Source: Schizochytrium sp. TIO01
Lineage: Eukaryota > Sar > Bigyra > Thraustochytrida > Thraustochytriidae
Reading direction: 5' to 3'
DNA: 64,000 nucleotides
Assembly (NCBI GenBank): GCA_004764695.1
Contig: SMSO01000035.1
Location: forward strand, 122,001-186,000
The notes below the pieces were generated by a model. It was not told the origin of the DNA, made no database searches, and saw only the letters and a program-made list of their open reading frames with translations. Both the position numbers and the translations under genes were made by a program. Positions 1 through 64,000 of this stretch are shown piece after piece (within the stretch, counting starts at the first letter, position 1; the number at the start of each line of letters is the position of its first letter).

Positions 1-23
1 GCTGCAGCACTGGCCTCTATCAA

Positions 24-3000
24 ATGAGCCTCGAGAGCGCTGCCACGGCGGCCATGGAGGTTGACAACGAGCCAAAGCAGGCCCAAGATAGCGCCGAAAG
101 TTCTACAACGGAGGCAAATACAGCACTCGTTGGAGTACAAGATACGGGAGCGCGGGATGTTGAGAAGGATCTCAATAAATCAACTGCGCAATGTGACAAA
201 TCTACTGGCGAAGATGGCGAAGATGTGAGTGGAAATGATGATGACGAAGACGACGATGATGATAACAGCAGCGACTCGAATTCAGATGACTTTGATTCTG
301 ATTCCGATTCTGACGACCTTGACTCTGACTCTGACTCAGGCTCAGACTCTGAAGACGAGTGTTACGAAGTCATGCTCAAAGGCCTCACTGATGAACAGAA
401 AAAACTTGTACGTCAACGCCACAAAGAGCTAAAGGCTGAATATGATGCCTTCATGGAGAAGCAGGCTGAAGACCGCGTTGCTGATATCGTTCAGGCTACA
501 GGTCTCACGCCGCTTGAAGCTCGAATTGCGGTTGAATGCTGCAATGGCGATGAGATCGAGGCCTGCTCACGTATCTCCACTGAGTTCGAGTTCCTTGACA
601 CCGTCCAAGAAATTGCACGCGCAGAGTGGGCTGCTCAAGAACGAGCCGAAGAAAAGCGCCGCAAGCAGTCAAAGCGCGAGCGTCGCAAAAAGGAGATCTT
701 GGAGAAGAGCGAAGCTCGTGAGCGCAAGCGTGAAGAACGTGAAAAGACTAAAGAAGAAAAGGAACGCAAGCGTGAGAAGACCAAGGAAGAAAAGGAACGC
801 AAACGCGAGGAGCGTGAACGCAAGAAGATGGAACGCAAGGCTAAGAGGGCTAAAGAGGCTATGGAGAGGGCCCAGGCCAGGGCCCAGGCTGCTAATGCTC
901 CTCGTGAAAAAGTCCAGATTGAAATTCTCGACGACTCATGCAGCTTGCCGACGAAACGCGTTGGCGGCAGCAAAAAGAACACAGCTCACTCGTCCACCGG
1001 TCGCCGTAGTGAATACCGCAAGGGATACCGCCTCGATGGAGAAAAGCGTGCGACTAATTTGCGGCTTGGAGACGCACTTAAGATGCTCGAAGAAATTAAG
1101 AGAAGGAAGTTGCAGAAGCAGCAGGCAGCCAGCTCCACGAGTAATGGAAGCGACGGCGATGAGGATGAAGCCGGGACTGGTTCCGCGAATGCTCTCGGCA
1201 GCCCAGAGGCAAACCAGGAAAATACAGAATATGGCAACAACGCGGAGCAAGTTATTGATCTTGTTGCGGAAGCAGATAAAGATGCAAATGTTGATGCCGC
1301 CCCACAAAACGTAAACACTGCTAAAGAACAGCCACAAGAGCAATCATCGCAGGAGGTTACTGAGGAGGTGAAGCCTGTGGTTGATGTTGATGTCGATATG
1401 GAAGATGCTTCTGCTGATGCTGGCAAAACAGCAGAAGTAACACCTGTTCAAAATGAAGAATCTAGATCGTCATCACCAAATGCACAATCCGTGTCTTCGT
1501 CTTCATACATGGAACCCGGCGAGGCACAGTCATCCTCGGAGTCTAATAACAATGGCAACTTGACAGCAGCTAGTGCATCTCACAACGATAGTGAGAGAAG
1601 TGAGCATGAACTTCAAGTAAATGTGAGCACAGATGTCATGCCCGCTCCCGAAACGGTGCAGCATGAGTCGGAAAACACCTCTGGTTTAGAGAACACTTCA
1701 TCAACAAAAGGTGAAGCTGAGGAATCAGATGTAGCACAAGGAACCAAAAAAGACGCTGCAAGTATGAACACATCAGATGGTAATGAAGAGGAGATTGAGT
1801 ATACTGAAGAAGACCTTCGTGCACTGCAGTGGTCAGAGGCTCGTATCAAAGCCTTTTTGAACCGCAAGTCAAATCCGAATGCCTATTACTACCGTTTCAA
1901 CCGGCTTGGTGAGAAGCAAGAAACTGGCGAGTGGTCGTTGGAGAATCAAAAGCGGTTCATGGAGCTCATTAAAGATGGCGTGGATTACCGGTGGGGTATT
2001 CTGAGTATGAAGATTCCGGGGCGTGTTGGTTACCAATGCTCTAACTTCTATCGCAAGCTAGTATCCATGGGTAAAGTCATCGACCCGAATTATCAAATTG
2101 ATGAACAAGGAAAGCTTAAATTTGTGCGACCGAAAGGGCTAAAGCGCGCAACAGCAGCCAACACAAAGGTTTTAAAGGAACCCAAAGAAACAAAATCAGC
2201 AAAGACTTCTAAGAAAGCATCAGCAACAGCAGCAGACGAAGAGTTCTCTCCTTCATCTGTCCAGCCAGACGCAGAGACTGATTTACAAAGTGGTACTGCG
2301 CCCACTGAATCTACGACTGAAGAAAGTGCAACCTCTGATGGGGTCAATGGTGACGTTGCGCTCGCTGAGGCAGGTGAAGCCGGCGCGACCTCATCAACAA
2401 CACCAGCAAATGGAGAAGATACTGTTTCCGCAGATGTATCAGCCTCAGCCTCGTCAAATGCAGAATCTGCTAGCAAGACAAACACAAAGGCTGGTTCGAA
2501 ATCCAAGTCAAAGGCAGCCACTTCAGCACTGAAGCCCACAATGCAGCTAAAAAGGGCCCAAAAAACAAAGGAAGCTCTTACTGAAAAGGTTGCAAAAGAG
2601 AGAGCTGCCTTGCTCGGTGCACAACGTGAACGTGCCACAAAGTCGAAGAAGCGAGCGGCGCGTTCGCGAGCAAAGCGTAAGGGCAAGAACACAGACGAGA
2701 TCTTTGCAGACGAGGTGGACTCGTCAGATGGAGATGCTGACTACGGGACTTACGGATATGGCGGTGCTGCACATAAGCGCCGACGTACCGCTGCATCGAA
2801 TGCAGGTCAAACTAAGCGTGTAGAGAGCGATTTTCCGCAGCTCATTCCTGGTCTCAAGTGTCCTATGACGTATGAACCTGTCTACGATCCTGCACTTTCC
2901 CCTTATGGTCATGTCATGGGATATGACACATGGTTACGTGTATTGGGTCGTGAGCCTCGCAACACGTGCCCTTTTACAAAACAGAAGCTAACACGCCGCT

Positions 3001-3101
3001 CGCTTATCAAACTCACAACTGACAACATTGACGAGTACCGTGACAAGATCCAGCAGGTGGACACCAATCTGAACTTTGGTCCCACGACATCTTCGAGCTA
3101 A
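24..3101 (+). CDS. SANT/Myb-like and U-box-like nuclear protein
   Basis: Reads 1,025 residues without a stop. In order: an acidic Asp/Ser/Glu tract (about residues 60-112), a compact region rich in charged residues with the core LTPLEARIAVECCNGDEIEA (about 150-190), a long Arg/Lys/Glu helix (about 195-300), a Ser/Thr/Glu-rich linker, a SANT/Myb-like helical segment (about 635-685; WSLENQKRFMELIKDGVDYR, then W and Y at later positions), a basic low-complexity stretch, and a C-terminal U-box-like fold (about 940-1005; KCPMTYEPVYDP, GHVMGYDTWL, NTCPFTKQKL). U-boxes are RING-like folds without zinc ligands that recruit ubiquitin E2 enzymes, so a chromatin-linked E3 role is an inference. The frame is open upstream to the window edge, so the ATG at 24 may be internal. 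The product is probably nuclear because of its many basic clusters. Confidence 0.85.
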   Translation: MSLESAATAAMEVDNEPKQAQDSAESSTTEANTALVGVQDTGARDVEKDLNKSTAQCDKSTGEDGEDVSGNDDDEDDDDDNSSDSNSDDFDSDSDSDDLDSDSDSGSDSEDECYEVMLKGLTDEQKKLVRQRHKELKAEYDAFMEKQAEDRVADIVQATGLTPLEARIAVECCNGDEIEACSRISTEFEFLDTVQEIARAEWAAQERAEEKRRKQSKRERRKKEILEKSEARERKREEREKTKEEKERKREKTKEEKERKREERERKKMERKAKRAKEAMERAQARAQAANAPREKVQIEILDDSCSLPTKRVGGSKKNTAHSSTGRRSEYRKGYRLDGEKRATNLRLGDALKMLEEIKRRKLQKQQAASSTSNGSDGDEDEAGTGSANALGSPEANQENTEYGNNAEQVIDLVAEADKDANVDAAPQNVNTAKEQPQEQSSQEVTEEVKPVVDVDVDMEDASADAGKTAEVTPVQNEESRSSSPNAQSVSSSSYMEPGEAQSSSESNNNGNLTAASASHNDSERSEHELQVNVSTDVMPAPETVQHESENTSGLENTSSTKGEAEESDVAQGTKKDAASMNTSDGNEEEIEYTEEDLRALQWSEARIKAFLNRKSNPNAYYYRFNRLGEKQETGEWSLENQKRFMELIKDGVDYRWGILSMKIPGRVGYQCSNFYRKLVSMGKVIDPNYQIDEQGKLKFVRPKGLKRATAANTKVLKEPKETKSAKTSKKASATAADEEFSPSSVQPDAETDLQSGTAPTESTTEESATSDGVNGDVALAEAGEAGATSSTTPANGEDTVSADVSASASSNAESASKTNTKAGSKSKSKAATSALKPTMQLKRAQKTKEALTEKVAKERAALLGAQRERATKSKKRAARSRAKRKGKNTDEIFADEVDSSDGDADYGTYGYGGAAHKRRRTAASNAGQTKRVESDFPQLIPGLKCPMTYEPVYDPALSPYGHVMGYDTWLRVLGREPRNTCPFTKQKLTRRSLIKLTTDNIDEYRDKIQQVDTNLNFGPTTSSS

Positions 3102-4952
3102 TTTCATTTGCTCATTCCACATCGCATTGCCTCTCGTTTTTAACTACCTGAGACAGTCTTATCTGCTGCAGTTTTCTCAGAGATAGTATATATGTGTTTT
3201 TAAAATCGCACTGACAAATTATGATTGGTTTGACAGCACCTAATTTGTTTTCAAGTAGGTACTGGTGCATACAACCTGAAATCCCGACTCCTTGTGCGGC
3301 ACTGTTTGTCAGCGCATATCTTTTATGAGCACATGGGCCCATGAGTCATTTATATGCAGCATACGAGCAGTGGCATATATTTTTTCTAAAGGTCCGGATC
3401 ACAATTATTGCCTTACTTGTTTAGATGTGCGTGGTTCCATAGTTGCCTGCCCGAGCGCAAGAAGAAAACCCTGGTACCAAGGGAACTTTCTTGTTTGAAG
3501 CCTTCTCATTTGTTGGTGACTCGTGAGGTCTCATATTCTATCTCTACGTCAATTGCAAAACATGCGGCCTTTACAACTTCAACAAACATATCACGTCGCA
3601 GCACATTACATCACAGCCCCCCTCTTGTATTCCTTCCCATTATGATCACCAGCGTGAACCTAGCTTGAAATTCATTAACCTCTCCTTCAGCATCGTAATG
3701 ATCAACACCAACTTTATGCTTTCATCACATCTTCTCATGGGAACTTATTATTCTCAAAAGCTTGTACACTAAATCGTTTTTCTGCGCTTGGTGCCCATTA
3801 GAACCTTCGGGACAATGTGGCTGAATGTGATTGCAATTTTATTGCCCATGGTACGTGTCCTGTGTCTCCGGTACTCGGCTGCCTTCTGAACATTTTGCTT
3901 TGTGCTTGGCAAGTTGCCCACCGGGGGTCGTGGGACTTTGATGCAAACCCTGCAAATGCATATCCTGGCTGGTCTAAGCATACCAGCGCAACAACATTTC
4001 CCCTTACGTACACTTATTGTTACTCGATTCAAGCTGCCAGCCCCTGAAGAGGTATCTTAGTACTGATGCTACGAAATCAATTAGACCAAAATTGTCCCTT
4101 GTTCTTGCCCCTCCTTTGACCATGACTGGCTTGTTCAAGGGTGGGCATTCTCTTCTAATTGTTGTTCCATCCTTTTCATTTTCGTTTTCAAAAGAATTAT
4201 CACCTGAGTTAAAAAAACAAAACAAAACAAAACAAAACATTTTTTAAACCGTATTCTTTTTTTTTCTTTTTTTAAATAAATTACGGCTCTACTTCTCACA
4301 TACTAGGTACCTTTGATAAATGCAAGCTGACAGCATTGGGAAGACGGACCACGATCATATACAAAGCCTATTGTTTCAACATGTTATCCTTCATCTCCCT
4401 ATTTAGTCATCTTTTTGATCAACAATCTGGGTGACGGCCGCTACATTGTTCTGCATTCAATTTAAACACTAAAATATTCTTAATTTATTAAGCGCAGACA
4501 GGGCTACAATGGTCACGTGCTGGTCTCTCTTCGAAATGATTTGGAGAAGTAGAAAAAGTAAGCTGTCCTTCATTTCCTCCCTTCCTCAATGCAATTGTTA
4601 TGCACGCCTGCTGCTGCTAGCTTCGTATGTTTGCTGGTTTTCAATGAGTCAGGGCAATGCACAGCACAGCGTGGTTTTCGAGTACCTACTTATGTTTTGT
4701 GCTAGAATTTTACCAAACCCAACAAGGGAGATCCAAGCTCGCACTTTGTTATGCATCACAAAAGCGATATTCACTGCGCGGACTTGGAGCTCTAAAAATA
4801 TGGTTTATTGGCCCAACTTGGTTGGTCACTAGTTTTACCTTGCCGACGCGGAGCCTTTCCTACTCTTCGTCTTCCCACTTCCCACCAAGACGAAATTGAA
4901 TGCAAACAACACAGATTATTTTTGGTTCTACCCAAAATACTAAGAATTTGTA

Positions 4953-4954
<2 letters not shown>

Positions 4955-4993
<39 letters not shown>
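4955..4993 (+). repeat. Poly-T run, 39 bases
   Basis: An uninterrupted run of 39 T on the plus strand. It could be the reverse-strand poly-A tail of a retroposed transcript, or simple slippage. No flanking target-site duplication is obvious. Confidence 0.95.
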
Positions 4994-6280
4994 CTCTCAA
5001 GTTCATTTTTTTATATTTCAACCAAAATCCTCAGCTGGCAGTGACAACCATGTTTTGCTCTCATCAATTACTGTGGCGTTCGCACCGCGGCGCAAATGAC
5101 ACGCCGGTGGAGCAGTATCTTAGCTTGGGTCTCCTCGCTAGATCATCGCCTACCCTATCTCACCGAGCACCCATGAAAGTAAAAAGAAAGGCTATCGGGG
5201 AAAGAGATTTGTCTCGACGCTCTATTGTCCGCCTGAGCTGGGACAGCACACCTCCATGGCACAGAGTAGGTCCCTGGTGCCATGCATAGTAGCAGCAGCA
5301 ACAATAATAACATCAATAACAACAATCGCTACCATTGATAAAGTGGATTTGGCTGATTGAATATTCATTCAGATAGTCAGCCAGCCAGCGAGCTGACCAG
5401 CGCAATGACGGGAATAATCAAACTTTCCCTTCACATTTTGCGAGTCGTAGCACCTCGCAGCTCATACAGGACTTCGCACAGAATTTGATCTTGTGAGCTC
5501 AGACCGACTTGACTTTGCGATCTCCAAGCAATCTCATTTTCCTACTCGTGTGATTAAATCCCTCAAGTACAGAAACCAAGATGGCGGCAGGTAGGCATGC
5601 ATTCGGCAGAAAGATCCGTTGGAAGCTTAGGTACTATCGGATCACCATAAATATGAAGAAAGTCTCTATTTGGAATTCCGTGCCTCGTTCTGCGAGCTAC
5701 CCAGGGCAGATATAAATGCATATGAATGAGAGGGAAGAAACCAATTCCAAGCTTACGATCAAGGTTAAGAACGCAGAGGTCTAGACTACAGTCGGAACCA
5801 ACTTGATGCTGCAGCAGTAGGAACCGTAGCGGCGGGTTGCATCTCTACGGCTGTCTCCTCGCAGTTTTTCGCTCTTTTCCTCCTTTTTCTTTAAAGCTTT
5901 CTTTTAAATATTTTCAAAGAGAGTAGGAAACCATTACATATATCAATAAGTTGTAATTTTTGCCAAGGTGGTTGCTAGTGTTGTTAGTTATACATATTTA
6001 AAAAAATAAAAATGTTTTTATTTATTTTCTATTATCAAATTAGTGTTTTTTGTTGTTGTTGTGAAACTAAAGAAGGCAAATTGTAAGTTTCGACGTCTCA
6101 GAGCAATCAAATCGAAGCTTCTTAATTCAAACTCACTTGATCTCTTTCGCACTTCTTCCTCGAACTCCACCACCGAAGGAAACTGCATTTTAGTCATTAA
6201 TACAAGCCCAATAAGGGTCGCTCTTTGCGGTCAATCATCGCATCCAAACGAGGATCAGACAACACATCTGGCGTGAGACA

Positions 6281-6334
6281 ATCAATTATCGATTGATCGA
6301 TCGATCGATCGATCAATCAATCAATCAATCAATC
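6281..6334. repeat. ATCG/ATCA tetranucleotide tract
   Basis: A tandem tract of ATCG units, which are self-complementary, passing into ATCA units. A second ATCA tract lies at 7018-7047. Both are upstream of the PP2C gene. Confidence 0.95.
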
Positions 6335-6939
6335 GTTCAACTCATATCTACCTTCTACCAATTCGTCGATAGATCCTCGAGGGCCTTCGAGCTCGCTCAC
6401 CGAACCCGGGAAGCAACCAAGACAAGGCCTTGAGGCAGCAGAACTGACAAAGTGAAAACTAAAGTCAGTCTGTCAACAGAAGAGCAATCACCCAATCGGC
6501 GCCTCTCGGCCTAGCCCGGTTGGCCATTCTCCATAGTCCTCGCCTTGCGCCAAGAAGGACCTGCAAGGGAAAGCGGTTTGCCCGCGTTCGTGTTCCCTTC
6601 AACATTCACGCTCGAGACAGGGTTGTCCACGAGCGAGCAAATAGTGACTCAGTGGACCCTTTCGTTCGTTCTTTCGCTCTTTTGCTAATTGCTCCATTCC
6701 GCCAAAACCATAAAACTCCACCTCTAGGGAGCACAAGACCAGAACCACTCCTCCTGCCACCCACCTTAGCGAGTTCTCAAGTCTGTTTTGTCGCCTCAAA
6801 GTAGCGTCGGCTTCATCGACATCGACAAGGACGTCTATATCGGCCTCAATCAAAGCAGCACGGTCACCTCATCTGTTGCTTTTTTTGATTCTGTGTTTTT
6901 CTTTTCCCTGTCATCCTTTTGAGCGTGTTTCTTTTACTT

Positions 6940-7047
6940 CCCTTTCTCTCGTTCTTTCTTTCGTTCTTTCGTTCTTTCTTTCTTCGGGTCTCCTTCTTTG
7001 ATCTGTTTATTTACTCATCGATCAATCAATCAATCAATCAATCAATC
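6940..7047 (+). repeat. CTTT/CGTT tract followed by ATCA repeats
   Basis: A pyrimidine-rich run of TTTC and TTCG units (6945-6985) is followed by an (ATCA)n tract at about 7018-7047. It lies in the probable promoter or 5' untranslated region of the PP2C gene. Confidence 0.85.
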
Positions 7048-7897
7048 GCATAAATCGCATAGACTGATACGTAGGCAGATTCTTAGTACAGAGTAGTAGG
7101 TTGATTTATTTCGTCAATCTGCGTTCTCCTTGACGCTCGCTCGCAGTCTCGAGTCGAGGCAACCCGGTCCTGCATCACCTGCCTGCAGGGCATTTTCGCG
7201 GTGCCCATAGTCTGCGAAGCCGTACCCCTCGCAGCGAGGCCCTCATCTTCATTTTCCTTCATCCTCTGCCCTGTCAAGGCCTTCGACGAGGGTTCGAGTT
7301 CTTGCGCACGGCGCTTCAAGTTTATTTGTCTGTTGTCTGCCTCTGCCTCTGTTCAATCGGTTCCAGTAGCTCATCCAGTCGTTTCCTCGCTCATTTCTTT
7401 GTCCCAAGAACGCCGAGCTCTTGCCTCGTAGCTAGTCCAAGCCAACGCGTACAAGAAGACTACCTCGCTGTCAGCCAGGTACAGCAATAGGCTCCTCCTC
7501 TCAGGCAGGAGCTACTTCAAAGGTAGAGCGCCTCATTTCACTTGCGCAAGCCCTTCTTTGTTTGTTGCTTTCTTTCATAAAGCAATTCTTTGCTTTGCTT
7601 TCTGCAACCCTTCGCTTCATTGCTACTGCTGCTTAAGGTACTGCTAGCCTCAGAGCGCACGGTGTGAGCTGACCGGCGGCCAGAGCTAGGTGACCCTTGA
7701 CCTCGTTTCAGGGTTCATTCAAAGTTGAGTTTGCAGTGGAGACAAGTTTTGCAGGTTATACTTGGGACGTTTGCTGCATTGCGACTGTGCGTGGGTACGA
7801 ATTGTTGTTAGGGATTCTGGTGTTCTCGTTGAGGCAGCGGCTGTAGACGAGGTTCTCGCTTGTTTTTGCGGGGCTTTGACTCGTTTGGACTGATCTG

Positions 7898-9352
7898 ATG
7901 GGGTGCACACAATCGCAAAACGCGGCAGGCGCTGGACCCGGGCCGAGGGCCGTGGTGTCTTCTAGAGAGGTCCCTGCGAGCAAGCGGAGTAAACTCTGGG
8001 GATCAAGGCAGCCCGCAGGATCTGATGCGTCTGCCAGTTCAGCAGCAGACTCTGGGTCGAATAGGAACGAGATCGAGCTTGATGAGTCCAAGAATGGGGA
8101 TCATGATGAGGGAGAACAGCAGAATGCCAACACCAATAACAATGGCAGTAGCAGCAGCATCAATTCTACAGCAAGCGGACCAGAAGATAGCGAAGATACT
8201 GATGCAGCAGAGCGTCGTGGCATTGAGGTCCCGGAAATTGACCTTGAAGGTCTCGTAGCAGAAGTCAATTCAGATCGCAAGCGGCTCAGCATTATGAAGT
8301 CAAACCACCAGGACCCCCGTAGATTACGTGCAGGTCTTCGCGCATACCCGCAGCCGCCAGCCACTCTTATCTCTTCACCAGAGCAATATGGTCTTGCAGA
8401 CCCTGGTGAGGACATCGGTAATGGCGCCTTTGGAGAGAACGGTGCTAGTGAGGAGCTCGGTCTCTCTTTTTCATGTGTCACACGTCCAGGCAATGATCCA
8501 GCCAAAGGCCAGAAGGAAAATCAAGACACCTACTGTGTTATGAATGGACTCGCAAGCGATTCTGCTGCATTTAGTGTCATGGTGTTTGATGGTCATGGGC
8601 CCTTTGGTGCTCTTGCCTCCAAATTTGTCCGCGAGCGCCTTCCCAAGGCTTTGCTAGATTTGGGTATTGGAAGAACAACTTGCCATCACGAAGAAGACAT
8701 TCGACGCATTCTTCACAATGGATGCGTCGAAGTCAACCATCGCCTTGCAACAAGCCACATTGATGTCTACGTGAGTGGCACGACTGGTGTCATGGGTGTC
8801 ATTAAGAAAAATAAGTTGTATGTAGCCAATGTTGGAGACAGTCGTGCTGTATTAGGTCGCATTGGACCTAATGGAAGTTTGCAAGCTGTTGACTTATCTT
8901 TTGATCAAAAACCTGACCGCCCTGACGAACACGCTCGCATCATTCGCTATGGTGGCCGGGTCTTTGAGTGGGGTGTACCGCGCGTCTGGCAACGAGATGT
9001 TGATATGCCTGGTCTTGCTATGGCCCGGTCTTTTGGTGATCTTGCTGCTGAAGCTGTCGGTGTCTTTGCTGAACCTGAAATTACTGTCACAGAACTCACC
9101 AAAGACGACAAGTTCCTCATTTTTGCAACCGATGGTGTTTGGGAATTCATGAGCAGTTCAGATGTCATCAAGATTATTGGAAAGCACATGGACAACAAGC
9201 CACCTGGGCTGGCCGCAAGAGATGCATGTGTAGAGGTGATCAAAACTTCTGTAGCTAGATGGAATGAAGTGGAAGATGTTGTAGATGATAGCACCTGTGT
9301 TATTATTTCTTTGGCTGGGGATGATGATGCGAATGCGGAGAATGAACTTTAA
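7898..9352 (+). CDS. PP2C-family Ser/Thr phosphatase, probably N-myristoylated
   Basis: A 484-residue metal-dependent protein phosphatase (PPM/PP2C). The first residues, MGCTQSQ, fit an N-myristoylation signal with a neighbouring palmitoylatable Cys, so membrane attachment is likely. Residues 8 to about 185 are low-complexity and probably disordered. The catalytic domain (about 190-475) shows the PP2C motifs in order: ENQD (207-210), VFDGHG with metal-binding Asp231, the GTTGVMG and ANVGDSRAVLG strands, the PGLAMARSFGD motif, FATDGVWE with Asp412, and VVDDSTC with Asp463/464. All key metal ligands appear present, so the enzyme should be active. It stands alone with a long repeat-rich 5' flank. 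Gly2 and Cys3 make this ATG the convincing start. Confidence 0.93.
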   Translation: MGCTQSQNAAGAGPGPRAVVSSREVPASKRSKLWGSRQPAGSDASASSAADSGSNRNEIELDESKNGDHDEGEQQNANTNNNGSSSSINSTASGPEDSEDTDAAERRGIEVPEIDLEGLVAEVNSDRKRLSIMKSNHQDPRRLRAGLRAYPQPPATLISSPEQYGLADPGEDIGNGAFGENGASEELGLSFSCVTRPGNDPAKGQKENQDTYCVMNGLASDSAAFSVMVFDGHGPFGALASKFVRERLPKALLDLGIGRTTCHHEEDIRRILHNGCVEVNHRLATSHIDVYVSGTTGVMGVIKKNKLYVANVGDSRAVLGRIGPNGSLQAVDLSFDQKPDRPDEHARIIRYGGRVFEWGVPRVWQRDVDMPGLAMARSFGDLAAEAVGVFAEPEITVTELTKDDKFLIFATDGVWEFMSSSDVIKIIGKHMDNKPPGLAARDACVEVIKTSVARWNEVEDVVDDSTCVIISLAGDDDANAENEL

Positions 9353-10019
9353 AGAACAAATCTCCATGCCACAGATTCGGCACATTGTACTTTTCAGAGA
9401 AGATGAGGTAACATAAAAACCTTTTTGGCCCTGCTACTGTCGTATCAATAAGTTCCAAAGAGAAACAAGACATGCGTTTCTTGTGCGAAGTAGTAGAATA
9501 GCTTCCAGCTTCAGGAAAGCTTATGTGCGAAACCACTTCATCTTCATGGTTCCCTAAGCTCGCTTGGCCATAGTTTGTATAGTGAAATTAGAAAATGGAA
9601 GATCTCGTAATTTTGGTACTACCTATTCAAAAGTATTCTACCGTTCAGTAGTTTCAGCGCATGATACTGACGAACTTTTGTAAACGAGGTCAGGCTTGAG
9701 GCTTTTAAGTCCCTCAACAATAAGAACCTGGTATGTTTAACCAAGAAATAGAAAACTCCAACACTTTTTGTCGAGTCAAATTCAGCCAACTTACGTAAAA
9801 CGCTGATTATTTCAAATACCAGAAAGGCTTACTTTTGATCCATTCTTTTGTTTGTTTGTATGTTTTAGTCTTTGCCGTGGCCCATCTGATAAACTGCCTG
9901 CTCGAAGAATTCTTGCCGAGCGACATTCTGTTGCATAGTACAACAGCCACAACGAGCGACGATGCTACAGCGACACAATAGCAGCTATCTATGTATTTAT
10001 GATATCTACTTTGCTACTA

Positions 10020-10052
<33 letters not shown>

Positions 10053-10697
10053 TAGTCCTGTGTTTGGTCGTATCGTGCTTGATCAGTTTATGTAAAAGCC
10101 TTCTCAAACTCCACTGTTATCAACCCCCCAAAGGTAGAACTTCAGCCAGGACCAATTCAAAGTTTCTTTTGCTAATCTTTTATGCCTTTGATAATGAAAT
10201 TATGTACATCTGAGGTCCGTGTAAGTGATCATGTATTCCTTCGCTTCAATGTTCGCTTATCATAAGTATGGTTTAATCACCATGAAGTTGCCCCCCGCCC
10301 CTTCAGTTTCGAGGAACCATCCACTCTTGCTCAAATAAATACATGATGAACTCGTAGGCACAATTTCACTCTCACTAGTTATGAGAGACTAAATTCGTGA
10401 ATCATTTCATTTCGCCACAAACTCAAGGCAAAAGATCTCATTTATGGCACAACTTAGGATGAGATATTGGGCTAAAGCTCCGCTCTTTAAACAGGGACTA
10501 CTACTTCCTTCAATAAAGACAAAATGGAAGTTGCGCGCCTGCTTGAAAGTCATCAGTTGAATCCCATGTATTGTAGTCGTCAAGTTTGTGCGGGTAGGTA
10601 GGTGTTGATCAAATAGCATAGAATAAAAGGACTATTATTTATAAAAGTAAGAGCAGTGAATTATTAAACACTCTTCGTTTCTGTATACGAATGATAA
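9353..10697. other. Intergenic region between convergent genes
   Basis: This holds the 3' flanks of the PP2C gene (plus) and the RRM gene (minus). A (CT)n microsatellite lies at 10020-10045. No gene is visible. Confidence 0.7.
10020..10045 (+). repeat. (CT)n microsatellite
   Basis: About 13 uninterrupted CT dinucleotides. Confidence 0.95.
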
Positions 10698-13600
10698 TTA
10701 GAAAAATGGCTGTTGTTGCTGCTGCTGAAAACTAGCATAATCTTGCTGATGCAACTGTTGAGGTGGATGATAGTACACGTTTCTATTGTCGAGGTGGTTC
10801 GGGTGCTGCAGAGGAGCATGCGGCGATCCCATATCATACTGACTGTAATACTGATTATGTTGGTACTGATGAGGTTGCATGTGAGGGTTGTGATGGAACG
10901 GCTGCATAGAACCTATGCTTCCACCGCTACCGCCACCACCGCGCATCATGCGCTCATCAAGCCCATGTGAGTTCGATACAGGGGACATGAGCGGACCCAT
11001 TTCTAGATGCGACGCACCACTTGGTGAGAGTAGAGGACTCGTCCGACTTGTCAAAGGGGGTTGTGGAGTGGATGCGAGACTGCTCGCAGGATCCAGGTCA
11101 AGGCTAGAGAAAGCATCGCTTGATGAAAAATTGGTAGACAACGGTTCAAGATCCGGCATGAGAGACCGCGAGGTGGGCTGACCGCCTGTGCTTGTGTGGC
11201 GCGCTAGCGCAGGGCTTGGAAGACTAGGAAATGGTGAAGATGGAACGCTAACCTCAAGTGATGTGGCCCTGCGGAAGCCATGACCACGATCACCGCTGCG
11301 TGGAGCAGGCGAGCCTAAAGCTGGGACGTTACTGTTGCTCCAAATTCCAGAGCTGTCAGGCACAGGACCCGGTGATGAAGCTCGAAAAGACGGCGATGAA
11401 GTGGAGGAGGGCAGATGAAGAGTATCGAGACTGATTGTAGGGAGGTTTTGACGCTGCTGCTGTTGTTGTTGTTGAGACTGTGAAGAGGTAGAAGCGCCAT
11501 CATGCGAGAGACTGAGTCCACCCATCGAATAGCTACGACGACTATGGCCAGAACCGCCCTGTTCATTAAATGATTGAGGGAACGGACTTTGTGGGACGTC
11601 CAGTGCCCCACCCTGATACGAGCGCGGAGACGAAGGACCTACAAAAGGTTCAAGCATAGATGCCGAGGCTGAAGACAAGGTCGAAAAGGTGCGTTCAATT
11701 CGATGAAAGTTTTCTTCTGCCGCATCGGCAGCACGTGACTCCTCGCTGCTACTTTGCATATGACGAAGGCTATGTCCCATGTCACTACTTGCAAAGTGCG
11801 AGAGCGAATGCATGCTGTCATTACTACTTGAAGAGTGTAAATCAAAACCTGAGTGATCTCCCAGAGTGGAGAATGGCTTTCCACTGTGGTGGCTCAAGGT
11901 TGAAGCTCGCGCTGAATGAGGCTGCTGCTGCAGCAGATTATCAAGCTGTTGCATCGCAAGATCGTCCCGCGAGGTACCAGCCAATGAGGCGGATCGGATA
12001 CGGTTCTCAATCTCTGGCAGGCACACATTGCTATCAGCATTGAGAGCGGCCAGTGGCGAGGACATGTAATTTCCCAAGCTGTGGATCTCTGCCCCATTCC
12101 CACGCGAAGATGAGAACTGTTGCTGTAGATTGTCTTTACCAGGCCGTTGTTGGATTGGAGTACGCATAGCAGGCTTGTTGGTCCATGGATTGGTGCCAGG
12201 GACGAGATTGCTTGTGTGCTGCGAGACAGACAAAGATGAGCCTCGCGGCGAGCGGTTCGTTGTAGTACCATCTTTTTCTTCCTCTTCTACCGTCATCGTG
12301 GAGCCTGAAGAGCGTCGCTGCTGCTGGAGCTGTTGGCGCTCGTTCATCGTAGTGTTGCTACTCAATGCATTATTACTACTGTTACTGGTGATAATGGAGG
12401 AGGTCGTTGTAGTGGGAGACTGGCCTGAAGTAGCGTTTGTGGATTCCTGGCGCGCGACGCAACGCTTGACTTCGACTTGTTTGCCATCAATGACGTGCAT
12501 GCCCTCAGAGTCTTGTTCGCCGAGAACCTTATCTACAGACTCATAGTCGCGAAACACCACAAAGCCAAAGCCTCGTGACTTTTTTGTGTCACGATTATAA
12601 ATGACCTCTGCTGATTCCACAGCGCCATACTTTTCAAAGAAGTCGCGAAGTGATTCATGGCCGGTAGCGTACAAGAGACCTCCCACGAATATTTTATTGG
12701 AGATGATACTACCCCCGTTGTTCGACGCCGTGCCATCTGCAGGGCCATCTGCAGGATTGCTAAAAATATTGCTATTCACAGACATGGTGTTTGCAGTATT
12801 GATGTTTTGTGAATTCTCTCCATTAGCTACAGCTGTTGCAGCACCGGCAGATGTCTTAGAGTTGGGGGTCTTCGGGGTCTTCAGAGAGCTGCCCATACCG
12901 CGTCCGCCTTCCTTTGATTCGACTCGGGAATTTGTGGTAAGCGGGCAATTCTGCTTGCCCTTGCTGTTTACACTGGTAGAGCGAGCCTTGCGTGCAGTGC
13001 CGCCAAGACTGTCAATGCTTGTGATGCTACCAATACTAGATTTACGTGGTTTGCCGTTGTTCATATTTTGCTGTTGATATTGACTAGTATTACTATTGTG
13101 ACCGGCAACTTGTGCGTAGGGCATTGAGTGGGGAGAACCAGGTAGGTGTTGGCTGAGATCTGAGACTGCGTCACAAACTTCATCATGGAGCTCACTAGTT
13201 TCGCTGCAGGCATCTAAGGTTACTGGAGAAGAGCAAGTATTTCGGGATTTTTGCGTGCCTCCAGTTACAGCAGCACTATAAGGTCCCGGAAGCGAGGTTG
13301 CCCCAAATTGCGGAGATCCACCACGTGAATTTGGCCGGAGAGCACTAGTACTTTGAGAATACTTATTGTTGCTGTTAGTGACGTTCGCGAGGTTTGCTAC
13401 GGAAGAGGCTCTACCATTGCCATGGGCGGACTTATTATTATTGAAACTGCTGCTAACATTATTGGTCTGCTGGCCACCGCGTTCACCACCCGATGAGGCA
13501 GACGAGAATGACGCTTTGCGAGACTTGCTGCTACTGGTTCCTGACGCAGGATTTCCATCTGCAGAATTGGTAGCATTACTAGCAGATCGAGGCACAGCAA

Positions 13601-13958
13601 ATTTTGCCTCGACTTTGCGGCCATCAATCATGTGATGCGTGTAGGATACAACTTCACTTGCAGCTTTCAGTGTAGCAAAAGTGACAAAGCCAAAGCCTCG
13701 CGAGCGCATTGTGTTCGGATCGCGTAGTACCACGGCGGACTCGACATGGCCATAGTCCTGAAAATATCGTTCGAGGCTCTCATCTGTTGTATCGTATGAG
13801 AGTCCGCCGATGAAAAGTTTATTAGGTTGCCCAGCGCTTGGGGAGCCGCCAGACATTCCACTGCTGTCTGTTGATTCTCCACGACTTTTGCTTCGGCCAT
13901 GATGTCTCCTCGAGACTCCCGTGGCCGTGGCTGACATGTTCTTGACTGATATATTCAC
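10698..13958 (-). CDS. RNA-binding protein with two RRM domains (Musashi/DAZAP1/hnRNP A-B type)
   Basis: A 1,086-residue protein. RRM1 covers about residues 46-120, with RNP2 LFIGGL at 48-53 and RNP1 RGFGFVTF near 86. RRM2 covers about 419-495, with RNP2 IFVGGL and RNP1 RGFGFVVF. Both keep the aromatic residues that stack on RNA bases. The 300-residue linker and the long C-terminal tail are Ser-, Asn- and Gln-rich, with poly-Gln runs (QQQQQQQQ near the middle and at the end), typical of proteins that enter RNP granules. This resembles the hnRNP A/B-Musashi-DAZAP1 class, but the wide RRM spacing and long prion-like tail prevent a firm orthologue call. The likely role is mRNA regulation. A second Met at position 8 is an alternative start. 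No introns are evident. Confidence 0.92.
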   Translation of the reverse strand: MNISVKNMSATATGVSRRHHGRSKSRGESTDSSGMSGGSPSAGQPNKLFIGGLSYDTTDESLERYFQDYGHVESAVVLRDPNTMRSRGFGFVTFATLKAASEVVSYTHHMIDGRKVEAKFAVPRSASNATNSADGNPASGTSSSKSRKASFSSASSGGERGGQQTNNVSSSFNNNKSAHGNGRASSVANLANVTNSNNKYSQSTSALRPNSRGGSPQFGATSLPGPYSAAVTGGTQKSRNTCSSPVTLDACSETSELHDEVCDAVSDLSQHLPGSPHSMPYAQVAGHNSNTSQYQQQNMNNGKPRKSSIGSITSIDSLGGTARKARSTSVNSKGKQNCPLTTNSRVESKEGGRGMGSSLKTPKTPNSKTSAGAATAVANGENSQNINTANTMSVNSNIFSNPADGPADGTASNNGGSIISNKIFVGGLLYATGHESLRDFFEKYGAVESAEVIYNRDTKKSRGFGFVVFRDYESVDKVLGEQDSEGMHVIDGKQVEVKRCVARQESTNATSGQSPTTTTSSIITSNSSNNALSSNTTMNERQQLQQQRRSSGSTMTVEEEEKDGTTTNRSPRGSSLSVSQHTSNLVPGTNPWTNKPAMRTPIQQRPGKDNLQQQFSSSRGNGAEIHSLGNYMSSPLAALNADSNVCLPEIENRIRSASLAGTSRDDLAMQQLDNLLQQQPHSARASTLSHHSGKPFSTLGDHSGFDLHSSSSNDSMHSLSHFASSDMGHSLRHMQSSSEESRAADAAEENFHRIERTFSTLSSASASMLEPFVGPSSPRSYQGGALDVPQSPFPQSFNEQGGSGHSRRSYSMGGLSLSHDGASTSSQSQQQQQQQRQNLPTISLDTLHLPSSTSSPSFRASSPGPVPDSSGIWSNSNVPALGSPAPRSGDRGHGFRRATSLEVSVPSSPFPSLPSPALARHTSTGGQPTSRSLMPDLEPLSTNFSSSDAFSSLDLDPASSLASTPQPPLTSRTSPLLSPSGASHLEMGPLMSPVSNSHGLDERMMRGGGGSGGSIGSMQPFHHNPHMQPHQYQHNQYYSQYDMGSPHAPLQHPNHLDNRNVYYHPPQQLHQQDYASFQQQQQQPFF

Positions 13959-14695
13959 AGCGGAGGTACTTCTTTCTCCACTTTACTCTTGCAGCCGTAG
14001 CAGTAGGAGCTGCAGCAGCGGCAGCAGTAGTCCCCTACTACTTTGCCTTTTCAAACTCCGCCCGGTAAACCTCACACGGGATCCTCTGTCTGAGGAACAA
14101 GCTTTGCGACCAGGCACGCACAGGCTGCGTTCGCGCGATCTCTGTGAAGACAAGACCACCTTTGCCTTGTCCACAGAACAAAAAGGAGGTAAACAAACAA
14201 ACAAAAAGGACCACTAAACAAAAAGGACCAATAAACAAAAACTCCACGCTCGTCGCGTGCTGCCTTTTTCTCCCAGAGCGCGTCTCAGTTCAATCTGGAC
14301 GCCCGGTCCACGATAGCTTGCTCGCTTACTTCCAGCGGCGCTTGAAACCTCTAATGAACCAACAAACGATTCAACGCCGCACCAATGCACCAGCGGCTAC
14401 CTCCTCAATTTGTTAATGTATTCTTCTTCTCCGTCAGAACCCGAATCCTCCCCTCCAACAAGCGCCGGGACCTCGCGTCCTCCACTACACTTCAAGAAAG
14501 AAAGCGAGCACGGGCGCACGGTGCGCTAGGCACACAGGTACGCCAAAGAGTACGGGTTTGCTGTATATGAAAGGATGTCTCTAGGAAACAAGAGAGAGAG
14601 AGAAGGTCTTCCTCTTGTAATAAAAATAGGAGCGAGCGAGTAGAAAGCACGCAAGTAAGAAAGCAAGCGCGTAAGTAGTAAGAAAGTGAGTGGGT

Positions 14696-14726
14696 TGAGT
14701 GTTGAGTGAGTGAGTGAGTGAGTGTA
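14696..14726 (+). repeat. (GAGT)n microsatellite
   Basis: Imperfect tandem GAGT/GTGA units. Confidence 0.85.
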
Positions 14727-14767
14727 AGTAGAAAGTAAGTGAGCAGTCGCTAAGTAGGTACCTACTG

Positions 14768-14918
14768 TCTAACTAACTAACTAACTGACTAACTAAACAA
14801 ACGAACTAACTCCCTAGCTAGCTAACTAACTAACTAATTAATTATCTATGTTGCTACTAACTAACCAACCTAGCAACCAACTAACTAACTAACTAACTAA
14901 CCAACTAACTAACTATAC
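14768..14918 (+). repeat. CTAA-rich tetranucleotide array
   Basis: A degenerate array of CTAA units with CTAG, CTGA and CCAA variants over 150 bases. It is not a telomere repeat. Confidence 0.9.
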
Positions 14919-15577
14919 TGCTATCCCACTATCTAAATCACTAGCAATCTGAGTAGCAAATTAGCTAGCGAACTCCCTCCCTATTCAGGCCTCGTGAGCC
15001 CGACGGCCCCTGCCACTTCTCGCGGCAGCAAGCTTGCTCGCAAAAGGGCGCTCTAGGCAGCACCCCGCCACAGTATGTATTATTCTACTTCTGCTGCTCC
15101 AGCCCCTCCGTGCTGCTTGGCGGCTCGAAGAAGAGTTCTTCTGCTGGTCACGGCACGACTTGATCTCTCTTTCCTTTCCGCTCAATCTCTTTTGAATCAA
15201 TCTTACTTGCTTCCTTATCCGGTCCTGATGTGCCTTTGAGTGGGTGTTAAGAGGAAAGTGCTTCGAGATGAAGGGCCTCCTCCAGAGGCAGTGTGATGTG
15301 AGGGCGCTGTGAGGGGGACCTATGCAGAGCCACAACGATCAATAGACTGTAGGCTTGTGTGACAGAGGAGGTAGATTTGATGTGAGGGGGTATGGCCAGT
15401 GGGCTCAGAGGAGGAAAGGTAGGGTAGAAGCGCAAAAAGTTGAGGATTGAGCGCCAAAGTTCCTTCCAATGCCCTTTCTTTCTTCCTTTCACCTCTACTT
15501 CTTCCTCTTCCCGGTTAAAATTTCTCTCAGTCTCTTTTTCTCCTTTTTTCTTTCCTGTATTTTTATTTTTATTTTTT

Positions 15578-15605
15578 TCTGTCTGTCTGTCTGTCTGTCT
15601 GTCCT
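15578..15605 (+). repeat. (GTCT)n microsatellite
   Basis: About six and a half GTCT units. Confidence 0.9.
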
Positions 15606-17446
15606 TTTCAGGTCTCCGGCTGTCTATGTCTGTTCTTTGCTGCGTTTGATGGATATTGCTTTCGGTGCGCGAAGCTGGCTGGGTATGCGTCGCTGTTGAG
15701 CTCGCTGGTATTTTTGCAGCGAGGGCTCGGGCCTGCCGGATTGAAACCTGGCCTCCGCTGTAGCTTTTCCTATCTTGCTGCTGCCCGTGTCTCGGACACG
15801 ATGTCCTCACAGACGTTTTCAGACCAAAAATTCTCGCACAGAAATAAACAGAGAAGAAGAGAAGAAGAGAAGAAGAGGAAAAGAGAAAAAGAGAGAGAAA
15901 GAGGGAAAGAAAGAAACAAAAAAGAAAGAAGAAACGTCGAACAGTCTTTCAAAACTTTCAGAGAATTGTGCTGCAACAAGGGATTTCTTCGCCCGCCCTG
16001 ACCCCGACTCGTCTTCAACAACGATGACCGCCGCTGCCGATGCACAATGTCAACTCTTCTCCGCGGAGCCTTGGACCTCTATTCCTGCTGCCCTCGGCCT
16101 CTGCTGCTTCGAAGTCGAGCTAAATTCAAAATTCGAATTCAAAATTCGAACTCAAATTTCAAAAAGCGGCCGCTATTGTAGAGTGAAACAAGGGCGCCTC
16201 AACAACTCCAACAAGCCACGAGGATCCGTCACTCGAGGCAGGCTTCCCCGCGCTGCGCGAGACAGTTCTAGAAGCCCTCCTCGCGCGAGCGAGGATACTT
16301 CTAGCCGCTCCCGGGCCTTCAACCTGCGACGCGTCGCCCAAGGTATGTATGTATGTATGCAGTGTATATCTAAGTGCCTCGCTTTTCGAGGTCGTCCCGA
16401 TCGCTCCGGACCGATGAACTATTCTCAGCGCCCGATCGCCTTCAAGGCCTGCCTTCGCTAGGCCCCTACCGGCGTCCAGCGGGTCTTCGCGTGGCTCTTC
16501 CCCGAGCTCAGCCGAGGCAGAAGGTCGTCTCGAGCGGTGGTGATGACGGTGGCGCAGGAAGCGGGAATGCTCGCTTGCTCGAATCAAGAATGCCTCGCGA
16601 GGTCTCGAGTTCTGACGATTTTGACCCCTTGTCAACCTCGTATCTGACCTTTCGTAGCAAATACTTTCATTCCTTTCTATGCCAAGTCCTACGGCCCACT
16701 AGCCTCACACTCCTAAGCAGAACTTTTCCACTCCTTTCTCCTGCTTCTACGAGGAGGTTTCTAGCGAGGTACGTAGCTAGCTACATGCCTACCAGTATGC
16801 TACCCAGGAAGGGAAGAGTCTCTTCATCCAATCCTCCTTTTCAATCACAAGGCGTTTATTATGGGCCCCATAGGTTTCTTGAGAGAAGAACTCGAAAGAA
16901 ACAAAGAAAACTAAAACTCCCTTATTATCTCGATGGTCATGGAAAAGGAGCTTTTACGCTTGCGAAGGTGCCAAACTAACACAGCAGCACCCTGTTACGC
17001 AATGGATGCACGCACGCACTCGGCATAAGGACCTCTCTGAGGACCATTTCGCTGTCTCACCACCAAATCCTAGAAACTTTGGTCCTCGCAAAGCGAAAAC
17101 TGAAAGAGGATCCTGCTGCCCTCATGTACTCGAGTAATTTTTTTAAACTAAACAAGAAATCAAAAAAATTCATATAAAGTGTAAGAAGAGTTTTCAATCC
17201 TTCAAACCATAAAATTTATATTATTTTTTCATTTTTTAATAAAAGTATAAAAAGGATTGAATTAAAATTAGAATGAAAGGGAATATGGTCATCAGTTGGT
17301 GTTTTAGGTAGGTATTCTAGGTAGGCACCTAAAGGAAAAGGAGGAAACTTTCAAAGCCGCGCCCGTTCGTTGGTGCATAGTAGTACGATAGTCTCCCATT
17401 AAGAACCCAGTGCGAAAGTACCGGAACTAGAGAACCTAATGAGTCC

Positions 17447-17530
17447 TCACTCTCAATAGCCAGAGATAATGAATTAAAATCTTTTACCTCGGGTAAGAAC
17501 TCAAGAAAACAGTCACTCATTGTCCTAAGT
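17447..17530. repeat. Dispersed repeat, copy 1
   Basis: Contains CACTCTCAATAGCCAGAG and, 50 bases later, AAAACAGTCACTCAT. The same two blocks occur in the same order and spacing at 22751-22840. Part of the first block also occurs at 33781-33797. On the minus strand this copy sits in a 63-codon open frame that starts MSDCF. The frame is interrupted in copy 2, so this may be a relic of a coding mobile element. Confidence 0.5.
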
Positions 17531-18672
17531 TTTCAAAACTAAATAAAAGAATCAATAGCCGCTATTAAGTAGGTAGTAGCTACCAGATAGAAAATTAAAA
17601 AGCGTCATAAAGGAGCGCGTTGGCTGTGATTCTGAGAAGGAGATGATCGCTGTGGAAACCTGGCCCAGGCTTCTCCGCGACATGAAAAGCAGTGCTACTA
17701 GTTATTGCGGATATATCTATATATTCTCAGTACATATCGTAGTTGATTTCGATTATTGCTCCAACTTTGAGCCATTTCTTTCAGAGTTCTTGGGCACAGA
17801 ACCGATTGTGATATATTTTCTAAACTACCCCCTATCAGGTGGCTCTCTGTAATAATCTAATAGAGTAATTTGTAGAACTAGCGTGCTGAGTAGGCTCCTT
17901 CGCAACTATGGTCGAAAACTGTTCGCAGCCGCACAAGACCACGCGTATCTTCACGCTCTATTGAAGCAATCTATTAGTAATAGGTGGTACGCCTACGAAA
18001 GAAAAAAGCGAAACAAGAAAGGGACCTGAGTTCGAATAGAGCTTCTTTGGTCGCCTTGTCGCCCTTGATTGCCATTGTATCGCTAATGTGGGAGTGAAGA
18101 AACCACCATTCGTATCGAATAAGCAGATACATAAGCATAAAGACTGTCCAAAAAGTTCACAACTCAATAACAGGCCACTTTTTAGGAGAAGAAGAATAAA
18201 GAAGAGGGAAGCCTCAAAACCAGTTTATTTTTTAATAAAGTTTAGAAGTTGCTGTCCAATCTTTTCAAAATCTTGAAACACTTCAAGTTGAAAGAAGGGA
18301 AAAGAGACGGCGGGCGCAATTCTTTCTACTAAGCTCTACCTACTACAATCCTTATTGGTTTCGCGCACTTTGTTTTTACTCGTCCTTTACTATTTCCAAG
18401 CTTCCTTCCTATCCAAGTAGTGGTCGATCGGTAACTAGTTAGCTAGCTAAAATACCTAGCGCACTTTTACATTCTGCTTTCTTCTTTTTAACACCTACTC
18501 AGATCTGCTGCTCGCCGAAGGTATGGCCGAACCAAGGCTTTCCTTCAATCCATCCTCCCTAGCTTGTCATTGATAGCCGCACTATTGCGGCCCAAGCTCG
18601 TCCATCACAAAACAATCAGGCACGTCCTAATACATTCTAGACTTGAGTGCCTTTATTTCCGTGTTCTTCAAC

Positions 18673-18702
18673 CTTTTTCTTTCTTTCTTTCTTTCTTTCT
18701 TC
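18673..18702 (+). repeat. (TTTC)n microsatellite
   Basis: About seven TTTC units. Confidence 0.9.
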
Positions 18703-20032
18703 AGTTGCTTACTTTTCTGTTGTTTCGCTTTTTTTAAATTTTAAAATATATTTTAAATAAGTAATTTAGGGTGAATAACGTGAAGTCGTAGTGATTGTAG
18801 TCTCTACAAATAAACAAGAACCTCTTCTTCTTAATAAAGTAAAATCATAATAATAATAAACTTATTAATTATATATATTGTTTTACTCTGTTTAGAACAT
18901 AAGCACTTGAGATGAAGGGATCGCGTGCTCACCGGTCCCTGCATCGCTTCGCGTTGGTGCGGCGCAGCACGGGCCTCCGAGACGGTGTTCGACTTCGCTT
19001 TCCTCGGCAACTTTGACGAGACCTCACGGTGTTGCTTATCCGTCTCCGGCACGCGATTAGAACGGGACCGAAGTTGTGCCAAGCGATGCGCCTCAGCGGA
19101 CTCGCCTGCTTTGCCTCATTCCAAGGCACCAACGAACTCGATGAAACAGTTGGATTTCTAGGGGTTTCGAATATTTTGGAATGAAAGAACAAAAGAAATA
19201 AACAAAGAGGACATCTTCTAAACGCGGAGGAGTCTTCCTTTAGAAATTTAAGAGGGGCGATCGATGGCCTAAGTCTGGATTGATGAAGCTATTTCTGCGT
19301 TCCTTTGTGTCGCAAATGCATTCGAATGTTCAAGTGACCGTCTGTTTCTTCGTCAGTTTGATTGTTCTCCTCGCGATATGTCTTTTCTCATCTTCTTTTT
19401 CCATTTCTCTACTTCCTTCCTATTTCCTATTTCTTCCTCGGTTCTTGTTTCCACTTGAGTCGGCGGCGCCATTCCCATCCGGAACTTCTACTCTCCTCTC
19501 ACTACATTGCCCTAGCCTCGCTCTGTGGGCGTGGCTGTGGGAAATCAGACATCACATCTCCCGCAGCGTTCGCCATTGTTACCGCGCAAGGAAATGCGCC
19601 TTGTACTAAGACGCCTGACTAGGGTCTCCAGCGTTGCTGCTGTAGAACTTCGTGGCTGTGGGGCAGTATCGCTAGGCGATCTGCGGGACCAAGCATATTT
19701 CAAGTCTTTCCCTTAGACGCGATAAAAGCATCGCCACGGATGTTACGGTGAAGGTGAGTTGATTGTGAAGTATAAGTAATTTCGTGCAAGCACCGATAAT
19801 AACCGAGGCTAGCGTTACATATGTTGGTGTTCTTGTCAGAGGTCAAAAACTAAATCTATAAACGAGATATCACCTAGCTAGTTAGAAACCAGAAGTTAAA
19901 TTAATGTACATGCTATCTGCTATCTCGCTCTTTGTAAAATCATCGAAGACGCCCATCATAAACTTCAACTTTTGCATATAGTTGTAGAGAAAAAGCCAGT
20001 TTAAACTACTCAAAGTTGGTGTAGGGCATTGT

Positions 20033-20566
20033 CTAGTGCCCCATTACACTTTCATGGTCCCAATACAATCGCTTCAATTTGTTACCACTTTCGCAAGCAG
20101 AGTCTACCCTTGGATAAAGAGCCAAGGAAAAGAATGCGTTTCTGCCTATATTATGTTGAGTCTTTAGATGCAATAGCAAGGTGGTTGAACATCTGAGAAA
20201 AGTTTTCCCTAAACACTTTGGTGGTACCCAAAATAGACAGGAGAATGGTACCTGCCTTGACGACCAAAAGCCTGCATTTGCAGAAGGAACGACAGATTCT
20301 TCTCCCCAAGCCCGTATCTGACTGACCAAAGCTGTTGTACTATAGATCGTATAGGTCGTGAAACTCAGACTCGCCTTGAGTCCTCTCGAACCTGATTGAG
20401 TTCCCATAATATGATGGCATGAGTGATATGAGTATACAGGGTCGATTTCTTTCATGTAAAGTTGAACTATAGTTATAAGAGGCTGAATAATCCTTTCAAA
20501 AGAAAGAAAAACATGCCTACTATGTTGGTAGTTATTTCTTTTATTCTTTTTCTCTTGTTCTCTCAA
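20033..20566 (-). CDS. Hypothetical open frame, 177 codons, doubtful
   Basis: The longest open frame of the gene-poor region that is not plain low complexity. I recognise no domain. It contains many Ser, Cys and Leu residues and some His, with no clear membrane segment. It may be a decayed mobile element or chance. The plus strand carries another open frame of 159 codons at 20705-21184, also unrecognised. Confidence 0.15.
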   Translation of the reverse strand: MREQEKKNKRNNYQHSRHVFLSFERIIQPLITIVQLYMKEIDPVYSYHSCHHIMGTQSGSRGLKASLSFTTYTIYSTTALVSQIRAWGEESVVPSANAGFWSSRQVPFSCLFWVPPKCLGKTFLRCSTTLLLHLKTQHNIGRNAFFSLALYPRVDSACESGNKLKRLYWDHESVMGH

Positions 20567-23291
20567 GTGTGCCTAGCCCTAGGTTCGATGAGTAGGTCCC
20601 TACAGGACTTTCGCTAACTACAACTATGTTTATGAAGCTGCTAGATCTTGCTTCTCATAACCCAGTCCAAAGGTGGAGGTGGGTTTTGCAATGTTTAAAG
20701 AGAATTGTCCACTAGCAAGAAAATAAAATATGGGTCTTTCATGGATCCCCACAGCGATCGTTCCGGAAGAGATATTGTCGTAGCTGGCACACACCGCATG
20801 TACCCTTTCCTTATCAAAACGAAAGAAGCTACTGGGGGGGTTTCCTCTCTGATTTTTGCCAAAAGGGAACCCACTGTGACGAGGAATTTCTTAATTTTTT
20901 TTCCAGTGGGCACTGAGGGCGTGTACGCAGTGGCGCTCTGTCGCTTTAGGGGGAGCCTTCACAAACCTGTGAGAGTCATCAATCCTAAGATAATGCATGC
21001 ATATAGCAGAGAATCATCTAATGTATCACTGCCAGCTCCAAGAGAATTGCAAGCAAAAAGTAGCAAATGTTTTGGAGCAGTGATCCCTCTGATGAAGCGT
21101 CGGGGCCAAAAACACAAGCCTTCTTCTTGCGAACCTTCTTGCGAAGATAACCTTCGAAAATTCTATATTTTCCAGCTGTTGTGACCCAATCGTGCTGTCA
21201 GCTTGATATCACCGGAATAATAATCCTAGGTCTCCCAAGGCTGGCAAGTGTGCTCTTCAAGTGACTACGCGATTTGATTTTGCTAGATGGTAGGTACTTG
21301 CTTATGATGTAATCTGACACAATGTCATCAATCGAGAGATAAGAATTGAATGCCCGCTCCCTCAGAACTGAAGTTCAAAGCACACCCTAAAGCAAAGCAA
21401 TTTATAGTGATGCTAATGAATGTATCGAATGCCGACTCAACGTGGTTCTTCTTCTTTGGGAAGGGCAACCCTTCATTTGGTTGGTTTCTCCTCGTTATTC
21501 GAGATGTTATATTTAGGTACTTCAGATTAGAGACCTAAATCGATCTCGCTCACAAAGAAAAAGAAGTCCAAATCAAAGCCGAAACCCAAATAAGCGGCCA
21601 ACTCAGAGTCCGCTCACTGCATTAGAAGGTTGTCTCCCCTATACGACCAGCGCTCGCCCGCCTGGAATCCAACCTCTCCGTGCAAGATGGGCAACATGAA
21701 GATCCTTTAGGATCCTTGAAGTTCCTCAGGTTTAGTATATGTTACCTTTTGTAATAAGAAAAAAAGCCTTCATGTTAGATTTTCTATTTTCAAATCATCC
21801 AATTCTTCTCCACGACCATACGTCGCGACGCGGCTTGGCCTTGAGCAGCCTCTTGAAGTGAAGCTTGGACTCCGAAGCGAGAGAGGTTCCTGTCAGCTCT
21901 TATCGCGCCAGGTCCACAGGCGGCTGCCTATGCGGCGTCTGTCTGCCCGTGTCCGAGCCCACTCGGCCTCGAGAGGGTTCGCTTTTGGTTCTGCTCTTTG
22001 AAGAGGAGATGAAGAAAATTCTGCGATTTCTTCTCCACGATTTCAAGTATAGTGTACTTAAGGTAGGTAATAGGTAACATGAGGGATTTTCAAAAATAAA
22101 TATCCAGACGCCTAGCAGTTGCCTAGGCTAGAGTTAGTTGGGCACCGGGTTCTCTTTTTTTCTGTCAAGTTTTTCTTTCAAGCTCTTTTTTCAAATTCTC
22201 TTTCAAGTTCGGTTTTCTACGACGCTTTTCGATTGATCCAAGTTCCTTTTCAAAGGCAGCAGATCTTGAAGGCTTCCTCGCCGCCTGCCTCGCCAGGCTG
22301 CGGCCGGCCGGCCCGCCTGCCTCGCCATCCAGACTCGAGGAAGGCCCGAGCCCGAGATCCCCAGCCAGCCTGCAGGAGCAGCGCCAGCCCCCGCTCTTCT
22401 TCGGTGGCAAGGAAGGAGCGGATAGATACAAAATACAGTTTGAACTTCAGGACCATCTTCAATATTGATGTATTGAGCACCAGCGTGCCGGGAAAAGCCT
22501 GCTCTACTACCCACCTCTGACAGGCGGATCTGCCTGGACTCGTGGACTTTCTGCTTTCTTCGAAACCCAACGTTGAGGCCAGCAGCTTGTTTGGTGGTGG
22601 CAGGCAGTACATGAAATGGTGAGGGGGATAGTTGTCCTTTCTCGAGGAGCTGGTGCTTACCCAGCGACTAGTTCTGCCATGTGAAGGATTTAAGCAACTC
22701 GTCGAGCTCCTTTTTTTCTAATAGATACGTACCTAGGTGACCATCAAGACTTACTCTCACTAGCCAGAGGTAATATGCTCAAACCTTTCAGCTTCAAGTT
22801 AGTAAACAAAAATCAAGCCAAAACAATCACTCATAACATTGGTAATGCTGACGATGAATGATAAGTTAAATCTTGAGGTAATAGCGAGCGAGCTAGGCAG
22901 AGACGTACCTCCTATGCTAAGGACAATGGATCAGATGGGGAAAACGGGGAAAAGGGGTGGTATCCCCACAGAGCTAGGTGTGTACGATTGAGGGGTCCCC
23001 GGAGTGGGAACGCGGATGGGCTGGGAACAGGGGAGATGGACCTCGCGCGGTACAGGAAGTGGAATTGAACATTGGATAGACTCCCCTAGGAATGAACATA
23101 CTACCATGCATCTGAGGAACGTCTGTTTCTTGTATTGAATTACGTGCACGAGTCCATTCTGCTGAATCGACGGCTGTCACAAGCGTAGCTCGCAGCAAAA
23201 CCTCGAAAAGCCTTTTCAGAGCGAGCGGCTGAAGACAAGCCGGCAGAAGTTTGCTGGAAGCTGTGCAAGGTTGAAAAGTTAGTGCTCCAAG
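20567..23291. other. Gene-poor region (second part)
   Basis: No recognisable gene. It includes an unplaced 159-codon plus-strand frame (20705-21184), GC-rich DNA at 22250-22420, and copy 2 of a dispersed repeat at 22751-22840. The last 300 bases probably hold the promoter of the gene that begins at 23292. Confidence 0.5.
22751..22840. repeat. Dispersed repeat, copy 2
   Basis: TACTCTCACTAGCCAGAGG followed about 55 bases later by AAAACAATCACTCAT, matching copy 1 at 17447-17530 in order and orientation. A shorter match, CTCACTAGCCAGAGG, lies at 33784. Confidence 0.5.
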
Positions 23292-24119
23292 ATGCCGGGG
23301 CGACATCAGTCGGCGCAAGAACTTGAGTTTCTTAAAGAGGCGTACAAGAAGGGACTCAAACATGAGTATGGTGGTCATACGCTTGACTTGATGGATTTTG
23401 CTTTGGTAAAACGGTATGCGGAAATCGATGCGGCGAGTTTTAAGGAACAACATGCTTTAGGGATCGCCGAGGTTGAAGATGCGCTTCAAGATCAAAAACT
23501 TTCCATGTCTGATGCGTTTGTACAAATGGAGTATGACCGTATCCATGCTCGCAAAATTGCTGCAACAGACAAAAACGTTGGGGTTAATGAAGGACAGTAT
23601 GAGGATTACCAGACCAATAAGTGCGATTTTTCACCCTCGGCACAAGCGGCACTGGCAAGGAAACGCGCCACGGATGCTGCCAAACAAAGTAATGCACTAC
23701 GGCGAGGTCTGGCTGTCATTCAAAAAGAGCTTGAATGCGCTGATCCAGATGCCTTGCAACGACTAAGGGATATGGAGCGTGGGCCACAAGGACCCAGTGA
23801 ACACATCATGGATGCAACAACCAGAGATCAGCGTCGTAGAAGGCGTCGCCGTGGCCATGAACAAAACGAAGCTGCCACTCGCATGAAAGTACGATCTGAT
23901 CTCGAGAAACGAGCCCAACGAATATCCAAGGAAGATGCTTTCCAGATCCACCTTCGAAACCAATATACATCAAGCAATGCGCAGGAATTCTACCGCCCCG
24001 ATATGCTAGATATTCTTCTGGACCCAAACTTTGAGGTTCAAAACTTCAAAAACGCAAAAAGTACTCGCTACGCTGCTGCACGTATCGTTGCGTTAGACTT
24101 GAAGGGCTACAAGGTGTAA
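23292..24119 (+). CDS. Charged helical protein, weakly similar to the C-terminal part of Rtf1
   Basis: A 275-residue, intron-free protein with an in-frame TAG just upstream (23280), so the ATG at 23292 is the first available. It is helical and charged, with AALARKRATDAAKQSNAL followed by IQKELECADPDALQRLRDME (about residues 120-160), a poly-Arg stretch (about 176-184), and a C-terminus containing YRPDMLDILLDPN. The order of elements (LSMSDAF block, charged helix, basic block, short Pro/Asp end) recalls the segment that follows the Plus3 domain in the Paf1-complex subunit Rtf1. No Plus3 domain is present here. The comparison is from memory and weak. The product is probably nuclear, but the function is not established. 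Confidence 0.75.
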   Translation: MPGRHQSAQELEFLKEAYKKGLKHEYGGHTLDLMDFALVKRYAEIDAASFKEQHALGIAEVEDALQDQKLSMSDAFVQMEYDRIHARKIAATDKNVGVNEGQYEDYQTNKCDFSPSAQAALARKRATDAAKQSNALRRGLAVIQKELECADPDALQRLRDMERGPQGPSEHIMDATTRDQRRRRRRRGHEQNEAATRMKVRSDLEKRAQRISKEDAFQIHLRNQYTSSNAQEFYRPDMLDILLDPNFEVQNFKNAKSTRYAAARIVALDLKGYKV

Positions 24120-24429
24120 CATCCTATGGAGTGTAATATGCAATTTAAAGAATTTCTCCAGAAGCTTATTTGGAAGGTGCACCTGATGACGGAATCTAGT
24201 TCGACGTTGTTTCATTGTTTCATTGTTTCATTGCTCAGAACATAGTACATTGACAAGGTGTAGTATGTTTTAATAGTTAGGTGAAGAGAATTTTGACTCT
24301 AGGTCACTTTTCTCGTGTGCAGAAAACTCCTGTAGGCTCAGCTTCAAGCTTCCTCAATCGACACTAGGTAGTCGTTCTAGGATGCGCTGCTACTCACTAC
24401 CCTCACCATATCGTCAATATGTCCAGATC
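24120..24429. other. Intergenic, nothing recognised
   Basis: 3' flank of the preceding gene. It contains three direct copies of GTTTCATT near 24206-24232 and no gene. Confidence 0.6.
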
Positions 24430-24653
24430 TTCTTCTTCCAGATTTTAAATACTATTGGGTGGTGCTACAGGTCTTAGTTGATGTTACCACAAAATTTACA
24501 TATGTTGCATTTCTGTCCTACTCTAGAGATACGCAGCTTTTGAGGTTGCTACAGCTAAAGCTGCAGTGTACCCATAACCCTAAAGGTGTGACATGTGCAT
24601 TTGCGATTAAAGATCAGCAACATGAGATAAATTATATTAAATATTTTACATGA
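24430..24653 (+). mobile_element. Possible LTR-retrotransposon integrase fragment
   Basis: The reading DFKYYWVVLQVLVDVTTKF, then TYVAFL, and about 30 residues later AIKDQQHEIN, resembles the beginning of a retrotransposon integrase core. There the first catalytic Asp lies in a VD-(x)3-(K/R)(F/Y) strand, and the second in a SD-(x)2-x-(E)F strand. The spacing between the two Asp residues is about 45, shorter than the usual 55-60. No reverse transcriptase, protease or LTR is seen nearby. The frame ends at 24653, immediately before a tandem repeat. Chance remains possible. Confidence 0.3.
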
Positions 24654-24752
24654 TACAAAATAATACAAAATGATACAATATGATACAATTTGATACAATA
24701 TGATACAATATGATACAATATGATACAATATGATACAGCATGATACAGCATG
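24652..24752 (+). repeat. 10-base tandem repeat, TGATACAATA units
   Basis: About ten units of TGATACAATA with small variants (AAATAA, ATTTGA, GCATGA). The units become more degenerate towards both ends. Confidence 0.95.
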
Positions 24753-25084
24753 ATTCAATAAATAAAGAAGGACTCCACTCGATGTACTAGTATCACAGTG
24801 GTTTTACTCCCTTTAAATTACACTACTTGTTGACAAATAGTTGATTCTGTCGCTGAGCTATCGTCGATAAATATGTTTCATAATAAATAGATGGAACTGT
24901 ATATTACTTAAGCAAATTAAGGGCACCCTTGCTTTCCCAAAGACTATTATTCTCATTCATATGGTCAAGATGTCATTGAGCAGGCTAATGCCAAAGTCAT
25001 GCATACTGCTTAGCACCCTAGTGGTGCAGAGCTAACTTCACTTCGCAGTGCATGAGATCCTCCTGCAATCATTTCGAGGACTGT
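24753..25084. other. Intergenic, nothing recognised
   Basis: A/T-rich 3' flank of the minus-strand two-exon gene. No feature is visible. Confidence 0.6.
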
Positions 25085-25440
25085 TTATGTTCGAGCGGAC
25101 GTCTTGCCAGATACCTTTTCCATGAGATTGTCAATGTACTGGCATAGGACAATGTCCTCTTCTTCAAGTTGACTCGATTGCAGGATTGCTCTCCGGTGCT
25201 GAGCGCTCAAAGCTGTAAACATTCCAATTTTGACACAGAGGAAGTTAGTCACACAAATCAAATCCTAGCATACTTGCTAACAACCAACGGGGCAGGCAGG
25301 AAAGTTTTCAACTGCATCGAAAGAGAGTGAAGACACTTACTAATCACGTTCTCCTGAACCTGTTCAACCTCACGGCGCAATTGGTTCTCATCCATGTTAT
25401 TGAGCGCTCGCACGCGCCTCTTCAAGTCCGCTGCATCCAT
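25085..25440 (-). CDS. Two-exon small protein with a Rab11-FIP-like C-terminal motif
   Basis: Rebuilt from splice sites as complement(join(25085..25212,25341..25440)), 75 residues. The 128-base intron starts GTAAGTGT and ends TTTACAG, and the two exons join in frame (ATT A|CT TTG). Exon 1 gives an amphipathic helix starting MDAADLKRRVRALNNMDENQ. Exon 2 continues the helix and ends LEEEDIVLCQYIDNLMEKV plus a short tail. The acidic lead followed by YIDNLMEKV resembles the Rab-binding domain of Rab11-family interacting proteins, where a YID-(x)-LL core follows a coiled coil. If correct, it would be a minimal Rab11 effector. An in-frame upstream ATG at 25524 would add 28 residues. The gene model is more secure than the function. 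Confidence 0.65.
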
Positions 25441-27901
25441 ACTAAATATAACTTCTTGTGCACAGTACGAACCAAACTCAAAGCCGAGGCTCTGGCTAAT
25501 TAGTCCTTGTCTTCTCTTTTTCACTGCTACTCTTCCTGAACGCGAGCTCCAGCCTGCAGACTGACGCTCTCAGTTTACACTGTGAAGTCACGCGACGTGG
25601 CTGGCACCTAGACTTCGCGCTTTCTCGCGTTTGAGCTTCAGACAAGTTTTTGCTACGTGCAGCTGAGCTACAACCTTGGTTGTTCCAGAGGTGCACATAG
25701 TGTGTTGCATCATAATGAAAAAAAAATAAAAATTAAAAATTAAAAAAAAGATCCGTTGGTATTATTCCTGCCTAGTTCTACAGAATACCAGCTGCAAATA
25801 GATTGTCAAGTTTTGGGCTTCAACAGCTTCTCCGCGGTCATGGGACTAGCGGTATACGAATTGGAGAAGTGCAGTGCTGCTCGCTTTGCTCTCCGGCGAA
25901 TGCTATGAACAAATTTAAACTCGCTCCACAGTCCCTTGAATTTTTATCAAAGTATTGGCTGCTGCCCGAATCGAAAGAAGCAATCAGAGGAATCAAGTCC
26001 GCGCGAACGCAGCCTAGGGGAACAAGTCCTTAAAACACTAGAGGCCTCTTCAGGCCATCTGTAGAAGGCAGCAGCGCAAACCAGGCGGCAGCCTTTCTTC
26101 AAGTTGAGTTGACGAATGTTCCGAAGGCGGCAAGCATGCGTTGCTTGAAAACACCAAATCATAATACCCGCCAGGCATAAACTGCGAGGTAGCTTCTCTC
26201 CTGAGGCTCAAAAATCTCCAAAAATGAAGCAGGAACATCAGCGTGCTGCGCGGTTCTTTTGTGACGGTACCTCTGGTTTCTCATGACAATGGCGTGGGTA
26301 CGGGTCCTGCTTCTTTTGGCTCTCTTCCCATTTCCGCTCAGGCGAGAGCCTCGATCTCTTCACGTCTCCAGGCTTCTTGAAAAGAGAAGCGCTTGGAAGT
26401 CGAAGTGAAAGTCTCGCGAGGTCGTGCGATCTTTGCGGATTTCAGGCTCCAGCAGCCGGACCGAAGGATGGTGTTTCTAGCGCCGTCTTCTGAATGGAGA
26501 ACAGGCTTTCCTCAAGCGAAGAGGTTCGAGAAAATCCGATGATCGTAAGCGCCGAAAACTTCGTTCAAGAGTTATCCAGATCGTAGTAGATAGGTGCCGC
26601 CTTAAGACCTGCACTGCACACCGAAGTGAATGCCTTCGATGAACGCCGATCAGACTCGAAGCTGTAATTGCTAGCCTCGACAATCATGGAGTAGCGTGCA
26701 CGCAGTTAACCCTGATCGTCATCGTGTTGTACAACCCGAGTCCTCCAAGTTGCAACACCATGAATGACAAGATTGAATTTATTTACGTAGACCTATGACG
26801 AAAAATAATCAAAAAAAGTACACACCCGGACAGTTTCCATCAGTCCGCAACAGTGGAGGAAAGCACCAGAAACACCTCGCTCTTTGATCCAGCTTGCCCG
26901 ATTTCTGAGGCCTTCTTTAAAGTTCGCTTTAAGTTTCGTACCTACTGCCTACAACTGACTCGGAGCAATTAGCCTTTTTAGAAACCGAGAGCTAGGCTGA
27001 TCTCAAGCCGCACGTTTTCGCTGCCTGCAGTATTGCCTCGGTTTTCTGCGCCCACTCCATAGTAGCGTAGGAGTAGTAGTAGCTATCTGATACTACTACT
27101 ACTACTACTACCTGAGGGATGGCTGATCTTCTTCCTTTGGCCTGAGTCTCAGAGCCGACCTGTACACAGGTCGGCGCATAGCTCTCGCTCCCTACCCCTC
27201 TCACCTGCCTGTGTCTGTCTGTGCCCAGGCCCATGTAATGGTCTGACCTTCAAAGTGTAGCTAGCGAGGCCTTCGACGTAGTGTTCAGCGCCTCTCCATC
27301 TCCGCGATCTCCAATTTGAGCAGCAGAGCCGTCTCTTTCCACCTGTCCAAGAGATTATCCGAATGTATTAGTTCAAGATCTCTTGTATCGTTGACCCAGG
27401 AAACAGAATTTGGGGTCACTACCCCATATTATATTCTACCACCTTCTTCCTCTTTCTAAAAATGTGCGTTCGAATGGGGGGCATCCTGCACGTCCTCTTC
27501 GCCCGAGAGCCTCGCTTTCGTTCTCTTGAGAACGGTGAGGGAAGTGCGTGAAAAAATCTAACTGACTATAGTTTCGTCTATCTCACCTCTAGCAACTTGA
27601 GCACTTAGTATATGGTAAAAACTTTAGCAAGTCCGGCCAAAGTCGAAGAAGTAGGAGGTACCTATGTATGTTTGCATGTATGTATTGCAGCCTTCTGGGT
27701 TGAAGTAAAGAGATTCACTTCGAGGTGACCGATGACACCTTTTGTTTTGTTTTGGATTCAATGCATTTTATTTATTGTGATTCTTTTTCATCAAGAAGAA
27801 TAAAATAAAATAAAATAAAGTAAAATAAAATAATAATATCGACTAGCCTATAAAAGCTCCTACTAAGTGAGTGTCATGCAGAGTAGGTAATTAAATGGCA
27901 C
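25441..27901. other. Non-coding stretch with short repeats
   Basis: No gene recognised. It contains an inverted pair of GTA and TAC trinucleotide runs (27068-27111), which could form a hairpin, GTAT repeats near 27666-27690, and an (AAAAT)n tract at 27797-27835. Short open frames here are unsupported. Confidence 0.55.
27797..27836 (+). repeat. (AAAAT)n microsatellite
   Basis: About eight AAAAT/AAAGT units. Confidence 0.9.
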
Positions 27902-28306
27902 TTGGAGAAAGGAAGAAGTTGGAGAAGCTGTGCTGCACGAAGCTCACCTTTCCTCGGTCTCAGCCCGGCAGTGGAGATCGAGGTAGACGCGAGTGCTAGT
28001 AGGTCCACGCCATCACGATGCACAGGAACTCGAGTTCCTGGTAGAACGATTCTAGGCCAAACTATTACAGTTTCGTCGTCATGGTGATTTGTAAAACCAT
28101 TAGACAAGCTAACATAGTGAGGGTTAGGAAGGGGCATGTGGACCATGATGGTGAAGATCAGGGCTGCAGAAGCAGGCCCGCAAAACTCGAAAGCAAAACC
28201 AAAACTCGAAGACCAAGCCAACAACAACAGAAGCAACCGCAAGCAACTAAGCAACACAAAGTCAAGCGCATTTACTTTGTAGATTTACATTCATTCACTA
28301 GACAAG

Positions 28307-29217
28307 ATGGGTTACCAGGACGAGAACACTCTCTCTCAGCGCGTTGAGGAGGCCAAGGACTTTGTTGCCGACAAGGCCACTGAGATCAAGGACTCCGCCG
28401 CATCTGCCGCCGACTCCGCCTTGGAGAAGGCCGAGGATCTTAAGGACTCTGTCCTCGGCTCCGGCGAGGAGGCCAAGGAGACTGTCAAGGAGAACCTCCC
28501 CACTGACGCCGACCCTCGCGACGCCCAGGACGCTCACCTTGCCACCCAGGAGAAGGTGAACGAGACCGCAGATGATGCCGCCGAGAAGGCCGAAGAGCTC
28601 AAGGAAAACGCTGCCGAGAAGGCTGAAGATGCCAAGGAGAAGGCTGTCGAGCTCAAGGACGACGCCGCCGAGAAGGCTGTCGATGCCAAGGACACCGCTG
28701 TAAACTATGCCCAGGATGCCAGCGAGATGGCAGCTGACAAGGCCGAGGATGCCAAGGAGAAGGCCGTCGAGCTCAAGGACGACGCTGTAGAGAAGGCCGA
28801 GGACGCCAGCGAGACTGCCCACAGCTACGCCCAAGATGTCTCCGCCATGGTGTCTGACAAGACCGAAGAGGCCGCGAGAAGGCTGCTGAGGTTGGTGCCG
28901 AGGCCCGCGAGAACATGGAGAAGAGCCTTGAGGCCGAGAAGGAGAACGACTACATGACCTGGGGCGATACCCAGCAGCAGCCCGTTGACAAGGAGGTCGA
29001 GACCGAGCTGCGTGAGACCATGGCCGAGACTCGCCAGGATATCGAGGATGCTGCCGAGCAGGTCGAGGAGCGCATTGAGTCCTTCGCCGACAGGATTGGT
29101 GAGGTAACCCATGACTTCGTGGAGGCAACCCTCGACGAGAAGAATGACGCTGTTGACAACATGATTTCCCACCGCGACGAGGCACCTAACGCCCAGGACA
29201 TCAGCGAGTACCCGTAA
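28307..29217 (+). pseudogene. LEA-like (group 3 type) protein gene interrupted by a one-base frameshift
   Basis: Two overlapping frames form one gene. Frame one (from 28307) begins MGYQDENTLSQRVEEAKDF and runs through many Ala/Glu/Lys/Asp repeats such as EKAEDAKEKAVELKDDA, the 11-residue pattern of group 3 late-embryogenesis-abundant proteins. Near 28872-28877 the sequence GAGGCCGC-GAGAAGGCT lacks one C relative to the repeat unit GCCGCCGAGAAGGCT seen at 28661. After that the coherent frame continues through TWGDTQQQPVDKEVETEL to a TAA at 29217. With one base restored the protein would have about 303 residues. LEA proteins protect proteins and membranes during drying or freezing. Codon use is strongly C/G-ending, unlike its neighbours, which suggests high expression. 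The shift may be a real mutation or a sequencing error. Confidence 0.8.
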
Positions 29218-29478
29218 ATGGCTGCCTGAAGCAGTTCTTTGCGCACAATTTTCAACTTTCTTCCAAGTACCCAATATATGTAGTAAATCTTCACAGCCCA
29301 TTATAGGGTCTGTCATAAATTTTGACAATTTTGATTATCAAATTCCGTTTCTTCAAAGCTTGCCAGGCCACTTGAACCCTAACCACGAATCCAGAATAAT
29401 GCATAAAGTACTCAGATGATCACATTTCAAAGAGTTCGCTGAATGGGAAGCACCGCACTATAGCAGTTATGCAATAAG
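29218..29478. other. 3' flank of the LEA-like gene
   Basis: A/T-rich, with no gene visible. Confidence 0.6.
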
Positions 29479-30212
29479 TTGAGCTCAATTTCTTTGAATG
29501 AAAGAATAAAGGCAAAATATCCACCATATCTCTTCACGTGCACGCCCACAGGCATGTCTGTCATCTTAAACTTGGCATTCGCTCTTCTTACAAGCTTCGT
29601 ACATGCGCGACAAGGCCCAGATATTCGAGATCGGGTCACGAGACTGGCACAGAAGGAAATGCAAAATCGCACTCTTTTCTCAAGGCTTCCGTACCTACAA
29701 GGAAAGAAAAGTCCCCCGAACAGGTACCTAATTCCATGCAAGTCGTGTCGCCTTAGCAACGTTTACTTTTGCCTTTCGCATGGAGATACAGTACGCCCAT
29801 AAAATCAGGCACCTGGTGCGCACCACAGTACTATTTTATTAGACCCAGGAATACGCTCATTTCACACCGCGCACAAGGCTGATTGATGGCCGAGTCATTG
29901 AGTGGAAGACAATCCCTTCTCTGTCGCCGCGCTGACAGAATCCTGAGAAAACTGGCCCAAAAGGGGAAAAGCGCCCCAAAACACGCGTACCTTGCGCACT
30001 ACTCAAGATCAAGCCAGAACAAGACTACCCTGCAAAGATTCACCACAACCTTGCACTTCGGCTCTGGGAATACTACCGTGTTATCAATTTGCCTTTAGAA
30101 ACTGAAAACCGCAATTCCCACGCGCCGGAGGCATCCGTTTGCCCTGCCTATCCAAGGGCACTCTTTAAACAACTGGCTTTGCGGCGGTGCGGGTTATTTT
30201 TTTAAGCCGCGG
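29479..30212 (+). pseudogene. Fanzor (eukaryotic TnpB/OrfB) relic A: RuvC-I present, RuvC-II/zinc-finger region deleted
   Basis: Fanzors are eukaryotic relatives of the RNA-guided nuclease TnpB. One frame is open from 29479 through NVYFCLSHGDTVRP, an in-frame TAA at 29803, then NQAPGAHHSTILLDPGIRSF to a TGA at 29884. The LDPGIRSF block is the Fanzor RuvC-I motif, with the catalytic Asp at 29842. Frameshifted sequence then gives DGRVIEW, RRADRILRKLAQKGK (29925-29969) and, in a third frame, KIHHNLALRLWEYYRVINLP plus LETE (about 30035-30105), the segment leading into RuvC-II. Immediately after this, sequence matching the extreme C-terminus of relic B begins (GCCGGAGGCATCC, about 30127), so roughly 230 bases holding the zinc finger are missing. 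The 3' flank also matches relic B (GGGTTATTTTTTTAA). It is clearly inactive. The N-terminal limit is uncertain. Confidence 0.75.
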
Positions 30213-31003
30213 TTGGACCTTACAAGTTTTGCAAATCTTAAAGGTTCGTTAGTTATCAAGCGCTTCAATATCCGTATCGTCCTCTTCCTCTTCCTCTCCA
30301 CACGTACACGTTCCGAGAAGAGCAAGCAGACGTGGAGCAGTTCGTATCTAGCGAAACCGAATCAACGCAGCACCATTGACGCATTGGCACTCCGAAGCAG
30401 TTTGGCTCATGACCGACAGCAGCATCAACCTTAGTCGGCCCTCTTGAGATGCCTGAAGAAGTCCATATATATAGCGTCGCGTGCATTCACCATTGACGCA
30501 AACTTACAACAAGTACATGTAATTAAAGCTCCAGGAGCTATAAAGAAATGAACCGATGGCTCCGGGACAAGAAGAATGATACAAGTGCAAATAGAGAGTA
30601 GTTATCAGGAATGGGCCGCAGGCTCCACGTGAAAGAATCTTGCATCGTGGCCTGGCCAACGCTACTGGTGACTACTCGAAAGAGAGCACTTGCGTTCACA
30701 CAATGTATGTAGGTGCATATACCGATGTATCATGCTATAGTGATTATACTCAAGCTGACCGTGGGGTTGATAAGTAGCGGCGAACCCAAGTTTGGGATCG
30801 AGGGGGTTGCTTCAAAGACTCGTACTAACGAAGCAAATCTTCAACGACCAACGAGAACTTACTGGAGGACGAGCTGCTTGCTGGAGGCCAAGGTGCTTGC
30901 CTGGTTTCTTCCTGGTTCACCTGACGGATCGTATACCCTAAGCTCTGGCTTTCTGGGCTAGCTTTGGGTTGTATAAGATTTCACCAAAGCTACGCAAGGT
31001 ACC
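30213..31003. other. Intergenic, 5' flank of the ABC transporter gene
   Basis: No gene recognised. It probably contains the transporter promoter. An in-frame TAA lies 30 bases before the transporter ATG. Confidence 0.6.
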
Positions 31004-32863
31004 ATGTGGTTTTTGTTGGACCTCTACATCGCCGAAGCGCAACGTTTACTTGGTGTGGACCTGGATATAGACTCCTTGACGCACGAAGCACGAAGGGTTC
31101 TGCTAACTAGAGTGAATGAAACGCTTATTAATGACGTCAGCAGCACGTCTGGGCATCAGGGCAACGCTCAGCTGGTAGACGTCTCAATTCCCAAGCTGAT
31201 CCTGTCAACCTCGCCACTCTTAATCGCATGCTTTGTCTCATGGTTACTCGATCTTGATCTCGCATCTAGCATTGTGGTCTCCTCCTTGCGAACCTTTATT
31301 CAGCTGAGTGTTGTTGGATTCATTCTCGTGCCTATTTTCCAGGCTGGTGTAGATCATTGGTACGTAGTTTTTGCGTATGTCCTCTTCATGTGCTTGCTAG
31401 CTGCACGTGAGGCTACAAGTAGGTCCAAATATACATATAAAGGCCTCTTCCTGTGTGTTCTCGTTGCAATCCTTGTCAATGTTGCCCTAGTTTCTATTTT
31501 TGCTTTTGCAGTGATTATTGAACCAACACCTGTTTATAATCCACAATATGTCATCCCTATTTGCGGCATGCTCCTTGGAAATTGCATTACAGGCATCGCT
31601 CTTTCGTTGAGCTCATTGATCACCAGTTTTGCCGAGCAGCAGGCTGAGCTTGAGCTTATGCTCTGCTTTGGAGGTACTAAGTACGAAGGTAGTGCACGCT
31701 TATTGCGAGAGGCTGTACGCGCCGGGACTATGCCAACATTGAATGGAATGGCAGTTATCGGCTTGATTAGTATACCGGGTATGATGACTGGTCAGGTTTT
31801 AGGTGGTAGCCCACCCCAAGAGGCAGCGCGATACCAAATGCTTATCATGTATTTGATTGCAATCTGCGGCTTCGGTAGTATCCTTTCTATTGATTGGGTT
31901 ACACTTCTCATTGCATTTGATGGTGATCATCGCCTGCGCAGCGAACGTTTTGAGAAAAAGTCAGGTGGTAAAAGAAATGTTCTAACTCGCATGATTGAAT
32001 GCTGCTCAATGGCAATATGCAAGATTTGGGCTTCGTGGATGCATGGCTATAGCAGCGTGGAAAACTCATCTGATCCTGAAAAGGCAACCATAATTTCCCA
32101 ACTGTCGTCACCAGAAAGAGTGGATATTTCTCCTAACCGTATCAAAATTGATGTGTTGAATAGGAAAGCGCATTCAACTTCAGAGGTTCCTGTGTTGCAA
32201 GTTGAAAAGGTGACACGGAGCATTCCCCTGGAACCCGGCAGCCTTCAAAAGCGTGTACTATTCTCTGACTTTGGCATCGCTTTAGGAAAGGGAGAAATTG
32301 CAACAGTGACAGGGCCCAGTGGAGCTGGTAAGTCTCAGTTTCTTCGTTTGGTTGCAGGCCTTGTACCGATGGACAGCGGAAACTTGAGTATAAATGGGCA
32401 GCGACGCACCAATCTTTCGAGCATGATGGTGTGGCGACAAAAGGTGCGATACGTTACCCAATACAAAATTTCTACTCCAGGTACTCCTCAGGACTTCATT
32501 GAGCAAATTGCTCGGCTCGGTGTCAATCGCCGTTCCGCCTTGGCTCCATCGGCCAAAGATATGAGCGATGAGACCCGTAGATTAGTATCGGAGTGGGGCA
32601 TGAGTCGGTCAAGCGTTGACAAGGAATGGAAAGAGCTCAGTGGCGGAGAGGCGCAACGAGTCATTGTGGCACTTGCTATTGCCTCACGTCCTGAGGTACT
32701 CTTACTGGACGAGAGCACCTCCGCCCTCGACCTTGAAGCCAAAAAGCTTGTCGAGGAAAGCATTAAAGTCTTCGCACTGCAGAGCGGCGCCGCAGTCCTC
32801 TGGATCACTCACGACGCGGAGCAAATTACCCGAATTGGAAATGCATTTACAAATACTTACTGA
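31004..32863 (+). CDS. Fused FetB-FetA / ALS3-STAR1-like ABC transporter
   Basis: A 619-residue single chain. Residues 1-60 are unique. About 62-305 are a UPF0014 (FetB, plant ALS3/STAR2) permease with about seven hydrophobic segments and the family signatures RTFIQLSVVGF, GMLLGNCITGIALSLS, REAVRAGTMPTLN and PGMMTGQVLGG. A basic linker follows, then an ABC ATPase (about 390-615) with Walker A GPSGAGKS (437-444), a Q-loop in RYVTQY, signature LSGGEAQR (545-552), Walker B plus D-loop LLLDESTSALD, and H-loop ITHD. All catalytic residues are intact. In bacteria FetA and FetB are separate proteins (iron export), and in plants STAR1 and ALS3 are separate (aluminium tolerance, UDP-glucose). Here the order is permease then ATPase. 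Metal or nucleotide-sugar export is an inference. There is an in-frame stop at 30974 upstream. No signal peptide is obvious. Confidence 0.93.
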   Translation: MWFLLDLYIAEAQRLLGVDLDIDSLTHEARRVLLTRVNETLINDVSSTSGHQGNAQLVDVSIPKLILSTSPLLIACFVSWLLDLDLASSIVVSSLRTFIQLSVVGFILVPIFQAGVDHWYVVFAYVLFMCLLAAREATSRSKYTYKGLFLCVLVAILVNVALVSIFAFAVIIEPTPVYNPQYVIPICGMLLGNCITGIALSLSSLITSFAEQQAELELMLCFGGTKYEGSARLLREAVRAGTMPTLNGMAVIGLISIPGMMTGQVLGGSPPQEAARYQMLIMYLIAICGFGSILSIDWVTLLIAFDGDHRLRSERFEKKSGGKRNVLTRMIECCSMAICKIWASWMHGYSSVENSSDPEKATIISQLSSPERVDISPNRIKIDVLNRKAHSTSEVPVLQVEKVTRSIPLEPGSLQKRVLFSDFGIALGKGEIATVTGPSGAGKSQFLRLVAGLVPMDSGNLSINGQRRTNLSSMMVWRQKVRYVTQYKISTPGTPQDFIEQIARLGVNRRSALAPSAKDMSDETRRLVSEWGMSRSSVDKEWKELSGGEAQRVIVALAIASRPEVLLLDESTSALDLEAKKLVEESIKVFALQSGAAVLWITHDAEQITRIGNAFTNTY

Positions 32864-34727
32864 GTTTGTCACCTTATACATAATTCGAACTTGTCAATCT
32901 CAGAGAAGTCCTATGAACGACAAAGTAAGGTCTTAGGTATTCTACACGTTTATAAGATGTTTCATTACATTAGATATTGAAGAAATATTACTATGGTACA
33001 GTGGTGAAGACTTGTTGACTTGTCGAATGGATGAAGGCTTTAGGTCCTTGTGTTTTCTTGCTCTAAATGAGAAAGTTTGGGGAGAACAAAGGCAGCCAGC
33101 TCTATTGGCTTGATGGCTTTGGCTAGTGCAAGTACTTCGAATATTTTAAAAATAAAATAAAAATAGCTATACTGCTGTCGTTGACACGTTGCCTGACATA
33201 GCATTCACCCTGAGTGACATTAAGAACATCTTATCGTCTGAGATTAAAGATGGTTGCATATGCTATGCCAAATGTATCATGCCGTTTATACTCAACAGGA
33301 TTGGGAAACGCATACATACATATGCGTTGGTCGATGTGATTATCCTAATCCAAGCTATGGGGGAGAATTTCGTCAGGTTTCGAATTCGAAAGCGCGTACT
33401 TGTTGAAAACACAAATGTCGTCTCCGTGGAGTTAATGATTGATTATTGTACATATTCGTGTCATTGTCGATCACTCACAGACGGAGCATTATGAGTGTCG
33501 TGTGAACAGTGGTACTAATGACTTGAATAATCTCTCAAAGTTCTTAGTGCTGCTAGAAATAACGTGGAACCAGATAACTTCATTGCTCCACATGACAATA
33601 TCATTGACCCTATGGTGTTGCGTCTGCGGCTTTCAATTAAAAAAAATTAAAAAATTAATCATTTCCATTGACTGGGAGGGCCAAGTATATCATTCAGTAT
33701 CGCGTTTCAGTCAAAATGCAAGACTTTCTTAGTCAGCTATCGGCAATTTCAAAGAAGACCTATGAGAGCCCCGACATATATTCTCACTAGCCAGAGGGAG
33801 GGTATGATGTAATGCGATATACGACCCATTTCTGGTTTGATACTATATCCGTTTGGATGATCTGGATTGTGCTGTCGAGGAACTTGATCCTTTCATGATT
33901 TCAAGAGCAAATGGGCATCTGTGTGCGTTGAACAGAGACTTAAACCCTTGATGCTGTCAGTAAGTAAGCAATCCTGAAAGCAGACGATAAATCTGAGCAT
34001 AGTTATTTTCGGATGCACAAGTTGAAGTCCCACTATTTTTTACGTTATCTTGGCATTACGCCTACAATATTGAGGAGGTTTGATTCATTTAATTTTTGCT
34101 AATACACACAAGAAAAATAAGTAGAAGAAATGTAGATAGTCTGAGTCCCGATTCTGTTGATGCCATTGCTCGTTCCTGGTCTCTGAATTTAACGCGGAGC
34201 ACTTGTAAAAATAAGATCTGGAGGGTTCATATACATCTTGTCAGTTTCCTGGTGTTCCCCGTGCAGGGTAAAGGCTGAATTATCGTTCAAAGTATCCAGG
34301 AGGGTTTCCTCAATCGATACCTAGTCACTTGGTCTTAGCGACAGCCGCAAGCACGCAGACGGTACGTTCGCGCATGAGTGAGTCATGTAGAAATTTACCC
34401 CGCCTTTTGTAGAGCTCATGTCAAAATACGCGAGGACACATGTATAAATGTCAAACGTCTGAAAATTGATACGTGAACATCGCAGGTGAGAGTAAATCGA
34501 CGGTAAGATACGAGATCCACTGAAAGGGACTAAGGGATAGAATTGAGTAGTGAAGTAGAGACAAGACTAGAAATACAGAACTATATTTCTTTTCGAAGGG
34601 AGGCAAATACGGTCATTGCTGCCGTAGAAGCCATAGGTTACTATTAAAAGGCGTACAACACAACATTGCGCCAACAGTCTATTATCCAGAGGTGGCAACT
34701 CAGTTCTTTGTAATCCCACGTGAGGCT
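32864..34727. other. Intergenic, mostly A/T-rich, no gene recognised
   Basis: This lies between convergent genes. It contains a partial copy of the dispersed repeat (CTCACTAGCCAGAGG at 33784) also seen at 17.4 and 22.75 kb. Short open frames (for example 101 codons at 33189) have no recognisable content. Confidence 0.6.
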
Positions 34728-35552
34728 TTAAAAAAACCTGTGAATCAAAAGTTGTGCTGTGGTAACGCCCTCTCGACCATGCTTCCAATCCATGAGACAG
34801 TACTTGGGGTTCCACATGACGGCGCTGCGGCCCCAGGATGAAATGCACATGCCAGTTTGGTCAAGGATCATAAGAGTAGGAAAGAAGAAGTCTGAGGCAC
34901 CTAGGGATTCCTTCAGCGTGCTACCAGTGCTCTTATCATCCCAAGCCAATGCGTAAAAGCTGGGGTGTTTGGAAAGGAACGTCATCAAATCTGCCTCTGT
35001 TTGGTCCTGCGAAACATAGAGTACAGAAAATGAGTTTTTGCCCGCAGCAGCAATTGTCTCGAGCCTGTCAGTAAACGCAACACCCTTGGATACAGGGTCA
35101 GAACCCTTGAGACTGGTAAAAAGCACACCCACAAGCTTCTCGCCTAAGGCAATTTCGATGGGGATGCGCGCACCCGTCGAATCAATTACAGTTTTAACAC
35201 CGTAGGTGAAGAGCATGTCAGAGTATGTATTGCCCTCCATATACACCTCATCGCCAACGTCAACCTCCGACATTGGATCAGAGTATGTGGACAGCATGCG
35301 TGCTAAAGGTGGAGGTACAGAGACATGGTCTTCATTTTCAACATCCTTAACGTTTGAATTGTTTGCCTCTGCAGAATCATTTGCAGCCGCTGTGCTTGAC
35401 GAAATATTTTCATTGCTTGAGGGAGTCTCAACCATTGCCACACCTTCTTCGTTCTCCATCTTGGTAATTCGTCCGTGTCCAAGAACAAGAAAATATAAAT
35501 TTAGTACAGTGGGAGCTCGGAACGACCAACTCGTAAATTGACTTGAAGCCAA
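34728..35552 (-). CDS. Thioredoxin-fold (nucleoredoxin/tryparedoxin-like) protein lacking the CXXC site
   Basis: Up to 274 residues. Met32 (35459, MENEEGVAMVE) is an equally likely or better start, because the first 31 codons read through T/A-rich leader-like sequence. After a disordered acidic region (about 32-110) comes a thioredoxin-like fold: ALGEKLVGVLFTS strand, a helix, NSFSVLYVSQDQTEADL, FYALAWDD, FFPTLMILDQTGMCI and a final helix. SVLYVSQD...F..ALAWDD and FPTL resemble nucleoredoxin/tryparedoxin (Thioredoxin_8) proteins. In place of WCPPC the active-site loop reads TSLKGSDPVSKG, with no cysteines, so it cannot act as a disulfide reductase and may be a binding or scaffold protein. The C-terminus reads KHGREGVTTAQLL. 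The function is unknown. Confidence 0.75.
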   Translation of the reverse strand: MASSQFTSWSFRAPTVLNLYFLVLGHGRITKMENEEGVAMVETPSSNENISSSTAAANDSAEANNSNVKDVENEDHVSVPPPLARMLSTYSDPMSEVDVGDEVYMEGNTYSDMLFTYGVKTVIDSTGARIPIEIALGEKLVGVLFTSLKGSDPVSKGVAFTDRLETIAAAGKNSFSVLYVSQDQTEADLMTFLSKHPSFYALAWDDKSTGSTLKESLGASDFFFPTLMILDQTGMCISSWGRSAVMWNPKYCLMDWKHGREGVTTAQLLIHRFF

Positions 35553-37320
35553 ACTAATCTAGGTCGATGCAATAAGCTCAACCCTGAAGAAGCGTCAAAC
35601 CCACGCGAAGATCCCACTTCGAAGGGAGTTTGAGTCCAAGCTAAGTCTATAGACGGCAAAAGGATGCCGTCAGAGAAAGTGCTAGTGATGACGGCGCCAG
35701 GCCACGCTTCGGAGGGACGCTAGGCTAGCTTTTTTTGGTTTTCTGTTTTTGCCTGGGCGTTCCAAACGAATGGTGTTAACAGTCTGATCCCAAGGAACGA
35801 AGACCTCGGCGACACTGTAGAGCACGTTGGGTCTCGTCGTCAATCAAGCTTTACGAGGGGAGTTTCTTCTTCGCATTTCCTAGTTGTCTTTCTTCATTCA
35901 TTTATTCATCAAGCCCCGATTTCTTCTTTTTCTTTTTTTCCTTTTGATATTTATTTCTGTATCAAATAAACATAAATAAACATATCAACTTTAAACTTGA
36001 CTTTTTATAGAAAAAGAAACAAGAAAAGGTGAAAATGATGGCACATCATTTACGGAAAATGAACGACCCAACCACAAACAAACGAAAACTTTTAAACCAT
36101 CCAACGCGCATCTGTCGACGTGACAGCCGACGTCGTTTTCGATGCATCTCAGAGAGCTCCTCTCTGGCGCCTATTTCGCCATTTTAGTCTCTTTTGCAAG
36201 CAGCCGAAAGAGCTACAGAAAGAAACTCAGCAAAGAAACCTTGCTTTACATACACATTATATCAACTCTGGGGTGGTGAAAAGGGATTCTTCTTTTCTTT
36301 ATATTCTTAAAGTTGATCTTCAAGTTCTTCGTTCTAGAATACAATCCTGAGCAGAAACTGTAGATTGCTCTCTCCAGCGTCGCCAATAATTCCAAGGTGG
36401 GTGGATGCCTCAGTGGCCTGATCTCTGGAGATCTGTCTCTCCAGCACCCCTGGATTTTCTTCGCTGAGACTCCCGAGTTTATAAACTTAGAGGCACTAAC
36501 TATACTCGCTGATAGTAGGTAGATGCTAGCCTAAGGCACCTTAGCATATCGCTACGAGAGGGCGCTGTTTGGGGCAATTGAAACTACCCTCAACTACCAG
36601 TTACTTCTACCAGTTTAATCCTACCTTACTATTTAGGCAGGAAGTAGTCCTATGACAATCCCTCCTTTACTCTGTCTCAAAAGTCTAATTGAAAACTTGG
36701 TCTACTTCCGGATGCAAAAACCAAAAACAAAGGTCAAAAGCCAAGGAGCAAAGTCTGGCGCCAAGTCGAAGGTCTTGAACTTGCGCCAGACGTGCAGAGC
36801 TCGTGATTAAATAAACTCAGGCTGGCTTTGAAACCCCTTTTGCTGCAAAGATCATGATTGTTCACGGGGTTCTGAAGAATTGTTGCAAATGGAAGCACTT
36901 CGATTGACCGACCGTAGCTAGCTAGCTACTACTACTAGATTATGAACTCCAAGCCTGACGACAACGCCTACATTCCGAGCGATCGTGAGGACGAACGTTT
37001 AGTTTGGCTCCCTGAGAGTCGCTGGCTGCACATATATATCAGCAGCCCTCCGTGGCACCGGCGTTGATCGCTTGCTTCGGTTGAATGTTGCAACCAATAT
37101 TTGAAGCAAACAAATATTGTGGGAATGCACCTTTCGCAATATTGCCTTGAAGCTGTAGGCACTAGAGACTTGAGCGCTGGTTTGGGTTATTAGATTAAAG
37201 AGCGTATCATGCTTGCTTTTTGGAGGGCCCTGTGACGCTACGTGTTCCCATGCCACGTAGAGTTTAATCTCTTAAATTTGCAAAACTTGCTACGGTGACG
37301 TGGGGCTTAGGCCCGGTCAC
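35553..37320. other. Intergenic, no gene recognised
   Basis: Promoter side of the thioredoxin-fold gene, then A/T-rich and mixed sequence. Small frames on both strands near 36930-37260 have no recognised domain. Confidence 0.55.
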
Positions 37321-37706
37321 GGGTTAAAAAATAACCTGCAACAACACAATGACATTTCTAATGATGCCCTTGAATAGATGGACGCAAAAGGATGCCTCTG
37401 GCGGCGTGAGGGAACACCACGATCGGCTGCGTGTTTGCATTTTCGGGGGGCGTTTGAAAACCTTAGATATTCCGAGCTTGTCGCGAATGGTACCACATTT
37501 ATTGCATGTTTTTGAAGTGCAATCCTCTCGGCAATTCCATCAGAGGCAAAGCTCGACTTTGGGAATGAGTTCTTGTCGGAAAGTAGAGTAGCCCCAACAA
37601 CACATCATTCGACCTGTCTTGCTTTGGATCCGTCGTGTTAACTTGTTGAGGTTTGAAATTTAGGCAAAAAGATAACACGGTAGTACTCACAGAGCCAAAG
37701 TGCAAG
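37321..37706 (-). pseudogene. Fanzor (eukaryotic TnpB/OrfB) relic B: RuvC-II to C-terminus with zinc finger
   Basis: Minus-strand readings, with stops and shifts between them, follow the Fanzor order closely. NLALWLCEYYRVIFLPKFQTS (37706 downwards; the RuvC-II strand, with Gln where the catalytic Glu is expected) is followed by RRIQSKTGRMM, then WGYSTFRQELIPKVEL (37603-37558 region), EDCTSKTCNKCG (37492-37520; the first two zinc Cys), KLGISKVFK, then DRG (37417-37425; RuvC-III position) and, after a one-base shift, HAARGILLR (37382-37406). Compare the canonical TSKTC-x-x-CG and DRD-x-NAARNILL ends. A TGA lies in the region before EDCTSKTC. About 55 bases match relic A at 30045-30100, and the 3' end and flank match it as well. 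Nothing upstream of 37706 matches relic A, so the N-terminal half is absent. Confidence 0.75.
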
Positions 37707-38080
37707 GTTGCGGGATTCTAAGTAGCCCAGTAGGACGCGCAAGCCCGACCTTTTGATGTTGACCCCGCGGCCAATGTCTTTGTAGACGGTGGAGGACAGA
37801 TACGCTGGAGACCACCAACCTGACGTTTGAAATCTCCTCTTCGCCTGGCGAGCCTGGCATAGAGAATGCCACGTCCAGTGCTGCGTTGCTCGCGACCGCT
37901 CAAATTGCAGCCATAGATGCGCCCAAGATTCTCACCTGCGTATATGCGCTGGCTTCTGGTAAAACGCTTGAAGGACTCTTGCTGAGATGCCAAACATCTG
38001 GTTGAAGTACTTTGTTGGCTTGTATTGAAGTTTTGCTTCACTTGTAGTATTTGGCGATTCGTTGACCACGCCATTTTCTT
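37707..38080. other. Coding-like fragment of unknown origin beside Fanzor relic B
   Basis: Open frames exist on both strands. The plus strand reads ARPFDVDPAANVFVDGGGQ, then in another frame TLETTNLTFEISSSPGEPGI and onward to QTSG at 38005. The minus strand holds a 118-codon frame (37718-38074). Neither is recognised. It may be the far part of the mobile element or an unrelated decayed gene. Confidence 0.25.
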
Positions 38081-38744
38081 ACTTAGCAGAGACCTAAATA
38101 ATTCTAATTTACCATTTATATGGAATAAAAACTACTGGAGATACTATCGTTCTCATGATTACAGTTGTTACTCCTGCTGATGATCTTCATTAAAACCGTA
38201 TACAATCTTTTTGTGAGGACCAAATGGCGTTGCACAACTCCGCTGACATTTGCTTGTAGTAATCTTGGATTTTCGTCGCTAAAAATTATAAACGCAGTAA
38301 ATTATGCTGATTGCATTTCGCTGACGATTGTGGGATCGTCGGTAATTAAAGCGAGGGTGAGGGCGAAGGAAAAGATAAATTTAAAAAGTAGCTTGGAAGG
38401 AAGAGTAGGACTATGTTTTGGGGTTGGTGAGAGTGGCCTTAATAGGGACTTTATAAAGAGCGAAGGAGAGATACTGGTGTGGATGAAAATTACCTTGACA
38501 ACGTCTAAGCTCTGATTACCTTGACCTGAGAAACAACATAAAGCAAAAATGCATGAGGTTTCTTGGTTTATGTATATATATATAGTATACAAATCTCCAA
38601 AGCTACATTGAAAATGTTCTGCAATATGTTAAACAACGGTAATACTACAACTGTAGTTGGTGAACTGATGAGACAGCATCGATGACTCAGATGCAGGCAC
38701 ACTTGCTTGTAGATATTGTAAGAATAAATGCAACCAATATTCAA
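38081..38744. other. Intergenic, no gene recognised
   Basis: A/T-rich 3' flank of the minus-strand hotdog gene. A short (TA)n run lies near 38572-38585. Confidence 0.6.
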
Positions 38745-39731
38745 TTAAAGTTTACCTTCCAGGAGTACAAATGTTGACTCAGCATGCATGACCTTAACAC
38801 CAGGTTCTCCCTTTGGACCGATTGTGTAGCAATCACATTGCACAAGAACACGCCGACTGTCTGGCGCAGCGCGTCGCACAGATGTTTTCAAATACAGCGC
38901 TACAGAAGCTCCAGGATATTCAAAGCCAATTGAGGCATAATACTCTAGCTGCAAGCTTCCTGTCACCAGAGGCTGGAAGAAAATTTTATTCACTGTGGCA
39001 CCCATAATTTCATCTGCCGCTGTCCATAAGGCGCCTTCAGCAACACGATCCACACCAGCTCTATCTGAGCCAGCGAATGGCGATACATAAAGCACCGAGA
39101 TCGTTTCTGCGGTTTCTTGGGCAGCGTCTGCGTTAAGCAGGGTTTCCTGAAAGATCATACGAGGTTTATTGTGAAACTCAAAATGTGAATACCCGGCTGC
39201 AAGGCGTTCAGGAGTGATAGCCCGTGCAACTTCAAAGTCAGGCATTCTCACACGTGTCCAATCTTTATGTTGTGTCCTCACATTCTCCATGCAGACCGCT
39301 CCAAGAGCTGCAGGCGAGCTAAGAGGTTTTCGCGCCAAGGTCGGTACGAGTACTAAATCTGCCTGCGATAAGAGCTCGTTACCGCGCCACATTTGTGCTT
39401 TGGTACCTTTCTCAAGAATTTCAATACGGGACCACATCTCTACATAGGTTTTCGACTTGAAGACCACAGTGATTTTGGCAATACATTGACTGTTTTCTGG
39501 CACAAGAGCTGCATAGACAGCGCCAATGCTGCCTCCATGAGCGTTTCCAGGCGTCCCGCGGGCCCTGCGCGTGAAAAGGAGGTCCTTGCCGCGAATCGTG
39601 ACGCGGTCATCGTCCAGAACATACCGGGAGCCACGCATCGCGCTATACGAAGTTCCAGGACTTGTACTTTTGCGTTGTCTGCTCCCAGACCTCATCCGTT
39701 CATCTCCTTTGCGACGATTTGCAATTCCCAC
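38745..39731 (-). CDS. Probable double-hotdog acyl-CoA thioesterase-like protein
   Basis: A 328-residue protein. After a basic Ser-rich start, HGGSIGAVYAALVPE (about 62-76) opens a first hotdog-like half whose strands continue with IAKITVVFKSKTYVEMWSRIE and SQADLVLVP. The HGG followed by a helix resembles THEM4-type thioesterases. The second half (about 225-325) reads ALWTAADEIMGATVNKIFF, SLQLEYYASIGFEYPGASV, CDCYTIG and HAESTFVLLEGKL, again a helix wrapped by strands as in hotdog folds. Two halves would form a pseudo-dimer. A lipid or CoA-ester hydrolase role is an inference, because I cannot place a clear catalytic Asp or Glu. It lacks an obvious targeting peptide. It is divergent with the ankyrin-DENN gene across 883 bases. 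Confidence 0.78.
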   Translation of the reverse strand: MGIANRRKGDERMRSGSRQRKSTSPGTSYSAMRGSRYVLDDDRVTIRGKDLLFTRRARGTPGNAHGGSIGAVYAALVPENSQCIAKITVVFKSKTYVEMWSRIEILEKGTKAQMWRGNELLSQADLVLVPTLARKPLSSPAALGAVCMENVRTQHKDWTRVRMPDFEVARAITPERLAAGYSHFEFHNKPRMIFQETLLNADAAQETAETISVLYVSPFAGSDRAGVDRVAEGALWTAADEIMGATVNKIFFQPLVTGSLQLEYYASIGFEYPGASVALYLKTSVRRAAPDSRRVLVQCDCYTIGPKGEPGVKVMHAESTFVLLEGKL

Positions 39732-40614
39732 TATTTTTACTTTTAACTTTTTCTGCCTCTTTTGAATGTTGTAGGTCCTAGTACTATCTGTATCCTGTCT
39801 TTTTTCTCTCTCTTCGCCACAAAGAATAAAGGCAAAATCAGAACATCAACAGAATACTAGTTCGGAGTCTTTTGGATGCGTCACTTGCACTGTATGCGAT
39901 AGTCCTCCCCTACAGCTGTTGCATAAGAGCTCCTTCCTATCTTCATTTTTTGAGGTATCATTTTTTTCTCATATTAAAAGAAAATAGTACGTGTGAGTTA
40001 TTCTTCTATAGCCTTCAACCTTTTTTTCACCAGTAGTTAAAATTTTCGCGACGATCAATGTGAAAAAAAAATTGCCCTCATTTAGGTAGATTCCGACAAG
40101 GTTTCTTCGATACGATCGGCTTACTGAATGCGAAGGATAACACAGAGGCCAATTGGCTGCTCATGACACAACGATGTCTTTCGTGTTTGCACAACCTACG
40201 TAGTGTTGACTATAGGTCCTAGCAAACTGTTTGTCAAAGGTGACTTCTACTGCCTTTTGGGACGAGGTGATATTGAACTTGGCAAAAGTCCCCGGGCGAA
40301 AGTTCGAGGCAAAACTTGGGCGAAGTAATTGATATACTACCTGACTCTAGCCTGCCACGCCATGTATGAGTTGGGCCAAAAAATAACTGAGCTGAGAAAT
40401 TGGCAGAAGAGTTGGTTAGTACCAGTAGAAAATACGAAAGTAAACGAAATAGAGAGCAATACTACGCACTCGGAGGTGGACTAAAGCGAATAAATTATTG
40501 CATTGCAATGTGGCGGCAGTTCGCCATCGCCAAGGTCTCCGGCATCAAGCCGGCAAACACAGACCGTGTAAGATCAACTCAAATATTGCAAACGTGAAAG
40601 CTTGACCAGGTAGT
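39732..40614. promoter_or_regulatory. Shared divergent promoter region (inferred)
   Basis: 883 bases separate two divergently transcribed starts (39731 minus, 40615 plus). The sequence is A/T-rich with poly-T and poly-A runs. No specific element could be identified. Confidence 0.35.
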
Positions 40615-43600
40615 ATGAAGTTTAAGACACTACTGCGAGGCAAAGCGACGCCCTCATCCTCGAAGCGCAGCGGCACCAAAGATCAACATGGTGTTTATGT
40701 CGATGAGGGGGATGTTGCTTCAAAAAGGGTGAACCAAGAAAGTAAAGAACGCAAACGAGCTGGAAAGAGTCTTACGAAGGGTGAGCAAGTAGAAGAAGAG
40801 GTCTACGTTGAGGTGATGCAGCAACTTGAGATTTCTACTCTTCAAGAAGAATCCGAGGAGGCCGAAGATCAAGATGAAGCTCACAGCAGGGAAATTAAGA
40901 ATGACGAACAAGACAAGCAAGATAAAAGCACAGCAACATCTCCGAAACTGCAAGGTGGTGATGAAGATCTTGGCATCATGAGCAAATTTTCCGCCGACAC
41001 AGAAGAAGTTTCTCAGTCTGAAAGAAACCCAACATTGATCTTATCTCTGGAAGAGCTCCCTCCTTTGTTGAAGACAACTCTTTTAGAACCCCTTTGCGTA
41101 AACTTAGAACAAGAACTAATTGAAGCAGTGGTTCAAGGCGCAACTATTGCAGAAATAGAGCAGCTCCTCTATCTTGGTGCATCCTTGACAAATGCCATCG
41201 AGGCTAAATCAGGTAAAACTGTGTTTCACTTTGCAACAGCAGCCAACGACGTAGTACTAATGCACCATTTGATGCGACACAAAGATGCCGTACACGCGCT
41301 TTATATCAGAGATTCGGATGACACTCTTCCGATTGAACTTGCCCAGCCTCCTATGCAAGCTCAAATAATGGATTTCTTCATCCATGAAACCCTCATAAGC
41401 GCACGTGCTAATGATGTGTCCACCTTGCAATCTTTGCTTAAGACCTTGACGAAAGGCGGCAAAACTAGCCAAGCATTATATATCAAAATTTTTCATGCAG
41501 CCGGAGCTGCAGGGTCCCTAGAAGTGATCGACGAAATGCTCTGTGCCTATCAATTGAACGTTGATGCCGTTCTTAAAACTGGACGGACAGCCCTTTATCA
41601 CGCCATTGCAAATGACCAGCTTAATGCCATCAAATTACTGATCGAACGTGGCGCGAACCCAGATCTTCAAGACATTAGAGGGCGCAAAGCATGCGATGCT
41701 TCGAGCACACGCATAACCCAAAAACTGCTAAAACAATGTTTATTGCAAACGCAAGCTAGAAATGAAACCCAAGTACAACATGACTTTTTTGGTACTTCGA
41801 AGACTTTGGTTGATAGTATCCTAGTTTACAAGTACGGGCTTAATTTAGATTTGCTTGATCAACCATCCAAAGCTGTGGAACGCACTGGAACTCTTCTGAA
41901 TGCAATTCCTCAATCATTTGCTAGCCAGGATCATGACGTCAATAAGCTACAGCTGTTTTGTCGAGAAGCCCTCGTGGATTTTATATTGAACGCTGATGAG
42001 GCGACACGCAGAGCTTACGCCCACAAGCGAACGGATTCCCTCAGACGTTTTAACCAAGATAAACATGCCGCCCCTCAGAACTCTTCACAAAGTACTGTCT
42101 CGGACAAATCTTTTAATCAAATGGGCTCATTTGTGTATTTACGTCGAGGTCGGGAGTACTCAACGCAAAGAAAGCAAAGCTTAGTATCCCTTCTTCATGA
42201 GCAGCAAGCCAGCGTTGAGATTCCCCACAATTCCGAAGATTCTGATGGAAGCTCTACAGACTGTGAGTCTGAAGCTGAAATCAAGAATGAAACCGATTTT
42301 GAAGAGTTTGAGGAAACTGACATGGAAGATGAAGGAGATGAAGAAGATGAAACCAGAAATCAAATACAAGGTCGACAACACGAGCAGGACCAACGAGAAC
42401 AAGCGCAACAAAACCACGCGATAGTACCCACTCACTCAGAAGTTGTATATGCTAAGGAGGAAAGTAATAAAAACAGCACCTTCAACACTACAACCCAAGA
42501 ACAAGCTTTTTTGAAAGAAGACAAAGAAAATGTTGAAGAAGGAAACATTGAGAATGTTGCTAATAAAGAAGAAACTGTTGACCTGGAAAGTGAGAAGGTA
42601 ACCAAGAGTACGAAAGACAAGAGAGAATCAGTCGACACCAAAATCGAAGCTAAAAACATAGAAGAAAGCTCGCAATCAAGTCAACAATGTCACAGCTCGA
42701 CTCATCAGACACCCCTACAGAAAAGATCTGATTACCATCGTATCAATGTGAATCTCTTCAAGCCAGTCTTTTACCCCTTTGTTGTGACCAACGACAAGGG
42801 TGAACGCTCGTTCTGTTCCATTATGTGCTTCGCTCAAGTTGCCCCCGAGAGCCAGACATGCCTGGAGGCTCGCTGTGTCTGCCTCTTATCCAAATTCCCA
42901 TTGTTCAGTATTCATCGAAACATCCTTTTCGACATGTTTGCTGCAGCTATGGGTCACGCTGAAATGCTCTGCTCAGTGAAAGTGTCAGCAGCAGACATTG
43001 CCCATGCTGTGGTTGGACAGGAAACAAACATGTCTAACCAGACAGGGTTGCGAATAAATACTACTACACGACTGATTGCGTTTGATCAACCCCCTCCACT
43101 TTCACTTCCTGTTGTCGATGAAATCTGTTTTGATGCACTTTTTACATGCTTGGGCGCCAAAAGTGTGGGAGCTATTCTTTCTGCACTTCTTACTGAACAA
43201 TCGGTTTTGCTAGTAAGCGAACACTCGCATGTATTGACAATGGTATCCTATGGACTTTTAGCTCTACTTTTCCCGTTTGAGTGGGTAAACAGCTTCATTC
43301 CGATTCTCCCCTTCGAAGCAATTCAACTTACACAGGCTCCGTTTCCATTCTTCTTTGGTATTCAAAGTGCTTATCTTCAACACATTTCACAAACTCATCT
43401 AGATTCCCTAGTGGTCGTTGATGTTGACCATGATACCGTGCAAATCCCAAAGACATCTTCAAAGCCTTCAATAACTTCTGCCGGGCCAACTATTGAGAGA
43501 GAGGTCGGTTTTTCTGACGCAGTCGTGACCAAAGAAATTGCCATGTTGCCTGTCGCATTACAACAAATCATTGAGCATGCAATGGGTGAAGCAATCCCAC

Positions 43601-44631
43601 CGCGGGAGCTAAGACCTAGTGTGGGGGATATGGCACGTGTCATTGGCACGCCTGGACGTACATTTGCTGCATCTTTGCGCAGCCAAAATGAAGATGACAG
43701 TAGCAAAAAGCCCCGCTCAAGTGGTGCTCGCGGCCGTAGCTTCAAGTACCTCTCCCTGCCCCGAAAGAATCTTGTGTTCGACGTGGAAAGTCTCGCACAA
43801 CGACCCCAGAACGCCCCCATGTATGCAACAGCCCGCATGCTCCCTCATGAGGAGACCCGCGCGTCTTCTGCCCGGGCATATAATGTATCCCTTGTGCGAG
43901 CAGCTTGTATCGAGGTGATCGTCCATTTGATTGGAAGTTTTGGACGATCCAAGTATGATGCATCAGTCAAGGAGGCGATGCTACAACGGCAAGAACCGGA
44001 AGTCCGTGCGTTTCTTGAGGTGATGCTTAATACCCAGTCTTGGAGCCTTTTTGCATCTCAAGTCCGACAAAACACCACCATCTCAGAAAAGCGCAGAAGT
44101 GAACTTGAGGTCTTTCACACTCTGATGGACTTTCAGCTGCACCATGATCGAGCAATTATCAATGCAGCTCAGGTACTTGTGCACACAGAGTGCAGCCCGT
44201 ATGCAAAGGAATGTAAAACCTTCCGTCGTGGTGAGATTGTCACCATTATAGATCGTTGTCAGCAGGATGATTCCAACAACGGCGAGCCTCTTGTTTGGTA
44301 TCGTCTACGTGAAAGTCCAGGCTGGGCGCTGGTGCAATCACCGAACGACTTCCGGATTCTAGGATCCTCTGTTGCAAGTGAGAACTCAAAAGTGACCGAA
44401 CAACAATTAGCAACGGAGGCTGAAGCCACGCGGCATGTGCACGCTGCCGATCTTCACTATGGTAATGAGAAGCTTTATCCACAACGCGCAAGTATTCAAT
44501 TGTCCCCCCCAAATCAAGACATCGAGGGGCTAGATGCGGACCTCGACCATGATTCCTTATTCCAGACAGTCAACTATGGAAGCTTTGAAAAGAGCTTCGG
44601 GGAAAAATCATTGATTGGTCGCAGGGGTTGA
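40615..44631 (+). CDS. Ankyrin-repeat, DENN-domain and SH3-like protein
   Basis: A 1,338-residue protein. A charged start is followed by ankyrin repeats (about 165-375; GKTVFHFATAANDVVLMHHL, GRTALYHAIANDQLNAIKLL, ERGANPDLQD). A Glu-rich linker holds VNKL/FCREALVDFIL-type helices and an acidic patch. The DENN module follows: uDENN (about 717-780; VFYPFVVTNDKGERSFCSIM), cDENN (about 827-935; LPVVDEICFDALFTCLG, ILSALLTEQSVLLVSEHS, FEWVNSFIPILP, FFFGIQSAYL) and dDENN (about 1095-1170; ending FLEVMLNTQSWSLFASQV). An SH3-like segment (about 1189-1250; RRGEIVTIIDR, WYRLRESPGWALV) follows. DENN modules are guanine-nucleotide exchange factors for Rab GTPases, so a membrane-trafficking role is likely, and ankyrin and SH3 parts would choose partners. 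It converges on the HPRT gene with only 64 bases between stops. Confidence 0.9.
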   Translation: MKFKTLLRGKATPSSSKRSGTKDQHGVYVDEGDVASKRVNQESKERKRAGKSLTKGEQVEEEVYVEVMQQLEISTLQEESEEAEDQDEAHSREIKNDEQDKQDKSTATSPKLQGGDEDLGIMSKFSADTEEVSQSERNPTLILSLEELPPLLKTTLLEPLCVNLEQELIEAVVQGATIAEIEQLLYLGASLTNAIEAKSGKTVFHFATAANDVVLMHHLMRHKDAVHALYIRDSDDTLPIELAQPPMQAQIMDFFIHETLISARANDVSTLQSLLKTLTKGGKTSQALYIKIFHAAGAAGSLEVIDEMLCAYQLNVDAVLKTGRTALYHAIANDQLNAIKLLIERGANPDLQDIRGRKACDASSTRITQKLLKQCLLQTQARNETQVQHDFFGTSKTLVDSILVYKYGLNLDLLDQPSKAVERTGTLLNAIPQSFASQDHDVNKLQLFCREALVDFILNADEATRRAYAHKRTDSLRRFNQDKHAAPQNSSQSTVSDKSFNQMGSFVYLRRGREYSTQRKQSLVSLLHEQQASVEIPHNSEDSDGSSTDCESEAEIKNETDFEEFEETDMEDEGDEEDETRNQIQGRQHEQDQREQAQQNHAIVPTHSEVVYAKEESNKNSTFNTTTQEQAFLKEDKENVEEGNIENVANKEETVDLESEKVTKSTKDKRESVDTKIEAKNIEESSQSSQQCHSSTHQTPLQKRSDYHRINVNLFKPVFYPFVVTNDKGERSFCSIMCFAQVAPESQTCLEARCVCLLSKFPLFSIHRNILFDMFAAAMGHAEMLCSVKVSAADIAHAVVGQETNMSNQTGLRINTTTRLIAFDQPPPLSLPVVDEICFDALFTCLGAKSVGAILSALLTEQSVLLVSEHSHVLTMVSYGLLALLFPFEWVNSFIPILPFEAIQLTQAPFPFFFGIQSAYLQHISQTHLDSLVVVDVDHDTVQIPKTSSKPSITSAGPTIEREVGFSDAVVTKEIAMLPVALQQIIEHAMGEAIPPRELRPSVGDMARVIGTPGRTFAASLRSQNEDDSSKKPRSSGARGRSFKYLSLPRKNLVFDVESLAQRPQNAPMYATARMLPHEETRASSARAYNVSLVRAACIEVIVHLIGSFGRSKYDASVKEAMLQRQEPEVRAFLEVMLNTQSWSLFASQVRQNTTISEKRRSELEVFHTLMDFQLHHDRAIINAAQVLVHTECSPYAKECKTFRRGEIVTIIDRCQQDDSNNGEPLVWYRLRESPGWALVQSPNDFRILGSSVASENSKVTEQQLATEAEATRHVHAADLHYGNEKLYPQRASIQLSPPNQDIEGLDADLDHDSLFQTVNYGSFEKSFGEKSLIGRRG

Positions 44632-44695
44632 ACATATAATTTTAAAAAGCCAACCCACATGCAATTTTACCAACTACCATTCAAACATTTTTTAT

Positions 44696-46422
44696 CTACT
44701 GGTACGCTTCGGGCTTAAGGCAGCCCACAAAGGGAAGGCATCTGTAGTTCTCTGCAAAATCCATGCCGTAGCCTACAACAAACTCGTCCGGGCAGGTGAA
44801 TCCAACATAGTCCACCGCCACGTCCGTTTCAGTTCGGCGTGCCTTCTTGTCCAAGAGGGTGCATAATTTCACGGATGCGCAGTTCTTGGTCATCAGGTAA
44901 GACTTGAGCCATTTCAAGGTGTTACCAGTATCAATCAAGTCCTCGATGCTGTGTCATTTTTTCCGTAATTAGAAAGTCAGTTTGTCAGCCATCCTGTTTT
45001 TTTTTTTGACCGAAGTAGAAATATATAAATAGACATTTGACGAAAATATTCTACACGCATAGGAAATTTGCAGTCGCAGAATTCCAACCTTCTCCCTTTT
45101 CGTTCCTGTTTGTACCCCCCACCCACACTTTTAACCTTTTCCTGCTGTATTTATGTCCGTTCCTATGAGGCCGGACATTGTTACAGCGAAAAAAGACGTA
45201 TTGCTTTCCCTGGCCTTCAGTATCACTTACATGAGAACGTGCTTACCAGACGGATCATGGCTGAGGTCCTGCTTGACGTTGACGGAGCCACTTGAGGTGG
45301 TGCCCTTGCCGTAAGAGCTGATGGACATAAAGTCAATCTGTATAGATTATAATAAGAGCCAATTGGTTTTGTGTGTGCCACGCCCCACAAGAATCATTTA
45401 AATCATTGCAAAGCATTCCGTATCGCCAAAGTGAATTTGGACTCTATCGTTAGTCTTCAAAACATTGGTATTTAAAAATAAAAGAGAGAAGAAAGCAATT
45501 CTAAATTGCTGACTTAATTACACTCACCTGGTACGGCACGAGCATGTGCTTGAGAAGGTCGGTCATGAAACAAACAGCCCCGGTGAGAATGCCGACGCAA
45601 AGAAGGTTTTTGCCCTCAAAGTCCTTGCTGATCTGCAAGGCCATCTGCTTGACCTTCTGCTGAATTTGTGCCTCCGTGAAGAGCACCTGCTGGATGTTGC
45701 AGCCCCATTCCCGCGGGCAGTTCACCAGCGCGCTATGTCAGAATTAATTTCAAAACCGCCATCAGGTATTGTTCAAGCACACCACATCAAAGCAATCAAA
45801 CACGAAAAGTACACAGGCAAAATGTCACATCAATAGGTCACAAATGAGTCAATGAGTGGATGAATGGACAGTCATTCCCACATTCCTAGTTAGTGTACAT
45901 GTGTCTTTACATTAATTCATAAGATCATAAGCCCATGCCTCCATAAGCCCAGACCACACCGTTGCCTTCCTCTGCCAACCATCCCTTCCGCAGAGTGATT
46001 TCTCAAATGGCGCGCATATGCCCTAACCAAGCTGGTTCGCGACATTGTGAGTCCATCTCTACAGTCCAAGATGGACCCCGTGGTTGACCCGCTCATTTTC
46101 CAAGGAAGAGAACGAGAAGACCGACAACCGCAACAGCACCAAACTCGGCCTAAGGAGTTGCAAATGCGAAAGAAGTCGTGTGTGTGTGGGGGGGGGGGGG
46201 GGGGGTGAAGAGGCTTTCAAGGAGGACAAAATCAAAGGTAAAACTAAGACGGGCACTCCTTCGCTAGTTCGTTCATCTTGCTACGTACTGTTGCAGCTTC
46301 ATTTCGTCGGAGACCTGCGCCTCCTCGTCCTGGCGGCGCTTGCTAGGCTCAATCACCTTGCGCTGAATGAGGTCAGCGACCTGCTTCAGGCCCTGCTCGA
46401 GCTCAAGGTCCATCTCCGCCAT
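44696..46422 (-). CDS. HPRT1: Hypoxanthine-guanine phosphoribosyltransferase, four exons
   Basis: Rebuilt from splice sites as complement(join(44696..44948,45231..45337,45528..45732,46289..46422)), 232 residues. Introns are GT-AG (GTGAGTG, GTAAGTG and GTACGTAG donors). Exon 1 gives MAEMDLELEQGLKQVADLIQ plus a 25-residue charged tail. Exon 2 holds VLFTEAQIQQKVKQMALQIS and GVLTGAV-like VGILTGAVCFMTDLL. Exon 3 holds DFMSISSYGKGTTSSGSV, the flexible loop. Exon 4 holds the PRPP motif IIEDLIDTGNT, KLCTLLDKKARR, VDYVGFTCPDEFVVGYG and the DFAENYR end. Every catalytic region of the purine-salvage enzyme, which converts hypoxanthine or guanine to IMP or GMP using PRPP, is present. The N-terminal extension of about 45 residues is longer than usual. 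The symbol is a family-level assignment. Confidence 0.93.
46188..46205 (+). repeat. Poly-G run of 18, inside HPRT intron 1
   Basis: Follows a short (TG)n run. On the transcribed (minus) strand it is poly-C. Confidence 0.95.
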
Positions 46423-48037
46423 CTTGCCTCGGTCCGCAAGCGGAATCGGTTGCTTTTCAATGCGTCTTCGACTTCAATTTTGATTTTGATTGATTGATTG
46501 ATTAATTGATTATTTGAATGTTTCTTCCCCTCTTTTTCCTTTTTCCTTGTTTTTCTTTCTTTATTCTCTCACTTTATCAATTTCTTTACTCCCCTCAAAG
46601 AACCACTCCAGTCCAGGCTTTAAGAGTTTCTTTTCCCTCAAGCAAAGCAAAACCTTTAGTCCGTACGAATCTAAACTCTACGTAGCTTACCATCGCAGAT
46701 CAGCAATCAGGTAAACATCAATCCAAGATGCATCAAATTTTGCTTGCTTACACAGATGTATCACATGTATACTACCTCTTATTTGATCTCAGAGTGAAAT
46801 GGCCATTTTATCATTATTATTATTGTTATTTTTTATTTCATTTTTATTTTCACTATTTACTAGTAACACATCACTACTCGTAGCTTAACACATTACGTAA
46901 AAAAGTATACTAACCTCCTCTAAAGTGCCCGCAAGCAACTTCTTTTAAAATGGAAAGAACATCTTGCCGAAGGGCATCCCCCTAAGGGAAACCCTAAGAC
47001 TATTCTAGGCATCGAAAATGAATGAAAAGTTCATTCTTTCTCTCTTTCTTTACTAGGTCGCTTGGCCTCCTTTGGGGAGGTGTCGTTTGGCGGCCAATGC
47101 TCTGACAATACTTACGGTTGGCTGTGAGGGAGGCCGCGAACTGCGTCGAGAAATGCACTTGAGTGGGGATATCTGCTATGAATTCATGCTCGCGAGTACG
47201 TTGATTGGGAGGCGATTCTGGTCCATCATTCTCCGCCCTCTTCTTCTTCTTCTTTTCTTCCTTCCTTCCTTCTTCTTCTTTTCTTCCTTCCTTCCTTCTT
47301 CTTCCTCTTTACTTTCCCTGGCCACAAAGTAGGAAGTGCCGGTCTTTCTTCAATTTGGACCTATTTAATGGCCTAATATAACTTAGATAAAGTACACTAT
47401 TTAGCCCCCACTCTTAAAGGTATCGCTAAACCAATTACAGAGAGATAGGTGCATTTAATGAGTATCGGCTAAATAAAGAGTTGTTCATGGCCCCAGCGTG
47501 GAGGTATTGGTATCTCATTAAATATGGAGGGGCGGAACATGCAATAAAGTACCGGTGGGGCATTTTAATAAGATACAGGGTGTGTCTGAAAAGGAGCTTT
47601 TTGGACAGCTCGTTGACTCAACCCGAGTGATGCAGAAAAAAAAATAATAAAAAATATCAGCGCGGCAGCTGCAGTAGTATCAGAGACGCGATAACAGGAG
47701 GAACTCCGTGCCGCCACGACTCAGCCGGCTTGGCAGGTCCGCGTCGTAGATTGAAGAGGAAAATTATCTCACTGCTGATCTAATACACCACAAGGTGCAA
47801 GGTTTGCAGCGACTGGCGAGGTTTTAACGCTCCGGAAAACCCCTGATAAAAGATAGAGAATACAAAGGAAAGCTTAAATCTAGGGAAAGGTCCCAATCCA
47901 GATCTTCGTGAAACTCAGATCCAAAGCGATCCACCTGCCCGAGAGAACCTCCACAGTGCGTTGTGGAGCTTGTGGTCAAGTAGCACTTCTCTTGAAAGAG
48001 ATATTGAGGCTCTGACAAAGTTTGCTCGCTGGCCAAA
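46423..48037. promoter_or_regulatory. Divergent intergenic region with TTC/TTCC repeats (promoters inferred)
   Basis: 1.6 kb between the HPRT start (minus) and the exportin start (plus). It contains GATT repeats near 46482-46500, A/T-rich DNA around 46805-46900, and a compound TTC/TTCC microsatellite at 47243-47308. No gene or defined promoter element was recognised. Confidence 0.4.
47243..47308 (+). repeat. Compound TTC/TTCC microsatellite
   Basis: A block of TTC units, then CTTCC units, then the same pattern again; an imperfect duplication of about 33 bases. Confidence 0.9.
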
Positions 48038-51000
48038 ATGATCTCTATTGGTGAGTTGGAGGGCGTGCTTGACCGCCTCTTCAGCCCAACAGTAGCAAAT
48101 GATGAGAAACAAAATATCGAGAACGGTCTTGGCAAGATCCGGGAGAACCCTGAAAGCGTAGACTTTGCCTGTCAGATTCTAAATGAAAGCCAACACCAAT
48201 ATGCTGTGTGGTTTGCTTGTTTGACGCTAGAACGAGTTGCTCAGACCCAGTGGACCAATGTCCCAAACCGCGATGATGTGCGCTCATTTGTGCTTCGTTA
48301 TGCACTCAGGCAGCATGGCGGAGGACTTCCAAAGCACGTAGTCGTCAAATTGGCAAAGGTTGTTGTGGAGATGGCCAAGCATGACTGGCCTGAGCGTTAT
48401 CCTAGCTTCTTACAAGATATTCTGAGTGCATGCGCGCAGCCCGATGAGGCAACAAGCACTGCAGGCCTTCAGATTCTTCTTCTTACGATTGAAGAGTTTG
48501 CTCTCGACTCTTCAAAGGCTGTTATCACCTCTGCTCGCAAAAATGAACTTCGTTCAATGCTTAGGCAAGAGGTTGGGAACATCATGAAGCTTGTTGCTAG
48601 TACAATGAACCAGGGCCTGTCCTCGCCTGAGGTCAATGCAGGGCGTGAGTCAACTAAAGTGACTCTTTCCTTCCAGATATTGCAGCAGGTTTTTGCATGG
48701 CTTCAAGTTTCACAGGTAGTTAGCGTGGAGGTCATGGAAGCAGTATTCAAGTACATGTCGCTCTTGCACAGCGAACATGCCGTTCAAGCGCTAATGTGCA
48801 TCAACGAAATGCTAGACAAAAACCTTGTGCCCAAAGAGGTTGTAGACTTCATCCTTCGTGTCTCTGTTGCTGCACTAGAGACCTTGCAGAAACTTTCAGG
48901 TGGTCAAGACAACAGTGTACTGGAGAATTGTGCCGCCGGTGTTGTATCACAGTACACCCGTTTTCTTTCCATCCTCCTTCGGAAGCACTTGCGCAGACTT
49001 GAAAGTGTACCCAACTTCTCAGTTGTTTCCTTTGCAGAGCTCTTGGCTACATATACCTTGCGTCAGGAAAACACTGACGACTTTCTTTATGCCTTGGAGT
49101 TGTGGTCCGTGTACACAAAATATGTCAGTGACGAACATGAACGCGGTTCCCAAAGTCAAGCTGCTTCTGCATATTTGCAAGTACTGTGCCAACTTATGAT
49201 GAAGCTTGTTGAACGTGCGCTGTGGTCCACCAATGAAGAAGGCTTGCAAAATATTGACGATGAGCCGCCTGAGCGAGCATCTTCCCCGCGCCTTGGCGAC
49301 GCTGGACGAATGTCTAGCTCCTCAAGCCTCTTGAACCGGTCTTCTGAGGATGATGACCAAGAAGACGAATACGACACTGAATACGAACGCTACATCGCGC
49401 GTATCGCTACCTTGGTGTCTCAAATTGGTGTGCTTCCTGTGCCCTATGAGGGACCTGCGTTTGAGCCGTTGTTGATGGAGGCGGGTCGCCATTTGCAGTC
49501 AAATATGGAAGTTCTCAGCTCATTCTTTCGTCAGTTGTCCCAGGGTCAGACTTCAAGCAGCGTGGATATTGAAAGATACGCACATGCCGCTGCGGACATT
49601 GCCACGTTAATGCAAATCGCCAGTCAACTTGCTCACTGGCTTGTCGTACCAGGACGATTCTCCACACTCTTTGACGCTGCTCTCCAGTACATGCGCTGGT
49701 CGATGGAGCTCATCGAGGCCGTTAATAATCATCGCTTGTATACATACGGCCCTTCTTTTGTCCGTCTGCAAGTACGCGCTTTAGAACTAGCTACTAGCAT
49801 GTGCACTTGGTTGCAGAAGCTCGGCCAGCTCGCACAAGCAGTTCTTTCTACGAGCGGAGAGGTATCCGACGGAGACAAGCAAGTATTGCAGAACAACAGC
49901 ACTGCAAGAGATTTCATTAGCAACTTTGACAACGTTGCCATGCAGGTAATTGACCACGCTTTATCGTCGCTTTCCTCAAATATGTCTCCAGTTCCGGAAG
50001 AAATCAGCATTGCTGCTATTGATTTGTTTGCTGCCATTTGTGCCAACGTTATTCCAACTCGCCTTGTAGAGTACTCTTCCATGCAGAGGGTCTGTGGAAA
50101 TCTTGCTGAATTTTCAGCCCCTCTTGCTATTCGCGCACGCAGTCGGCTTTACGTAGCAGTATCCAAGATGACCTTATCGCCCGCAGCAAAACGTGTGGCC
50201 TCAGGGGAGCGTGAGAAAACGAAGGCCACCTACACAGACCGTATCGGCCCCATCACACAAACCTTGACTACTCTTGTAGAGCAGTGCGCACAGAACCAGA
50301 ACGCAGGTACGCCAAGTAGCCGTGCTCAACACACAGAGCGTTGCCGTCCACTCCTTTCCATTCTCGTTGCAATTAGTGAGGACTCTGTTAACGAAGGCAC
50401 GACCACGAAGCAAATAATCTCCTCGGTTGTCCTCCCAGCCCTCCCCGTGACAGTCCGCTTTATCAACATTCTCATGCAACCTGCGGTGGACCTTGGCATG
50501 CACGGTAATCAACTTTCACAAGACCAGGCCAATCGGTTGCGGAGACAAGTCACTCTCTCTCTAGGCGCCGCAAGAGATGCTTTGGATTTCGTTGTTGCTG
50601 CACTAAATGCATTTTCTCGCCAAGCAGGAAAAGACGCATGCTTGCAAACAGTTTCAGATCTGGTTGACATCTTTACTAGGCAAAGCCTGGCGCATAATGT
50701 TGCTGAAAATGGAAGCGGGGGTCCTTTGTTGCTGCTCAAACTCCTGCGCCTATTTGTAGCACTTTTAAATGACCCTTCGACAAATTTCTACCCGGTCTTT
50801 CCCAAACTACTTACTTTGTGTTTACAGGAGTTCCCGGAAATTACGTCGAAGCTTGCTGCTCGATCTTCAGCAGAAAACTCTACTGGCTCTGCTGCGGCAG
50901 CCGAGCATGCTATTGACCTTTTCGAGGTTCAGTATGAATTGATTCATACTGTTCTGCGCCAGCATTGGCGCTGGTTCTGGCGTGACGATCGCAATGACCC

Positions 51001-51451
51001 TAACCATATGTATTTCACGCGGTCTATGGAACTCTTGCTGGAATCACTTGAGATGCAAAGTCTCGCGCCTACTACATTTCGTCACAATCTGGCAATCTTT
51101 GATGATCTCCAGAATACACACAAGCTTTTTCAGGTGGAGCATTTCAAGGACAACATGCGGCCGGCATTTCTACAAACGCTACTCTATGTCCTTGTCAGCA
51201 AGTCAAGGGAACTATTACAAGAAGAAATCCTTGTTACACTGTACGGACTCGCCAGCGTTGATCTTGATGGATTTTTTGACCAAATAGTTCCAAACTTTAT
51301 TCGCTTCTATGTGAACAAAGTGCACCAATCCCAGCCAAATGAATTGACAGCACGCGAGGCTATGAAAGCTTTAGCGAACCGCCCGAGAGACATGCCGAGC
51401 TTTATAATTGCTCTGCGAGCCTTTGCCAATGATGTAAGGGTACTACTTTGA
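48038..51451 (+). CDS. Exportin-6-like importin-beta family karyopherin
   Basis: A 1,137-residue, all-helical HEAT-repeat protein, close to the length of animal exportin-6. The N-terminal importin-beta-like segment (about 1-165) includes LNESQHQYAVWFACLTLERV, the block DDVRSFVLRYALRQHGGGLP, then VVKLAKVVVEMAKHDWPERY and TIEEFALDSSKAVITSARKN. The pattern of a Trp-Pro after KHDWPERYPSF, then TSEE(L/F)-x-(5)-ARK-x-EL, matches exportin-6 and related exportins. An acidic insert (SEDDDQEDEYDTEYERYI) lies at about 430-450. The C-terminal half continues in helical repeats to HSV-like ALANRPRDMPSFIIALRAFA. Exportin-6 carries profilin-actin complexes out of the nucleus with RanGTP, but this protein could be another exportin, since assignment rests mainly on the N-terminus. 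It is intron-free. Confidence 0.85.
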   Translation: MISIGELEGVLDRLFSPTVANDEKQNIENGLGKIRENPESVDFACQILNESQHQYAVWFACLTLERVAQTQWTNVPNRDDVRSFVLRYALRQHGGGLPKHVVVKLAKVVVEMAKHDWPERYPSFLQDILSACAQPDEATSTAGLQILLLTIEEFALDSSKAVITSARKNELRSMLRQEVGNIMKLVASTMNQGLSSPEVNAGRESTKVTLSFQILQQVFAWLQVSQVVSVEVMEAVFKYMSLLHSEHAVQALMCINEMLDKNLVPKEVVDFILRVSVAALETLQKLSGGQDNSVLENCAAGVVSQYTRFLSILLRKHLRRLESVPNFSVVSFAELLATYTLRQENTDDFLYALELWSVYTKYVSDEHERGSQSQAASAYLQVLCQLMMKLVERALWSTNEEGLQNIDDEPPERASSPRLGDAGRMSSSSSLLNRSSEDDDQEDEYDTEYERYIARIATLVSQIGVLPVPYEGPAFEPLLMEAGRHLQSNMEVLSSFFRQLSQGQTSSSVDIERYAHAAADIATLMQIASQLAHWLVVPGRFSTLFDAALQYMRWSMELIEAVNNHRLYTYGPSFVRLQVRALELATSMCTWLQKLGQLAQAVLSTSGEVSDGDKQVLQNNSTARDFISNFDNVAMQVIDHALSSLSSNMSPVPEEISIAAIDLFAAICANVIPTRLVEYSSMQRVCGNLAEFSAPLAIRARSRLYVAVSKMTLSPAAKRVASGEREKTKATYTDRIGPITQTLTTLVEQCAQNQNAGTPSSRAQHTERCRPLLSILVAISEDSVNEGTTTKQIISSVVLPALPVTVRFINILMQPAVDLGMHGNQLSQDQANRLRRQVTLSLGAARDALDFVVAALNAFSRQAGKDACLQTVSDLVDIFTRQSLAHNVAENGSGGPLLLLKLLRLFVALLNDPSTNFYPVFPKLLTLCLQEFPEITSKLAARSSAENSTGSAAAAEHAIDLFEVQYELIHTVLRQHWRWFWRDDRNDPNHMYFTRSMELLLESLEMQSLAPTTFRHNLAIFDDLQNTHKLFQVEHFKDNMRPAFLQTLLYVLVSKSRELLQEEILVTLYGLASVDLDGFFDQIVPNFIRFYVNKVHQSQPNELTAREAMKALANRPRDMPSFIIALRAFANDVRVLL

Positions 51452-51823
51452 AATGACCATCATTAGGAATGTTCGAGACTTGCTTGATTACTGGGATATA
51501 CCCCCATAGATAGAAAACAATTCTAAGCAAAATTCTCCAATAACATCGTTGTTATCTTCTTTTTCAAATCAGAAAATAATGCGCCAGACATGCTTATGCA
51601 AGTGTTGCGCGAAGCGATTTGCTCCAATAGTGTGTATGTATAAATGTGTTTAGCAGGGTAAACGAGAGAATGACGAAGGGATTGGAATATTCCGGGTTTT
51701 GATATGCAGAACCATACAGGGAGGAAACAATCAACAGCTAAACAAAAGGTAAATGTAGGCCCTCTCGTGAACCTTGAATGCCATTACTCTTTATTTTGTA
51801 ATACTCCTTCTTAATGCTCTTTA
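51452..51823. other. 3' flank of the exportin gene
   Basis: No gene visible. Confidence 0.6.
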
Positions 51824-52174
51824 TTATAGTTCAAACAAAGTTTCGTCGATGCTATTCAAATAGGGTAAAATAGAACCGCCCAGCGTTCCTATGGGAATAA
51901 TGAGGTAAGTTAGTAGAATAATATCAAGGAGAATAACCACCAGTAAAAATGAAACAGAGTAGCTTGGATTAAACAGGGCATCCTTCAACTCGCCGTCTTC
52001 AATGTTGCGTAGATCTTGAAAAAAGACATCGAGGCTGGCTAAGGAGAAAGCCAGACTAATCAAGCGAGCTGTGCCAATCAAAGTGCGCCACTCTTTGCTA
52101 TACAAAGTGACTAAGGATCTTATCAGCGAAGCTACCCATGCTCTAGCAACTAGGATACATGTTGAAAAAGTACT
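51824..52174 (-). CDS. Possible membrane-protein exon, unresolved
   Basis: An open minus-strand stretch with coherent protein-like content: AWVASLIRSLVTLYSKEW, ARLISLAFSLASLDVFFQDL, and one long hydrophobic segment SFLLVVILLDIILLTYLIIP before the end DETLFEL. There is no in-frame ATG, so upstream exons would be needed. Possible acceptors (CCTAG, GCTAG) lie at its start but none is decisive. It is not recognised as a known family. It may be a last exon of an intron-containing gene or a chance frame. Confidence 0.35.
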   Translation of the reverse strand, partial: STFSTCILVARAWVASLIRSLVTLYSKEWRTLIGTARLISLAFSLASLDVFFQDLRNIEDGELKDALFNPSYSVSFLLVVILLDIILLTYLIIPIGTLGGSILPYLNSIDETLFEL

Positions 52175-52350
52175 CTAATGGTAAGGATCTGAATAGTGAG
52201 TAGAGTAGCTCGCTAGAAAGCTGGCGGCTGACCAGTCACACACGATCTCCCAGAGCCCTCTTGTCCCTTGAGGGTACAGATAAGAACCGTCTATCAGTAC
52301 ACTGCTCTTCGCAATGGTGATCCACTCACCAGTGATATGTACAAACAACT
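52175..52350 (-). mobile_element. Possible piggyBac-like transposase fragment, doubtful
   Basis: The minus strand reads TGEWITIAKSSVLIDGSYLY, then GLWEIVCDWSAASFLASYST, and ends at a TAG near 52175. The order of residues recalls the piggyBac DDE segment in which an acidic ESM block is followed by a basic YMP block and a CD-(x)4-(Y/F) strand. The catalytic Asp-Glu at the first site reads AK here, and several residues are missing. This rests on pattern memory and may be chance. Confidence 0.2.
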
Positions 52351-52765
52351 TTGTGAAAATACTTTTTTAAAATTTTAAATTCTGTTCTTCATTTTTCCTA
52401 GTACTGCAGATATCAGATTTATTTTTAAAGGCGAGAGTGTGAGTGAAATGATTACTTATTTAATAATTTGTTTATTATTCATTTACCATTTTTCCTTCTT
52501 CATTTTCCTCTGAGTCTTTCTTTATTGTGGATTTTATTTTATTTTATTTACAACAATAATAATAATAGAAAGAAGGGGGGAATGATTGTGAGTTTGCGTT
52601 TAGCTTCTCACGCTGGCTGAATGACAAGAACAGTGGAGTTTTGTCATATACATTCACCTTTTCAGACCAAATAAGTAGTACCGACAAATTTCAATAAGTT
52701 CTAGTTCAAAGCTCTGTGACATATGGACCACCCGCTCGGTCTCAGTCTTTGCCTCAAGCAGTTCT
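52351..52765. other. Intergenic A/T-rich sequence
   Basis: 3' flank of the large minus-strand gene. It has TTTTATTTTA runs near 52530 and no gene. Confidence 0.6.
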
Positions 52766-55700
52766 CTAAATCGCCTTTGAATGCGTCATGGATTGCCCGA
52801 TAAAGAGCAAGGATGGGGAACTTGCAGTTTGCTGTTTGGGTTGCAAAGGTTCGAGCTTTGCTCTGCGAGCACGCCGAATACCCTGACGGCGTGCTGTGGC
52901 AAAGTCATGACGAGGTGGAAGATAAATATTAGATGCTGTCATTGATTGGGCCGATGTGGCAACAGTAAGTTCTGCATTGTTTACAGAAGGTTCATCAGCG
53001 ATCACTCGATGGGCTTGAATTTGCAGGTCCTTGAAGTCGCCGCTTTGCTTGGCAACACCCATGCTTATTGCAGATGCGCACCTCTTCGTGGCATTAAAGG
53101 TTTCCTGAACACGCTCCTGAAGCTGCTCTGCGAAATTTGCAGGTCGATACACTCCACTTGCTGTCTTGGAAGTTCGGAGCTCGCAAAATTGAGAACTCAG
53201 AACTTCAATCTCCTCAGAGGCTGTTCCTTCAAGAGGCTTTTCATGGCCAAGTAATTGTCGGCCAAATGATAGCTCGCGTAGAGGGCCATGCATATGAGAA
53301 CGTAAAGGGGCCCGGCCTTGCTTTGATATACTACCTCGCATCTCAAGTTGGGTACTTTTGAGCACTGCACGTTCACTGCGAAGGACGCGAATTGCATCAT
53401 TTTGTGTAATAGGTCTTTTTGCGATTTCAGACTGAGTTATATGCTCACATTTATTCTTTTCACTGGAATTACCATGAACAGAATTTGAAACCAGACTAGG
53501 CTCCATGTCCGATGAAAGGGAAATTTCACCATCATGCAGAAGCTCGTCTACCTGAGTAAAGAACTCGGATACTTTACTTTCTATTTCATTTCCTCGAGGA
53601 ATGTTGGAGTTTAGTTTACTAAACTCTGGTGGGGAAATAGAATAAGTGCTTCCAGAAGTTGCACTCCCTTGGGAAGGCTTGGTTTTGCAAGTAGGGCCAA
53701 TTGTGTCAGCTCGAACATCAGTCGAGCCTTCTTCATTATCTTCATCTTCAGCACTTTCGTAGATGGTACTTGCACCTTCATTATGTTCCAAGGATGACGC
53801 AAATAGTTCCAGTTCTTCATTTAAGGGAGATGTGGTCTTATTTGTACCCTTTTCCCTGAAGACATCAGATTTTGGCCTGCTTAGTGGGTTTGCAGATGCA
53901 GACTTTGTAGGGAAATGTGGCGATTTAGGTGACGCAGGCCTCAAAAAGGAAATTGAGCTGAGGGAAACCATTTGCGGGGGGGAGTTCGGCCGAGGCTTTT
54001 GTTTCGATAATTCATCCTCAGCTCTCTTCTCTGCTTCTACCTCAGCTACAATTTCATCAGGAACGACTTTCCATTCTACAACTTCATTTTGCCGTGCCAT
54101 TTTAAGGTATGGGTCGGTCTTTTCTTTAGCAAACGACATTTCTTGTTTACTCTCCATATCTTGTAAAAGCTTGATTGAGACGCAGTGCTCTTGGCTTTTC
54201 CATAATGCCATACGAAAAGGAATCGGACCTGTGATTACAGGGGTGTTTGGTCCATCCTCTGAATCCTGTGAGGGGTCTTTTGTTTGATTTTCTTTACTAT
54301 CTTGCTGATCCGAACCAGAGAGATTTTCTCTGTCGCTCGAGCCCTTCGATTTATCCTCCTCTGAATTTAATGAATCTTCTTCTTCAGCAACAATAAAATT
54401 GGCAAAGAAGAAGTTCGGACGATCATACTCTACAAACGTGTTCATTTTTGTCACTTTCTCCCACAATATGCTTGCTATAAGGTCGTCGTCTTGAATGTAA
54501 TCATTACCCCGAGGCGTCAACTGTTTCAACCGGCGATCAATCGATCCTCTCCGACGCTCTAACATAGAAGATATTCGTCTTAGCCTTGCGGACTCCAAAT
54601 CTTCAACATCCTCAAGCAAACCTGAGGAAGATCTTCGTAAGGCTTCCTGTGAGAGGTGTGCTCGTGCCTCTTCCTCAAATTTTCTGCGATCGGCCTCTTC
54701 TTGCTCGCGGATCTTCTGTTCCTCCTCTCTAGTTTTCCCGATTTTCACCTCTTCAGATACAACCTCCCCATTGAATAACAGCTTGCGCGACTCGCTAAAT
54801 AAGCCTTCCAAACGTCTGAGAGACATTTTTCGATCGATTGTGTTATTTTCGTCTCGAACTATAACTACACTTGATTTTCGTGCATATTCTCTTGTCTTGG
54901 GGATTTCAGAACTCTGCACAGATGCCACCACTTTACGTCCGAGAGGGTGGTCTGGGTCGAGTGGTCGATTAAGCTGTAAGACTGGGTCTTGATCAAGGGG
55001 AAGCTGGCGTTTACTATGATTCTGTAGAAGTAATACTTCTTCTCGGGTTGGTCGCGAGCTTACATCTTTAGGAGAGAATCCTCGCACTGAACCGATTCCC
55101 CAGCTAGCAGGTGAATCTGTGCTACTCTCTCCAGTTTTCATTTGCAATATCGGCTTTGGACTCCTCTTTCCTCCTTCTTTATGATCTTTGCTTTCTTTAT
55201 TTATGGCTTGGTCATTATCCGAGGATTCATCTTCCTCTGAGTCAGAGCTTAATTCAAGTTCTAGCCCAGAACCATCTGTCTCTTCAACTTCATCTGAACC
55301 GGAGCCATCATCTTCATCATCATCTTCATCATCATCATCTTGGTCGTCGTCGTCGTCATCATCATCGTCGTCGTTCTCAGTGTCGTTGTTACCATCTAGG
55401 TACATACTTTCCAAGTCATCCCCATCTTGTGAGCTCATAAATGACTCCTTCGTCGAAGGGCGCGATGGCACAGCTATCTCAACTTGGGTTTCTCCTGATG
55501 CCAGACCTTGCTTGCTTGGGTCAATTGTCCTGGGAGAACTAGTATGCGTCTCTTTAGATACTTCTAATTCCTCATCACCAAGAGCTGAATCTGACAATAG
55601 ACGCTTCTTCTTTGATTTCCCAGATAAGTTGACTGGGTGTCCTCCTTTATTTTTAATTTCGATTGGTGACTTTCCCTTCTCTGTAGATGAAGATAAGGAT

Positions 55701-58700
55701 CGTTTCATAGCTGTTTTGTTTGCCTCTTCTATGGAGATCTTAGATTCTTCTGCCTCATCATTCTCTTCATCCGAAGTATCATCAGATTCCCCTAATGTTG
55801 CCGTGCCTGGTCGTGTTGCAGACCGAGCAAGCTGATAATCAAGCAATATATTTTCCTGAAAAGAGGCAGACCGTGTATATATGGCAGTGGGGTTCATCCG
55901 CTTCGCTTGCTCCTCTTCGAGTTTTGTGCGAGCCACTAACCAGTAGTTTTTCATAGATTCCTCCATCTGCTCCAGCATGGCAATTTTAGCATAGAAGTGA
56001 GTAAGTTCTTCTTTCAAATCTGATACAGCCGCACGAGCTGCAGTTTGCTTTGACTCAAGTTCACCGAGACGACGAATAGTTTCGTTTACGCTATCATTTG
56101 ACGCAGAGACAATCTGTGCCTTTTGGCGTTGTTGGAAGTGTAAAGCACTTTGGGCTTGCTGAAAGAGCTCCTGCTGTTGAGCCAATTCTTTCTTCAAAGC
56201 TCGTCCTCTAGCATTATTGAGTTGATTTTGCATGCGTAGGAAATCCAAGTCTTTCTGTAATTGAGAAATTCTCTCGTCAAATCTATTTGATCTCCCCATG
56301 GCGACCTTAATTTCTCCTTCTAGAGAGGTGAGCTCAGCTTGGGACTTTTCGCGCTCAGTTGTCAATTCATGTGCTGTAAGACGTCTTGATCTATGACAAG
56401 ACCGTACCTTAGCAGTCAACTTTTGAACTTGTCGTTCTCCCTCTGAGACACGCTGTGCAAAATCATATTTTCGAGAATTCAAGTAGCTGCATGCTTCGCC
56501 TAGGCGCTCCACGAATTCTGCTCGTACCTCCGCAGCCAGTTTCCAAGCTGCGCTAAGTCGTCCTTTAGCTTCTTCGTTAAGTTTGGCCTCCAAATGTTCT
56601 ACACCAGTACTTGCAATATATGGGTCTACTTTTGCTTCAGAATCACTAAACTGAAGGCTATTGTGAAGAACAAGTGCTGCTTCGTGTTCACGATCTCCGG
56701 GAAGACCACCGTAAGACTGCTCAAATCGTTTTAATAGAGAGTCTTCCGTCTGAGTTAAATTAGCTAAATAAGCACGCATTGTTGAAGCTCCCGCTCGACG
56801 ATTAGGAATACCGCTGTCCAGGGCCCACGAGCACGTAGGTTTGGGACCTAAGACCTTTTGAAACAATACAATTGATTCAGAGGTCAATGTTCGTGTACGT
56901 AGGACATCTTCATGGTATTCCAACGAAGAAGACTTTTGTGTTCCCTTTGCAGGTTCTCGAAACAGCATTGCTCGCACCTCACCGGCATGAGGTATCGTTG
57001 TTTCCTCTAAATACTTTAAAAGATAGGCACTAGGTTTACCTCGCTTTGCTCGGGATTTCCTCTTATCAGGGCTTTGTGGAGTATTTATACGAGCTAGTTC
57101 CTCCGCTTCCTTTTCTGCAAGTTGTTGCCGGACCACTGCTCGCGCAAGAATGATTTTGTCTCGTTCAAGTGCGTTGCGGCGGTTTTTTGTTCGAAGAGCA
57201 ATTGTGTCTTGCTGACTTTCATAAAGTTCTTCGAAATTTTCGAGGACAGCTAGTGTCCTTGACATCGTCAGGCCTGAGATTGGGCTTTGGGATACTCCTG
57301 AGGTAAACACTGCAGTAGCTGTCGATGAACTAGCTGATATCACTGTTCTCCAGAAGCCAACAGACGACAAATGAGCCCAAGATGCATGAATACGAATATG
57401 ACGATACGAAAATCTCTCAAAAGGGGTGAATTCCCCAGCGCGAAGTCGACCTGCGTGCATTTCTAAATAAGCTCGTGAACGTGGATCTGTTGCAACCTGC
57501 ACTGGTGTCCTCCCCTCGTCATCTTCAGCGAATACAGAAGCCCCAGATTTGATAAGCAGAACTACTATACGAAAACCCTCGTCACCCATGTGTCGGGCTC
57601 CCAAATGGAGGCATGTAAGACCTTGCTCATTTCGTGTGTCTACTGCGTAGTCCGCAAATTTATCCATATTTTCAAGCCTTTTTCGCAGTATCAATTTAGA
57701 ATCTTCTTCATTTGTCAATGTATCCTTGATATCCTGATTTGCCATGGTTATATGTGTAGCTTCGTTATCCAAAGTCGTATAGCATTCACTCGCAGGTTCT
57801 TCTGAATTAGTTTCAGCAACATTAGCCTTACGAAGCTGCTTGAACATGCGTAATTTATGCTGTTCAAGCTTTTCAAGCTTTTGCCTTGGAATTGCTGTTT
57901 CAAGAAGGGCTAACGCTTGCTTAACCTCGCTAGACTTTCCTGATTCAACAGCGTGATGTAAGGGAGTATCCCACCTGGGTGCGTTTGGAGATTGTTTTCT
58001 TCGAAGCATCCACGACTTGAGAGCTTCCGTATCATTTTCATCTTCTACCGTCCATAATGATGGTAAACGCGAGCCCTCTTCAATACATTGGCGCAGGTCG
58101 TGCCCGTCGTTGAACTCTTGGAAATGTCGCGAACGGGAGGATGGTGGATTTGCGCTTCGAGGTTTTCTTCCAGATTGCCTGGCAGATCGATGGTCCTTTT
58201 GCTGTAGAACATTGGTCCATACTGAGAAATACTCTTTTTGAATTCTATGAGCCTCTCCTCGTAAATAAACGAAGCGAGCATACTTCCATCGGCGCCGACC
58301 TTCACAAACTCGTCGCCATGCCCACCAAACTCTGATTAAGTAGACATGTGCAACATCTTGCTGCCACATGTAAACTGCATGGAGAGCAAGCTGCGCGTTG
58401 CGAACATTCCCTGCCCTCAGAATACGGTCAGTATGGTACATGCGCAAGGATGCGATGTCTTCATATCGTTGTTTCCAAAGCTTGAGGACATAGCGTTTAG
58501 TATCAGAACGCATATTGCGCGATAGAAACTGCTTGACAACTCGCAGACGTGATTTTCGTCTTGCGTAATCAAACCATGCAACCAGAATATGCCGCATGCG
58601 ACGAAGAAGGCTACCACGTTTACGTGCTTGCGCAGACCAATGTACCAGAACATAGTATAGGCGGGAATGTTCATACTGTTGCGCAGCAAGTCTAGCGTTC

Positions 58701-59983
58701 TCGCGTTTTCGTTTCGAACGATCACGATAGGCTCGAATTTTGCGGAAATATCTTATTAACATCATGCGAGGTCCTCGCTGCGCTGCTTGTCCTTTCAGCA
58801 TTTTCAAACGGGTGAAGGCTTGCAGCCACTCGTCCCAGAGTTGGAAATCCGTGGCAAAAACCGGTGAAGGCTTCCCATTTCGCAAACATTGGTGAAATGC
58901 AGCCCATCGATGCCACATTTCAAAAATCAGTTGTAGGCGCTCTCCAACCCACATTGGCTTGTCATGTCTCTGTTGCGATAATCGTGTCATACGGAGCAAA
59001 TGACACATTGCATGAAGGCGTCGACGGTCCCTCCAACGAATAAAACTTAGCCACCCATCAATTGCTCTCCTTTTCTGATTTCTCTCAGCCATCTCCCGAA
59101 CAAGTATAAGAAAGCTCCGGCGTTTCTCTTCAGCTAATACAGCTTGGCGCTCTGCAGGGTCAGCGAACATAAACGTTTTGCGAGAGCTTCCGCAACTTGC
59201 CGTGTCCTGTTCATTAGCACAACGCTCAATATCGCCTTGAATGTTCTTCAAAGCTTCGGCCGCAATAGGTGCATCACTACACGGCCGACTGCGTCGAGAA
59301 GGCTTTTTTGCAATCGAAAGTCCATGCCGTTCCATCCGTGATAATAAAGTAAGCATCAATTTCTCATTTTTTCCATGTGTCATTTGCATAATCAGCTTGC
59401 GAGCCGCAACACCATCGTCCTTTGCAGCCCGCCAGCGATATAGAAAGCGTCGCCTTACAAAGCGTCGAAATACCTTTTCTGATTTAACGTAAAAAAGTAG
59501 AGCATTGAAAAACCGTGCACGGAGGATCTGACGTCGATATCTCACTTTGAGAAATTTAATTCGACGTATCCTCATCCGCCACCACGATTGTAGTCGAGTA
59601 ACGGCGAACTCTGCTCTCTGCTGGAATTTGAAATTGAGCAAGAACTGATTCATCTCGCGTACACCATAGCGATCTATGGGGGTTAGAGCACCATCATTTT
59701 TTGCATAGTGAATAATGCGGTGAATATCTTCCTCCACGCGGTCGTCCTCATCTCCAGCACCACTATCTGTTTGACTATACGCAAGCTTCGTGATCGTTCG
59801 AAGTGGGGATGGTGAAAACTCTTGTCTTAAACCGAGACTTGCCTCAAGAATCTCCACACGGGTCTCTGCAAAGGCAAGTGCAGTTTCTAGTGCCCGTACT
59901 TCTTCAGCCTCTCGCCGTCGTCTTTCTTTTGAGGAGTCATCAGCCCTTCCCTGGCCCCATGCTGTTGCGCCTGAAGACATCAC
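52766..59983 (-). CDS. Giant IQ / Sfi1-like / ankyrin / coiled-coil protein
   Basis: A 2,405-residue protein in one exon. Residues 15-55 form a short coiled coil. About 125-620 are rich in Trp-containing basic helices (RLQSWWRMRIRRIKFL, FLYRWRAAKDDG, AIDGWLSFIRWRDRRRL, MWHRWAAFHQC), like IQ motifs and Sfi1 repeats that bind calmodulin or centrin. Ankyrin repeats follow (about 671-705, WDTPLHHAVESGKSSEVKQA; 781-835, GLTCLHLGARH, LLIKSGASVFAEDDEGRTPV). A long coiled coil covers about 1125-1360 (LQKDLDFLRMQNQLNNARGR). Then come disordered acidic stretches, including a poly-Asp run near 1535-1550, and a helical basic segment near 1740-1820. The tail is disordered. The architecture suggests a centrosomal, basal-body or ciliary scaffold, which is an inference. 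It is convergent with the exportin gene. Confidence 0.85.
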   Translation of the reverse strand: MMSSGATAWGQGRADDSSKERRRREAEEVRALETALAFAETRVEILEASLGLRQEFSPSPLRTITKLAYSQTDSGAGDEDDRVEEDIHRIIHYAKNDGALTPIDRYGVREMNQFLLNFKFQQRAEFAVTRLQSWWRMRIRRIKFLKVRYRRQILRARFFNALLFYVKSEKVFRRFVRRRFLYRWRAAKDDGVAARKLIMQMTHGKNEKLMLTLLSRMERHGLSIAKKPSRRSRPCSDAPIAAEALKNIQGDIERCANEQDTASCGSSRKTFMFADPAERQAVLAEEKRRSFLILVREMAERNQKRRAIDGWLSFIRWRDRRRLHAMCHLLRMTRLSQQRHDKPMWVGERLQLIFEMWHRWAAFHQCLRNGKPSPVFATDFQLWDEWLQAFTRLKMLKGQAAQRGPRMMLIRYFRKIRAYRDRSKRKRENARLAAQQYEHSRLYYVLVHWSAQARKRGSLLRRMRHILVAWFDYARRKSRLRVVKQFLSRNMRSDTKRYVLKLWKQRYEDIASLRMYHTDRILRAGNVRNAQLALHAVYMWQQDVAHVYLIRVWWAWRRVCEGRRRWKYARFVYLRGEAHRIQKEYFSVWTNVLQQKDHRSARQSGRKPRSANPPSSRSRHFQEFNDGHDLRQCIEEGSRLPSLWTVEDENDTEALKSWMLRRKQSPNAPRWDTPLHHAVESGKSSEVKQALALLETAIPRQKLEKLEQHKLRMFKQLRKANVAETNSEEPASECYTTLDNEATHITMANQDIKDTLTNEEDSKLILRKRLENMDKFADYAVDTRNEQGLTCLHLGARHMGDEGFRIVVLLIKSGASVFAEDDEGRTPVQVATDPRSRAYLEMHAGRLRAGEFTPFERFSYRHIRIHASWAHLSSVGFWRTVISASSSTATAVFTSGVSQSPISGLTMSRTLAVLENFEELYESQQDTIALRTKNRRNALERDKIILARAVVRQQLAEKEAEELARINTPQSPDKRKSRAKRGKPSAYLLKYLEETTIPHAGEVRAMLFREPAKGTQKSSSLEYHEDVLRTRTLTSESIVLFQKVLGPKPTCSWALDSGIPNRRAGASTMRAYLANLTQTEDSLLKRFEQSYGGLPGDREHEAALVLHNSLQFSDSEAKVDPYIASTGVEHLEAKLNEEAKGRLSAAWKLAAEVRAEFVERLGEACSYLNSRKYDFAQRVSEGERQVQKLTAKVRSCHRSRRLTAHELTTEREKSQAELTSLEGEIKVAMGRSNRFDERISQLQKDLDFLRMQNQLNNARGRALKKELAQQQELFQQAQSALHFQQRQKAQIVSASNDSVNETIRRLGELESKQTAARAAVSDLKEELTHFYAKIAMLEQMEESMKNYWLVARTKLEEEQAKRMNPTAIYTRSASFQENILLDYQLARSATRPGTATLGESDDTSDEENDEAEESKISIEEANKTAMKRSLSSSTEKGKSPIEIKNKGGHPVNLSGKSKKKRLLSDSALGDEELEVSKETHTSSPRTIDPSKQGLASGETQVEIAVPSRPSTKESFMSSQDGDDLESMYLDGNNDTENDDDDDDDDDDQDDDDEDDDEDDGSGSDEVEETDGSGLELELSSDSEEDESSDNDQAINKESKDHKEGGKRSPKPILQMKTGESSTDSPASWGIGSVRGFSPKDVSSRPTREEVLLLQNHSKRQLPLDQDPVLQLNRPLDPDHPLGRKVVASVQSSEIPKTREYARKSSVVIVRDENNTIDRKMSLRRLEGLFSESRKLLFNGEVVSEEVKIGKTREEEQKIREQEEADRRKFEEEARAHLSQEALRRSSSGLLEDVEDLESARLRRISSMLERRRGSIDRRLKQLTPRGNDYIQDDDLIASILWEKVTKMNTFVEYDRPNFFFANFIVAEEEDSLNSEEDKSKGSSDRENLSGSDQQDSKENQTKDPSQDSEDGPNTPVITGPIPFRMALWKSQEHCVSIKLLQDMESKQEMSFAKEKTDPYLKMARQNEVVEWKVVPDEIVAEVEAEKRAEDELSKQKPRPNSPPQMVSLSSISFLRPASPKSPHFPTKSASANPLSRPKSDVFREKGTNKTTSPLNEELELFASSLEHNEGASTIYESAEDEDNEEGSTDVRADTIGPTCKTKPSQGSATSGSTYSISPPEFSKLNSNIPRGNEIESKVSEFFTQVDELLHDGEISLSSDMEPSLVSNSVHGNSSEKNKCEHITQSEIAKRPITQNDAIRVLRSERAVLKSTQLEMRGSISKQGRAPLRSHMHGPLRELSFGRQLLGHEKPLEGTASEEIEVLSSQFCELRTSKTASGVYRPANFAEQLQERVQETFNATKRCASAISMGVAKQSGDFKDLQIQAHRVIADEPSVNNAELTVATSAQSMTASNIYLPPRHDFATARRQGIRRARRAKLEPLQPKQQTASSPSLLFIGQSMTHSKAI

Positions 59984-61061
59984 GCCGACACGATTTCTTC
60001 TTTCCCGTCCTCTTTTCCAAGTTAGGGACCAGCGCCAGGCAACTGCCCGAGCGCTTTCGTCAGTAAATGCTCAAAGGAATAACTCTTCCTCGCGACCGAC
60101 AAAATCACAAAGTTGGCCACGTGCTGTGCTTCCGAGAGAAGGTCCGTTGACAGAGAGTAGGTACACACCTGTATGAGTTTCTTTTTATTTGTTACTTCTC
60201 TGGGTCTTTCAAGTTGTGTTTTCTCACTTCTTTCTCTTCTTTTTTTCATAAATGCCTAGGTTAATAGTTACCTTGGTACTACCTAGCTAGGTGCCCAGTG
60301 GAATAAAAAGCGCAAAAGCAATATACCTTGTTGCACTCCTGCACTACAAAAACATTCTATGCACCTTAAATGCATTCATTCTCGAAAGAGTCTACTAAAA
60401 ACACGTGCTTCACATTTGCTAAAATTTTAGGGATCGACCCAAACATCTGAATCCTAAATACTTGAAGGAGCTGTAGTGTCTGGATTTGACAAGAAAGACA
60501 AAACAGAGGAAGACTATACAAGGAGCCGCCATAAAGAGATTAAAGGGCTTCTCGTTGCACTGGTGGGGCACTGTAAAAAAAGAGAACATGTCCAGATTTT
60601 TGCAACAAACCACCCTGCTCCCTTTGCGCTTCTGGGGGTGCTTCTTGTGTGTTCAAGATATTCATTTAATCACCTTCTGCTATTATCTCAATGGAGGTGC
60701 GTGTAATTTCCCGGAGGGAGTACTGCCCGCGCTTGATGGAGCACGTAAGGGTTGAGAAAACTTTAGGCGTGCTTGTACTTGCATTTAGATCATTGAAGGG
60801 AACGCTCACTGCTCTCTGGCCTACAACTGACTCACTGTCGGCAAAAAGAAGAGAAGATATACATCCCAATTTGAGGTGATCTTTTAGGGTAAACGGTTGC
60901 TTTGAAAGAACAACGTTGAAAGAAATTAAAAACGTTTCAGCATTGGAAATGTCTCTTATTCACATGAGCTGGTGAGAGAGATGGACTGAAGAAAAGATTG
61001 AATTTGAGACTACCCAGCTAGATAAAAGAGAAAATACCATGTGATGCACACTTCCAAGACT
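59984..61061. other. Intergenic region between two minus-strand genes
   Basis: It probably contains the promoter of the giant gene and the 3' flank of the HORMA gene. Short frames are unsupported. Confidence 0.6.
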
Positions 61062-63017
61062 CTAGCGGCGTCGTCGCTTAGATACGGCTTTGGAATTTGC
61101 TGCGCTTGTAGCACCGTGTCCCTCCGAATGGCAACGCAGCGGTCTCTTAGACTTGGATAATTTCATGAGGTTCTCTTGCTCACTTTCAAAACTATTTTGA
61201 GACCAAGCTGCACGGCTGGGGTGTGAAGCAGAGATGGGCCGCTCAGTTAAAGGTGCACGGTGGGCGGGAGCTGTGTCTCCTGTGTGGTGAGGATTCTCGG
61301 CAATGTAGCGCTCAAGAAACTCATCTTGTACAGTTACGCTAAGAGACGTACTCCAAGCGGTTCTCTTAATTGCAGCGGCTGGTGCGCAATCCATTTCCTG
61401 AGAAAGGGCCAGCGCAAAGGCAGTATACATTGCTATCTTAGACTCGCCCCATGTACCGTTGCGGTCCTTGGAAGCATGATGGTTAGCGGCATCATCGTTG
61501 ATTTGGGTTTTTGCGAAATGAGATGCAAGTTGAGCGGCTGCTTCTTCCTTTTCATGACTAGAGTTATATAAGCTATTTGGAACACTTTTGTGAGCAACCT
61601 TGTCGTTTGATCGACCAATCTCCGATCTGGCGTGAGGAGTGGCTTTGGGTAAACACTTTTTCTCTTCGAAATCATTGTCGATGTCGCTGTCATCGTTATC
61701 TTGCTCCATGCCTTCATTGATTGGGACTCGGAGATGATGGCGCGTAGCCTCATCAACATGCTCACTCCGAGAGTCAACATCAATATCGTCTTCGCCTGTA
61801 CAAGTGCGAACTTTTACCTCAAGGGAATGATAACCAGTTTCAGCAGCCCCCTGACGCATTGTCAAAGCCGGTGCCTTGAACTGTAATCCCGAATTTCATC
61901 GAATAACAAGCGTGTGAGTATCTTTATGAAGTCGGAGCGTCTTACGTTTCAAACTCAAGAACTTACAATAGGAACAGGAGAGCCCATAGCCTTTTCAAAG
62001 AGCGGTGGTTCGTAGCTCTCAGGGGTGTGATCGTGATATGAAAGATAAAAAGTAATCCATTTGGAATCCGGAAGGGGCTACATTAAGAATGATATATTAA
62101 GTATTGCTCCAAGTTTGTGTGTTAGTATAACCGTATGTCAACGATACGTCTTGATCTTGAACTTACTGGAAGACCTGCCATGGTGCTGGTCAGGGTCTTA
62201 ATCATTGACCTTGTCTGCTGGACTACTTGGTCACGAGTTATACGTTTCGAGGAATAGGCTGGAAGAGCAGTATTCGTCCTTTGCATGGCCTCTCCAACTG
62301 GTTTGTTTCCTTCCTCTGCAATAATTCGTCCCTTGTTATAGTCAACACGAAACGCGTAGGATTCAATGATACTGCTTGACTGCGAAGTGATTATTTTTTG
62401 TCAATTTAAAATAATTAGGGCAACGTTGACTCCTTCTCCGTATCTAGTACTTACCTTCTCTGTTGGGTCACTGTCATGAATGTTCAGCATAATACGATCA
62501 ACGAAACCCTTTTCAAACGCATCAAATACACCCTTTTCGAGATAGTCTACGAACATGCGTGCACCATTTGCCTTTTTGACAGGATTAAGGATCTTCAAAT
62601 CAATTCCACACTATGATCCGGGACAAAGGGTATTTCAAAAGCTGCTACGACGTTAATCTTACTTTGTCGGAACTCATCAAGGCTACGTACAGGTAAACCA
62701 GCTAGTGAAACAACCTACATAATCTCGATCCTTGAAGTCTTCAAGAGGGAAGAGGCTGCGCTGGAAAGCAACAGCCGAAGTCATAATCCGAATGCTATTA
62801 CTGTATACATCGCAACCACTCGGTAGAGAAGTCGTGGTTAGCGCAAACCAGAAAATTTTCAAAACACAAGGAGCAAGAATTAAGGCTTTGGATCTGGGAT
62901 GACGTTTCAGGGCTGCCTTACCTATTTCTTATCAACTTACCGCACCGCAGCAGTGCTCGTCTTGAGCGACGAGATCGTCTGCTGCTTGGAGGCAACTTTG
63001 GGCTTGACGGCCTGCAT
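61062..63017 (-). CDS. HORMA-domain meiotic chromosome-axis protein (Hop1/ASY1/HORMAD type), six exons
   Basis: Rebuilt as complement(join(61062..61880,61967..62077,62167..62379,62455..62610,62719..62800,62941..63017)), 485 residues. All five introns (75-140 bases) are GT-AG and all junctions keep frame. The HORMA domain (about 20-235) reads NSIRIMTSAVAFQRSLFP, FKDRDY, GIDLKILNP, ARMFVDYLEKGVFDAFEKGF, DRIMLNIHDSD, SIIESYAFRVDY, QQTRSMIKTL, LPDSKWITFYLSYHDHTPES, YEPPLFEKA and HSLEVKVRT, the same order as in ASY1 and HORMAD proteins. Those proteins line meiotic chromosome axes and promote crossover between homologues. The C-terminal 250 residues are disordered and acidic, and end with basic KRPLRC and SKRRRR, possible nuclear signals. 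I see no PHD or winged-helix domain. This implies a meiotic cycle, an inference from one gene. Confidence 0.93.
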
Positions 63018-63673
63018 TAGAGAAATTCAAAAAGTACAACGCCCTGTCCCCACTGGCAGACCTGATAGTACCAGAACTCACTCAACCACTGAAGGCAATC
63101 GTTCTCACGATCGATTCAACAACACGCCGATTTGCCACTATCCTCTCTGCTTTGAGCCCCTCGCCTCAGACAGCTGTCCTGTCTCTGATACTTTCCACGT
63201 TTTAGGTTTGAATTCTTGTGCCTTTAAATTTTGAAGTTCCTGTAGATTTTAAATTTCACGGAAATTCAAATTCTGTGTTTTTGCCTTTTTTTCCAATTCT
63301 GCGCCACTGGCACAAAGAAACAATTTTATCATTACTATTGCTATTATCGAAAACTACTATGATGTAAAAATGAAAAATTGAACTAAAAGGATAATCTTTA
63401 GTAAGCAGGTTAGGTTAGGCTATATCAGTGCTAGTGAGTTCTGGGTATGTAAGTTTGTCCAGAAATAGCCTTTTAGTACACTTTCCAATTTAAGACGGAG
63501 TGCTTTTCAAAAATACTACATCTAAGCTCCTTACCAGTCCGGCGAGGTCATGGTATATTCGTCGTTAAGTAATACTGACAATAACCCACGACGAAGATGA
63601 AGCTAGTTAGATAGTTTCAAAGCAAAAACAAAAACAAGAGATCTTCTGTCCAGCACAGCAGGAATCCTGCCGG
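63018..63673. promoter_or_regulatory. Divergent intergenic region (promoters inferred)
   Basis: Lies between the HORMA gene start (minus) and a secreted-protein start (plus). It is A/T-rich in its second half. No specific element was identified. Confidence 0.4.
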
Positions 63674-64000
63674 ATGCGAGGGAATCAGATGCGGAGAATG
63701 AGGCCTTCTCAGGTAGGCTGGTTGTGGATTTTCTGGCTCGCAGGGGTATTCTTGGAGACAGCCACTTGTACATCGACGTTCCTGCAGGCGTGGCGAGACC
63801 TCCGTGCAGACGTTGGAGACTTTGTTTGCTCTGTTGAAGGCTGCATTGATGATGCGCTCAATGATAGGACAACTACAGTTGAAGTAGAGAAAAGCCAGTT
63901 TTTAGATAATATTGCCGTTCGAAGAGCAGGTGGCACAGGCTACCGTCAGATGCACATTAACTTAGTGAATGAGGACGTAAATCGATGCGAACCTGTGGCT
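63674..64000 (+). CDS. 5' part of a secreted protein, cut by the window edge
   Basis: An open frame of 109 codons running off the window. The start MRGNQMRRMRPSQVGWLWIF leads to WLAGVFLETATC, a basic stretch and a hydrophobic core followed by small residues, as in a signal peptide. The mature part (STFLQAWRDLRADVGDFVCS, EGCIDDALNDRT, RRAGGTGYRQMHINLVNED) has several Cys. An in-frame TAG at 63608 and no earlier ATG support this start, although Met6 or Met9 could also serve. The family was not recognised. Confidence 0.6.
   Translation, partial: MRGNQMRRMRPSQVGWLWIFWLAGVFLETATCTSTFLQAWRDLRADVGDFVCSVEGCIDDALNDRTTTVEVEKSQFLDNIAVRRAGGTGYRQMHINLVNEDVNRCEPVA

Follow-up and report, generated by a model that had tools for sequence, protein, structure and literature searches.

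A window of 64,000 nucleotides from Schizochytrium sp. TIO01, the whole stretch of DNA that was analysed, carries pieces of the C-terminus of a Fanzor nuclease on its minus strand at 37321-37706, and the question raised by this locus is what kind of element the pieces belonged to and how that element came to be there. The first-pass annotation had read the interval as a dead Fanzor copy. The interval holds only the Fanzor end of a longer element, the whole of which occupies 37254-38163. At a probability of about 0.9, the locus holds the decayed remains of an internally deleted, non-autonomous derivative of an IS607-type transposon that carries TnpA and Fanzor2.

All of the motifs named in the first-pass annotation were found on the minus strand, at or adjoining the place given, and are spread over three frames. 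RRIQSKTGRMM (37635-37603), WGYSTFRQELIPK (37596-37558), TSKTCNKCG (37518-37492) and KLGISKVFK (37479-37453) share one frame, HAARGILLR (37408-37382) lies in a second, and FLPKFQTS and HAADRG lie in the third. When an intact Fanzor from this genome was compared with the window by tblastn, linked pieces over 37712-37382 matched at E 1.5e-21, which places the match beyond chance and bears out the annotated Fanzor C-terminus with an OrfB/TNB zinc ribbon. By blastn, the relic matched 20 Fanzor copies at E 3e-32 to 7e-79. The single-frame ORF of the relic scored without significance against Pfam when used alone (E 0.12), because the reading frame of the relic is broken. An open frame, a complete D-E-D and a C4 finger are all missing from the window copy, in which RuvC-I has been lost by deletion, the DRD of RuvC-III reads DRG, as annotated, a frameshift has broken up the second Cys pair, and a stop and further frameshifts occur. 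With RuvC-I missing, DRD changed to DRG, and the stop and frameshifts, the copy is unable to code for an active nuclease and is identified from its sequence as a dead Fanzor relic. The RuvC-II Glu had also been thought to read Gln, but the residue that changed (LPKFETS to LPKFQTS, in the canonical TnpB region) is not the catalytic Glu of Fanzor, which is found six residues N-terminal to the zinc finger (PMC10711439); this alternative Glu is kept in the relic, which reads REDCTSKTC where the intact protein reads ESYTSKTC. The window contains another Fanzor relic, at 29583-30222 on the plus strand; it belongs to the same superfamily, has the DPG block (HHSTILLDPGIRSFHTAHKAD, E 4e-12) and lacks a different internal part.

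A search of the genome for intact relatives had been advised in the first-pass annotation, and such relatives are present; the genome is 64 Mb, and the copy numbers given here are lower bounds from searches and one pattern census. A six-frame search returned at least 36 matches to the TNB/OrfB zinc-ribbon family, 15 of the 36 lying in open frames of at least 615 aa with nearly equal scores, and a search with PF00239 returned at least 29 matches, among them 12 young ones without stops that adjoin Fanzors. When the zinc-ribbon, fingerprint and PF00239 results were compared, at least nine copies were found to have both the TnpA and the Fanzor gene open. Thirteen young copies and one older copy were taken with their flanks. 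The young elements are 2.2 kb long and about 94-99 % alike, with flanks that differ, and at least 18 young copies are 94-100 % identical across the right end. Each contains two genes, which overlap and are read in different frames. The product of the first has 232 aa and includes a Resolvase domain (PF00239, E 5e-20), and its best solved relatives are the IS607-family TnpA proteins of ISC1926, ISC1904 and IS1535; its N-terminus (MGRPRNRQ...FGISASALRGWADGGRVRCARFPGGKRIYACDDVERIF) is HTH-like in a by-eye reading, and Pfam gave no HTH match. The second encodes a Fanzor of ~492 aa (PF07282, E 1.5e-13, with PF12323 and PF01385), for which the best solved relative is the mimivirus TnpB-like protein L79 (9b0l, E 3.7e-19). 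The intact Fanzors have DPG in RuvC-I (VIALDPG), with a Glu six residues ahead of the finger (ESYTSKTC), and DPG in RuvC-I together with the alternative Glu is the Fanzor fingerprint (PMC10711439). Amino-acid changes are fewer than silent changes in both genes (pN/pS 0.35 and 0.38). The nuclease is assigned to Fanzor2 from its carriage with TnpA in an IS607-type element and from a sequence closest to Fanzor2. A gene for a PfaA-type PUFA synthase, typical of DHA-producing thraustochytrids, is also present in this genome (G000:C4:608161-617209) and has a long open frame.

The window element is 910 bp long on the minus strand, its left and right ends having been aligned with those of about 36 short copies, and an internal deletion of ~1.2 kb has fused within it the start of an IS607-type TnpA with the C-terminal quarter of Fanzor2. 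It begins at the left-end crossover dinucleotide TG (38162-38163; CTG followed by TAATCATGAGAACG). A frameshifted N-terminal fragment of TnpA, covering the HTH and serine recombinase, occupies 37728-38060 (tblastn E 4e-13 and 3e-10) and includes YKDIGRGVNIKRSGL at 37740-37784. The deletion junction at 37713-37727 leads into the Fanzor2 C-terminal fragment at 37382-37712, which corresponds to aa 370-485 of the 492-aa intact protein and contains the first half of the zinc ribbon (37492-37518) with the RED of the alternative Glu just upstream. The right end, 37254-37382, is by alignment and structure count the counterpart of a structured, guide-RNA-like segment of the intact copies, and the element closes with CTCTACG followed by the crossover dinucleotide TG (37254-37255). 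The minus strand of the window from 36950 to 38060 has matches of about 66-75 % identity at 40 or more further places (232 candidates at first look), and 38 short copies were aligned to an intact element for comparison.

In five intact copies, the last ~134 nt up to the right end are predicted to fold into several hairpins, with z scores of -4.4, -5.6, -4.4, -3.8 and -4.1, and four other parts of the element gave +1.5 (left end), -0.4, +1.3 and -2.05. A consensus of 12 pairs over 28 young and old copies was 88 % paired, against 26-46 % when slid. Double-sided changes were seen in seven of the 12 pairs and the covariation score was reached by none of 500 shuffles, although such counts can be inflated by relatedness and the alignment mixes in decayed copies. 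The structured segment is positioned downstream of the Fanzor stop and extends up to the right end, and Fanzor and TnpB guide RNAs are located 3' of the stop codon, up to the right end (PMC10711439). The structure and covariation make a good but not decisive case that the intact right end is a guide RNA (reRNA/omega-RNA), as predicted. The right end of the deleted form may have supplied guides, with Fanzor from full-length elements cutting the empty donor site, and this cutting would possibly have favoured retention of the element by repair. It is conceivable, if rather doubtful, that each deleted copy produced a guide RNA out of its right end plus flank, borrowed Fanzor from full-length elements, cut the vacated site and gained copies by repair, which would make the short family a non-autonomous guide-RNA parasite of a TnpA and Fanzor system in a eukaryotic nucleus.

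An even chance is given to the alternative that the short family is a passive by-product, in which the right end was kept only for TnpA and the fold is without guide function in the short copies. The ends of IS607 bear short repeats that TnpA needs (PMC6188088), the individual short copies mostly fold weakly, as does the window copy (z -1.57), and the guide RNA is a prediction; but only the right end, at the guide-RNA location, has the strong fold and the covariation, whereas the left end, equally required by TnpA, shows no fold.

Whichever role the right end had, the preferred reading of the locus as a deletion derivative draws on the junction. The deletion spans from about aa 133 of TnpA to about aa 370 of Fanzor, and the junction, which connects element position about 520, inside TnpA, to about 1718, in the RuvC-II region of Fanzor, is common to at least 35 of the 38 short copies. 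Since these copies lie at different loci, the deletion preceded the spread. Copy L078 is an exception to the shared junction, in L052, L057, L066 and L080 the edges depart from it by tens of bases, and a sub-group of short copies has a second deletion near 171-445. It is very unlikely that a full-length Fanzor element inserted here, lost its middle by local deletion and then decayed; the frameshifts and stops of the window copy would suit such a history, as would the second relic with its own, different losses, but the same junction at other loci speaks against it. The annotated dead copy is therefore dead, but it is neither isolated, as a TnpA fragment is fused upstream, nor a full copy that died in place, as the deletion came before the spread.

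The short family has many copies, one internal deletion, preserved ends and no open transposase, and it is classed as a single deletion derivative that multiplied as a MITE-like non-autonomous family. A left-end pattern with at most three mismatches had 116 matches in the genome and none in a reversed control, a census that includes young copies and omits the window copy, which has more mismatches, so that 116 is a lower bound for all ends. The short copies are about 69 % identical to each other at the right end and the young copies about 94 %, and the short family is judged from this to be old. From the multiplication of the deletion, TnpA from full-length elements would have excised and inserted the deleted form in trans. 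A common TAA was observed in the TnpA of L034, L035, L036, L038, L040 and other young copies, in which Fanzor is open (pN/pS 0.38), and in L035, L036 and L038 TnpA is interrupted at one shared point by an insert of ~300 bp that contains CCTAA repeats (L035:3766-4061, minus). The TnpA-stop copies suggest Fanzor-only elements moved in trans, and they support trans-mobilisation because they occupy different sites and have retained an open Fanzor, with the caveat that gene conversion between copies bears on this parallel.

Young copies start with AG followed by TATGACAAAAACCGTT and finish with ATCTAAG followed by AG, and short copies start with TG followed by TACCTATGAAAACGTTAG and finish with CTCTAAG followed by TG. 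AG was found at 9 of 12 left ends and at all 12 right ends of young copies, the three other left ends reading CG, CG and GG. TG is the commonest dinucleotide at the ends of the short copies (16 of 29 located left ends and 14 of 36 located right ends), and the left dinucleotide of old copies is often blurred. Both ends carry AG in copy L086 and TG in L089. Neither terminal inverted repeats nor a target duplication were seen at the element ends of young and short copies, the empty-site evidence being one nested case. Empty sites were sought with the joined flanks of 12 young insertions. Copy L041 interrupts the left end of an older element, and comparison with the uninterrupted homologue L069, a single case at 78 % identity with small gaps at the site, indicates crossover at AG without duplication. 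Insertion would have proceeded by crossover between identical dinucleotides, and the full-length element, with a TnpA serine recombinase, matching dinucleotides and no inverted repeats, is assigned to the IS607 type. Helitron-type ends, considered for the CTRR-like CTAAG at the right end, were ruled out by TnpA and the matching dinucleotides. The least probable origin, with hardly any weight, is the capture of a Fanzor1 by a Helitron or some other transposon of eukaryotes. Fanzor1 elements are common in stramenopiles (PMC3627910), but an IS607 TnpA in the same element, the lack of inverted repeats, and an HTH_OrfB domain and best match to mimivirus L79 that fit Fanzor2 all oppose this origin. 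The first 4-8 bp past the left dinucleotide vary among L031-L043 (TATG, TACA, TCTA, TAAGAT, TAGGGT) though the elements are otherwise ~95 % identical, and plain mutation does not readily explain this. Of a young-type element, copy L088 (G000:C30:8395848-8396029) retains just the final 180 bp (91 % identity) and ends in the right-end AG, being either a truncated copy or a solo right end.

Among known systems, the IS607-type Fanzor2 elements of Acanthamoeba and giant viruses (ACa-1, ISvMimi_1; Bao and Jurka 2013, PMC3627910) likewise combine TnpA with Fanzor2 and lack inverted repeats and target duplication, and the mimivirus source of L79, the solved protein closest to the thraustochytrid Fanzor, accords with this likeness. 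The thraustochytrid element differs from them in being multicopy in a nuclear genome, in having both a recent burst and an old deleted family, and in crossing over at AG or TG. Bacterial IS607 and ISXfa1 (PMC6188088, PMC10711439) share the matching end dinucleotides, the absence of duplication and the guide-RNA-like right end, but bacterial IS607 uses GG as its crossover dinucleotide (PMC6188088) and the thraustochytrid protein bears the Fanzor fingerprint. MITE-like derivatives and a Fanzor1-only element of ascovirus (PMC10711439) are similarly without a transposase of their own and would move in trans. Most MITEs have inverted repeats, whereas the short family is without them and of serine-recombinase type; it also differs from both in having lost most of Fanzor and kept the guide-RNA-like end. 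Scans of viral and genome contig collections with the Fanzor protein, which reach close relatives only, gave no relative, and a literature search of limited reach returned no paper linking Fanzor with thraustochytrids and no description of non-autonomous IS607 families in eukaryotes.

In the cited literature, Fanzor2 elements with their own IS607 transposase are mainly those of giant viruses and Acanthamoeba. This genome presents a graded series, from young elements with both genes open, through young elements with TnpA broken and Fanzor kept, to about a hundred older ends, which include the deletion family that keeps only the ends and the guide-RNA-like segment. The series traces both the spread and the decay of these elements in a eukaryote, and it makes the role of Fanzor for its transposon testable in cultivable protists, the thraustochytrids.
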